This document shows positions 1-64,000 of a DNA stretch of 64,000 bases, in pieces. Within the stretch, counting starts at the first letter, position 1; each line of letters starts with the position of its first letter. The DNA is from Owenia fusiformis (taxonomy: Eukaryota > Annelida > Polychaeta > Sabellida > Oweniidae): the NCBI GenBank assembly GCA_903813345.2, contig CAIIXF020000008.1:3605341-3669340 (forward strand). The letters are read 5' to 3'. The notes beneath the pieces were generated by a model. It saw only the letters and a program-made list of their open reading frames with translations. It did no database searches and was not told where the DNA came from. A program made the translations under genes and the position numbers.

Positions 1-2295
1 CTTTCTAATCTGCTCATTGGGTATAATCACTTAAACCACTAAGTTACCCACTTGTAAGTTTTTCTAGTAAAACAAAACTCACCTTGTTAAATACTGAGGT
101 TACTCCTGTAAATCATCATACTTGCATTAGATGTTTCAGTGAGGTTATATTTTTATTGCCTAAAATGCCAAAAATATTTATTCAGTGGTTTTCCTGACAG
201 AACTTAATTTGGCCCAAAACTCAAGCAATGTACTTTCGGATTTTATGGAATGTTTTATTGAAAGAATGTTTATAATCAGGACCCAAGTGCTATTTTAGTT
301 TAGACAGGGTAGCTATTAGTGTATATGTTTACCATGTAGTGTACTTATTTTGGGGTTGTCTTGCAATAAGTTTCTACCCCCCCTCCCTCAACGCCTCCCA
401 TTATCTTTTCTTCTAGCCTTACTCCAGGGGGAGATTGTGTAAGTATACGGAATGTTAGTATAGGTGGTTACGCAAAACTGATAACTTCAATTATAGGATC
501 TGTTTCTTAGTTCTTATTAGTAACTTGCAAGAATTTGGTGTTAGATTTATGAGTGGAGGATCTTTATATACTGTATCTCATTAGATCTTTGAATTTATGT
601 AACCTTTAACTTCAGTGAACTTAGCTGCACTTGACTTTTTCTGGAAATTGAGTCTAAGATTATATCTTGACTATAGAACCTGCACAGACTCACTGATCTG
701 CAGTCTCATTAGATCTTAATCCAGTTTTGAAGTTGTAATATAGATCTTTAGGCCTGAATAGTGTATAGATATGTTTTTAGGGGGTATATGATATTCTATT
801 ATCCAATTAGATGGAGTGTCACATATTGTGTTGCATCTCTTTATCATTAATCATGCTGCCCGTTTTCCTTCTCCAATCACTTGGTTGGATGCACCTAAAG
901 CATGTGGCAAACAGTAATGTGCAGTAACAGTAAAGCAATGTAATCTTTAAAATAATGAGTGATTTACCAGAATGTTTTGAATAGTAAGGTTTACTACTGT
1001 TTTTGGCTCACACAGTGAGCCTATGGGATCGACCAGGCGTACCTCTGTCCGTTGGTCCGTCCATCCATCTGTTGGTCCGTCCGTCCATCTGTTGGTCCGT
1101 CCGTCCATTCCTTGGTCCGTCCATCGGTCAACATTGGCCGCACAAATTAAAACTGCTATTCGGATTGAGTCATATCCACATTCATTTTATGCATATTCAT
1201 AATGCCTATTTGACCTATCATCGCCATTTCCCAAGTCCGCCCGGTTTCCGAGAAATTGCTGTAAATTCTAAACACTTTGTTGAAGTACTACAAATCCAAA
1301 TCAATATTTTTGTTTGAAAGTCAGGATATACATTCCTCTGAAGGTTCCAAACTGTGTGAGCACAGGACCGTGTGTCCTTTATTCTAGTTACAATTCAAAG
1401 TTTTCATATGAGTAAGTTGTCTGTTTCATGTCTTGGACATGCTTTATCAAAGCTTTGATACAATGGATCTACAAAGCATCTGTATGAACTGAAATATAAG
1501 AGGCCCTTGACCACATACTCGATCTGCCTCATTTACTCCCAGCAGGGGTACAAGATTGAAAAGTATCATATATAGTACATGATACATCCTTCTTCAAAGG
1601 ACTTCATTTATGCTTAAATTCAATACAAAATTAAATTTATACTTGTAAAATACCGGGCCTCAGTCCATGATAGTGAATGTGTTAGTATGATGGGCAAATC
1701 TTGTAAGTGCCACTTTTCAGACATTGACCATGCAGATGGGTCAGGTTTGTTTGGCATTATAAGTGTACTTGTTGATATCACCATAGAAACTGTGTACATT
1801 ATGGGATGCAAAGTCAAAGTAGCACAGTATATTGACTGGTTGAGCATGTATAATTGCATACAATTTGTTTTGGTTAGGTTTATTTATTTATTGGCATAAC
1901 CTAGTTATATTATATGGTTATACAAACATGTATATGGTAGATCAAAAGGAACAAAATTATTGTATTAATATTTCAATATAATACCACCAGTATTTTACAG
2001 TTACATGCATCTTTAAATATATATTTCTTTAAAGCCCATGTTTAGAGCTATAGCTCATGATATGTAGAAATAACCTTTCATCAATAATAAACAAGTATGA
2101 TGGTAATTCTATGAAAACAGGTGATTATCTTATATATCATGTCATTTTCCAGTTGTCATTAATGCCTGTACATTATCATACTTATTTGACCCTTCATGTT
2201 AAAAGTTATTTTTGACAAACCTACTTTAAAGTCTGTCTTAATTACTTTAGAGCAATTGCGACTTATTTACTTATGACTATAACTTATACTTTCAG
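1..2295. other. Non-coding stretch, probably RPAP1 intron
   Basis: No exon could be supported before the acceptor at 2294-2295. Because the first visible RPAP1 exon is internal (it starts in mid-codon), this stretch is most simply intron or intervening sequence of RPAP1. It holds one recognisable dispersed repeat (about 1003-1375). A small upstream exon cannot be excluded. Confidence 0.6.
1003..1375 (+). repeat. Dispersed TIR-like repeat, internally deleted copy
   Basis: The ends carry an inverted word (GCTCACACAGT near the left end, ACTGTGTGAGC near the right). The left third is a short minisatellite of GTCCGTCCATCTGTTG-like words (about 1039-1130). The rest matches the longer copy at 15303-16245 in two blocks, but the middle of about 650 bp present there is missing here. 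It is a non-autonomous element; I see no coding sequence. Confidence 0.7.
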
Positions 2296-5200
2296 GTTCG
2301 ATTTTGAAGGACACATCGTGGCATCTGAGGTTCCTGAACACCTAGGGCTTCATCACCATGGTGACGAGTCAAACAGGGCTGGTTACACACTTGAGGAACT
2401 GTTCACATTGGCCCGCAGTGCAAACCTACAACAGAGATTGTTGGCATTACAGGTTGTGGCAAGAATTATGCAAAATGTAAGATTTATTTTAATCTTTAAG
2501 TCACATATATGAAGCCTTCATTTTTATATATGAAATTTTTGTGGCCACCTCACAGGATCTGATGTAAGTCAAAACTTTGATAATCAAACTCACCAGAGCC
2601 AAATAGCCCAATCTTATTCTACCCAACTGTTGGTATGAACTGATGTATCTGTTATTTATTGCACCATTATGATCATGATGCCATCTTTATTTTGTGATGG
2701 AGTGAAATTCAAGCATTCGAATAATTGTTAAGGTTGCATTTACAGAGTGCTAACATTTCTGATCTGCTATGGAGATATATAAGTCTCACACATTCAGACC
2801 ATTTTCAAGCTGATCCAATCAATTCATTATCACATTGATAAATGCTTTGTTGCTGTCTGCATTAGAGTTTTTCAGGGACTAGGTCAAAATAATAATGTTT
2901 TTTGCAAAACTAAGATTTGATGAAGTTATCATTGTGAGGGTTTAATGGCTGGACTGACTTTCTCACATATGCCTGAGGCACAGGATTTGATTCTGTTTTT
3001 TCAATAACTTATCAAAGTGCTCAGTTTCAATGTTAATTATCTAGCAAATTCTGACTTTTTAAACCCCCACCCCACATCCTAATTAGTCCCACACATGATT
3101 GTCCCTTATTTTCAGGCCAAACAATGTGAGTTTGAGAAAGTTCTGCAGAGTCCAATCATTCCTTCTCTGCTTGATGCTGGAATCGTGTTCCTGCTTCGTT
3201 GGGCACTTGATGATAGTGTGGAGAGTATAATAGGTGGCGCTGTCCATGCTATACAAGCCTTACTGGTCAATAGCACTGATGAGGTATGTGTTTAGTGATA
3301 TGAGGTTCATCAGGATAAAATATAGTGTTGGGCTTATAATCCTACAATCCACTTTCATGAGATTGCTAAAAATTCAATAAAATTAAATGTTGATGAACAA
3401 TCAAATAATCTTGATCAACCACCTAAAGCAACTGACATTCAAGATTACAATATTACTAGTTTAAAACCTTATGACATTTCAGAGATGTTATGATAAAATG
3501 TGGAGTTGGTACAGAGGATATGAGATGCCACACTTGTTACCAAGCAATGTTGCTATGGAGACTGAGGATGAAGAAGAAAAAGATACAGAGACGGATGCTC
3601 AGCTTGTGAAAAAAGATGTTATCAAAGTAAGTGCAATTTCACCTTGTGTTTCATATTGTTTGAAGTGCAAAAAGGTAATATTTGAATCTTGTTAAATTGA
3701 TTTCAATTACCCTCCATACATCCATGTATACAGTATAGTTTTACATCTCTGTATTTAGGGTTTCCTTAGAATGGATCTTCTGCTTCGTTTGAGGTACATT
3801 CTGGAGAAGTGCAAGCCAACAGCCCCTGTTGTTGTGTCTGTTCTGCAAATACTCACCCGTATTGCTAGGCATACAACAGAATCTGCATATAAGGTTAGCT
3901 TTCATATAACTCTTAAGGCTCTATCTACGAGATATACTCATTGATTTTCATGAATCTCATATATATGGTCAGTGAGAGAAAACAATATAGTAATACACCA
4001 CACATAATTTTGTCGCCAACTTGCAATACAGCAATATTTGACAATTTTATTCAAAGATATTCCTGTGTTTTTTATTTAATTTGGAGTGATACGCTACAGA
4101 GGCAGTTTTAACCTTGTGTCCCTCATGCTCTCACTCTACTGAACAACTTCTCATTTATTATTAGGTGTTAAATTGTCCAAGGCTGATAAAGACTATTGTG
4201 AATAACTTCCTGCCTTTTACATGGAAGCCTTCGGGTGAGTAAATAGTTTGGTTATTATGTCACCACCAAAAGTAGTGACAATGGTCTCCATTTTTTGTGA
4301 CAGCGGTTGGTGGTTGATGTCCAATGGTTGGCATCCAGCGGTTGGCATCTGTAACAAGTTCTTACAACTACTTTTCCCTGACCTGGGAACGTTAGGGAAT
4401 TTTAGAATTCTGAGAAGGTCAGGGAAGTTCTTTTTTCAAGGTTAGGTTTTATTTATTTGCAATAAGATTTTACACTTGTTAACATACTAGGAAGGCCTAG
4501 GTAAAACATTACATTATTGGCCTCCCTTATATAAAATTTGCAAATTAACATATATTTACATCAGTTCTCAAAACATGTGTCCTGTCTTTTATAAGTGTTA
4601 CATCATCCTTATGGGAAATGTAAGGAATGAAATGATAATGATTGATGAAAGATGGGTTGAACTTTGTCTTTACAATCACGGATATGTATAAAGTATCAGA
4701 TGATTTTGTCAATAAGATTTGCTGATAAATTGGTAATTTCTTTGTTACATTCATTTGAAAGTTTACAATCTCCAAAAAGCATACATGTAAGCCAGGGAAG
4801 TGAGGGTGTAACTTTGAAAATTTGAGAATTGAACAGTTAATCGCTAAAATGAAGATACAAAATTAGAATAAAACTAAATTAAAACTACTAAAATCATATG
4901 CAATCTTGAAGTTCATATTATTTGTCCCTTTTGATAAAATATGTATTTTCTGGATAAATGTATACTGAATCTAACACCAAGAGATCTATTTTGATATAGC
5001 AAAATACACAGTGAAAGCATTTATGCCTCAGCTCTCCTTTTCTCACTTATTTCGTAGAATTCATTTCCTGTATATCATTTATTTTCAGATGATATTGTCC
5101 AACTGTCAGACATCTACGGACATCCATTATCTTGTGCAATCAAACTACTCAGAGTTCTCTCTACAACAGGTGTCAACATGGCCAGAATCATAGTAAGATG

Positions 5201-8200
5201 GATTTACTCCCAAATAGCAACAATTGACCCAAATACAGTGAGACCTGTCAAATGGAACACCTCTAGAAGAGAAACACCTCTGTTAATGGAACACTTTTTA
5301 GAGTCCAAAGACCAACTGACTTATGTTAAATGAATATATGGAACACCTCCCAAGTGGAACACTTTTTAGAGATACCAAATGTGTTCCACTTAGAAGGGTT
5401 TTACTGTACATTGATCTGTCGATTTTGTCTTGTCATTTGTAAAGACTGAATAAGTGAATTAATCAAGCGTCTTGTTTAAACTCATAACATCTCTAATAAC
5501 AGAGAAACCAGGGTTAATACAATAGATGTATGAAATACAAGTAGAAGGATATTGCATGTTTTGCTATCAATGACATCATTTATTTACTCATCAATTACTC
5601 AATATTTCAGGTTTCTGAGTACAAAATCCTGGACAGAATCAGTAGATTTATAATTCAGGAAACAAGGTGGGCACACATATTGTTTACTCCAAGGTAGACT
5701 GAGGGGCCTGGCTTATATTTTGAACTATTTAGACATAAGCTGACATACTGTTCTACTGTAGCATTGTACACAAAAATGTCCAAATATCTTCCCACAAAAA
5801 TTATACTTTTCGAGACACATTTTTGTCACACACATAATAGAGTCATCTATAATGTAATAAACTACTAACCCTGACCCTACTCTAAGTAATCTATAATATA
5901 GCAAATCTAAAACTAAAACCAGTGACTTGAATCTCCATGTCTGCCAAGGGATATTATAGAGTTCTGTAAGAGAATCTGAAACTATTTTCAGTGAACTTCA
6001 GTTGAATACAAAGGAGGCAGAGCTGCTATGTGTTGAAGCCTATAGACTTTGGGGACACTTCCTGGCATATGGATTAACATCAGAACATTTCCGAGACCTT
6101 TATTCAATCTTCATTACACAGCTACAAAATGTGCAACAGTTGAGTCATGACTGTGAAGGTTATCACCTTGAAAGGGCGGTGGCCATGATAAGACTGTTGC
6201 AAAGTTCTATTGAAGTTAGTGCTACTCATAGAAACCTTGCAGCGAAGTTGAAGAATGAGTAAGTTGTATTGATCACTCATATTGAAAAACATAATTTAAG
6301 GGCATGCTTAAACATTTACTACAATATTCAGGAACTGTATATCCTATGCTTAAATTTTGAAAATTAAGTAAACATAGAAATTAATTAAGACAATCAAAAT
6401 CAAATGTTAATACATTGTTTTACATTAAAGAAATGACTGCATCGATGATACATATGTGTTTATTTTTCATTTCCTACTTCATGCTACTTATGTGTTTTGC
6501 ATTTTTAGGCAAAAGAGTGATGAACCGAAAGAGCCTTTGCCATCCATAGATTGGACACATGCGGAAGGTCTGATTCAACCAATAGAAAGCCTTATGTCAA
6601 AACTTATGAAAGACTTCATGGGACATTTTACAATTAAGAAATACGACCTCTCTCTACTCTCAGCATGTGTCAACTGTGTCGCCACCTATTATGCAAAAGT
6701 AGCAAATCAGGTACTAGATATTTCTTTAATTTTATTTTATGAATAAGATGATATTTGTGACATTCATGTGCCTTACACTCACTGACTGTGTCTGATTTCA
6801 AATGTCAAAATACAAAATATGTTCTCTAACCATCTTTATAGTCAAAACTGACACAATGACGTACATATTAAAGGAAGTTCATGAATTTAAATTGAGGAAT
6901 ACATGCTCTATAAATAAAACTCTAATATGATTATCAAAATAGATGTACTTTTATGTTTCAAGTGGTAACCTCACATACACCTAAGCTTTGATTTATACTT
7001 TAAAGGTGACAGGAGATACGATAGCCCTGCTAAGCCACATTCAGAAAGTAGTAGATGATAATGTTGTGCCACTTCTCAACTCACATGCATTCTCTATGAT
7101 GTTAGGATATCTGAGGTAAGGAACTAACCCATTGCAGAGATTAACATTTACTCATGGTCATAGTTTCCTGATAACATTGATTGGAATATAAATTCAATGT
7201 ACATGGCATTTATTCAAAAATAGATAAGCATAAATTATTGTGTCAGTCAGTTAAAACACATTAGACGGAGTACTCCAAAATACTTAAAACCTTAGTGTAC
7301 TTGTATATCTAGAAGTTCTTTCAGTTGCATCTTAATGTTATGCCTCCAGTGAAAACTCAAATATCTTATCCGGCTTGACATCTTCACAACGAGAGATAAA
7401 CCCAGCACTGCCAGAACTTGCATGTTTGTGTGGCCAAGATGTGGTAGTCCCTGTATTGCAACAGAAAACCCCATACAATACATTTCTAGCTCTCCTACAT
7501 CTGGTTCATTCCTTAGGGAAGATTGATAAATCTGTTGTTCCAAAGGTAGGAAGAATACTGTAACTATATTGTATGTAATTTGAAGTATTGATGATTGACA
7601 TATATAGGAATTGTTTATGGAAGGAGAAAATACTATACTAATCATACATGCACAGAGAACTAATTACTAATTCATTTGAGGACGGAAATAATATACTCAT
7701 ATTTTTACTTATACATTTGTTCTTATACCATATTTTAGTACTAAATCTATGTAACATTTATGTTCTCTCACCTTTAGATGTTTAGCAAAATATTGGATGA
7801 TAAAGATGTTCTGAGCTACACCAGAAGAGTGTGTAAAATTAGAGATGGTGGCTTGGTTTCCCATTGGACAACACGCTTTGAAACATACATCCAGTTTTAC
7901 TTGGCTAAAATGGCAAACATGCAGGTATGAGAATAGTGTATTTTGCAAATATGGGGAATGTGTCTATGGCATGAGCAAGATCAATTTCAATGTTGACTTA
8001 AAGACAAGAGACAGTATATCTTACTAGTCTTTCTTAATTCCTTGATGATATGCTAGGCTAAAAAGCTTTTTTAATTTCACCACCTTGAAGTAATGAAATA
8101 TTGTTAAACCCATTTTTTGTCGCTGGTTGTTGTTGGCATTCTACATTGAAACACTTTAGTTATTGCAACCAAGTGGTTAGTGGTGGCATTTTGTTGTATA

Positions 8201-11200
8201 AATACTATATAACCAGTTGAAATATAGTGTGAATTTCATGATGCATGCTCAGTGTTTCTTTTTTTCCATATTCAGGTGGTATCGGATATGTCTGTTTTGC
8301 ACCAGATGTCACTAGCAGTGTTTACACGTCTCCATGACAATGATAGCCACATAGCACATGACCTGCTTTCAACTGTGCTGTTCAATCGGAACTTTATCAC
8401 GTAAGTATAAAAACAGTCTGACTTGTAGATGATAAATGTACTGCATGACTTGTATATAATGTATTAAGTATATGTCAAGAAGATTGGTATAAGCTAAATA
8501 GGTCAACTTGAGAGATATATATTGCTCAAAATTGGAAATATTAACAACTAATATTTCTTCATGCAACATTTTTTCTTACACATAGATTTACTTCATGTTC
8601 GTTGTTATTTCATATACTGTACAGTGAATCCCAAGAAGACAGTCTTACTTCAGAGGGTCTATCAGAGCTGACATTGCAGAAACCAGCAGATATCACCAGT
8701 GCTGCTTCCTTTACTACAACACCAACTAATAGAGCAACTCTTCTTGAGGATATATGCCAGTGTTTACCAAGTATAAGGGCAACTTATATGGCAACATTTG
8801 GTTCAATGGCAGCTGGCCTTCAGCAGTCAAGGTACTAAATAATAGTTGTCTACCATGCAGTTTAAACTAAATTTTTCATCTGATTCACTTTTTTGTAAAT
8901 CTTTGAAGTTGCCCCAGATGATGGGGAATGTACAGATGTATGTGACCTTGTTTTGATGTCAAGATCCTGCAAACCACTGCCTCTTGGTTTGGTTGCAACT
9001 GTTTCATGGTGTAGGTATCTGGTTACAAGGGTCATATAATCTAGAAGTATAGATATTCTAAATTAAATCTACATGTACAGGGTGTTTCATTAAATGCCTG
9101 CCAATACCTCAACTACCTACTATAACTCAAATGTCTAATTACAGAGCCAGGGCCCAAGGTTTGTGTAATGAGATAGAAAGTTTCCAGTGTGGAGCATTCA
9201 ACGGCTGTCTTGTCCCAAGAGACTGGATGTACCTGCCTCTAGTAGACCTCTACCAAAAATCAACATCTGGGTAAGTAAACTTTTCCCTTCTAATACTGAA
9301 ATTTTATGTACACAGAGCTTACTTGTCCAACATGCCATTGATCCATATGAGGTTTTAATCATTTACAGAAGGCCTTAGCTATAGCTATTTTTGACAACTA
9401 CATGTAGAAGTGCAACAAATCACTTAGTTTTTCTGTAATATGCTGGAAATAGAATGATTCATTAAAAAACTGATTTTGTAGTAGCTGCTTGCATGTGTGG
9501 GTTTTTCCATGTTATTGTGTATTTCTTCATGCTGTAAACACACAGTACATTTCTCAAAATCTTCCAGAGGAGATGTTTCAAACTGCAAAATTCTTTAATA
9601 AGTGAATTCATCAAAATTCTATTGTATATGAATAAATGTTTCCAGACAATTGAGTGATCTGATGGAAAATGTGCCACCTGCACTTGCATCTCATATAGCA
9701 GGTTGTTTGCGCTGGGTGTACCTTTTAGAGTGTTGGAGACCCCTTGAAACAGCATCAATCAACATGGCGATCAAAATATCAAGAACAATGTGCACATTTT
9801 TAGCAGGTATATTATACTGAAGTTTGAGTTTCCTCTAATGTTCCAAAATAAGTGTACATATATACTATAGAGTGTCAAAACAAGTAAAACAATATAGTCT
9901 AGAAGAAAGCCAAGAGGGGGTTGTTTTGGAGTATATACAATGTTTTATTGCATATGTTGGTCTGATGTGTTCTGATGAAGATTTGACAAATATGCAGTAA
10001 TGTTACCTTGAGCAATTTTTTGTAATATTCCATAAGTAGGGATTTTAAGAATCTAGTTTTAAGAACTTATATACTTGCTTTTACATGGTTTTAGTGATTT
10101 CATGTCACATTTACATGATTAACTTTGAACTGAACCTTGAAACTGATAAAAAGTAATGCCGTAATTAAGTGCTGAGTCAGCAGTAATAGTTATTTTTCTC
10201 ATTTCAATTGATTTTACATATCTTATCAATTTACAACCATATATTTGGACTTGAATGGTCAAAACTTAATGTTTTTAAGAACAAGCCTTAGGTTACTCTT
10301 TTGACTAAGATGTCAACTTTATTGATGTCAGCAAAATACTTCATCAAAATAGCAAAGCATTTTGTATTTTTATTGTATTTTATTTTGGATTGATTAATCC
10401 TCTTTCGCTGTTGTGAAAAATATATAACAGTATGCATTTTATTTAAAACATTTTCTGAACGAGAACAGTAATTACGCATGCACAATGATCTTGACAGAAC
10501 TGAAACCACATATTTTCAACAATATAGCGACAAGTTTTCCTAGCAGCTGGATACAGTTGGTCCATCACTTTTTTTCATGAAATATGAACAACTGGACCAA
10601 ACTGGTCAAACAGACCAGTCATGTTGGGTCAAGAGGTGATTTTTGGTCCCTGGACCAATGCCTATGCTGCACCCTGTGTGTTAGGTCAAAATGATATATG
10701 TATGCAATATGGAACCATCTCTAAATTTTGGGGACAATGAAGAGCAAATGGTCCTCCCCTAATATATAAGTAGAATGTATTTATAACATTCACACAACAA
10801 CATATTCACCAGGCAGAAAAACAATCAATACAAAAAGATAATTTTTTATTACCTATTAAATTATATGATCAGATTAAGGAACAATTTGTCAAATCGCAAA
10901 AGTGTTTTCTTTCAGAAATATGCTAAGAAAAAGAAGATTCTTTATTTTTGTTTTTTTGATTTTGACCATCACAGTGTTGTTTTATTCAGAAAAAGTTAGA
11001 ATAAAAACAATGAAGACTTCAAAAGAAGCAAAATCAGACACATCCCATATTACAGGAAATATGTTGACAACAGGAAAAAAGGATTACACAAAAAACTTTC
11101 TTTATATTGTGAATTCTGATCAATGCATAAGAGACTATCTTGTGGAAACAGACATGTTTGGGGACCCAGAGAATTTGGACGTGTTGGTATTGAGTTATAA

Positions 11201-14200
11201 AACTCCCTGCGAAGACTTGAAGTTAAACCATGTTAAATACATATTTGGCCCAAATACAACTTGGGCATCAGGAAGAAACAGTGCTTGGACATATGCGCAG
11301 AAACATCTTGGGAAATACTTGTATTATGTTTTCCTTGATGAGGATATCATACTGAAACCAACACTACCAAGAATTCTGAGTAAAGATGCACTGAATAAAC
11401 TGAACCTGAATATTTCCATACTGAGACAATTTGAAAATTTTCTACTGGATACACGACCTGCTGTTGGTGCGCCTCTACGATCAGTGTTTGACCCTTTGGG
11501 TATTTACGACTTTGACGAGTGTTGCCAAGGAGAAGACAATCATGACAAACTATGGAATCTCACAGAACGAATCCCAATGATACGATTTGATGAGTGTTTT
11601 GCAGCATTCCATAATAAAGCTATTGGGTATATAATGCCAATAGATGTACAATATGACGCAATAAGTTGGTGGGGAGCAGGACGGTACATCAACATGAAAT
11701 CATACTATTATTTTCACCGTCAGCTTGCACGATATACTCCCATGACTGTACATAATCCCCAGCATAAAGCTTATCCCCAAGGAATTATTCCATATGTGGA
11801 TATAATTAATAACATCAGATTCAAAGTTCCAATGTCTTATAGAAATTCAACAATCTTCATGCAGGATCTTAAAATTATGGCTGGTGATGGATGGTTAAGG
11901 CATATTCATATTCATCCATTGAAACCAACTTTTGAATTAGCTCCTATAAATGATGAAATACTTCCTTTCAAATATATTAACACCATTAGAAACTTTAAAT
12001 AATCAATTTACTATCTATAAAACCATATAAATAATTATTATAGAGCTGTCCAAAAGGCTTAAATCAGTATGCATTCAGACATTTCAGAATTTCAATCAAA
12101 TAAAGTCAGTCTTTTAGCAGACATCATTTGAACTGGCATTGATTTGACAAATATGCAGTAATGTTACCTTGAGCAATTTTTTCTGCAACCGGGTCAGAGG
12201 ATTTGTAATATTCCATAAGTAGCGATTTTAAGAATCTAGTTTTAAGAACTTATATCCTTGCTTTTACATGGTTTTAGTGATTTATGTCACATTTACATGA
12301 TTAACTTTGAACTGAACCTTGAAACTGATAAAAAGTAATGTCGTAATTAAGTGCTGAGTCAGGGGTAATAATTATTTTTCTCATTTCAATTGATTTTACA
12401 TATCTAATCAATTTAGAACCATATATTTGGACTTGAATGGTCAAAACTTAATGTTTTTAAGAACAAGGTTACTCTTTTAACTAAGATGTCAATTTTATTC
12501 GAAATATAATATGCTTTATTATATAAATGAGAATCACTAATTCTACCACATTCAAACCAGACAAATATACAATCTTAGATCTAGTTCGTTCAGAACAAAC
12601 ATTGGAAAATACTCTATAAGGAAGACAGGGTCAGACCTGTGGAACACTTTACCTCATAAAATTACTCATTCTAATACTCTTTCCACCTTCAAAAAGAATT
12701 TAAAATTACACTTGCTCAACATTTAACATCATTACTTAAAGAGAGAATAAGATCTAGCGAGCAGCCTAACAAAAAATTGTTTCAATTTTAGAATATTTGT
12801 TGTTCGTGTCATTCCCTTTCATGTCTATTTTCCAAAAGTGTACACTTTATTTTAGGAAAACTAAAGATTTTTACAATAATGTATTATTTTCTATAAGAAT
12901 GGTGACCATTCTTATTATTTGGGAGAATCTAAACATTTTTCACCCATTTTTTCACTTTGAATCTCTTGTAACTTTACTGATTTATAACATATTGTGAATC
13001 TTTTGGGAGATTGTATTTGAGACTGTAAGGAATAAATTGGTAGGTCAATTGTACATGTTGCTTGTAATTTTATCACCCCCATAGATCTGATTCTGCCTTT
13101 AATCAAGGTCTAACTTTTCTGGGGAAAAATCTCTTGAGTAAAAAATTAACTTTTATAGTGTGGGTAGAGGAGGATGGAGGATGTGACCAACTGAATGTGA
13201 AATATTTAGTGTTAATTTTTAATTTTAATGAGCACTGATTTCTTGTATGAGTTTTGCTACTTGTAAATATTTTTTGTTTAGTATAATATGGATCATATGC
13301 CCTTTGGGGTATCTTCCACTGTTGGGATTGTATTTGTATTCTTTGGAATTTGGGAAATAAATAAAAAAAAAATAAAAAAATAAAACGTGTTGTCTTGAGA
13401 GAATAAAATTACACAATCTTAAATCATCATAGTTGTAAAAGTTATTACACCATATAGTAAAAGTAGATAATTGAATGAAGTATATTTGGGGAAAGTTTGA
13501 ACATCCTACATGTAGCTTTACTAATAAAGATTCTATAAGTGGCATCCTCTGATCACAGGGCTTCAAAATCCAGAATATATTCTTTCTTTTTACTCCCTGC
13601 GATAAGCAGTTAGCATTTCCCCGATTAAGAACTCGCAATCTGATTGGCTGTCGCAACACTGCGACAGAAATCATGTATAAGTCATTGCGCATAATGTGAT
13701 AACGTGATTCAGTTAATCGGGCGCTCCCAAATTGGTTATAGCAGGGGGAAGAAGGAGGTACGGATTCTGTATACCTGTTTAGGAGGATCATAAGTGGGGG
13801 GGGGAGAGTTTGTGGGATATGGCATCTGTCAGGTGCATTGTTCTACTTGCATGTAGCAGAAATGACGGCCCTAGAAACTGAATGCATGAATCCTACCAGT
13901 ATGCGCTAAATGGTCAAGGAGGATTGGCTCCCAGAGTGCAACACCAATATTCTGTCCCATATATTGGCATGTGGTGAACCCCCTGTCAAAAATTCTCAAA
14001 AGTTTATTAATTAAATTAGGTAAGATTTAGCCCATCATGAGAAATCATGGCCTTCATATTTCTCGTTGAAGGCAGAAATATGTGATGAGTATCAGAATGG
14101 ATTTAACCATTTACTGTGGTCATGTAGACCTATGTAGGATAGTAGTCCCATTCAAATCTAAAACAAGGGCGGAATATCAAGGAGCATCAGAATATTAAAA

Positions 14201-17200
14201 CATAGTATTTGCCCATTTAATTTGATTCTTGATAATAGTTTTTTTTCTGAAAAGTTACTAATTCACAATGAAGCAACGATGTATCTTTTAGAATCAATAT
14301 TTCATAATAAAGTGTATTTTTAGAATTTAAATCTCAAATAAAATAGAATTAGTGTCAGAATGAAATAGATTACATTACAATTTAATAAATGAGAAATGTA
14401 GAAACGGTATACTCCTTTATGATTAATGAGTTTTGGCTCATATGGACAAACTAGTGACAAAAATTAATCCCAACTTACATTAAAAGATAATCTTGCAACA
14501 TAGACTGTGGACTACTCTGATAATTGTAACTTCTTCCTTTTGTGGAAGGGCACACATTCCAACATATTTCAAACAGTGTGTATGATTATGCTGGGCACTT
14601 TCTGGGTAGTTGGACTTCATGTAGGGGTGGCAGACGGCCCTCAGGCCAATTTATACCCCACCCCAAGAAAACCTTGGGGGTACTTTAATACCACCTAATA
14701 AAAAGAATACTAATGCATGTCATAGTTTTATAGTAGACAGGACATACCATGGTTAGTCAGTGCCAGAAATTTCCAATCACTAACTTATATGGTCACCATG
14801 GAAACAGTATTTATATCTCAAAATCCTCTCAATTTGACCTCCTCCCAAATATATCCCTTTGCTCTCAAAGTGAAATATTTGTAAATTTGTTTTTAAACAT
14901 TAACAAGACAAATTGCCACACAGGTTATCGCAAATAAATGAATAGATAGAATTCAATCACTCATATGTAGTGTATTAGTCCTGTTCGTATCTGTAACAAG
15001 AGCAGGGTGTCTAGGACCAAAATTATTTCTTCAGAATATTACAGTAATACTAATTGGCCATTTAATTCAGGTCTGAATAAAGTTTTTTTTCTGAAAAGAT
15101 AAGAATTCACAATGACGGAACGGAGTATCTTTTGGAATCAATATTCTATTATGAAGTGTATTTTTAAAATTTAAATCTTAAATAAAATAAGATTAGTGTC
15201 AGAATGAACTGGATTACATATTACAATTAAAAAAAGAAATGAAGGAACATTAAATAATTTTAGTTGAATAAAGTAAAATATAAGATTTTATAAGCAAAGT
15301 CAGTCAGTCAGCCTATGGGATTGACGTCCGTCCGTTGGTCCATCCATCCGTTCATCCGTCCGTCAACATTGGCCGCACAAATTAAAACTGCTATTCGGAT
15401 TAAGTCATATCCATATTCATTTTATGCATATCCATAATGCCTATTTGACCTATCATCGCCATTTCCCAAGTTCGCCCGGTGTCCGAGAAATTGCTGATTT
15501 TGACGTCAAAAAGTCACATTTTCAGATAACTTCCAAATAACTTGTAGTAGTTGCTTTATATGCAACGTATGTCCTCTGAAGATTTCAAAGCTCTTGGAAT
15601 TACAGTTTTTGGTGTTTACTCCATAAAATTTGACAAAAAGTAGAACATTTTCAGGAAACTTTCTCATGTATAAAGTCAATGGCAGGTTTTGTGATTGACA
15701 AGTTTCTCAAAGTTTGCCTTATACTTGATCATTTCTTGCAATGAATTACATTATTACTCGATTTAAGCATTCCCTACATATTGCTCAATATATGTCAGCA
15801 TCAAATTTTTAGATATTTGACGTTTTTGAGATATTTGACGTAAAAAAAACAGTAAAAATAAGTTATTTTCAATTTGCTTCAATTTGACCAAATTTTCTTT
15901 TTGAAATCATTTACAAGTTGCCAGGAGTTCAAATCTGACATTAGTTTTAGGATTTGACCTTTACTTGACCTTCAGTGACCTTCGAAAGGTAAAAAAAAGT
16001 TGATTTTTCAAATTGATTTTTGGATGTAAATTTTGGTCAGCTTAATCACAAAAGACCTAACTGAGCTCTGACTAAGTAAAAGTTTCAAGGCCAAAGGTCA
16101 TGAAACTAGGTCACACAACTGTGCTATCTAAGTTTCTCAAAGTTCGAGACTACAAATCCACATCAATATTTTTGTTTGAAAGTCAGGATATACATTCCTC
16201 TGAAGGTTCCAAACTGTGTGAGCACAGGACCGTGGGTCCTTTCATTTTAATACTGAATGTGTTATTTCAACTCTATCTGCTATTACATGTTAAAGGTTAT
16301 TGTTTCGGAAATATTTTGAAGTTATGAAATACTGGTATATGTTTAGGTTCAGTTATAGCAGGTCATCATAGATTAAAAATACTACCTTTTGAAGTAAGAG
16401 TAAAATATAAGCTTACATTCGCGAACTAACAGCTAGAGACTACCGGATTAACTTACTATTTTTGACCAATTCATTTAAATATGAATGGAATAGTGGCAGG
16501 TACTATTCATATTTAAATGAGTTGTCCATAAAATGGTAGGTTAATCTGGTAGCTGACGGTGTTAATTGCATTCGCGAATACAAGCTAAGACTGATATCAT
16601 AGTGTATTATATTGCACAAATTATCAAATTGAGTTAATGTAAAAAAGGAATTAAAATTTATTTGTTAATTAGTAAGCTAATTAATATGCATAAAAACAGT
16701 TGTTATACACTTCTTTTACCCCTATACTCATAATTGAAATACTAGAGTCCATTTCACTGCTTCATTTCGTCAGTAGAACGGCAAAAATAAGAAATTGGGA
16801 GACCATTGTGCAATAATATATGGAAAAGTATATTCATAATGTACATGAATGACATTTGTATATTTCAGATTTTTTAGTTTTTTGTGCAATAAGCCTGTGC
16901 CGTCTTGTAATTTGAAGAATTTCAGCCATGTTAATCTTATTGAAAATAACATGGCAGAGAAACATCCAAATATAAGAGTCCACACACTTTATAAGCCAAA
17001 CTAGAAGCAATCAAAGATATACAAATGTCATTCATGTACATTATGAATATACTTTTCCATATATTATTGCACAATGGTCTCCCAATTTCTTATTTTTGCC
17101 GTTCTACTGACGAAATGAAGCAGTGAAATGGACTCTAGATGGTATTTATTCTACTCTAATTTAGGGTTATGTCATTCAAGTGAAATTAACTCCACTTGAA

Positions 17201-19352
17201 ACACATTTATATTCTTAACTTTACAATGATACCAAATCTCTGTTCTACCAAGGGTGAACCCGTTATAAAAATCAGACAATCGCTACTGAACTTAGTTTAC
17301 ATTGTTCCGGTAGTGTTGATTTAATGACTTAATTTGCATAATTACTGTATTTTTTCAGAGAGAGAATGTTCTCAGGTAGATATGTATATTGCAAGTCAAA
17401 AATTAAACAAAAATAACTGATAAGGGATATTTAACTCCATTTAAATACATGAATACTACGAAATGTGCCACGCCCCCTTTCAGAAATATTACATAATTTT
17501 AAAAAGACAATAGAAAAAACGCTCAACCTACCACAACTGCATATTTGTGGCTTTTTGACCAGGACATGTCTAACTAACAAAAAATGTAATAAAACTTTGT
17601 ATATACTCCAAAACAAGGTTCAGTGATAAATCCTTTCATCTAGACCTAATACATTTCTTTTGCAATATTATTGTGTCACCACCAGAAATGAAGATATATT
17701 GTACTGTTATAGTTTCAAACTTTTTTTGTAGACCGTATTTGGCGGTTGTTGTCTTTTACAAATGGCAGGTGGTGGCATCTTGCATAGTAATGCCTTGCAC
17801 AAATTTATGACCACTACATTTATTCATTATTAATGGCAAAACCTATGTAATGATACAGTCTTTGACAATCCTCTCATTTTCATCAATTTACAGCAATATA
17901 ATTATGGGCTTGTTAACCTATGTACATTTTCATTTCACTGTAAATATTATTTCTTTATTTTTCTATGTTCCAGGAAGTGATCTGTTCCTAGAACCAGCCG
18001 TGCATAGTTACTTGAAGGCATTACTACATGAGTATTGCAAGCCTCGTGTACTCTCTCATACTGACTTCACTCAGCCTATACCAGGACTCAATGCTTTCTC
18101 AGACCTGTAAGTTTTTCTTTCCATTTTGATTTGCTTCGACATTTTGTCTTGTTACTTTACACACTGACTGTGAATCAATAGAAAATTGAAATGCAATCTC
18201 AAATATTATGTGAAGATCTGTTTTAGAATGTTAAGCAACCAAAATGCAGGGACTAATATTTGCTACACAATCAGTTGCACTTTTGTATTGCATCCACTCA
18301 ATTAACATTTTGACTTCTAATTCCAGGTATCTTTCAATGCTAGCCCAGTATGAAGCTGTATCATTTGGTGATCCATTGTTCACATGTTATATTCTGCTGC
18401 CTCTACAACAGAGGCACAGTGCACAGCTCAGGAAGGACCTGTGGGGCCAGCATCTAGGGGCAATCAGATCTATGCATGTTTCTATACACGAGGTAATGCT
18501 AAAGAAACTTATATTTACTTTTAATTTATTTAATGTTGAAAAAAGCTGACAATTAGAATTCCAATTATAACTTATGTAAATGGGTTCCATGTTTTTCAGC
18601 TTCCTGTACCAATTGAAAATTACATAATGCCTGAAGAAACAGACATTGAGCTTTTACGCCTCTATGTTCAAGCTCTATTGAGTGAAATGGTGAGAATAAC
18701 ATGGGCCCCAGTGCTGTACCTTGTGGCACTCCATCATGTGAACAGATTCATGTACACTCAGGATGGAAAATATAAACAACTAAAAAAGATTATCATGCGA
18801 CAAGTGATTCAGTTAAAAAATAAGGTAAGTGATTTTTAGTGTGCAGATTTTTCTTACCAGGATCTTATTTATTCAGTTTTTGATATTGCTTCATTTTTCA
18901 TTTGATTACTTTCATTGGAAATCCTCACTGGAACAACTATACAATTTTCTTTAAATGATTTAAAAAAATGCTGAACGGCATGACGCAAACAGGCATTTAT
19001 GTGTACAGGTAAGTAAATCAAACTATAATATAGATGTCATGTGAGTATGAGATCATTACAATCGTTCAAATCAAATTCTAATTTATAAATATAAATATAC
19101 AAATGATTGTACATGTTGTTTGAAAAGGTTCTTCGTTTTTGTATCTTCTCAACATTGATATTGTTTTGAGAATTCTGTCAAATCAGTTTTTGCTTCTATT
19201 TCCAGGACCTGAAACACCATCTATTGATGTATAAATGTGTTAATAGAGACTCTCCCCACGCTCTAGATTTATATAAAGAGCTGCCTCGTATTAGATCACA
19301 TATACTCAACTCCATAACAGCTGGACTAGAGCTGGACAATAGTACCAAGTGA
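2296..19352 (+). CDS. RPAP1: RNA polymerase II-associated protein 1, C-terminal 20 exons (5' partial)
   Basis: RPAP1 helps assemble RNA polymerase II and move it to the nucleus, and supports Mediator-dependent transcription (family knowledge). Exons: 2296-2476, 3116-3283, 3483-3626, 3759-3893, 4165-4234, 5089-5192, 5611-5666, 5992-6258, 6509-6710, 7006-7115, 7350-7545, 7778-7924, 8276-8400, 8625-8831, 9145-9270, 9646-9806, 17974-18106, 18327-18492, 18600-18824, 19206-19352. All have AG acceptors and GT donors, and every join keeps phase, giving 1,022 residues to TGA at 19350-19352. The first visible exon is the RPAP1_C domain ([22 protein letters not shown]). The last exons keep [21 protein letters not shown] and IELLRLY, matching the C terminus of vertebrate RPAP1. 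Human RPAP1 is about 1,390 residues, so about 370 N-terminal residues lie upstream of the window. The 8.2-kb intron 9807-17973 hosts another gene and several transposons. Confidence 0.95.
4252..4352 (+). repeat. Fragment of the GTCACCACC repeat family
   Basis: This begins TATGTCACCACCAAAAGTAG and continues with a TTTTTTGTGACAGCGGTTGG-like block, as in the copies near 17672, 36191 and 52623. It is a truncated copy in an RPAP1 intron. The right boundary is uncertain. Confidence 0.6.
5234..5408. mobile_element. Short MITE with TACAGT termini
   Basis: The left end TACAGTGAGACCTG is inverted at the right end as GGGTTTTACTGTA, and TGGAACACCTC / GTGTTCCACTT words mirror each other inside. It is about 175 bp, lies in an RPAP1 intron and has no coding capacity. 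The termini and flanking TA suggest a Tc1/mariner-type non-autonomous element (inference). Confidence 0.65.
9980..10323 (+). repeat. Direct repeat, left copy flanking nested gene
   Basis: This 344-bp block starting GATTTGACAAATATGCAG recurs in the same orientation at 12141-12499 with only scattered differences: one insertion of about 22 bp in the right copy and about 6 bp extra in this one. The two copies bracket the gene at 10920-12002. The ends are not typical LTR ends (no TG..CA), and no target duplication is evident. Confidence 0.85.
10920..12002 (+). CDS. Putative type II membrane glycosyltransferase-like protein
   Basis: An uninterrupted 360-residue protein nested in the largest RPAP1 intron, same strand. 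I start at ATG 10920. Directly before it, TTTTCTTTCAG ending at 10915 looks like a splice acceptor, so a 5' UTR exon may lie upstream. The N terminus is a short basic cytoplasmic tail (LRKRR) followed by one hydrophobic anchor (about residues 7-22) and a lumenal domain with several N-x-S/T sites, the layout of Golgi type II enzymes. Within the lumenal part, GRNSAW is followed by YYVFLDEDI, whose D-E-D (about residues 140-142) resembles the DxD metal/nucleotide-sugar motif, and later by WWGAGRY. I do not recognise a named family; the enzymatic role is inferred. Direct repeats lie about 600 bp upstream (ending 10323) and 140 bp downstream (starting 12141). Confidence 0.7.
   Translation: MLRKRRFFIFVFLILTITVLFYSEKVRIKTMKTSKEAKSDTSHITGNMLTTGKKDYTKNFLYIVNSDQCIRDYLVETDMFGDPENLDVLVLSYKTPCEDLKLNHVKYIFGPNTTWASGRNSAWTYAQKHLGKYLYYVFLDEDIILKPTLPRILSKDALNKLNLNISILRQFENFLLDTRPAVGAPLRSVFDPLGIYDFDECCQGEDNHDKLWNLTERIPMIRFDECFAAFHNKAIGYIMPIDVQYDAISWWGAGRYINMKSYYYFHRQLARYTPMTVHNPQHKAYPQGIIPYVDIINNIRFKVPMSYRNSTIFMQDLKIMAGDGWLRHIHIHPLKPTFELAPINDEILPFKYINTIRNFK
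12141..12499 (+). repeat. Direct repeat, right copy flanking nested gene
   Basis: Second copy of the block at 9980-10323. It carries an additional stretch of about 22 bp (CTGCAACCGGGTCAGAGG...) after the shared GAGCAATTTTTT. The high similarity points to a fairly recent duplication. Confidence 0.85.
12740..13105 (+). repeat. Diverged dispersed repeat (pairs with 63258-63612)
   Basis: The order of shared words is the same in both copies: a GATCTAG..AG..GCC..AACAAA block, TTTCCAAAA, AGATTTTTACAAT, TTATAACATAT, CTTTTGGGAGAT, TGTATTTGAG. Many substitutions and small indels suggest an old family. No coding sequence seen. Confidence 0.7.
13620..13721. mobile_element. Small foldback/MITE with CCCGATTAA ends
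   Basis: CCCGATTAA at 13620-13628 is inverted as TTAATCGGG at 13713-13721. Inside lies a perfect 8-bp hairpin CTGTCGCA-ACAC-TGCGACAG (13648-13667). It is 102 bp with no coding capacity. Confidence 0.55.
14216..14386 (+). repeat. Repeat pair, left member
   Basis: A block beginning TTTAATT...GTTTTTTTTCTGAAAAG and continuing through ATTCACAATGA, AGTGTATTTTTA and TTAGTGTCAGAATGAA is repeated in the same orientation at 15060-15233 with moderate divergence. Confidence 0.75.
15060..15233 (+). repeat. Repeat pair, right member
   Basis: Same-orientation relative of 14216-14386, with the same word order and scattered substitutions. Nothing in it suggests a gene. Confidence 0.75.
15303..16245 (+). repeat. 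Dispersed repeat, long copy
   Basis: Opens with GTCAGTCAGCCTATGGG and GTCCGTCC words and closes with AAACTGTGTGAGCACAGG. Both ends match the short copy at 1003-1375. The extra middle part contains many TTTGACCT / GACCTTCAGTGACC words and no long reading frame. It lies in the 8.2-kb RPAP1 intron and is the fuller of the two copies visible here. Confidence 0.75.
16417..16579. mobile_element. MITE with long imperfect inverted repeats
   Basis: The outer word ATTCGCGAA occurs at both ends. Arms of about 70 bp then mirror each other imperfectly (ACCGGATTAAC versus GTTAATCTGGT) and meet at TTCATTTAAATATGAA versus TTCATATTTAAATGA. A typical non-coding hairpin-type element. Confidence 0.75.
16742..17138. 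mobile_element. Foldback element with perfect 122-bp inverted arms
   Basis: Left arm 16742-16863 (starts CTAGAGTCCATTTCACTGC) and right arm 17017-17138 (ends GCAGTGAAATGGACTCTAG) are exact reverse complements over 122 bases as far as I can read. The loop is 153 bp (16864-17016). No protein of note is encoded. It lies in an RPAP1 intron, so the pre-mRNA would contain a long perfect hairpin. Confidence 0.85.
17672..17806 (+). repeat. GTCACCACC repeat family member
   Basis: Begins GTGTCACCACCAGAAATG, has the CTTTTTTTGTAGACCG...GGCGGTTG core and ends near TAATGCCTTG, like the members at 36191 and 52623. Non-coding. Confidence 0.65.
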
Positions 19353-19575
19353 TGGAAGAAGTGTGTTGAATAAATAGTAACAAGTAACAAACAGTATACA
19401 GTGGTATATGGTATGGTATATACAGGAAGGAAACTGCCACGAAGAACAGAGGGCACATGACATTACACTTTTATATTTTAATATGCAAGTTTTAAACGTG
19501 TAACATACAATGTATTCTTGCCTTCTTAGACTCCACAGTGGCACATACATGAATTATTTTTATATGAATTTCATG

Positions 19576-19593
19576 AATAAAGTGCCCAATAAA
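19576..19593 (+). terminator. RPAP1 polyadenylation signals
   Basis: Two AATAAA hexamers (19576-19581 and 19588-19593) lie about 225 bp after the RPAP1 stop codon, marking a probable 3' end near 19610. Confidence 0.7.
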
Positions 19594-19614
19594 ATCTGTA
19601 ACTGAATGTATACT

Positions 19615-20036
19615 TATGTAACAGCCATCATCATGGCTAATGCTATCACACAAGTCATTTCATCACTGATTGTATCGTGTACATGACGCAACTGTTCTGG
19701 TGGTGTGAGAAATGCAATAGATTCTGCAATATCATAGATTATTGAATAGCTTGATTAAACCCGTGTTCAGTTTAAAGGTTTAAAATGAAAATGATTTTGC
19801 ATAATTGATTTATTTGTAAGAAAATGCAAAAGTCTGTTTCGGATGTATGCGATTTCTTCAACGATGGTGGAATTTTCTGCGGAGTTTTCTCGAAATTATG
19901 GCTCCCTGGCTTTGTATATTTCCGTAGACTATAGTTCAGTCATGTGTGATTGAATTGCTAGTAATGGGTTTAGGAAAAGAATTCATAACGCCAGCGTTCA
20001 TTTAATATGTCCATTATTATGTGCTTTCAATTCCTT
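19615..20036. other. Intergenic spacer between convergent genes
   Basis: This lies between the 3' end of RPAP1 (+) and the stop codon of the secreted Cys-rich gene (-). It probably contains the latter's 3' UTR. No further gene or repeat recognised. Confidence 0.5.
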
Positions 20037-20624
20037 TTAACTACCGATACATTTGTCGATCAAATCAAGTCTGTCAAAATTACATGTTGTGAAAATACCT
20101 TGCAAATAGACACATTCCATTTTATAGTCGCCTTGTAAGCATTCAACGGGAGTTACATCGGGAACATTGGACCAGTCGATGCCAATATTGGAGAACATTT
20201 CTCTTTGGTCACTTGTACAATTGAATCCTTCAACCAAACATGGGCTTGAACAACGAAAGTCTGTTGCTACAAACCGTTTAATGTTGTCTGACCTGCCCCG
20301 CTGCTTGTATTCTAACATACAACACAAGTTATGATCCTGTTTTAGAGTAATGGAGCGATTATTTGAACAGTCTTCCACTACTGCAATCTCTGGACAGGCG
20401 TCTTGCAGTTGTTCTCGGAGTCGTTTCAATTGACGTCCGACGTCATCGCCGCTCTTCTTTAATTCTTTTATTTGTTGTCTTATATGTCGCTCTCTTTCAC
20501 ATGAAATACTTACATTGAGTGGATTGTTGTTGAAAGGGCTTCTTGCTCGGCCAGTTGTAACGAAAGAGGACCATAGATATAACAAAATGACAACGTTGAG
20601 CATACGTCCCTTGATTGTGATCAT
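20037..20624 (-). CDS. Small secreted cysteine-rich protein, function unknown
   Basis: A single-exon frame of 195 residues, ATG at 20624-20622 and TAA at 20039-20037. A hydrophobic stretch after the second Met (MLNVVILLYLWSSFVTTG) fits a secretory signal peptide; the second ATG may be the true start. A charged, helix-prone segment follows (about residues 43-72, rich in R/K/E with leucine/isoleucine spacing), then a domain with 12 cysteines in total including one CC pair. An even cysteine number and N-x-S/T sites (NRSI, NCTS) fit an extracellular disulfide-rich protein. I do not recognise the family. It is convergent with RPAP1. A real gene is likely because length, signal peptide and cysteine pattern agree, but this frame could be one exon of a larger gene. 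Confidence 0.65.
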   Translation of the reverse strand: MITIKGRMLNVVILLYLWSSFVTTGRARSPFNNNPLNVSISCERERHIRQQIKELKKSGDDVGRQLKRLREQLQDACPEIAVVEDCSNNRSITLKQDHNLCCMLEYKQRGRSDNIKRFVATDFRCSSPCLVEGFNCTSDQREMFSNIGIDWSNVPDVTPVECLQGDYKMECVYLQGIFTTCNFDRLDLIDKCIGS

Positions 20625-21733
20625 TCTGAAAGTTTTCGAAAAAAAAGCACTTTAGCTAGTGTAAAAAGAATAGAACACAATTAAGAAAATAGAACACCAA
20701 AAAACAGTCAATCGGTTACAAATTTACAACCCCCGCCCAATCCGAAATTAGACTTTCCCCGAAGTAGTAGTATGTTGCCCGTTTTCCCCAATTCCAATGT
20801 TATTAGGCTAACGCAACCCATAAACCAATGCACTGCGTCTACCTTGCAATTTCTCCGATTTATTTGGTGTCGTCGTGAACAGCAACAAATTACACTTCCG
20901 AAATGCAGGCTCGGATACAAGAGTAACGATCTTCAAATTAGATCCGATATATAAAGAGTCTTTGTTAGCAATTTCAATATTCTTACGTTTGTCCTTTTTT
21001 CAAATATATTCGATTATATGGTTATGTATACCAGGTCTTTATAAGATGAAACCTACCTACTATTTATATTCATGTATGTAAGATGGAATGATATTTATGC
21101 AACGTTGGCTAAAGTGAACGATACATATCAGCGCTATTCTCGGTGTTCATAAGCAAAACATAGAAAATAAAGGATTGAAAAAGTATTTTCAAAACATCCT
21201 AAAAGGTTATAACGATTAGATGAATTCTACCATTTGTATCAAGACATGTTTTCAACAACATTTTAGGGATTTTATTTTGATTTACAAAATTTAATATGCC
21301 GCTATCACCCACGTTCAGTTGGATAAATTTAATTTGCGCTAACCTTTTTAATCAGACATTCATTTCAATAATACTTTCGCGAGATATCCACCATTCAGTT
21401 CTGCCATTAACATTGTTCTCCAAATACAAAAATAAATCCCACGGTATATTTTCATGAGAATGGTTAAAATACCCTCAACTCGAGATCCACGTGACCATGA
21501 GAGCAAATTAACAACTTCATAATCATATTTGAAGGAACAATTTTACCTCGATTTTAGTGATATCTCAAATATAAGTACCAGGACCACGTTTTATAACGTC
21601 TGTCAAAGTGACACATAGGTTAGGGTGCTCAGAGACTACAGGTATATCCAAATAAAAGTACAAGATTGAGGCCATAACGTATAGCACATGTATTTCTAAT
21701 AATCTGGTTTGCAAAATACAAACCTGAACGTGT
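20625..21733. other. Non-coding, upstream of the Cys-rich gene
   Basis: AT-rich sequence upstream of the minus-strand gene. No supported exon, RNA gene or repeat family member was recognised. The promoter of the secreted protein gene should lie just right of 20624. Confidence 0.45.
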
Positions 21734-21734
21734 T

Positions 21735-23485
21735 AAAACCTCATTCGATAGAATTCCATTTTTTTAATTATTTTTCTTCAACATCAATACAGGAAACCCC
21801 CCTATGACTCTCGATACAAAAACTCGCCTAGATTTTCAAAATAGCCGCCATTTTTTGTCCAGCAAAATTGACTTTTGGACCTTATAGCGGCTTTATAGTT
21901 TAAAAACTGCTCTCGATAGGATTGCAGTATAGATTACTTTTGTCCAACATCAATACAGAAAACCCCCATATGCACGGTGCCCATGTCAAGCTGCGCGCCT
22001 ACTTAGGCGCGCAGTTTGTTTCGATCACAAACTGCGTGCCTAAGAACACTGCATCATTTAAGTTGGAGTCTGTATTTTGAAACGTAATTTAAAGACATTT
22101 ATCCTGCATTGTTTTATTGTTCAATGCGTTCATTCTGTGGCGAATATACGAATCTTGCAAATACTAGCAAAAACTATGTGCAAATGAATCTAAGTTTTAA
22201 AACATAAGCAGATTAATGGCATTTTCGTCACTGATTTAACGGGAATTTATACGTAAATCGATCTAGCACTTTAAACATAAATGACAAATACTTTAGACTC
22301 GTTTTATATTTAATTCCTTACACATTTATCATGTATAATTCAAAATATTTCGAGATAAAACAGATAATCAGGAGATTAAAAAGAAATAAATCACAAACTG
22401 CGCGCCTATTTTAGCCAGAAATTACAAACTGTGCGCATACACTATTAAAACTACATATTATCATTGGAATTTCTACAGAGCCACGTGTAGGTGTTTTTCA
22501 TGTAGCTTTGGAAATTTTGCTTTATCGACAGATTTTATGAGATTTTCATATTGAAAGTCAAAATGTATAATAGAAGTGACAATTAAGTTTGGAACGAAAA
22601 AAACTTTTATTTCCAGATCACCATCTTGGTGGATGGACTCTCATAGTGTTTCAATTATGGGGTTCTACTATTAAACACATATGTGCCTTGTATGGCGCTT
22701 ATGTTTTCTAATAATACAAAACAAGCTTGGATAGGCAAGCAGTTTGGGAAATACATGTGAATATAGGCGCGCAGTTTGACAAGAAAAATGTTTAAATCAC
22801 GTTTATGGCGTATTATCGTTTTGAACACAAACTTTGCTGATTTAATCAGATGGAGTGATCCTATATATTCTAGCATACACAGACACAATGGCTGAATAAA
22901 CGGCAAATGACGATAAAAAGACATATATATAACTTTACACTGTAAATTTTGAACACAGAAGTTACTTAAGACCCTTATATTGAGATAACTAGGTTTACAT
23001 CGGGAAAAACATTGAGTACTATGAGTAAATTAAGTTCATCTTCACAGAATGGTACTATCTTTAGAACGAGACTAACCTTGTATTTTTCGTATTTTGGCTC
23101 TTTTTGGGAGTCGTGTCCTCCCCGTCTCACATTTTGAAATATGCGCGCAGTTTGTCAGAGTTTCAAACTGCGTGCCTAGTAGGCACGCTGCTTGACATGG
23201 GCATCGTGATATGACTCCTGATTCAAAAGCTCGCCTATTTTAAAAATGGCTCGCCTACTTTAAAATGGTCGCCATTTTTGTTTCACAAAATTCACGCTTG
23301 GATCATTTAGCAGTTCAAGTTTTAAAACCTCTGTCGATAGGATTTTCGTTTTAAAATATTTTTGTTTAACATCAATACAGAAAACTCCCCTATGACTCCT
23401 GATTCAAAATCTCGCCTACCTTTAAAATGGTTTCTTTTTTGTCTTGCAAATTCACTTTTAGACAATTTACGAGCTTTGTAACTTA
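21735..23485 (+). repeat. Three diverged tandem units of about 165-180 bp, middle one interrupted
   Basis: Units start at 21735, 21902 and 23324. Each has the order AAAACCTC..TCGATAG, AACATCAATACAG, AAAC.CCCC.TATGACTC, CTCGCCTA, GCCATTTTTTGT-like, AAATTCAC-like. The second unit is split by the TIR element 21973-23208; without it and one copy of the 5-bp duplication it would be about 180 bp. Divergence between units suggests an old array. Confidence 0.75.
21973..23208. mobile_element. 1,236-bp TIR element with CACGGTG/CACGATG ends and 5-bp TSD
   Basis: Termini are about 45-46-bp inverted repeats: 21973-22018 begins CACGGTGCCCATGTCAAG and 23164-23208 ends CTTGACATGGGCATCGTG. ATATG flanks both sides (21968-21972 and 23209-23213), a 5-bp target duplication; the parallel uninterrupted tandem units show the empty-site context. 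A subterminal/internal word CAAACTGCGCGCCT or its reverse recurs (22005, 22028, 22394, 22425, 22765, 23142, 23164), likely transposase-binding sites. No transposase frame is present, so it is non-autonomous. The superfamily is not certain. Confidence 0.85.
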
Positions 23486-23854
23486 TTTCCTGCATTGTAA
23501 AAACCAATGTCACTGTTATCACTTCTTTAATGAAATAATTTTTGAACAAAAATCAACCGAATTCTTTCAAAAAAATCAAAATGGCCATTTATGCAATTTT
23601 GCCTCAAAGAAATTCACTTTTTGCTCTACACGATGTGAGCCCAGTACCCAAGGTACACTTTTTGTAGGTAAGCATGTTATCTTGGCATATTTAGAAGTAT
23701 TAATTGATTTTTATTATAATAACAAGGTACATGTATGATGGATGGTAGTTATCACTTTTAATTTAATTAGTTTTATCGATTAATTAGAGGACGAGATAAG
23801 CCATGGTTTATAGTTGAACTCATAATTAATTACCTTTGCGCACCACCATTGTTC

Positions 23855-23980
23855 ATTGTTTGTCACAAAATTTCCACCAAGTGTTATCTGAATGCCATTG
23901 TATGTCATAAAATTTCCACCAAATGTTATCTGAATGCCATTGTTTGTCATAAAATTTCCACCATATGTCACCTGAATACC
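23855..23980. repeat. 42-bp minisatellite, three units
   Basis: Three head-to-tail 42-bp units (23855, 23897, 23939) share CATAAAATTTCCACCAA-like and TCTGAATGCC words. As 42 is divisible by three, the minus strand reads a repeated 14-residue phrase GIQITFGGNFMTNN, but no gene context supports coding. Confidence 0.8.
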
Positions 23981-23989
23981 ACACGTCAA

Positions 23990-25137
23990 TGTGTGTTTTA
24001 ATCAAAATTATTGTAAACAAATTCCTTATAATTAATGCAGCTTATATGAAGTATCAATCAAGTTGTAACATTACGTAATACCTAAGGAAAAAACATTTCA
24101 TAATTTCAAGCTTTTTAACTTAGTTTTATACTTTTTGTTCATGATGTCACTTTTAAAAGTCCGACATAATTTTTTTTATAAAACTTTTGGTTTCAGGGCT
24201 GTAAAAATTGTTTTCCAGTTTCAATGTTTTAGATACGATTTTAAATTCGTGTTGTTATATTCAGTAATACATTTTCAATTAGTATTTTCATTGAGCGAAC
24301 CCGTGTGTGCCAATAAATTAACTCCATTGAATCTTTATTTTTAAGTTTTTGATGTGATCTTTGAATTTCAATTGGCATCAGTAACTTTTCCGATGAAAGA
24401 TAAAGTGCCTTGTTGCTTGAGTTTGGTGTCGATCATTGTTTGATCATTGTACAACAATAGTGTCATCTTGTTAGTGAAACCAAGTGCCAACATTACGTTG
24501 TAAGCATATATGGTATCTCATACTTGAGTGGGTTTTGGGTAGATATCACCCGGGAATATATATCATATCTGAGGAGTGGGCAGGATAATATATTGTATAT
24601 GCCTCACCCCAGGCCAAATGCGGACAGATATAATATGTCCATCCCACTCAGAAAATATATATATTCACTGCGACCAGTCGCAGGGACATCGCAGACTGCG
24701 ATTTGTTAATGAATGGGTCGCAGACACTGCGACGTCGCACGATGGTCGAAATGACTACGGCGTCAGAGTCACTGTGATAGGTTGATGAATGACCCCTTTA
24801 CTTTACCTTTACTTGGGCAGTGAGAAGTACCAGTTACGAAAGGACAAACGATATTATAATTGAGATAGAGTAAGTTCAAGTATTGATTAAGATTGACAAA
24901 TACATGTAATATTCATTTATTGGGTCTATTTTGAGACGATGGAATTCCACAACTCTGACTCATTTTCACTAAAATATAACCATAGGCGTTTGCTTAGCTC
25001 TGCCAATCGCAAAAAAGTTGTAGAAGGTATCAATGTAAAGGACGCTTTTATGAAATCTTAAATTGAACGACATTCGTGGTTCGGATTCAAATCAGATTCG
25101 GTTAAAAAAGAATAAACACTTAACATAATACGTCAAA
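23990..25137. other. Upstream region of the RHIM-like gene
   Basis: Contains AT-rich sequence and an imperfectly palindromic patch at about 24540-24750, with ATATAT runs, GAGTGGG / CCCACTC and repeated CGCAGACTGCG / GTCGCAGACACTGCGAC words. A promoter for the gene starting at 25138 is expected here, but no TATA box or start site can be assigned. Confidence 0.4.
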
Positions 25138-28100
25138 ATGGGCGGGCCACCTGCCCAGCAACCTCAAAATATTTTCAAGGCTGGAGCGCCTAGAACTGGA
25201 AAGAACCAAAAGAAGTCGCAAAGTAAAGATGGTAGATATATTCTTACTTTTTAGGTCATTGTATTTCCATATTTTAAATCGATTATTGTTGAATTTTTGC
25301 CAAGGTAGTTATAATACATTTTCATGTTTTCAAAAAGTTTTGTTACCAAAATCTGATGACAATTTCATCAAAGTGCTGAGTTCAAAATAAAAATTATTTA
25401 TGATTAAGTATATTTTTAATTAAAAAATCATTACATGTTTCAAAACTGAACGATAGTTTTCAATTTTTATGCTTATTTGATATCATTTTAGAAAAATAAA
25501 ATTTAGAGTTACGTGCTAGCGAGACAACCCAAGCTTCAAATACCACATTGGAAAGTATGAGACACCAGCCTTACGAATCTATGATATTTTAGTTGTATCT
25601 TTTTGATTTTTGATCAATTCTAATAAATTCTAAATACGTTTTGAAATGCTATTTTAGTTTTGAGAAGTGAATTGAGATCTATTGAGGTTATCTGTATTTA
25701 TCTTTCATCATCTTACCTTTATAAACAAACAAACAAATCAGCTATTCCCTGGGTTTTTTCAGCTAAAGAATTTCAAAAATTGGAGCGGAAACTGAACCAA
25801 TGTCCCGCTTTTCTTGCCGCTTACTTGGATCGACATCCCGAGGCCCTTAGGAAGTACCTTTCCTCGAGGGAGAATATCCCGGAAGAAAATCTTGGAGAGG
25901 ATGTACAAAGTTAGTATTATAAACTTAGTCATTTCTATGAAATTGATGATGCGGGCCTTATATTTCACTAAGGATAACTCAAGAATTGAGATTTTTTTCA
26001 AGAGATGTATGACACAATAGTATGTGCAGGGCATTCAATAAGAACTGATAAAAACTTTTTAGTTTTTTTCATATTTCTGGTTACCCTCTCTACTGTGCAT
26101 TGTTTAGTAACATACTGATGCACTGTGGCAGTTGCAGTAATGTGCTCCTATGGGAAGGTGGTGATGGGTTGAGTCAAATGTGGTTCTTGATGTATCAGGT
26201 TTACACGAAAAAAGTTTCAAAATGGGCAAGCTAATGTTAATATCGCTTCTCAGCTTTGGCATCAACTTGTCACACATCAATGTTATTTCTAAATCATGAA
26301 AAAACATTGTGTATGTGGCCAACACTTGAATAAGTCATGTAGTGTAATTTGTCATATAGGAATATTTCAGGTTTCATCCAATATTTCTTTTATTGCATCA
26401 ATCTGACTAGAGGGAGCTAAAGCTTTTGGTCGCCCCTGTCTGGGCTTATTTTCAATTGACTTTCTCCATCGGTGACAATGATATATGCCAGGGGTAGATA
26501 TAGTGTCCTTCCCATTAGTTTCGTCCTTTATTGTATCCTGTTTTGATTTATCTTAGAGAACTTGATGCTGCTTCTAATTTGATGCTGAATATAATTGATT
26601 TTCTGTTCAGCAGCCATGTTGTTGTTTACATAATTTATGCTAAGTTCGTGTTATGTAGTTTCTCTCTGATATCATCTGATTTTAAATCGCTCTTTGGTCA
26701 CATCGGAATACCCTGACAATGGCAAAATTAGATACCGTTGTCACAAATGGCGGACATAACTGTCGCTTCAACTCTTTAATCACTTGGTCCTCGTTTCATG
26801 GAACTTTATCGTCGCTAATTCTGTGCATGTATTAAGCTTTTGTAATGGTGTTTTATATGAAATCCCAATTTCTATCAAATGGGGTTGTGAGTCGCCAATG
26901 ACAAAGACAAAAAAATATACAAAGGCAATGGCATATGGTAAGATGTGACAACGACTATGGTGGATGTAAGCATTGGAACATAGGAAAATGACAACGGTAA
27001 ATAGACATTTTGCCGTTGTCTTTATATGTACCGTTGTCGAATCTTACTATTGTCATCCCGATTTTACATCAATTGAATTCTTATGAATTGCTCCTGATGT
27101 CATTTATACATTAACGTTTACCGGTTTATCGGTATTTATTTACCAACTGTCAAAATGGGTTCAAAGAGAAAATTATATATGAAAATGTTCACATTTTAAG
27201 TCTGGCATTTTGATTTTTTCGTGTAGACCTAAAGCACCACGCACGACCTTAGGCCCCGCCCAGTACTCTTCCTGTTAGAGAAAATTCTTTTAATTCTCAC
27301 AGTACACCAGTCCAATACTCAACAATATACAATAGAAAAATAGTCATAAATATAAAAATTAAAAAGTTCCAGCATTCTTATCCGTACGTATTCAGCTTTT
27401 TGCTGAAAAGGGAATGACCTTGTTTTTTGACACTTGTATGAGTCGACTAAATAAAAATTAAGGTGTGCTCAAGTCATTCAAATGAGATAATACAACATTC
27501 ATGATATTCCAATTTAATGGCTTCACTTTCACTTTGAAGGAGCTTTGTAAAAAATGCAAAACTGAATCTAAATAAAACGTTTATACTCGTTCTTGAAATG
27601 TCATATATAGTATCAATTTTCTATTTTTCTGAGACAGATTCTAGTGTTCAGTATTTTAATTGAATATAAGCCTAAGTGGGACTTATTTCGCCTAACACAC
27701 ACCCCTTCGTTAGGGGGGAGGGTATTGAAAAGATCGCTATGGAAATTTTTAAGATAAAATACTTTTCAGCCCAGACTTGTTTAAAACATGACCGAATGTG
27801 ATAATAAAAGGATACTCTTGTAAAGTGCAATATTATAGCCTACATACGTACATGATATGTTATTATGTTTATCAATTTGTATTACTTTGAATTTAGGTGA
27901 CGGCAATGGATCCATTAATTATATAGTCCTCAACATAGGCAACAGTACGCATACCGACCAAAGTCGCCACGATTCACCATCGCATGTCAGCACGATTAAG
28001 GCAAATGGAGCGAACAACATTCAGGTCGGATCCGGAAATAGTATCGTTGTACCGCAACAGATAGGTCTTAATCCAAGCTTTAATGATGAGCAGGAACATG

Positions 28101-29542
28101 AAGATGCGGATCACGTTGACGACGACGACGCATACATCTTGCTGGAGAAGCCCCCGTCCCAAAACATCCTTGACCGCATGAAAACCATTTTGAAGTGGGG
28201 TAAATCCAATAATGTTCCAGCCAATAAACGTTGTGCATCTGCCGGTGATGTTTCCGCACGCATAGTACAACCAACGACAAGAAACAAGACGAGCACACAG
28301 AGTTTGCCTCCTGGGATGGAATCGTTGGATCTAATTTCATTTGACGAACCACCACCACCACCACCGCCGCGCCTCAACAGAACCTTTCACGACTGCAGTC
28401 AAGACAAAGATGCGTCACAATTTCGAGACATTTCAAGTCGATATCCAACCCACCACGGTTCGACACAGTCTCTACCGGTGAACGCAACACAGGCTGCAAA
28501 CAGTATTTGGGGATTTAAAGATGAGTTCATGGTAGGTACACCTCATTAAGACTCATAATATTTCAACGTAATTTCTGAAACGTATTAATCCAAGCACCCT
28601 ATTCAACCCCGTGATAAAACGAATTCTGCAATATCTTATATTTAGACAAAGCTCTCTTTTAAGAAGTGTAGCAACAAATACAAATAAAGAGTATATACTT
28701 GTAAAAGCCTTGAAATCCTTTCTGGGCTTTGCTGAAATATATACAAAGTTCTAAGTTTTTTTCCACAGGAGATGCTGAATAATGTTGCAGTTGTTTTAGA
28801 AATTCGAATTATCAAATTCAATATTTCTATTTATTTTCGTCTCAGATTTGATAGACATAGTTTCCCCCTGATGACCATTGTGTTTCATGGATTACGGACT
28901 TTGCAAATGGATGTTGACCCTTTGAATTACCTTGTCTATCCCACATCACTTGAGACTGAATGCTTTATTTTTTATGAGTACTAGTCTCTACAACGATTTT
29001 TGATGTCATGTGTATTGTCAACATCCCGAGGCCTTAACATGTGTATAGTTATTACTTCGGTATGAATGAAATGTTCCTTGCTTCTGCAGCTTGTCCTGGG
29101 ATTGGAGGGGAAGTGGGTGTTCGACATTATTTTTTCACGTAAAATCATACTTTTGGGGTATATATAGTACTTAGGGTCTATTTTTCTTATGACAGGTTTA
29201 CAGAGTTTCTATGCTAAGTTTTTTAAGAGTTTTTGGTCCTCTCTCTCTTTGTCACCTGTGCTTAGATATTCAATTCAAAATTAAAACTATGATCATTCAA
29301 ATGTAATCTTTTATTTACTTTAGGGAGCGTGTGCGACTCCATACGAAAATGGACTCCGCAAGCGTGCTTCGAATACAGTTGCAAATCAACAGTCGACGGG
29401 TTACCACGTGACTAGCTGTGGTCGCTTCATTAGTTCTCCTGATGTATCTTTGCCAGATGAGTCAAGCAGGGCGTCCCGCTGCAGGCGTCCAATTGCACAA
29501 GGTGCCCAAAGGCATTTTCCTGTTCAAGAAACGGCTATCTAA
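25138..29542 (+). CDS. Protein with RHIM-like amyloid motif, proline-rich (four exons)
   Basis: Exons 25138-25231, 25763-25909, 27897-28531 and 29324-29542 (TAA 29540-29542) join in phase (1, 1, 0) to 364 residues. N terminus: Q/P-rich, then basic (KNQKKSQSK). Exon 2: a helical segment CPAFLAAYLDRHPEALRKYL (about 44-63), reminiscent of the N terminus of PDE11-type phosphodiesterases (remembered resemblance only). Exon 3: I-Q-V-G-S-G-N-S-I-V-V (122-132, DNA from 28019) fits the RHIM consensus [IV]-Q-[VILC]-G-x-x-N-x-[LIM] of RIPK1/RIPK3/TRIF/ZBP1 and related amyloid signalling motifs. A weaker relative, IVLNIGNSTH (from 90), precedes it. An acidic run, a DLISFDE phrase, a seven-proline run and two STQSLP repeats follow. 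No kinase, TIR or death domain is visible. Likely role: an adaptor or regulator assembling by amyloid contact (inference). An alternative last exon may exist at 28770-28984. Confidence 0.8.
28770..28984 (+). other. Possible alternative terminal exon of the RHIM-like gene
   Basis: A strong acceptor (TTTTTTTCCACAG ending at 28769) opens an in-phase frame of 70 residues after GAG, ending TAG at 28982-28984. Joined to exon 3 (phase 0) it would give a different C terminus. The downstream exon at 29324 has more typical coding composition, so this is a second choice. Confidence 0.3.
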
Positions 29543-32136
29543 ACTACGAATTGGCATTGGCACATGATCAGGGAGTGAGTTTCTTTACACGAGGCAGTTG
29601 GGGCACATCCGGGGCAACGTTATTTATAAAATACATGATTATAGAATATTAACTTAATTGCACTCTCCAGAATGTTGTTTAACATATTCCCAAATTTTTC
29701 ATTCTTACTGAAAACTATCACTTGACAAACGCTGAAGGAAACTTGACTTTTGATAGACTCTACACACTAAGAAGAATTTAATGACCGGAAACGACTTGTA
29801 TTTCACTTCAAGAATTTCAAACTTCAGTATTAAAATTGCACAAAAGGAAACAAAACTAAACATGAAAATGATCGACTGACAACACACGCTCTGAAGGTAA
29901 GATTGATGATGAAATACTTCAGTTTAGTAAGTAAGTCAGCAAAGCATAGATTATACTTGCATCTATGAACTTTGGGAAATTTCTTTCTCCAGAAGGAATT
30001 CATGAACATACGATTGGTAGGCAGGGTTTCACATCTAGAGAGTGAGTTAGGGCAAAGGGGAGACATAGGGAAACGGTATTATAATTATCCCTATCTTTTC
30101 AAAAGTTTAAAGGGGAAAGCATTTGACTTTTTTTTATTTCATTTCAGTTTTTAGGTTTTTCATAACTTTCAAGGAGTGGAATCCTGCCGATCAATACACT
30201 TCATGCAAAGTCTATTCGGTAGCACGATTTTGTGAAACTTTAATTCCTGTCTTCTCTTACACCTTCGAAACTCGTTCAATATCACAAAAACGCGCGTAAC
30301 AAGGGCGATTTTCGATCGTGTAACAACAAAACTTCTTGAAACTAAGCCATATTGTAGAAAATGTAATGAACAGATTGACGTTTCATCAGTTTTGTTGCGT
30401 GGTGACCTCTCTTGTAGCGGAACAGAGTGATTGCTGTAAAATAGCTTAAACGTTATATTGACAAAAACGTTGATCGTTTACCTTTTTTCGCCAAACCAAT
30501 ACATTCTTAGTGCCAAGATATTGAAAGCACAATACAGTAATCAGCTTGTTGTCCCTTATCAGCTTTAACTATTTCGAGGTCAACAGCTTATCAAGCTCTT
30601 ATGACCAAAATAAAACGAAAGTATTCATTAATCATCGTTCATCATTATAATTATGTAGTGTCCGATCAGGAATTTGAACTTTTGATAATTTTAAATATGT
30701 CATACTGTTATCGGTAAAACCACAAATCAAATAGGTCAGCATGTTTTCGGTGCACCTACCATAAAGTAGCAAAAACAGCTTTTTGAAACTCGAATCTTCA
30801 CTAAAACGGCTGAAAACTGTCATCATGATAAACCATGACATTTTATTTCTTCTCAGCCCTGAAACAGAAATATGCTATGAGTATCAGAATGGAAAACTGT
30901 ACTAAATTTCAAATACATGTGATAAACGTCGGCTTTTATGGCATATCAGTCCATGCTTCATCAAATGCGCAGTCGCTCAATTATTGTCAGGTACTTTCAA
31001 ATATTTGAAGAAATCTACTTTTGCATGTCCACACGCACCACCTCCCATTTTGATTACTGACATATATCATCATGTATCATCATGGTAAGTTAATAAATTA
31101 TGCTAATCGTTTAGTTAACTTTAATATGTAGGTGATGCTACTTTTTGAGACTGAAACGAAATCATTTTAGTTAAACAAAGATTTTTTCGTCAACTCTTAC
31201 CATTGATTTGCTAAAATGAGTTTTTGTACAAGAAAAGGGTTTTTAAAAAACAACAAATTAAGCATTGCACTGTTCAAACTCAGATGGAACCGTAGTCACG
31301 CAGTGAGAATGGCCCCCGTTCTTCCATAATTTCAAAATAGCTAAATTTTCAAAAGGCATTTTCTCCCAATTCCTCCATGTATTCTCATGTTATACTTTTG
31401 TTTATTTTTTCTTTGATGACGACAGTGTCGAATCAGTTATGGATAAACTATGAGTATTGGGTTTTATGAGAAATAATGGCCGAGGGCCGTGGCCCGAGTC
31501 TATTAGTTCTCATAAGACTGAGTACGAATGGTTTATCTAACTGAAACCCCACACTGACTCTTATGAAATGTAAATTGCCCATGATCCAATGTTAGGAAAA
31601 TTTGATTTATTTTGTATTGACTTTGAGGCAAGCCTGTTGAGGAGTGGTTGTAATTACTTCAGATTCAGTGCATTGCGTGTAACAGGTCAGGTGCAGTTTA
31701 AAATTTGATATCGTTTGTGTTTACTATTAATGAATAGGGTGTAATTCGCCTTAGTGCACTGCATGTGACAGTCAATCGTCTTTTGTGCAACACTGGTTTT
31801 GGATGGCTTACTAAGTGTCAATTCTTTAAAAACAATGGAAAAGAATGCACCTTTCTTTGTTATAATTGTATATTCTTTAAAATCGACCACAGTTCATTCT
31901 ATTGTACTGCTACTTAAGTGGGGTTTAACTTTATAATAACAATTTTAGTAATCAACAGATTTCCATTGAAAAATATGTTGGAGCTGACGTGCAAAAAATT
32001 CTCTGACGTAAGTGAATTGCCGTTAAATTAGTAGATAAGAACGTAAGAACAAATGTTATTACCCGTCTAGCTCAGTTAATATCTCTAAGAAGACACCAGT
32101 TGAGCTAATCTTGATCTTTAGACACTCTTTCGATCT
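29543..32136. other. Non-coding, 3' side of the RHIM-like gene
   Basis: The beginning should be 3' UTR; an ATTAAA at 29829-29834 is the nearest weak polyadenylation signal. Otherwise AT-rich sequence without a supportable exon, RNA or repeat family. Confidence 0.4.
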
Positions 32137-32945
32137 GGACAGGTAGCAATATTCATTGGTTTTGCATTCTTAGCACTTTGTTTAATCTCCTCGGGACTAT
32201 CCTGGCATTCGTTTATAATTTAATTCATTTCGACAACTAAATATGTAACTTATCCATTATGTGCTCGCGTATCTCCAAGAAGCTATTCGAATTGCATGTG
32301 CAGTTTCTCCTCGGTCTCTTCCTGGAATTTTTCATTATTAATTCAGGTTATATATTTCGACATCTGATTTGATAATTTATCCATGATGTGCTCGAGGATC
32401 TCCAAGAAGCTATTCGAATTGCATGTGCAGAGTCTCCTCGGTCTTATCCTGGAATTTTCTATCGTTAATTCAGATTATAAATTTCGACACCTGAATTAAT
32501 AATTTATCCATGATGTGCTCGAGGATTTCCAAGAAGCTATTCGAATTGCATGTGCAGAGTCTCCTCGGTCCTATCCTGGAATTTTCTATTATTAATTCAG
32601 ATTATATATTTCGACACCTGAATTAATAATTCATCCATGATGTGCTCGAGGATTTCCAAGAAGCTATTCGAAGTACATGTGCAGAGTCTCCTCGGTCCTA
32701 TCCTGGAATTTTCTATTATTAATTCAGATTATATATTTCGACACCTGAATTAATAATTTATCCATGATGTGCTCGAGGATCTCCAAGAAGCTATTCGAAT
32801 TGCATGTGCAGAGTCTCCTCGGTCTTATCCTGGAATTTTCTATTATTAATTCAGATTATATTTCGACAACTGAATTTATAATTCATCCATGATGTGCTCG
32901 AGGATCTCAAAGAAGCTATGCGAAGTGCATGCTCATCATAGACCC
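32137..32945 (+). repeat. 127-bp satellite, about six units
   Basis: The word CTCGAGGATCTCCAAGAAGC or a close variant starts at 32264, 32391, 32518, 32645, 32772 and 32897, a period of 127 bp (125 at the end). A degenerate unit precedes the first. Each unit contains ATTCGAATTGCATGTGCAG-like, TCCTCGGTC and TTCGACA-CTGAATTAATAAT-like blocks. A related 35-bp sequence, CGTAAGAAC.AATGTTATTAC, lies on both sides (32038 and 33179). Confidence 0.9.
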
Positions 32946-35900
32946 ATCTCACTTGTAAAAACTGTGAAACTTTTGACAAGGGAAATAGATCTACATGGTG
33001 CACGCTAAAAATGCTCAATTAAAATATCAGTGGTGTTTTATATTACGGATATCTATTTTAGTAAATACAATCAGATCAAATGGCTCGAACTAGTAGTTAA
33101 TCCTGACTGTAGATGTCAGTCAAGATTTTATTTTATGGACTGTTGCAGAAACTGTTAAAATCGACGCCGCATTTTGCCATCGTAAGAACGAATGTTATTA
33201 CCTGTCGAGCTCGAAAGAGCGTCCAAAACTCAGTAATCGCTGAGAAGATCAATTGGTGTTGTTACAAATCTACTTCTAATAATCTAAGCTTTAATCCAAG
33301 TTACGCTTCAGTGGTAACCAACGACTTTGCTATAGGACCATTCATAAGTTATTCTCTCATATCATTCACTTCGATGCGATTGTATATTTTCTTGACATGT
33401 ATCTCCAATTCGCGGATGACAGAGAAAGGTTTTTGTTTGTCAATGGACATAATTGTCGATCACTAGAATTGCTTTCATGAACTGGTACATGTTAATCAAA
33501 TAATAATATTTCTATTGCAGCCACCATATAACAAGAGGGTACATAAAAATCGAAAATGAAATGACTCTTGAATTTATGTTGTCAATTTGAAATGACGGAA
33601 GTTCAATAGTCATTTCCATTACATGTGGGTCCGTTTTTATCTGAGCTTGTACAGTGTAATGGGTTTTATGGTAACGTAGACTTCTAAAAGTACCGTATCA
33701 ACATAGACTCAACAAAGCAACGATAAGACTAAAAATTTGGTGTTCCACTAAAATTGCGTTTTGATCTCCAAAAGTAGCTCCGTGCCATGAGAAAGTAAAT
33801 TTAAGGCAACCGACACCATGTTTATATTAAAGATATAATATGCATATATATATTTCAGTGATTTTCAAGTCAGGGCCTGGTCTATGCTGGCCTATACTTA
33901 TTTGGACGACATAAAATAGCTTTCATAAAATATTTCAATGTACGGTCATGTGACCCGAAATACGGGTGCCATATTTCTAGCTTATGAATAAGTCCTAAAT
34001 AAAGTCACTGCGCATCTAATGAATTAGGTTTAACCCGTATCATTCATTGGTTTTGTCGTTTCAGTAAAAATAATTTTCAGATGTAGGATGCCCGAACTAG
34101 TATGGTTAGCTGAAATAATTCCATCGCACGAACCGAGAAGTTTTGATGCAATATCAGTGAATCGATTTGAGTTTCTTGACGTGAAAAAGACGGACGACCA
34201 CATCAAGAGTCAGTTTTAATTCAGATCACTTATTTCAAATACTAATCATGATAAACATTCTACTCGAATGCCCATCATATTCACTGGTACTTCCAGACCT
34301 CATGATAACGTGATGTCTAGTGATCTTCATGATCACGTAATCACGTTATCGCGTGGTTCACGACTTAAAAAAGAACATGCCATACACATTCAGTTATAAG
34401 TATAACATCTTATAAAACGCTTATCAAACAATACCGTTGCCCTAAGCTGTCCCCAGCGTGTTTTCACACCATTTTTCTTTGAAAACAGAAATAATTGGAA
34501 CTAAAACTTAAATAGTGTGGTCAGATGACGATTTCAGTCCATTAAACATTTATTTCAATTATATTGCAGTAAAAAAAGTTACGTAGGTCGCTGACATGTT
34601 AGCGTTTAGGAATGAACATAGACCAAATTGATTAAATTAATTGAGTGGGTTATACATACAAATGTGCTAACCGGTTGCCTACGTTTAATGGTGAAAAGTA
34701 AATCAGAATAAAATGGGTTAGGTTAAGCTAAGAATAAAATCAACGAACCTTTCTTTTAATTGAGAATCCTGTTCAGTTGAAAATGAATTTTTGAAAACTA
34801 AAAATTTTGCTGCTCAAAACACGATTCTAAATGTGTGATTACTATTAATACTACGAATATTGTACAATGTAATTTCGTTCAAATGTTTTCATAAGTGAAA
34901 AAGTAAAAAAGTAATAAAAAAAAATAGTTAAGATATACTCTCGTCATATATATACATGTATCATCATATATTATCTCATCAATTAGAAAACCACGTGGTA
35001 ATTTATTAAAAACTAGAATTATACGAATTTTGTATGAATTTTATGTTATAAATGTTATGTGATATTAAACTTGTTATAATTTGGATTTTACAGAAATGTA
35101 CCTAATTTTATATTTTGTTAATTATGTACCAGTTATCTCAATATTACATAAATACTTCAAATACCTCAATATACAAATAGTGTATCTTCTGAGCACTCTA
35201 AAATTTATCTATTTAATTTAAACAATAAACGGACATGCTCATTGACTATATAAATGTATATCTATATATTACTGTATATCTCTATACCTCTATAACTGTA
35301 TACATCTATATTACTATATACCTATATAACTCTATAGGCCTTACGGTATACCTCTATATTATTGTATACCTCAAAAAATATTTGAGAATACGAATTTTAA
35401 ATATGCTGATATATCTTCATCAGGTAAATATGAATATATCGAAAAGTCGTAAATGATTGACATAGTGATTGACTGTATGACTACAAAAGTGTATATTTGC
35501 AAAAAATGTATGTAGCTATGTAAAACCGAGGCAAACCGGTCCTTAAAAGTTCAAAATGTTCTGAAAATTAGCATTTTGAACTTCTAAAGACTGGAACTGA
35601 TAAATAATGAAGTGATTTTACGTATCACCATGGCACTATTTTCAAAATAATGAGACAATTTCTCCAGCTTAGCCAAACTATTTAGTGAAAAGGAAATATA
35701 TAACTAAGTGCATGAATTGTATGTGGATCATCAACAGCTTGTAACGTTGCAATGGAAATAATGCCATGAAAAGCAGCGTCAACTACCGTATTGAAGCAAC
35801 ATGATACCAAAGGTTGTGAGTCTCACACCACACCGTTTTCTAAAAATCACGATCTAAATTTTCCAAAAATTTCAGTCAAAACTATTTATATACACCCTTT

Positions 35901-36190
35901 ACTTGACAGCCGTGACGCACATGCAGTATAAAGATGAAAGGGCAAAACAATAAATTGCTCATGAGGCTATACAAAGCAAAAGTATTTTGAAATCATCATT
36001 TATCAGTCATCATACATTTTTGGTGCTTGGTAAAATAAATTCTCAATAATTTTTGAATAAATGTACATAATAAATGTTGATAATAAAATGAAGACCAGAT
36101 TACGACCTAGTTATGTTTTTTATTTGAACTTTGGAGGCATGATAGGCACTTTTAGTTGGACCAATAGATAAGAAAAAATGCTATATATCA
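32946..36190. other. AT-rich non-coding stretch
   Basis: No gene is supported. It contains a palindrome at 34304-34350 and a simple AT-rich TATATCTATA-type tract (about 35235-35370). Open frames here are short and compositionally unconvincing. Confidence 0.5.
34304..34350. repeat. 47-bp palindromic hairpin
   Basis: GATAACGTGAT at the left is inverted as ATCACGTTATC at the right, and GTGATC..GATCAC continues the stem around a short TTCAT loop. It could be a small foldback or a cruciform-prone site. Function unknown. Confidence 0.55.
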
Positions 36191-36755
36191 TTATGTCACC
36201 ACCAATAAAAGTGGTGACATATTGTCATGGTCTCTGTTTTTTTTGTGACGGCGATCGGCGGTTGCTGGTTGGCTCCCAGCGTCTGTAACAAATTTTTCAA
36301 AATCATCTGTAGAAGTTCTCAGAAATTCAAATCAGACTTTAGATTTTACCTTCAATGACCTTAAGGTCAAAAAGGTCTTTTTTCAAATTGCTTCAAATTT
36401 TCTAAATCATCTACAAGTTCTCGGAAGTTCAAATCTGACTTTAGATTAGAGATTTGACCTTCAATGACCTTTTCAAGGTCAAACAACGTTCAAGAAAGTC
36501 TTTTTTCAGTTTGCTTCAAATTTTTTAAAATCATCTACAAAATCTCAGAAATTCAAATTTGAGTTTTAGATTCAAGACTTGACCTTCACTGACCTTATAA
36601 AGGTAAAAAGATCAAAAAGGTATATTTCAACTTGCTTCAAATTGACCATTTATTTCAAAATCAGCTACAAGTTCTCAGAAGTCCAAATCTGACTAAGATT
36701 GAACTCATAATATTGTGAGCAACTAAGTGGTGACATTTTGTCATGTTAATGCCTT
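36191..36755 (+). repeat. GTCACCACC repeat family, longest member
   Basis: Starts ATTATGTCACCACCAATAAA and ends GTGGTGACATTTTGTCATG...AATGCCTTG, so a GTGGTGACA/TGTCACCAC inversion marks its termini. Inside are four degenerate sub-repeats of about 85-100 bp around TCTACAAGTTCTCAGAAGTTC, TGACCTTCAATGACCTT and CTTTTTTCAA. Non-coding. Confidence 0.75.
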
Positions 36756-37512
36756 GTTCTTCATTGAAGTATAAATGAACTAATCATTCTCCGTAAAAGA
36801 ACCCTAGATTGACGCAGCTCTTCATCGTGCCTCCAACCGAGATGCTCTAACGTAAAGCATCAAAATGAGAAATGTTTTATTTTGTATAACAGTGCAGTTC
36901 CAATTTATGCTTACTAGGCTATATTTGAAATCTACATAAATCATGTTAACTTCATGCACTATAAATGAATTCACCATTATTTCATTCATCAAACACTAAA
37001 TCACTATTACTTGTGAAAACAATGAAGAAGATGCAACCATAATTCAGAAAGTTGTTTCACATGTAGAGATAGAGGAAGGGTAGGCTTTTGACGTACCAAG
37101 ACCCCCGTCTTCATGTAGGGGGAACACAATTAAATGCTATAACATGCGTTTCCCATACAAATGATCTTCCTCTTAGAAAAATCAAAATTTGTGGCCATGT
37201 TTTGCTATCATCCCATCATACAGAAGTATGTTTTGTGTCAGTCAAAAAATTTTGAATCAAAACTCCAAAAATCAAAGTATCTCACCTTTCGAATGCGCCA
37301 TCTTTAGAAAATGTCAAGAATTGTCATTTTGATTTTGACAGTTTGAGGGAGGTCAAAAAGCTCAGATTTTTTAAAGAAAGTGTACCATATATCATATCAA
37401 ATCATTGTAAGAGTTGATCCATATATATCTTTTTCATTCATACGAAAATCGAAACACCGCTGATACTGAGGATTTACAATGCTCATCATTAATTCATGCT
37501 AAGTAATGGCAT

Positions 37513-37890
37513 TTCCATTTGTACATTTAAATCGAAATAATCAACATTCCTTTGAGGAAGCGCTCCACGTTCATGATCGATTACATTAGACCAATTTATC
37601 AATTCTATCTAGCTATGTCAAGGATCCTAATGGCCAACGTTGGCAAATCACAAATTAATATATTTTATTAGTGTGAGAAAGTTTTGATTATTTCATTCAT
37701 AATGAGTTGTGGAATTCCCATTCGTCAATTCTAAAATAGTTAAGATTCTTTTGTGAGTGCGCTTCACGTTGATCATGACCAATTGCATTCAATTAAGATA
37801 TGTCAAAGGTCTATGTCCAAGGTTGGCAAATCATAAATTGATATACTTATCAATGCAATAAAGTTTTTATTACTATTTGTCAATCTAAAA
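37513..37890 (+). repeat. Diverged tandem duplication, about 199-bp period
   Basis: GCGCTCCACGTTCATGATC at 37560 reappears as GCGCTTCACGTTGATCATGA at 37759, followed in both by TATGTCAA, a C/TCCAA.GTTGGCAAATCA block and AATTAATATA-like sequence. No coding. Confidence 0.65.
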
Positions 37891-37994
37891 TTAGCATTAT
37901 TTTTTAGATAGATTTTGATAAGAGACATTCCAATGACATCGATTCATCATTTATATCTATCTTCTGTATGTCCACGGTACTAAGCGGTACTAAG

Positions 37995-38225
37995 CAATTA
38001 TAAAGGAGGAGGGAAGTTAGTGCAACAGATTTCGGATAGTCATATGTTGGATTTTGGCTATTCTCTGAGGATATAAACATGCATATGTTAGATACATTAC
38101 CACCAGGAAAAGCACTCATAGAGATGATGAAATAATTTTGACTCTGAGACAGGGGAGGTGCAAACAACCCACCCACATGTTATTTCTGAAATGTCGTTTT
38201 GATTTTCAACCCCTTCCACCCCTGC
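37995..38225. repeat. Left arm of large inverted repeat
   Basis: An imperfect reverse complement of 39266-39500. Shared words include CATATGTTGGATTTTGGCTA, AAAAGCACT, GGAGGAGGGAAG/CTCCCTCCT, TGCAAACAACCCAC and CAACCCCTTCCACCCC-like. The arms are about 230 bp and the spacer about 1.04 kb, as in a TIR transposon or an inverted duplication. Confidence 0.75.
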
Positions 38226-39265
38226 TTTTTTAATTTTTGTTGCATCAATATGCTGTGTTTTGACACAAAATTAACCACTTTTAAGGAATAAGGAATTCCT
38301 ACAGGGGTTTTAAAGAAATCCATTATGGATGACCAAAATTAGCTGAAAGCGATGGATTGCATAAATTTTCCCTATGAGAAAATAACATGGGAAATATTGT
38401 TTCCCACTTTTTCTTTTTTTTTATTATTTATTTATTTCATTGATATAATTTAAAATACAATTACAATAGCATCCCACTTTTTCTCAAAGGAATCACTTAT
38501 TCCTTTAAAGTGTCTCACATATTCGATCAAAACTTGCCATGCAAACATGTTCGTCTACTTTACTGGCCCCCTTGCTGTAACAAGGAACACAAAACACATT
38601 AAAACGTAAACATAAACCTAAAACTATATAAACTATATAAACATAGTCACTTCACTATGAAAGTGAGGGGTGTAAGCAAATGTGTATTAGCAGAATACGC
38701 TGTGTACATGGACTAACTCAATATCAGTGGTCATTTACTGTGTCAACTTAGTAACCCTTGCATATCGTGCTCACTCAAGTATTGAATACTTTTTTATGAT
38801 CTAAATGTCTGTGGTTTATAAAAAAACTAGAATGCGGGAAGAAAGAGCAATGGTGACAAAATGCAGACAGAATTTTCCGTAAGGGTTTCAAACATTTCTG
38901 GACACAATCATACATGTACTTCACGTGTACTGTTATTTTTAGAGCTGTATTTATAGATATAATTTCACGTATTAAAATCATATTTTCCAGCAATGACTTC
39001 AAATTCGGAACCACCCCATATCACATTTTCTTCAATAACTCCAAACATGTGTAAACATTGACCATGTGCATGTAAATTCAGATTTCACGAGCTCTTTCTG
39101 ATTCGAGTACCTCATACACCCCTGCATGGATTTGGGGTTGGATTTGCCTTTTATACGTGAGCCGATACATATCGCAAACGCTGATTGGATAACGATTGCG
39201 CGAATCTTTAAAGGGGTTAACTGTGAGTCAAAACGCAATTTATTTATGCAAGAAAAAATATAAAA

Positions 39266-39500
39266 ACCGGAGTGGAAGGGGTTAAAAATCAGGAAAACAT
39301 TTCAGAAAAATCATGTGAGTGGGTTGTTTGCACTTACCCTGTGTCAAAGTCGAAATTATTTTATCATCTCTAAAAGTGCTTTTCCTGGAGGTAATGCATA
39401 GGCCTAACATATGCATCTGTTTAAATCCTCAGAAAGTAGCCAAAATCCAACATATGACTGTCCGAAATCTGTTGCGCTAATCTCCCTCCTACTTTTGCGA
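39266..39500. repeat. Right arm of large inverted repeat
   Basis: Mirror of 37995-38225 with several small differences, so it is not recent. Read outward, both arms translate a similar phrase around SQNPTYDCPKSVALISLLL. This is what an inverted duplication produces and does not by itself show a gene. Confidence 0.75.
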
Positions 39501-39519
39501 TCTACCCGTTCGAGTGGAT

Positions 39520-40130
39520 CACCTAGGGTCACTCACACCAGCCCCCATGGCAGCAGTCCCCATAAACTGCTCAATACCTGTATATTGATCGATTCGCCAA
39601 GGGTCATAGTACCCTTTATGTGCCTTAAAATGCAAAATACTAAGATATTGACATTTGACCTTGAGATGACCTTGACCAACATAACGTTGATCTTGACTTC
39701 AGATAAACTAAACATCGGTCGCCAAGGGTCACAGCAGCCCCAAGGTCCTTAAAACGCCAAATACTTAGATATTGACCTTTGACCTTGAGATGACCTTGAC
39801 CTATAAACATTGACCTTGGGCTCAAGTCAACATCATTGGTCGCCTAGGGTCACGGCAGCCCCAATTTTGACCTATGAATGACCTTGACCTCGGGCCACCT
39901 AATCATGGGTCGTAGAGAGTTACATGTCAGCACAGGCCAGTGGTTTTAAAAAGCGAAATACCTACCTAGATATTGATATTTTACCTTGGAATAACCTTGA
40001 CCTCTGACCTTTGTAGAATGCCCACCGACCCAATTATTATGTTGACCAAGTACGGTATGAGGGCCCAAGGTCAAACGGTCTAGGTGGAGATGTCCGAACA
40101 GACATACGTAATGACAAACAGACCACCGTG
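39520..40130 (+). repeat. TGACCTTGA-rich repeat, about three units
   Basis: Degenerate units of about 115-130 bp contain GGGTCACAGCAGCCCCAAGG-like, CCTTAAAACGCCAAATACTTA-like (shortened here) and TTGACCTTTGACCTTGAGAT-like blocks, then GACAGACATACG near the right end. The element is packed with TGACCTTGA, the reverse of TCAAGGTCA. Non-coding dispersed repeat. Confidence 0.75.
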
Positions 40131-41230
40131 TTGTTTAGTAAGATGATTTCATCAACGTGTTTACTTCTTCATGAGACGACAAAGCTATTGCTAATGATAT
40201 GAATTCCACAGTTTTTCTAAAACTCAATTTAATTTCTAAGTACTATCCATATTGGAGTCTACTAGGGATAGATCTGGGACATTTTGATATATCACAGAAA
40301 CATTGATAGGTTGGCTTACTTGATGATGTCATAGGTTGTATTTTGAATTAGCAATAAGTCCTGTTTTCACCGCCAAATCTCTACTAATACAACTAATGAC
40401 ATCATCAAGCCAATATAATCATATACTGATATATTACATGGTGGCAATATTTACCGGAACGATATATTGTAAATTACTCTAAAACATTGGAAAATGCCAA
40501 GTTGTTATCTTATTGCTCTCAATAATGATGAGCAGCATTGTGATAAAAAGAACTATTAATTTAGTGGAGTACTCAGTTTTAGAATGTGTTTAACTATTTT
40601 TATTACATGATATAAAAATCAGTTATGTTTCTGAATGACGATGAAGCCATTCTAATCAAATGCTTACTGGGCAGTCGCAGTGTCATAATTGATACTTGTC
40701 CTTTAGATCATGAAGACTGGCACCATATTTCATAATTGTGTTACTGACAGTGTGAAAGAACAAAATAACAATATATCTGCATATTAAACTAGATACGATC
40801 ATAAAAGAGCTTCAGTTGAACTTATTTACAACTGATTTTATATCAGTAGTTAATTTTTATGAAGAATAAATGTAATGAAGAAAGCGTTACTCCCATTAAA
40901 ACAAAGGTTTATTGACTAATTAATACAATTCTAATTGTTATTTGCAGATCTACGTGGAATCATTGCAAGAATATCATGTTTTGAATTGAAATTGTGTTCT
41001 TTCTTTTATAATAAATCGGAATGAAGGTTAAATATCTCTTTATCGAAGTTATTTAGTATTTTAATGAGTTAAATTATTGTCTGAGTAGCAGACATGAAGA
41101 TCAACATTCATAGAAGGACAATGAAACGGATATATAATGGTAATTATAACGATTGTTTCATCATCTTTCTGTTTATATATGATAAGTTAATTAGACGATA
41201 AATGATGTGTTATATTTGTACCTTTATCCA
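40131..41230. other. Non-coding, upstream of the vWA gene
   Basis: AT-rich sequence without a supported exon or repeat family. Regulatory sequence of the gene starting near 41250 is expected at its right end. Confidence 0.45.
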
Positions 41231-41231
41231 A

Positions 41232-41290
41232 TGTATTTAAGTTTAGTTGTTCCTTCCTTCGCTCTTCGTCGTCAGTTGGTCCTCTAAAAG
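41232..41290 (+). promoter_or_regulatory. Probable core promoter and 5' UTR exon of the vWA gene
   Basis: A TATA-like TGTATTTAAG (about 41232-41241) is followed by a short leader ending CTCTAAAAG at 41290 and a consensus donor GTGAGT. The matching acceptor is TTTGTGTTTAG ending at 42338, immediately before the start codon ATG at 42340. The transcription start was not determined. Confidence 0.5.
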
Positions 41291-42339
41291 GTGAGTGTCG
41301 ATTACAACAAATACTTCAGTGACTAAGAATCACTTTAATTATACAGAAAATATGTTCATACAGTATTGAGACTAATAGTGTTACAATAGTTACAATATTG
41401 AGATACCTAAAGACGTCGTGTTTATGTCGATATGAATTTGTTCCAATGAGGTTCGGATGTTTCATTTCATTCCGAACATATGATACCAAGAACAAAAGAA
41501 GTGTCTGATCTGATGTGTTTTCGAAAACAATATAGAGAAATGAGTATATATATTTTTCAAATTATATCGTTACCATTCAAAAGATGTCCATTAAGTTGAC
41601 GACGGGTAAAATTTTCAGAATTTTTTCATGACTGGTTTATAGCATTCTGATTTATCAGAGTCCCTCTTTACCTAACGCTTTTGAGAGACTCTGATATATC
41701 ATGAGGCAGAACATGTTCCTAGCCAGTGCATTCTCCAAGTAAATTAGTGTATATGGAGGAATAAATTAGTGCCTAAAAATGCACCGTCCTGTTTTCCCCT
41801 TTGTAAACTTTAATTCAATGAATTCATTATGTGGAAAACTTTTATTTATCTTGATGGTTCTTGTTTTTATATTGAAAATTAATAACTATGATAATGCTGA
41901 CATACTTCTTTTTTCTTATTGTTTTCCAATTTAGAATTTTAAACAATAATTATCATGCAAATGTCAACACTTGGATTATTTGGGAGGGAATTGTGTTTGG
42001 TCACACTCATTAGGCTTTGTCTGCTTATATAATCATGCAACTGCAGGTAATGCCTTCCCATGATACTCATGGTCAATAGAACTCTGTAAATAATTTAATT
42101 GGTCCGTACATTTTAGGGTTAAAGGAAACATTTATTACAGTCAGTAACCCACAGTCTGAACTATTCCAAAAGGATAGTAAAGGCTGTGGATCCCACAATG
42201 GGTTTATAGTGAAACGTGTGTTCAAAAAGCTCACCATATCGATATTAATCCTTTAGGGTTCAATTTTTGCATTACAAGCTTTGTTTTCATGATTACGACA
42301 CGACGGTTGTTGTCATTGTTTGTATCATTTGTGTTTAGA

Positions 42340-45300
42340 ATGAAAGCTTCATTGCTCCTTGGTATTGTACTCCTTGCATCACAGGAGGTGCATGTACTAT
42401 CCCAGCCGCCTGGTGGGATAGAGGGACTCCCAGATGTGATAGGACAAGAAGGTATTTATTATGAAAAAGATATGCAATATACATGGGGGTCAGAAAATGG
42501 GAGCCATGTCACTATTTTCCTCAAATCGTTGTCATTTTAGGAAATTACTCCCTGATATCTGGGACATTTGTACATCGTTCAATCTCCAACCAACTTGTTC
42601 TATCTATTTACGATCGGGCTGAAAGTCACAATGTTACAGCACTTTAATAACATGCTCCAGGTGGCAACTATCGCGCTGTAGACAAACCTGCCCACGTCAT
42701 TTTTTATCTGCCATACCTAGAATATATTGTTTAAGTGCAGCATTTCAGTATTTTAATCAACCAGCATAATGTGTTAAATGTATATATAGGATAATGGACT
42801 TTTCAGAATATTATCGTTGTATCTTTAATATGATAGGCACAATGTCGAGTAAAATTTTACATTATCAAAATATAATCTAATATAACTATTGCATAATCTC
42901 ATTTTCTTCATTGTAGCGTGTTTAGACTTGGTGTTCATGTTCGACATATCGTGCTCTGTCAGTGAGGCAAACCAACTCAAAGCTGTTGAATTTAGCAAGC
43001 GTCTGATAGAAGAAATCAGAATGAGAGAGGTATGCAATACTGTAACTTTTTAAGTAACTGATGCAATTTATGTCAACATTGTCACATTTGAAATCAGAAT
43101 GGCCTGAAGAGGGATCACACCAGACTGTAAGTTTAAGTATCTTTGCTTTTTATTTAGAAACCCGAAGGATTTAGTGTTAAATTAGCGGCAGCACTTTTTG
43201 AAGGTGATGTAAACAATGCATTCTATCTGAATGCAGCTAACAGTCGAGCTGAAATGCTTGAACTACTCGACACTCTCCCCGAGCTTATAGAATCGACGTC
43301 CATTCAATGTGACACCATGACCCAGGAGGGAGTTAAGGCTCTGTACGAAACATATTTCACGGAAGCAAACGGAGACAGGAAGCAATTATACAGGGATCAG
43401 GAACTATACCAGAACGTCGCCATATTTTTCACGGACGCAAGGACCCATCCAAGAAAGTATGCATTGGATGGAAGGGCTCTTGACAAATATTTGAAGAGAG
43501 CCGCGGAAGCTAGAATTACGAACTATGTCGTATTGCTTGATAATAAGTAAGTAGTCCTACGTCGATGAAAAATCCGTGACAACGTATACACAAAATGTGA
43601 TTTTTTAAAAAACCTTTGAAAACTAGGAAACCAGTTAGACTCTTAATGTCAAAATAAAAAAAATGTATAAAATCACGCGTGTTAGATGAAAAATTACACT
43701 TGACATCACCCAAGATGCCATTTATAAGCCATTATAGATGAACTCTCCCGCGCACCATCTTTTTGCGCAGTTTCCATTATCTACATGTATTTATCTGAAT
43801 AGACATCGATATGATGAATTTATTGACCTAATCATATCTAACACCTTGATCCATCTTGATGTAGAATAGCAAGGCGACCTTTCACATATCCATTTAAGAA
43901 TGCTTGTGTATTGTATACGTGTATTCTTTTACAATATTTTAATTGGGACATTTGCATAGACTGGCATGTTCTGCCTTTGCCTTTACACCGTTGGTTATTT
44001 TCTTAAACAATATTTGTCTATAAACAGTCGCACGGAAGAAGATGCCAACGGGAACGAAGTGACAAAGCCACCTCTAGATCATCTGAAGATAACAGACAAT
44101 GAGCCAAAAAGACTGTTTGATATTAGAACTGGTAAAGATGTGGAAGCAGAGGTGACAAAATTGGCAAAAACTCTTAACGAAGAATATGTCTGCCAGACAA
44201 GTGTCGACAGAGGTACTTTACTACTACTACCATCTATAGTATATGGTTTAACACAGTTCAATTTATTTACTAAACTTACTATTTGTCTCATGATAATATG
44301 GTCCTTTTTATCTGGAAATGATTTTAAAATATACTGAACACTCTACCACATCGATGACGATCTATACTATTTCATATTTGACTACTAGGCATGACTAATA
44401 TCAGTGTAAAATTGTTGAATATAATTCTGACAACTGTATATTTTCATTTAAACCCATAGTGTCGTCGGTTAATCGAATTTTAAGCTACGTTCACACCAAC
44501 GGCGAATGCCACGCTTTAAATCGGTGAGCAAAGCGCCGTCATTTTTGTCATTTTTGTTCATACCAACGGCGCTTTGATGGCGCTTTAAAGCGGCTTGTAA
44601 AGCGGCACCAAAGCGTAACAAAGCTTGATTAAAGCGTCTGGGTCGTAATAGGTCGTAGAAAAGCTCGGAGTAAAGCGGGATATTCGGCAAGAGCGCCAAA
44701 AAATTTTAAACTGCTTAAAAATTTTGGGCGCTCTGTTACAAATTGATTAAAGCACCGAGAGCGTATCAAAGCTTAACAAACCGTAACAAAGCTCAGAAAA
44801 GCTTGATTTAAAGCGTAGGAAAGCTTAACATAGCTCTGATAGGTTCCTCACGCTTTGATCCCGCTTTGACCAGGCTTTGTTACGCTTGAAATCACGCTTT
44901 GGTAAGCTTTGATAAGCATTATTACGCTTTGATTCGATAATGACGCTTTAAATCAGGCTCTGATACGATTGCCAAGCTCTGTTGTGCATTGTTACGCTCT
45001 GTTAAGCTCTGTCACGCATTTGAAAATGTCGACATCGCCGATTTCATGCCGCTTTTGATCCAATGACTATATAAAGATGCAGTAGATTCATAAAACCATT
45101 GCATCTTTGACTCGAGAACATGATGGCAGAACAACAAGATCCATAAATTCCAGATGGACCAGAGCATGACCTATCTGAAGGAACATGATGTTTGTCGCAC
45201 GGCGTGATATAGCGTGTGGAAACTTGCCAAGTGTAACAAAGCCTAGCAATGCGTTTTAATCCTTGATTAAAGCGTCTCAATTCGTCGGAAAGCTTGAGAG

Positions 45301-46658
45301 TCCTTCATGAAAGTGTAGCAAAGAGTGTCAGATATTGATGAAAGCGTCTGACCTCGTGTCAGATCTTCATGCCAGATCGTAGCAAATCTTGAGACATCTT
45401 AACGAAGCGTATCAAGTGGTAACAGACAGTGAAGAGACTGGGGTCCCCGCTTTGAACCAAGCTCTGTAAAGCTTTCCTACGCTTTGGGTCAACCTTTGCT
45501 GAGCTTTGTTACGGTTTGTTAAGCTCTCGGCGCTTTTATCAATTCGTAACTGAGCGCCCAAAATTGTTAAACAGTTTAAAAAATGTTGGCGCTCTTGCCG
45601 ATTATCCCGCTTTTCTACGAGCCTTTCTACGACCTATTACGACCCTAACACTTTAATCAAGCTTTGTTACGCTTTGGTGCCGCTTTACAAGCCGCTTTAA
45701 AGCGCCATCAAAGCGCCGTTGGTGCGAACGTAGCTTGAACAGTTTTAATTTTTGCGCTCTTGCCGAATATTCCGCTTTACTCCGAGCTTTTCTACTACCT
45801 ATTACGAACCCGACGCTTTAATCAAGCTTTGTTACGCTTTGGTGCCGCTTTACAAGCCGCTTTAAAGCGCCATCAAAGCGCCATTGGTGTGAACGTAGCT
45901 TTAGAAAAAATCGAAAGAGATCTCCCTCAGATATATTTTTGAGATATGTGCATTATTTAAAAATTATTGCCAATTTCTAATTTATTGGACTTTTGTGTAT
46001 GTGAACGCTTTGTGGGTGACATAATGATGTTATTCTTATAGCTTGTGCCGACATTACATTTGCTTTTGATGTATCGTGCAGTATAGACAAGGATATCAAG
46101 GAGCTTTACAGATATGTGGCGAGTCAAACGTACAATGAACTGATCAACAGCGCCGGAGACATTCTCGTTTCAGCAATTGTGTTTGATGTCACGTCCCGCT
46201 CTCAGTTCTATTTTGACACATATGGTAACCGGGAAGTCAACATAAGTAAAATAGACAACGCCCTTAGAAACCTAGCCCTAGAAGAAGTAAAGTGTCGCAC
46301 CATAACGGAGAAACTTTTTGATGAAGTGAATCGTAAGCATTTAGGAAAACATGGAGATCGAGATGATATCCAAAATATTCTAGTATTATTCTACGATGGT
46401 ATGACGTCACCGTTGAGGCGCAGAAAAGAGACCATTGCAAAAGCTTTGGAACTGAAGAAAAATGGTGTTGATATTCATCTGGTTAGACTAGAAAACAATA
46501 GAGGCAAAGATGGAGACGAGGAATTCCAAGAGATAGCAAGTCCAGATCGATTGTTTCCGTTAGAATCTGGAAATGCACTCACTGATGAAAACAAAGACGC
46601 AGTCGTGTTAGAGCTTTTTGATAAACTTCGTCTATATGCTTGTGAAGATCAGGTTTAA
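42340..46658 (+). CDS. Secreted protein with two von Willebrand factor A domains
   Basis: Exons 42340-42451, 42917-43029, 43158-43546, 44028-44212 and 46042-46658 join in phase to 471 residues (TAA 46656-46658). Residues 1-22 are a clear signal peptide (MKASLLLGIVLLASQEVHVL). Domain 1 (about 39-240) opens CLDLVFMFDISCSVS; domain 2 (about 268-465) opens CADITFAFDVSCSID. In both, D-x-S-C-S is a MIDAS D-x-S-x-S metal-site motif with cysteine between the serines. Later strands show VAIFFTDARTHP and ILVLFYDGM. No transmembrane, protease or collagen part is visible, so it is probably a small extracellular adhesion or matrix/immune protein (inference). I chose ATG 42340 because a splice acceptor lies one base before it; an in-frame ATG at 42289 would fall in the 5' intron. 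The last intron holds a 1.4-kb DNA transposon, and an LTR element starts 13 bp after the AATAAA. Confidence 0.88.
44483..45900. mobile_element. 1.4-kb hairpin-like DNA element, TTA target duplication
   Basis: Ends are AGCTACGTTCACACCAACGG and the inverse of AGCTACGTTCACACCAATGG, with TTA on both sides (44480-44482, 45901-45903). The two halves mirror each other imperfectly over roughly 400 bp, and terminal segments are duplicated inside (a further end-like word at about 45720-45735). The body is packed with AAAGCTT/AAAGCG words. The 3-bp TTA duplication suggests PIF/Harbinger or a relative (inference). No transposase. Confidence 0.8.
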
Positions 46659-46775
46659 TAAATTGTCATAATTCAATGTTGAAAGTGTGTTCACTTATGT
46701 GTTCAATTAGTGTTCACTGTCGCATTATTATAGGAATGTCTCAACAATTTAAGCTTAAGCTAGACATTGCTCAAT

Positions 46776-46781
46776 AATAAA
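46776..46781 (+). terminator. vWA gene polyadenylation signal
   Basis: AATAAA lies 117 bp after the stop codon. The LTR element begins at 46795, so the natural cleavage site lies at or just inside the insertion. Confidence 0.6.
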
Positions 46782-46794
46782 TTGTGAAAGATAT

Positions 46795-47196
46795 TGAAGC
46801 TTCGAGCTTTGTTGTTTAAATAGCTCTGTGGGTTCTTCATAAAATAATATGGATTGGTCTTGTAATGTAAAAAAGACAAGATTAACACAGAATTAATATA
46901 CTCATAAAACTATACTTTATTCCAAGTAAAAGACTAAACATGTACAATTACACTCTTCAGTATAAAATAAAACTGTTCAAAGATAAAGAAAGAATGAAAA
47001 TGAGATTAATAAGATGAAAAGAAATGATGTGTGATGTTCCCCCCGATCTAACTCTCTACTGAATGAAGCCCAAAATTTCTCTTAAATACCCCCAAGTTAT
47101 AGGAAATGAAAGGCAATCCCTTACCCTACAAAACCTATAAGAAACCCATTGAAAGATGGCAGCACAATACGGTGAATGAACATGAAAAATGCTATA
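46795..47196 (-). repeat. LTR, 3' copy in element orientation
   Basis: On the plus strand it starts TGAAGCTTCGAGCTTTG and ends GAAAAATGCTATA. I read no difference from 51898-52299. It borders the G-rich polypurine-like tract at about 47197-47212. Confidence 0.88.
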
Positions 47197-49322
47197 CAAC
47201 CCCCACCCAAATAAAATGACAATTCTCCTGACATTGTACGTACTAAAAAAAACTGAAATACGCAAAATCTAAATAAATGTATATGCTATTTTAACAATGT
47301 CCTATATGAATGTTTACTAACACAGTGCCGCATACATAGTTCGTGTATAATCCATATCCATATCCAATATTCATATGAAATATCCACGCAGAGTTCGTGC
47401 AAATATCCTTTAAACTGCTTCATACGTAGTTCCTGTTGATAAACGTCGTTATAATAAACCATAAAAAGTTCCGATTTTATAATCCGCGTATCTAGTCCTG
47501 GATCCAATGCGATGCTGTAATACGTGCATCTAGTCCACGATGTAATGGTTTCGAATCCAAAATATGCACCGTCTTAGTAGTCGAAATAATATCCATAATC
47601 CGTATATCACATGCACGTCCGCATCGTGTCCATTATCGAATATGTCCGTATCCTCGCTGAAGAATCCATAATAAAATTTCCATTTCCTTGTAGCAGTGTT
47701 CATAATAAACGTTTTCGTTGGAGAAAAGAATTGTTCATAATAACAGGAGATCGTACATCTTCAGCTCCTTCATCAGTTGTCGAAATCCTCTGTGGCTCCA
47801 CTCCATCCGAAATCCGCGTCGTCTGCATCTCCATAAGACATAGGCATCGCCTTCACAGGTCATCTTCATCGCTTCTTCACGGTTAGGTAGTCGTCATCTA
47901 CTTCAGTTCGTCATAGGAAATCGCTTACTGGGATCCCGGGCAATTAATTTTTTAATTCTCAAAAAGTTCTCCAAAAGTGTCTTTAAGAAACATTTTTTTA
48001 TTAACATGTCTTTAACTTGCTTTTCTATATGACATAAACAAGTCTTCTTCGTGTTCTAAACTCTTCATGAATTTAATTTTCTTCAAGATATCAATTTCTC
48101 TTCATTGACAAGTAACTAGTCTTTCTATCTCTTCAACAAACAAACTTTTCACTTGACTTGTCTTTCATGACTGAGCGTTTTTCAACTCTTCAACTCTTCT
48201 AGCAACTCTTCAACTTCAACTCTTCATGAAATTATTTACATTTTCTCTCTATTCTTCAAAATGATCTCTGATTGTTACTTGTGAAACTTGTCTTTATCTT
48301 TAAAATGCACTGAGTGATTAGTCTTTTAAAATAAAAGATGCAAATTGCTTACGAACAGTAAGAAAGAATATAAATATGGCTTAACATGTTTTCCATAATA
48401 GGCAGGACAAATTCCAAAAAGTAATAACACAATTATACATATCTAGCGATTTAACATTAACATCAATAATGCAACATGGGTTTCAGACTCTGCCAAGATT
48501 ACTAAAACCTTTTCATCAGGTCGCCCCCTCTTGCTAGGACTTTGTTTCCGAAAGTAAATCAGTAACACCTCAGTGCACAATAGCATTTTACTTTGGATTT
48601 TCCAAAGAATTCTATATTTTCATACTTAGCGCTATGTATTGCACAAATACAAACAAATTGCTATATTCAAATATAAATGACTAATCTCTCATGTATTCAT
48701 TTCACTAAACCTGATGATTGATGGCTGTCATAACAAAATCTCGTTGTAGGATCCACAGTTTGTACTTTCTTACAAAACTGAGAAAACCACTTGCCTGGGC
48801 TTCAATTCAATTCTCTATTGAACCCTAAATTTGACAATTTATGATCGTCATCATAACATTATCCAGTTGCCGCTCGGGAAATAACCATAATATTTCGAGC
48901 ATGTACATGGCAAAATCTCATATAACAATTAGTGTGGAATAAAACAATAAAAAACAAAATCAGAAACTTAAAGACAAGATATCCCAAAGATAACATTATC
49001 CCGTCCAGCAGGAATATGTTTCTTGATAGACTAAAATCATCATAATCTTATGATGCAATTTCCACAATACACAAACAGAAAAACATGCGATATACTTTTA
49101 TGCTTTTCGCATCCTGAAAAGATACAACTTGCTCACTGTAAGTAGTATTTAAAATTATTAGCCATTTGATTCCTCTTTAAGTCATAGCAAAATTATTCTC
49201 AAACCCTGGTTGGCCTAACCCAAATTTAAAAACAAAACTGCACCAATTCTGTCTAATACCGTATGAGTCCAACTAATGTTACTGAGTGTTAGTGCACGTG
49301 GGCTAACTGATACCTATGATTC

Positions 49323-49610
49323 AACTTAGATGCGATATCCAAGGATAAATACCAGTTATTCTACTCCACTGCTTTACATGTGAATCATTTGTTACCTATG
49401 ATTCAACTTAGATGCAATATCCAAGAATAAGTAACAACCACACAACCTCATCTAAAACAACATTGAACTCTTCTTCTAGCTAACTTATCAACTTAGATGC
49501 AATATCCAAGAACACATGACAAGAAGCCTAGTTCAAATCTCATAACTTAACAACAATGAATTCTCTTCGTCTAGCTAACTTATCAACTTAGATGCAATAT
49601 CCAAGAACAC
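49323..49610 (+). repeat. Tandem sub-repeat inside LTR element
   Basis: CAACTTAGATGCAATATCCAAGA or a close variant recurs about every 80-95 bp (near 49323, 49402, 49490, 49584), with CTAGCTAACTTATC between the later copies. Confidence 0.75.
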
Positions 49611-49879
49611 ATGACAAAAAGCCGACTTTACATCTCATCATTTAAGTACCATATTAAAATGCCAGGCCTTACTACACGAATGGAATATGAAATTCCATCA
49701 TAATTTTCTATAACAAACCACCAGTCTCAAACTACCCCCTCCATTTTCATGGAATTTCATAGCTCTTAATAAAACTAGATAAAACGATCCCTATGTGTAT
49801 TTTCGACAAGCACACGTTTAATTACTGTAAAACATAAATTGTCTTCAGAAATCTCATTTTAAAAGTTACTTTTTCAATC

Positions 49880-50050
49880 TTCTCATTATCTTAAATGCTT
49901 ACTTCTTATTGTTCACTCTTAATTGTTTACTTCTAATTACTTATTTCTAATTGTTTACTTCTTATTGTTACTTCTAATTGTTTACTTCTAATTTTTTAAT
50001 TCTAATCGTTTACTCTTTATTTTTACTTCTAATTGCTACTTCTAATTGTT
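49880..50050 (+). repeat. TTGTTTACTTCTAA low-complexity repeat
   Basis: Degenerate simple repeat of TTGTTTACTTCTAA words inside the LTR element. Not coding. Confidence 0.8.
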
Positions 50051-50645
50051 CGGGCAATCACATATTACAAAAATGACAAATCTCATTCATCCATTCAGCG
50101 ACACAAAACAAACATGCATTCTTGCCAAATACGGATGTTTGACTCTTTCTATGCATAATTAATAAAGAAAAATGTTCTTCAATACTACAAAATGGTCCTG
50201 TTTTCATACTTGAAAGGCTTTACCTCCCCTTAACAATTTCTTTTGCAAGTCATGTTTTCATCCACTAGCCATTAAAATATACCTATGTGCAATTCCATTG
50301 AGAGTTTGAAATAAAGGCTTTATCAAAATATAAAAATATCTCATGTTTGCAGCAGCGTATGCGTTATTAACTTTTACTTAACCCTGTATTATGTACCTTT
50401 TCGCTTTTAAATAATCACGAGATAAACAATGCTCATGCAGCACACATTTAACTAACTTACTACTAACCGACTATCTACCTAACTACCTAACTAACCAACT
50501 AGCTAACTAAATATGTTCTCTTTATAGTTACTTATACCAGAGACATATAAAATGTTTTATAGGTCTCTGCTTATACACACTACATGTATATACATTCTTT
50601 GACTAAATAATCAATTAATCCCATCCATATCTTGTAGGCGCTCTT

Positions 50646-50903
50646 CTATTTCTTGCATTTCAATATTGAAGTAAGACTACGCCTTAATAAACCATCCGAC
50701 GATTTCTTTTCTTCATTTTGATTTTCAGGTGAAACCGTGATTTTGCCATCTGTGTCTTTCTCGTCATGGAGACTTACATTTTTATCTGACCAAATCAAAT
50801 CAAAGTTTTCATTATTTTCGTCTTTCTCATCTTCATTTTCCCCGACGGCACCTAACACGACAGAACACCCATTTTCACATTGATCCTTCCCCTCCATATT
50901 CAC
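50646..50903 (-). CDS. Small acidic frame in LTR element, doubtful
   Basis: A frame of 85 residues in the element's own orientation, about 1 kb inside its 5' LTR, beginning MNMEGKDQCENG and rich in D/E/N. It has no recognisable gag, protease or polymerase motif. Position and strand fit a gag remnant or an acquired frame, but chance cannot be excluded. Confidence 0.25.
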   Translation of the reverse strand: MNMEGKDQCENGCSVVLGAVGENEDEKDENNENFDLIWSDKNVSLHDEKDTDGKITVSPENQNEEKKSSDGLLRRSLTSILKCKK

Positions 50904-51636
50904 AAGGTATCAACTTCTATTTAATGAATGAGCTATAATCTATACGTAATATCAAAACACAAACAGAATAAAGTACGCTTTTATCATCAATACAGGGATT
51001 TTTACAAAATACAAAGACCAAAAACTAGATCTCGAACATTCAAATCAAATATTCTCAATTCATAATTTCGACTAACACCAATTCGGGACAATCCTAACAC
51101 TATAGCCACAGCCAAACAAATAGATACGCGCTCGATTTTGCCAATTTTAAAGCAATGCGTCTTAGCATGCACAATTGCAGAAATAAAGGATAGAAAGAAA
51201 GTAAAAGAAAGTGTTTTTGAAGTAACTAAAACAGGAGCCTGTTACATGAGCTTCTTGTTGATAGCAAATACAGAAATTAGTACAACGCTGAAATGCAAGC
51301 GTTTTCGTATTTCAATTTTAAAAGTAACTACAACGGGAGCCCGTCTTCATTACTAAATGATGATTCCCTTAACAATAGCACGTGTAAACATCAAATATTC
51401 TTGACTCTTTGTCTTCTTTTTATTCACAAGATCAAGGTAAAGTTACGCATAAATTAACTGAGCGTACACAAAGGCAAGATCATTATCAGTCTTTTAAGTG
51501 AAGACCGTCAACTTAAATGCATGCATAAACAAACATTGTGCATAAAGACAAAGTTAATACTTAATAGTACAGTGAAGACAAATACTCTTCATTCAAAGTA
51601 AACTGAATATGAAGACAAAATCCTAAAGAAAGAGTT

Positions 51637-51850
51637 GAAGAGAACTAATCTTCACTCTTCAGTATAGAATGAACCTAACTTAAAAGAAAGAAACGAAGAG
51701 AACTAATCTCCGCTCTTTTGTAAGAGTAAAGCTAAATTGAAGATGCGAAGAGAACTAATCTCCACTCTTCAGTAAAAGTTAATCAAATTTAAAGATGTGA
51801 AGAGAACTAATCTCCACTCTTTACTGAAAATAAAGACACTAAAACTGCGA
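51637..51850 (+). repeat. 52-bp tandem sub-repeat near 5' LTR
   Basis: GAAGAGAACTAATCTCCACT or a close variant starts at 51637, 51695, 51747 and 51799 (spacing 58, 52, 52), directly inside the 5' LTR region. Confidence 0.85.
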
Positions 51851-51880
51851 AAAGAATCTCTTTACAAGACAAAGACCAAT

Positions 51881-51897
51881 CCCACCACTGCCACCAA
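51881..51897 (-). other. Putative primer-binding site of LTR element
   Basis: On the minus strand it reads TTGGTGGCAGTGGTGGG, directly next to the 5' LTR. TGG complements the tRNA CCA end. The tRNA species cannot be named from here. Confidence 0.6.
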
Positions 51898-52299
51898 TGA
51901 AGCTTCGAGCTTTGTTGTTTAAATAGCTCTGTGGGTTCTTCATAAAATAATATGGATTGGTCTTGTAATGTAAAAAAGACAAGATTAACACAGAATTAAT
52001 ATACTCATAAAACTATACTTTATTCCAAGTAAAAGACTAAACATGTACAATTACACTCTTCAGTATAAAATAAAACTGTTCAAAGATAAAGAAAGAATGA
52101 AAATGAGATTAATAAGATGAAAAGAAATGATGTGTGATGTTCCCCCCGATCTAACTCTCTACTGAATGAAGCCCAAAATTTCTCTTAAATACCCCCAAGT
52201 TATAGGAAATGAAAGGCAATCCCTTACCCTACAAAACCTATAAGAAACCCATTGAAAGATGGCAGCACAATACGGTGAATGAACATGAAAAATGCTATA
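51898..52299 (-). repeat. LTR, 5' copy in element orientation
   Basis: Matches 46795-47196 over its full 402 bp by reading. The ATAT after 52299 completes the target duplication. Confidence 0.88.
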
Positions 52300-52303
52300 A
52301 TAT

Positions 52304-54696
52304 TGTACATAGTTCGTTTATAGTGAAAGACTTAGCAATGCATGTCCAACATCGATTTATTGTATAGTTCTTACACTAATACAATATAATTATTAAACAA
52401 ATAATCAAAAAGATTGGGTAACATTTTGCCACTCAAGCATTTTGAAAAATTAACTATATAATATTGACCAGTTTTACACCAGTCAAGGTCAACAATAAAC
52501 TCGAAGGCTCACAATAGAGGAATACAGTATTCTAATGTATCAAATAAAAACCAGAGAATTCCTCATGCAAATACAGTAAATCAGCAGATTAACAAGAGCG
52601 ATATATTAAATTATTAGTTTTTATGTCGCCACCACAAATGGTGACATATTGTTAGTCTCAAGCTTTTTTTGTGGATGGTGTTCGGCGGTTGATGTTCGGT
52701 TATCAGCGTTAGTATGTCTGTAAAAAACAGCAGATGGTCACATTTTGCATGTTGATGCCTTGTTATTATTTGTTTTCATGTCGACATCGCATCTTGATCA
52801 ATAAAATCATCATCAATGAAAACTGTTTTGTGTGTCATCTCAACCCCTGTAAAACTAAAAAATTGACAAAGGATGAGTCTGGGTATCGACTTAGAAAATA
52901 TTGAAAATTGTAATGTCTGAAAAACCAACTCAGTCACACATATTATTAAACTTCAATATCTTATCCTTCTTCTGAGATTACAAAAATATCAATTTGTATC
53001 ACAATTGATGAAGAATATTGGCAAAAAAGACAGTGCATATCACTTTGTCAGAATTGAAAAAAATCAACGGCAAATATTAAATGAATTGGTGTTTATCTGG
53101 GTAGATCTAATCAAGGGATTATAGTCATTCAAAGTTACCGAGCATCCAGTTTTGATGCTCGGTTACACATATTTCAGTCAAATTCATGCTGAGCACAACA
53201 GAAGAGTCAGAATCAGTCAAGAATCCTAAACCGGAAAACTGTGCTCATTGTGAAAACTAAAAGTGAAGCAACTTTTTCTGATATTTCTTACATCTAATGG
53301 CAGCCATCTTGTTTTTCCCCCTTCAAATTAAACTGGCGGGAAATTCAAAAATTTGAAAAAAAATGTAATCCTTAAATATATTTCAAAAATATGATTTTCT
53401 TTTTAATTCTTCATGGGTCTTAAGTTATTTCTTCTTTGTATGTCATACATGTTGCCATTGGTGTTTTTTCTATGATAATGACTATTTTTGTTAAGATACT
53501 TATTTTGACTCTCAGCAGTGGGTTAATTATGCATTAAAACTCGTGAAAAAAAGTAAATATACTTATCAAATATAACTAGGACAGTGATAAAAACCATATT
53601 TCACATACATTTGACTCAGGGACCAAAAGGGCATATATCCGGACACATCCTTTGTATTTCATATGATATAAAAGTTGTTGAATAAAAAAGTGTTTATAAT
53701 TTTGTTTCAATTTTTGATTTCCATTCTAAACATTGTCCAACTAGGATTACTATGTGGGACTAATATGACAACAACTGCAAAACGCTGAAATATTAACAAG
53801 GGATTAGTTATTCCAGGGAATTAAGATTTAATCTTATTTCACATGTCATTTGATTTTAATTTTGAATCTTGTTAATATGTTTTTTTTGTTTTCATACCTT
53901 TCAGGTTCACACTATTGATCATTAATAATTTCGTTGGAAATAAATATTCACCAGTAAAATTGTCTTGCAACACTAACTATATAATGTTGACCAGTTTTTA
54001 CATCAGTCAAGGTCAACAATATAATTGCCGAAATTATATATTTCCTAAATTTTAAAAGATCTTAACAGTGTCAGTCAAATATTTTGACCAAGTATCATTT
54101 AAAATATGCAAAATACTAGATTATAAAAGTAAATGAACTATAGAACTAAAGACATTGCAGAAATGAATGGGATTTACGTTGTGTTTTACAGGGGTTGATC
54201 GTTGACTTTGGGTTGAATTTTACTTGGTTCAGTTGACTTGGGTCATAACTGCGCATGTATGCACCCTGGCATAGAAAAACTAGAAAAGAGAAATCTTGAG
54301 AGTGGCCATGCGATCAATCTGACGCGAGGTGTTTAGCTATGGCTCGTCTCATTTTTACGGTTACTGTAGAAATGAAAAGTTGTTACTCCGTGGTGTAATT
54401 GCCACTGCACCCTCAGCGGCCTGTAAAACTTGGATAAGCTGAACGGCGACCTTGAGGCGACCGTAGATATTCTACGGCCGCCGTGTGTATTTCTCGATAT
54501 TGGGGAACTATGGAATTGATGTACATGTGTATAAGTAAAACTCGACTACTAATTTAGGTATATCTATGCCATCTGCACAAAGCTGAATGATACTGTGTAT
54601 TGGATGTGACATTAGTTAGCTGCATCTGAAAATAGCATATGGGACATTTTGGAAGCCATTAGAATTTCCGAACACACAGAACTAACCCTAATATCC
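52304..54696. other. Non-coding stretch with dispersed repeats
   Basis: No exon supported. It holds the GTCACCACC-family member 52623-52772 and a 50-bp sequence (ATATTGACCAGTTTT..CAGTCAAGGTCAACAAT) at about 52449 that recurs at about 53974. The rest is AT-rich and unremarkable. Confidence 0.5.
52623..52772 (+). repeat. GTCACCACC repeat family, short member
   Basis: Begins TATGTCGCCACCACAAATGG and ends GGTCACATTTTGCATGTTGA..ATGCCTTGTTA, keeping both ends of the 36191-36755 copy but lacking most of its middle. Confidence 0.7.
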
Positions 54697-55481
54697 CACC
54701 AAACTAGTTCTCACTACGTTCTCGAAAACGGGCTTCAACTGTGTACGAACGGACTGGACGTACTTAGAACCGTTTTGGGATCTATTTACAAACTTCATCG
54801 AACGTACTCGAACGAGTAGGTCCTCTAGAACATAGAACATGCTCAAAATGTTCTCTTGGTCGTCACGTTCTACAATTAGAACGAGTGACAACCTTCCAAC
54901 GACGAGCTGGAGGGACGTACTACGAACTGAACCGTCGTACTTCAATCCTACTAGGGACGTTTTTACAATAAGTTGAACTGTCTGAGGACGTATTGAGAAC
55001 GAGGTAGAACTAATTGCAAAGGGGTTAAAACTGATTAAGAACGTTTTTATCAACGAGTTAGCAAAAATATAGCTATCACACCAAGCAAGTTGCCACTGCG
55101 TTCTTCAAAACTGGTTTTAAACTGTGTGCGAACGAATTAAATGAACGTAGCTACAACGTTCTACGGTCTGTTTACGAACCTCATGGACTTTCCCGGACGG
55201 GGAATGTGATTTAGAATTTTGAATCGATTCAAAATTCGATGGCGACCATACCGTTCTGTAATCAGGTCATGATGACCTTCTAGACTAATGGACGCGTTAT
55301 ACGACGTTGCACACCGACGTGGTGCGACCTGAACGAACTGCAAATGAGATGGACGTATTGAAGCCTGTTTATGAACGAAGTAGCTAATTATTTTAGACAT
55401 ATTTCCCGACCACAGCCAGATTGAGCCCGTTTTACGAAATTTTTGTATGACTGGCAATAACGGGTAAGAACTAGTTTGGTG
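54697..55481. mobile_element. TIR element with CACCAAACTAGTTCT ends
   Basis: CACCAAACTAGTTCT at the left is inverted as AGAACTAGTTTGGTG at the right; after a short gap a second mirrored word (GAAAACGGGC / GCCCGTTTTA) follows. The body is filled with ACGTTCTA / TAGAACG and GAACGTA-type words in both orientations. Target duplication unclear. Short frames inside are by-products of this composition. Confidence 0.65.
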
Positions 55482-55854
55482 TGAAAGGGGGGGGGGTAAC
55501 CTTAAAGTATTAGTTAGAGTTTTGAAAATAATTTTACTAGCACGCAGAGATTTGATTCACAATGTGAAATATTAGATAATTGTGTTCATAGTTAAACAAA
55601 AACGCCAATTTTTCGAGAAGAATCACAAAGAAAATCCTATTTTGGAATACACTGTTCAAAGTCCCGTCTTCCTGTGATCCCCGGATCATCTCACTATCTG
55701 TATAACATAATTGCATCGATTTTTTACAAAGTAATTTCTCTGCATAATATGTACTCGTATATGCAATTTGATTTACCTTATCTACTAATCATTAGGCCTG
55801 TACATTATAGTAATATATGTTGATATTAATCATTGATGTAATATATATTGCATA

Positions 55855-57327
55855 TTAATACGCACTGGCATGCCCCCCCCCTTGTGGGCCCAGAAAAAAT
55901 GCTTTTACGTACATATTGTGATTGAAACACTTATTGGATAACTTTAAAATTCTCCGGTTAGTCATGTTGTTTTCTTTGAAATAATGAATCAAGTGTTTCA
56001 CGTGCGATGAATTTGACTTGACACCAGCATTGTTGACACTGGTACTGTAGACAATATTTTCTCCAGAACTACCAGTTTCAAGTCCTACTAACAAGCGGTC
56101 AAAGTCCTTGATCTCAGGTAATCCAGTGTAGAAGGTAACATCACGTGGTGGCAAGTTGTCAATTGAAAAAACATCTTTGGATATCGTTTCATGAGCAGTG
56201 GATAGTTCACTTTTTGATTTGGCAAGTTCATTTTGAAGCTTTTTTATTGTTTCATCACGCTCGAGTAAGTCATCTTCTAACTCTGCAGTTCGGTCTTGCA
56301 ACAATTTGATAGTAGCTGATAAGTGTTTATTCACCGATTTATTTTCCTCAAGCTTTATTTTAATGGCTTCAAGTGTTCGATTAAGCAGACTAGATTCCAA
56401 TTTGAGTTTGCTAAACTCAATGTTCAATCTTGTTTCATCAACTTGGTTTTTGACAGGTGTGGTCTGAGCAGTTGATGTATTTGATACATCATGGATGGGA
56501 GCTGTTGTTTCACTAAATGAATCTGAACTAGAGATTGAGTCTGTATCTGTGTCATTTTCTGATAGAGCATCAGATTCTAGGGCACAGTTCACTTGCCCTG
56601 GTGCCGATACCTTCCTAGACATCCACTTGTTGGGGCGTCTCTCTTTAGCTGGGGTATATACATATTTCTTGTCCAAGTTTAGCCAGCAATCAAAGACTGA
56701 GGGGACTGCATCTTCTTTTAAGTAACATCTGTTGGAGTATCCACCGGTATATCGATAATCCTCATCTTTGAAATGGAGTGAACACACCACTGTTCCAGCT
56801 GATATCTTGAATGTGTTGTTTATGTCGCGTTTGATTTTGACCACCCATTGTTGTCTACGCTTGGGATCACTGGGAAAGCTGGAAATAAAAAAATGGAACA
56901 ATATATTTGTAAGTTTACATTGTGACATCAATCAGTCAATAAAAGTAATTATATAATACATAAATATTTCTAGAAAGAATCATAAGGTACATGTACATGT
57001 ATGAGAACATTCTACAAATAAATTACAATAGGCTAATGTACAGATTGTGAATACAATAAAAATAAAAAACAAATGGTAAAAATATCACTCTCTACATTGA
57101 CAATGCAATGTACATGTATGATAAACTGCATTTAATCAGTATTATAGTTTGTGAAATTTTAAATACCTGTGAAAGGTGACCTTTCTTCCATTTTCCACCC
57201 TTGTCCCAGTCTTTGTACAATGTGGCACACAGCAATTTCTGCGATCCTTTTTGATTTTGACATTCTTCCCTTCCAGTACAGTACTTGGGTTTGTAGCTTT
57301 TACAAGGATTTCAATATTGCTGTCCAT
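55855..57327 (-). CDS. THAP-domain coiled-coil protein, transposon-derived
   Basis: Two exons, 57327-57167 and 56878-55855, join in phase to 394 residues. The N-terminal THAP zinc-binding DNA-binding domain shows its C2CH residues (C33, C37, C86, H89), W65, an FPSDP turn and the closing AVPSVF (111-116). A serine/acid-rich linker follows, then a long heptad coiled coil (about 200-292), then a VFSIDNLPPRDVTFYTGLP stretch. In many animal THAP proteins that phrase starts the region before a Harbinger-type (DDE_4) transposase domain (family knowledge). Here the catalytic domain is absent: the chain ends about 80 residues later at TAA 55857-55855, after a run of nine G. It may be a shortened transposase relic, or a domesticated DNA-binding regulator. 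Nuclear, sequence-specific binding is expected. Confidence 0.82.
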
Positions 57328-57884
57328 GGTCTCTCAGGACATGTACAGGACATGTAGAGTCTAGTTGAGCTGAAAACAAACAGACATATGTTGTATGATG
57401 TAACCAGGGTGAACTAGTAGGACTGAGAGTGTTTACTTTGTAGCAATGTTGTCGGGATTCATTGTAGCCGACCTGTATCAAATGTACATGTTTGTATCAA
57501 TATGGCTACAATGTAAAAATGGCGTCGACTCACGACTCGGCAAAGAAGTACTAATTTTGAAAGCTCTGTTAAATATAGGACAATGACAACCATATTTTTC
57601 GAATCAAACGATAAAAATACATAAATATTGAATCAATATTAATGTAAAATATCAGTTTTGCTACATAATAAGAAGGGAATGGATAGTAGGTTTTACAGAT
57701 TTTACTATTTTTTGTTATTGTTTTCGAAAAATAGAAATACAGATCTTTCTCTCAATCAATTCTCTGGAGTTATTATCTTCTAACAGGTGAAATATTACAT
57801 GATTATGTCGTACTACAGAGTATTTAAAACGTGATATCTTACCCAATACGGTATTTTATTCCAAGTTAAAAACGGCAATTTTAT
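57328..57884. other. Upstream region of the THAP gene
   Basis: Probable 5' UTR and promoter of the minus-strand THAP gene. An AAAATGGCG word at about 57516-57524 resembles a YY1-type promoter motif. No further feature supported. Confidence 0.35.
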
Positions 57885-60873
57885 GGTATGAGTACCGTAA
57901 TCCAACACCAAATTCGAAAATTCATAACAATACTTTGCACATATGGCGTTCGTGACCAACTATAAAACGCTTACCCCCCATAGTGTTATATATCAAAATG
58001 TACCTGTTCATATAGGGGTTCGATTGATCTACATCAAATTATAGGGAGTCAGGTTACTTTTTGAGATATCAGCGTCCATTTATTGTGACTCGCGTTTGCT
58101 ACCACTTCCTCAATTCTGATATGATGGGCAAACGCGTAGTAAACATGCTCACGTCGGAACTATTTTTGACCTACATCGCTATTTTCGTAATTCAAATGAA
58201 AGTTGAACTCCTCCTCTTTATTTTGATACCAAATAGTGGCATACTAGGTACCCTAGAAGCCAACTGTGGCGTTATTTAGAACAAAACCACAAGTTTTTAA
58301 ATGGACTATATAGGGGTCATACCTTTTGGCGGATGGATATGTAACCTCATACCTTAATGTGTTATGACATCACACTGATTTTTGTCTCTGCAACTTTTTT
58401 TGGCAGAAAATATCATTTCTAGTTCAAAAATGCATAAAAACGTCGGAACTGGCTGAATATGTGAACAATTTATCCATTTAGGCTAGAAAGGGTTAATTTG
58501 CCCTACCCCAAATACGTCTAAATATGCTGGTCTAACTTTGCCACTGTGACGTCACAAATCTAACCTGACTATCTCTGAGTTTATTGAAGAAAATGATACG
58601 TCTGACAAACAGCTTTCATTCCCTATATGGCACACCTTCTACTAAGAGTTGCATCATTGACTAAATCTAAGACAAAGGGCCTGTGTCCCGAGGATTTTGA
58701 CTGAAATTTGGCCATTTTCGCCCAAATCTAACTAAATTGCAGTTTCCCTCACACCTGTATTTTGAAATAAATATTGCTACAATGTAGCAATTTGAAAATC
58801 ACACATGCTTACTGTTTCTGTCGACCTGACACGTGTATCTAGCCTGTAAAAATGAAAAATCGCTACATTGTAGCAATTTCACTGAGATATGGGCCCTGAA
58901 AATCATGTAATTTTAGCAAAAAATGAAGAAATAACCTGCAATTTTGACGGAATTTCAGAGGGCTTTCTTTCATTCCAGACCCTCCACGGGCCTCTTATCA
59001 CCATTCTTATACTCACAGAATGGTTGAAAGTGATTTCAAATCATTGTTTGCCCTACGCAGAACGAAAAAATCGATTCTGTTCTCAAAATCTGCTAGAATA
59101 TTGGTCTCTGGCCAACTAGCAGACAATTTTAGGCCTCATATTAAGGTATGAGTACCGTAATCCAACACCAAATTCGAAAATTCATAACAATACTTTGCAC
59201 ATATGGCGTTCGTGACCAACTATAAAACGCTTACCCCCCATAGTGTTATATATCAAAATGTACCTGTTCATATAGGGGTTCGATTGATCTACATCAAATT
59301 ATAGGGAGTCAGGTTACTTTTTGAGATATCAGCGTCCATTTATTGTGACTCGCGTTTGCTACCACTTCCTCAATTCTGATATGATGGGCAAACGCGTAGT
59401 AAACATGCTCACGTCGGAACTATTTTTGACCTACATCGCTATTTTCGTAATTCAAATGAAAGTTGAACTCCTCCTCTTTATTTTGATACCAAATAGTGGC
59501 ATACTAGGTACCCTAGAAGCCAACTGTGGCGTTATTTAGAACAAAACCACAAGTTTTTAAATGGACTATATAGGGGTCATACCTTTTGGCGGATGGATAT
59601 GGAACCTCATACCTTAATGTGTTATGACATCACACTGATTTTTGTCTCTGCAACTTTTTTTGGCAGAAAATATCATTTCTAGTTCAAAAATGCATAAAAA
59701 CGTCGGAACTGGCTGAATATGTGAACAATTTATCCATTTAGGCTAGAAAGGGTTAATTTGCCCTACCCCAAATACGTCTAAATATGCTGGTCTAACTTTG
59801 CCACTGTGACGTCACAAATCTAACCTGACTATCTCTGAGTTTATTGAAGAAAATGATACGTCTGACAAACAGCTTTCATTCCCTATATGGCACACCTTCT
59901 ACTAAGAGTTGCATCATTGACTAAATCTAAGACAAAGGGCCTGTGTCCCGAGGATTTTGACTGAAATTTGGCCATTTTCGCCCAAATCTAACTAAATTGC
60001 AGTTTCCCTCACACCTGTATTTTGAAATAAATATTGCTACAATGTAGCAATTTGAAAATCACACATGCTTACTGTTTCTGTCGACCTGACACGTGTATCT
60101 AGCCTGTAAAAATGAAAAATCGCTACATTGTAGCAATTTCACTGAGATATGGGCCCTGAAAATCATGTAATTTTAGCAAAAAATGAAGAAATAACCTGCA
60201 ATTTTGACGGAATTTCAGAGGGCTTTCTTTCATTCCAGACCCTCCACGGGCCTCTTATCACCATTCTTATACTCACAGAATGGTTGAAAGTGATTTCAAA
60301 TCATTGTTTGCCCTACGCAGAACGAAAAAATCGATTCTGTTCTCAAAATCTGCTAGAATATTGGTCTCTGGCCAACTAGCAGACAATTTTAGGCCTCATA
60401 TTAAGGTATGAGTACCGTAATCCAACACCAAATTCGAAAATTCATAACAATACTTTGCACATATGGCGTTCGTGACCAACTATAAAACGCTTACCCCCCA
60501 TAGTGTTATATATCAAAATGTACCTGTTCATATAGGGGTTCGATTGATCTACATCAAATTATAGGGAGTCAGGTTACTTTTTGAGATATCAGCGTCCATT
60601 TATTGTGACTCGCGTTTGCTACCACTTCCTCAATTCTGATATGATGGGCAAACGCGTAGTAAACATGCTCACGTCGGAACTATTTTTGACCTACATCGCT
60701 ATTTTCGTAATTCAAATGAAAGTTGAACTCCTCCTCTTTATTTTGATACCAAATAGTGGCATACTAGGTACCCTAGAAGCTAACTGTGGCGTTATTTAGA
60801 ACAAAACCACAAGTTTTTAAATGGACTATATAGGGGTCATACCTTTTGGCGGATGGATATGGAACCTCATACC
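57885..60873 (+). repeat. 1,260-bp tandem array, 2.4 near-identical units
   Basis: Units start at 57885, 59145 and 60405; the third stops after 469 bp. By reading, I find only two substitutions in the whole array (58342 versus 59602, 59521 versus 60781). Each unit is a 469-bp segment running GGTATGAG to CTCATACC plus a linker of about 790 bp bounded by TTAA. The whole array is flanked by TTAT on both sides (57881-57884, 60874-60877). The linker contains the palindrome TTGCTACAATGTAGCAA (58774, repeated one unit later). No gene is encoded. Confidence 0.9.
60405..60873. mobile_element. 469-bp TIR unit, terminal copy of the array
   Basis: Bounded by GGTATGAG and its inverse CTCATACC, preceded by TTAA and followed by TTAT. 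The same unit sits at 57885-58353 and 59145-59613. It is probably a short non-autonomous DNA element from which the array grew (inference). Confidence 0.65.
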
Positions 60874-60877
60874 TTAT

Positions 60878-61882
60878 ATTGGTATAATGTAGCCATTTCT
60901 TCCTATCAAAGTATGACGTAGATGCGCGAAAAGACGACTGCGCATCCCGATAGGTGTCGGGATTTATCGGAAGACTCTATTGAAATGCAGCCTAGCGAGA
61001 AGCCAAAATAATGTAATGTGTTTAAACAAATGGTGTGTAACCTTTTGGTTGACACGAAAATTTTACTTTTTCTTTTCTTTCAAAATTCAAAGGAAAATAT
61101 TGAATGCTTTGTTAAGAATTTGGTGTCACATTGTCATCCATAGATTGTATTTTCTTTTATGAAAGATGAGGCTGATTTCACATATGTATTGAAGAAATTA
61201 TTTCATTTTGGAGGGTTTTCTGTTTTTGAGTTACCCTGGACTTATTTTCGAATTGTTGGGGTCGTGGTATTTTCGATACATAAGGGTTGTGTACTGGGGG
61301 GTTTAAAATATGGGGTTTATGGAATATATGGAGATATATGTAGTTTGCACATCTCACGAGGGATAAACCCCATATCCAAACCGACCGTATATAACTGCTT
61401 TATGCTATACCCAGTGGAGTCTTTCAAAATAAATTCTGACATTTTCTAACATTTTTCACAATTTCTTTCAAAGCGGTAAGATATGCCAGTGGAGCGGGAG
61501 ATATGACGGGAGATATGGAGTATCTGGATATGGAAACTTCAAAATCACGATACGGGACATATCTTACCAACTTATGTCCCTAAAACTCTACTTGACATAG
61601 GATAAACGTAAATATGTCATCCTCACCTGTGGAATAATGTATGCGATATTCCCTGCGATATATGGCATATTCAAAAGGTGAGTATGACATATTCTTCAAA
61701 TGAAAACGTGATACAAGCAGCCTCGATTTGATATCGAGAGAATCTACTCTGTAAAATAAAAGGTATGCTGGATTACCAATAATATTGTTAGCGTTTCGAA
61801 TACTAAAATTTGAATCCCGGAGTGATTTAGTAAGTTTATTACTTGTGATTGGTGAGTGATACTTCTAAGAGTATCAGAAATG
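60878..61882. other. Non-coding stretch upstream of a secreted-protein gene
   Basis: Contains many short GATATGG / CCATATC / GGGAGATATG words around 61300-61560 but no recognisable gene. The right end should hold the proximal promoter of the gene at 62253. Confidence 0.4.
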
Positions 61883-61963
61883 TATAAAACGTGGTTGCCG
61901 ATACCAATTCAATTCATTCAATCGTTCCAATTGCCTGCTTACTTCCGAAATGCGTTCTCATTG
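61883..61963 (+). promoter_or_regulatory. TATA box and 5' UTR exon
   Basis: TATAAAA at 61883-61889 is followed by a leader that ends TCTCATTG at 61963, directly before the consensus donor GTAAGT. The matching acceptor CTCTAATCAG ends at 62247, five bases before the start codon. The same arrangement (TATA-like box, short 5' UTR exon, acceptor right at the start codon) occurs in the vWA gene. Confidence 0.6.
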
Positions 61964-62252
61964 GTAAGTGAATATGTAATATTCGCCTGCAGAACATGAC
62001 ATACATGTACATATTTACTTACGAAATCTGACATATTTGTTCATGTTTATGGAATTGCAATTTAGCTGCTTAGCTGCCTAATTGTATTTTAATGATTATT
62101 TGAGTTAACAGTCCGTTAAAAATGCCAATCTCACGATATTGATGACATGAACATCTTTGCAAATTAAATCTATCTTTACTGGTATCATGTTGAAACGAAA
62201 TAGTTGTTTAATTAGTGGTTTGACTCATACAACTTCACTCTAATCAGGAATC

Positions 62253-62340
62253 ATGAGGAATTTAGAACCTCTTGTTTTTGTGGTTCAATGCCTCATGATT
62301 TTCACCATTATGGATGGATTATGTGCTGAAGAACCAAAGG
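62253..62340 (+). CDS. Signal-peptide exon of a secreted-protein gene (3' partial)
   Basis: ATG at 62253 opens 29 codons plus one base, ending at donor GTATGA (62341). MRNLEPLVFVVQCLMIFTIM and DGLCAEEP form a convincing secretory signal peptide with probable cleavage near CA|EEP. The intron phase (1) equals that after the signal-peptide exon of the vWA gene. I could not find the next exon before the window edge, so the mature protein is unknown. Confidence 0.55.
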
Positions 62341-62698
62341 GTATGATTCTTTTCTCTTATGTAAAGGTCTGTCAAAAAAATTCGTGAAGAGACAAAATGA
62401 AAGTACTTGGGTGCATCAAAAAGTTTTGCAATTTTGACTCTATCGCAATAACTATAATGAGTTATGTCATCATATTTGGCACATACATTGATCATACATT
62501 TGTGGACATACCTGTAAAATTTGAAGACTGGATCTTCATTTTTCAAGAAGATATGGTTGTCATAGTAACATAAGAAGCGACCTCATGGTTCAATGCAAAT
62601 TTATTATAACGCAATGGACAGAATAAATGACATCAATTTGCCAACACCTTGTTTTGTCTCATATTAACAATTTTCTGCATATTAAAACATTGTTCTCA

Positions 62699-62872
62699 AA
62701 GCGCACGCCCCTTAATCCCCTCTTCATATGACTGAACAAGAAGAAGTCACATGGTGATGTGTCTGGGAGTAGGCTGCCTGCGGTACACGCTCCCAATCCA
62801 GGTCCTCTAGAGCATCAATTGCCACCCTTCTTGTATGGGGCCTTGCGTTGTCCATATGGAAGTGGGGTTTGT
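62699..62872 (-). pseudogene. Mariner transposase C-terminal relic
   Basis: The minus strand encodes the mariner signature HMDNARPHT followed by a WE..P..AYS region and, in another frame, CDFFLFSHMKRGLRG. These are the second and third catalytic-aspartate neighbourhoods of mariner (DD34D) transposases. A one-base frame change between them and the loss of flanking sequence show that it is dead. It lies in the first intron of the secreted-protein gene. Confidence 0.8.
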
Positions 62873-63257
62873 AGCAGAAAGAGAAAATTTACTTGAAACA
62901 AAATGGCTGCCAGAATTCATAGGTTTTCCCCACAATCTACATCACAATGTAAATCCATATGTTATAAGCCTTGTTTGATGTCATCAAAACAATAAGAAAT
63001 AGAAAAAGGGGAATGAAAAGACACACAAACCTGTAATTTAGGTGACTGAATCATAATAATAACAGAATATAATATAATTTAAAATTAACATATTCTAGAT
63101 GGAACCGAGTACCCTCGGTTCCCGTTACCATAGCAACCATATCTTTTTACCCAATCACAGATGAGCAACCAATTCGTTACACATTATGTATAGATACATG
63201 ATCTATAATTGTGCCAAAAAAGTCAGAAAGTCAAGATATAAAAGAAACAACATGGAA

Positions 63258-63612
63258 TTAAAAAGAGAATTGGATCTAGTGAGGAAGCCAAACAAATAAT
63301 TGGTTCAATTGAATTAAAACAGTCCTTGTCGGGTCCGTTTTCCAAAAATCCCGAAAATGTATACCTGATTCCAGGAAAACTTTAGATTTTTACAATTATG
63401 TATTTTTCTATTTTTATGGTTGCCATTTTCATTATTTGTAGGGAGAATGTAAACTCTTTCCCTTATTTTTGCACTTAAAATCCTTGATAACTTCACCAAT
63501 TTATAACATATCGCGGTTCTTTTGGGAGATATTGTATTTGAGGTCATAAGGAATCGGTTGATATAAGGCCAATTACACTTGCAACTTTGTCACCATTATA
63601 GATTTGAAAAAG
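63258..63612 (+). repeat. Diverged dispersed repeat (pairs with 12740-13105)
   Basis: Same word order as 12740-13105, with GGATCTAGTGAGGAAGCC, AGATTTTTACAAT, TTATAACATAT, TTTTGGGAGATA and TGTATTTGAGG. Old copies, non-coding. Confidence 0.7.
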
Positions 63613-64000
63613 TGTGCAAAAATCTCAAAATGACGTACGATGTCATACAGGCTAGATTCCGATGTGTTTGGGTCAGAGAATAAATCGAGAGAACATCGGC
63701 AAATTTTATCCCCGTTAAAAACTCCCGGCGATCGTGTGACTAAAAACCGGCCGATGGTAGCCTATAATCTCCCCGCGCCCATATACGGTTTGTTGACCAA
63801 ATTTTGCCAAAATTCTCATCAGACGGGCGGTGGAGCAAACGTGACTGAGGTATAAGGATAAATATAAAGCAGTGGAGCAAATTATCCCTTGGATATACAA
63901 GATATGAATCTTAAGAGATGGGAACTAAAAGAAAGAGTGGTATTCGATCCAGCATAACTAGGCTTGTCCCTGGTCATTAAACCAAGCGGTTAAGCCATTA
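63613..64000. other. Window edge, nothing recognised
   Basis: Presumed intron of the gene starting at 62253. Short open frames on both strands show no family motif. Confidence 0.4.

Follow-up and report, generated by a model that had tools for sequence, protein, structure and literature searches.

A candidate orphan RHIM-type adaptor gene in Owenia fusiformis, in a genome with a RIPK1-like kinase and further RHIM-like genes

Most of what is known about RHIM amyloid signalling comes from vertebrates, the fly IMD pathway and fungi. Here we describe a four-exon gene of the annelid Owenia fusiformis that probably encodes an orphan RHIM-type adaptor. The gene lies within a stretch of 64,000 nucleotides (the window, C8:3605341-3669340 of a genome of 498 Mb in 525 contigs). 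Its product carries a single RHIM-like core, IQVGSGNSIVV, and the same genome holds a RIPK1-like gene with a RHIM of its own. If this reading is correct, the animal has its own RHIM adaptors besides RIPK1, and the immunity of invertebrates would generally include amyloid signalosomes that can evolve.

Results

Gene model

The window gene (25138-29542, plus strand) is a coherent four-exon gene. Three GT-AG introns join the exons into 364 codons followed by a stop, which bears out the 364-residue model of the preliminary description, and the intron phases (1/1/0) are compatible across all four exons. Exon 1 (25138..25231, residues 1-31) begins with the ATG, encodes a basic N-terminus and ends at a GT donor in phase 1. 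Exon 2 (25763..25909, residues 32-80), with AG and GT borders and phase 1 at both ends, encodes a short part predicted to be helical. Exon 3 (27897..28531, residues 81-292), whose previously proposed borders proved exact, is bounded by AG and GT in phases that fit exons 1, 2 and 4, and encodes the RHIM-like core together with a predicted disordered acidic and proline-rich region. It stays open for 211 codons, for which the chance is about 1e-5 to 2e-7. Exon 4 (29324..29542) follows an AG acceptor in phase 0 and encodes a Ser-rich, basic C-terminus and the stop codon. GC content is 46-51% in the exons, against 26-34% in the introns.

The RHIM-like segment, TIKANGANNIQVGSGNSIVVP, occupies residues 113-133 (27992..28054, plus strand, as are all exon 3 features given here), and the core falls at residues 122-132 (28019-28051), where it had been placed before. 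The other landmarks described earlier are likewise present: an acidic run, DDDD, followed by AYILL (28118..28129), a run of seven prolines (28349..28369) and two copies of STQSLP (residues 213-218 and 269-274). A helix is predicted with low confidence at about residues 169-184 (28160..28207).

Elsewhere in the window, a neighbouring gene on the plus strand encodes two von Willebrand factor A domains (43158-43550 and 46020-46658), and the minus strand at 55855-56931 encodes a THAP-domain protein that probably has a coiled coil and may derive from a transposon. Visual inspection shows repeats with a unit of roughly 120 bp at 32230-32930 (tccatgatgtgctcgaggat...).

Domains, relatives and predicted shape

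Pfam scans of the full-length protein, of the region around the motif and of short segments found no family in the 364-residue model. The absence of a kinase, TIR or death domain, claimed in the preliminary description, thus holds in the Pfam scan, and no CARD was found either. Searching the window's own genome with exons 1-3 revealed no paralogue or second copy, and neither exon 3 nor exons 1-2 gave a meaningful match in sequence searches of the PDB.

Single-sequence AlphaFold2 modelling predicts three short helices for exon 2 (mean pLDDT 75), and a fold search with this model gave no significant structural relative (best E 2.0). A resemblance of exon 2 to the N-terminal helices of phosphodiesterases was considered, gained support from no search and was dropped. 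Exon 3 is predicted in the same way to be disordered, except for the low-confidence helix and two short strands, a prediction that is uninformative about amyloid. The most likely layout of the protein, judging from these models, is a short helical N-terminal part, the motif and a disordered tail.

Scoring of the RHIM-like motif

Residues 122-130, IQVGSGNSI, satisfy the core tetrad (V/I)-Q-(V/I/L/C)-G (PMC9444067), followed by xxNx(L/I/M) as in the preliminary description. This loose pattern matches once in the six frames of the window, with 0.05 matches expected in random windows. Across a proteome, about 8 chance matches are expected, and about 0.5 if a preceding N is required; these are rough estimates that combine average amino-acid frequencies with a proteome size, taken as the published gene number multiplied by an assumed mean length of 470. 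The loose pattern alone is therefore weak evidence, and independent RHIMs were sought in the genome.

An ungapped profile, anchored by hand on the core, was built from five RHIM-like exons of this genome and the RIPK1 and RIPK3 RHIMs of PDB entries, leaving the window out. The window segment scores 18.9 bits against it, while the runner-up among 34,830 six-frame segments of the window reaches 5.4 bits, and none of 2000 shuffles of exon 3 attained the score of the segment. Leave-one-out scores of the seven training RHIMs range from 20.5 to 37.7 bits, the lowest value belonging to the RIPK1-like gene of this genome. By these scores, the window motif ranks among the weakest sequences that would still count as a RHIM. 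Per-position scores show that nearly the whole score comes from the 8-residue core; by the same scores the canonical upstream flank I-[YH]-[ND]-[CS] (IYNSxG) is not matched, the window having TIKANGAN. A second RHIM had been suspected in IVLNIGNSTH (residues 90-99, 27923..27952). It scores -9.3 bits, where the core motif reaches +18.9, so it is not a RHIM by score and the idea of paired motifs is not supported.

In HMMER, the outcome depends on the correction for composition. With the null2 correction exon 3 is low-ranked (2.0 bits for the whole sequence, 8.4 for the best domain) because its N/G-rich composition is discounted; without composition correction it ranks first, with E 0.003. A six-sequence profile that includes the window motif matches the RIPK3 and RIPK1 RHIMs in the PDB with E values from 4e-4 to 0.8. 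As for the HMM check proposed in the preliminary description, the RHIM family of Pfam does not report the window motif at E≤10 in either the protein scan or the genome search. The cut-off of this family (PF12721) is 20 bits, and the RHIM of the RIPK1-like gene likewise falls under it, at 16.4 bits. The cut-off is thus non-discriminating here, and we use the label "RHIM-like". Plausible RHIMs, that of the RIPK1-like gene included, are missed at this threshold.

Further RHIM-like genes of this genome

The genome search with the Pfam RHIM family gave two places over the cut-off and three below it, which together supplied the five exons of the profile. Among the three weaker ones, one belongs to the RIPK1-like gene and another sits next to a TRADD-N-like exon in C523. 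At least five further genes have RHIM-like motifs, making at least six with the window gene; coding status was judged from reading frames and neighbouring domains rather than from transcripts. Together with leave-one-out scoring, the presence of these genes supports the RHIM reading of the window motif.

The RIPK1-like gene (C3:21849000-21867000, minus strand) includes kinase exons (E 3e-45), the RHIM-like exon and a Death domain (E 2e-15), and is known as separate exons at this locus rather than as a joined full model. Two RHIM-like exons lie close together on the minus strand of the same contig (C3:19304000-19312000; 24.8 and 16 bits) with the motif variants NVQLGHGNVI and NVQAGNSNQM, and no further domain was identified in that stretch. 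A candidate CARD/RHIM/TRADD-like adaptor is encoded on the contig of the window (C8:31127500-31137400, minus strand), where a CARD (E 2e-10), an exon with NVQIGSDNKI and a TRADD-N-like exon occur in this order. RHIM-like and TRADD-N-like exons also stand in a row at C523:32000-41500 (minus strand). The exons further upstream at C523 resemble, as we take it, an RNF213-type AAA/E3 protein, and two of them had no match in the Pfam scan. Finally, tandem duplicate genes are found at C6:77000-86500 (exons at 1660-2394 and 6441-7262 of that segment). One copy retains the RHIM-like core NIQIGDGNVI (C6:83.6 kb); from the other the core-bearing stretch is gone, with the flanking sequence still similar.

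Counted directly in the DNA, the pattern N-[IVM]-Q-[IVM]-G-x-x-N occurs at 88 places, whereas the reversed pattern occurs at 38 and a frame-shifted one at 100. Repeats dominate these counts, which therefore show no enrichment. When most of the distinct sites were read, real-looking exons with the motif were those of the window, the RIPK1-like gene, C6, C523 and C8:31.13 Mb. A D-x-Y-[IV]-[LV]-like acidic-Tyr motif recurs in four of the RHIM-like genes and was dropped, being too short to test. A search for the MLKL N-terminal domain gave no match, and its control was silent as well. From the sequence evidence, RHIM signalling probably exists in this animal.

Discussion

In the reading that we favour, the IQVGSGNSIVV core and the RIPK1-like kinase's RHIM would stack together as a hetero-amyloid, which would recruit or nucleate the kinase. 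An input or a partner would come in through the N-terminal helices and the disordered tail. The output would more likely be NF-kB or immune signalling than necroptosis of the MLKL type; we prefer it because the C-terminus of zebra mussel RIPK1 activates NF-kB in a RHIM-dependent manner (PMC12119088). That the protein would act as an activator rather than an inhibitor is a preference only. Of this scheme, the sequence shows the kinase and its RHIM, and we infer that they make the contact, form the fibril and give the output. A more specific version can be put forward tentatively, as possible and somewhat short of probable: the protein may be a lineage-specific annelid RHIM-only adaptor, with no other known domain, that nucleates RIPK1 amyloid signalling or modulates it. 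It would then be part of an invertebrate RHIM network of RIPK1-like, CARD/RHIM/TRADD-N and orphan adaptor proteins, of which the papers that we found give no description.

The main rival to the adaptor reading is that an ordinary disordered, N/G/S-rich protein spells IQVGxxNxI by chance and is unconnected with RHIM signalling. The numbers of matches estimated per proteome, about 8 for the loose pattern and about 0.5 for the strict one, leave room for this, the more so as the window protein was singled out because of the motif itself; the non-canonical upstream flank and the silence of Pfam on this protein point the same way. Against a chance origin, plausible exons with a RHIM-like core are present in at least six genes, where the strict pattern would lead one to expect about 0.5, and the window score lies near that of the RHIM of the RIPK1-like gene. 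We regard coincidence as rather unlikely.

A role as a decoy, in which the window protein would cap or sequester RIPK1-like RHIMs and damp signalling as viral RHIM proteins do, is compatible with its anatomy, there being no kinase, death, TIR or CARD domain beside the motif. Herpesviruses have RHIM-only inhibitors (PMC9444067), and the tandem relatives at C6, one of which is without a RHIM core, suggest that genes of this sort do not keep the motif stably. A single-copy host gene with a long tail could, however, equally be a scaffold, and we consider the decoy role improbable.

The proposed adaptor can be set beside several known systems. RIPK1 homologues with a conserved RHIM occur in zebra mussel, Lingula and lancelet (PMC12119088), centrally placed RHIM-like motifs are known in varied architectures (PMC7889193), and a published search of a nemertean genome found no RHIM (PMC9835746). 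Like the proposed adaptor, ZBP1 and TRIF are not kinases and use their RHIM to join assemblies of the RIPK family. The window protein differs from them in having neither Z-alpha nor TIR, a non-canonical upstream flank and a motif that the Pfam RHIM family does not reach; it carries one RHIM only, where the ZBP1 type has more than one. The Drosophila IMD-pathway proteins PGRP-LC, PGRP-LE and IMD are comparable, by description, as invertebrate proteins with a RHIM-like motif (cRHIM) proposed to act in immune signalling; unlike them, the window protein has no PGRP, transmembrane or death domain. The nearest RHIM gene, the two-copy gene at C6:78.7-84.3 kb, has no significant similarity to it beyond the RHIM region, although the two have in common a phase-1 acceptor exon starting DG..S, a RHIM-like core (in one copy) and a later acidic-Tyr stretch. 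In its core, the window motif is similar to the RHIMs of spiralian RIPK1 (zebra mussel and Lingula) and of the RIPK1-like gene on C3. With neither kinase nor death domain, the window gene is not itself a RIPK1-like kinase, and the RIPK1-like protein encoded on C3 is its likely partner in the same organism.
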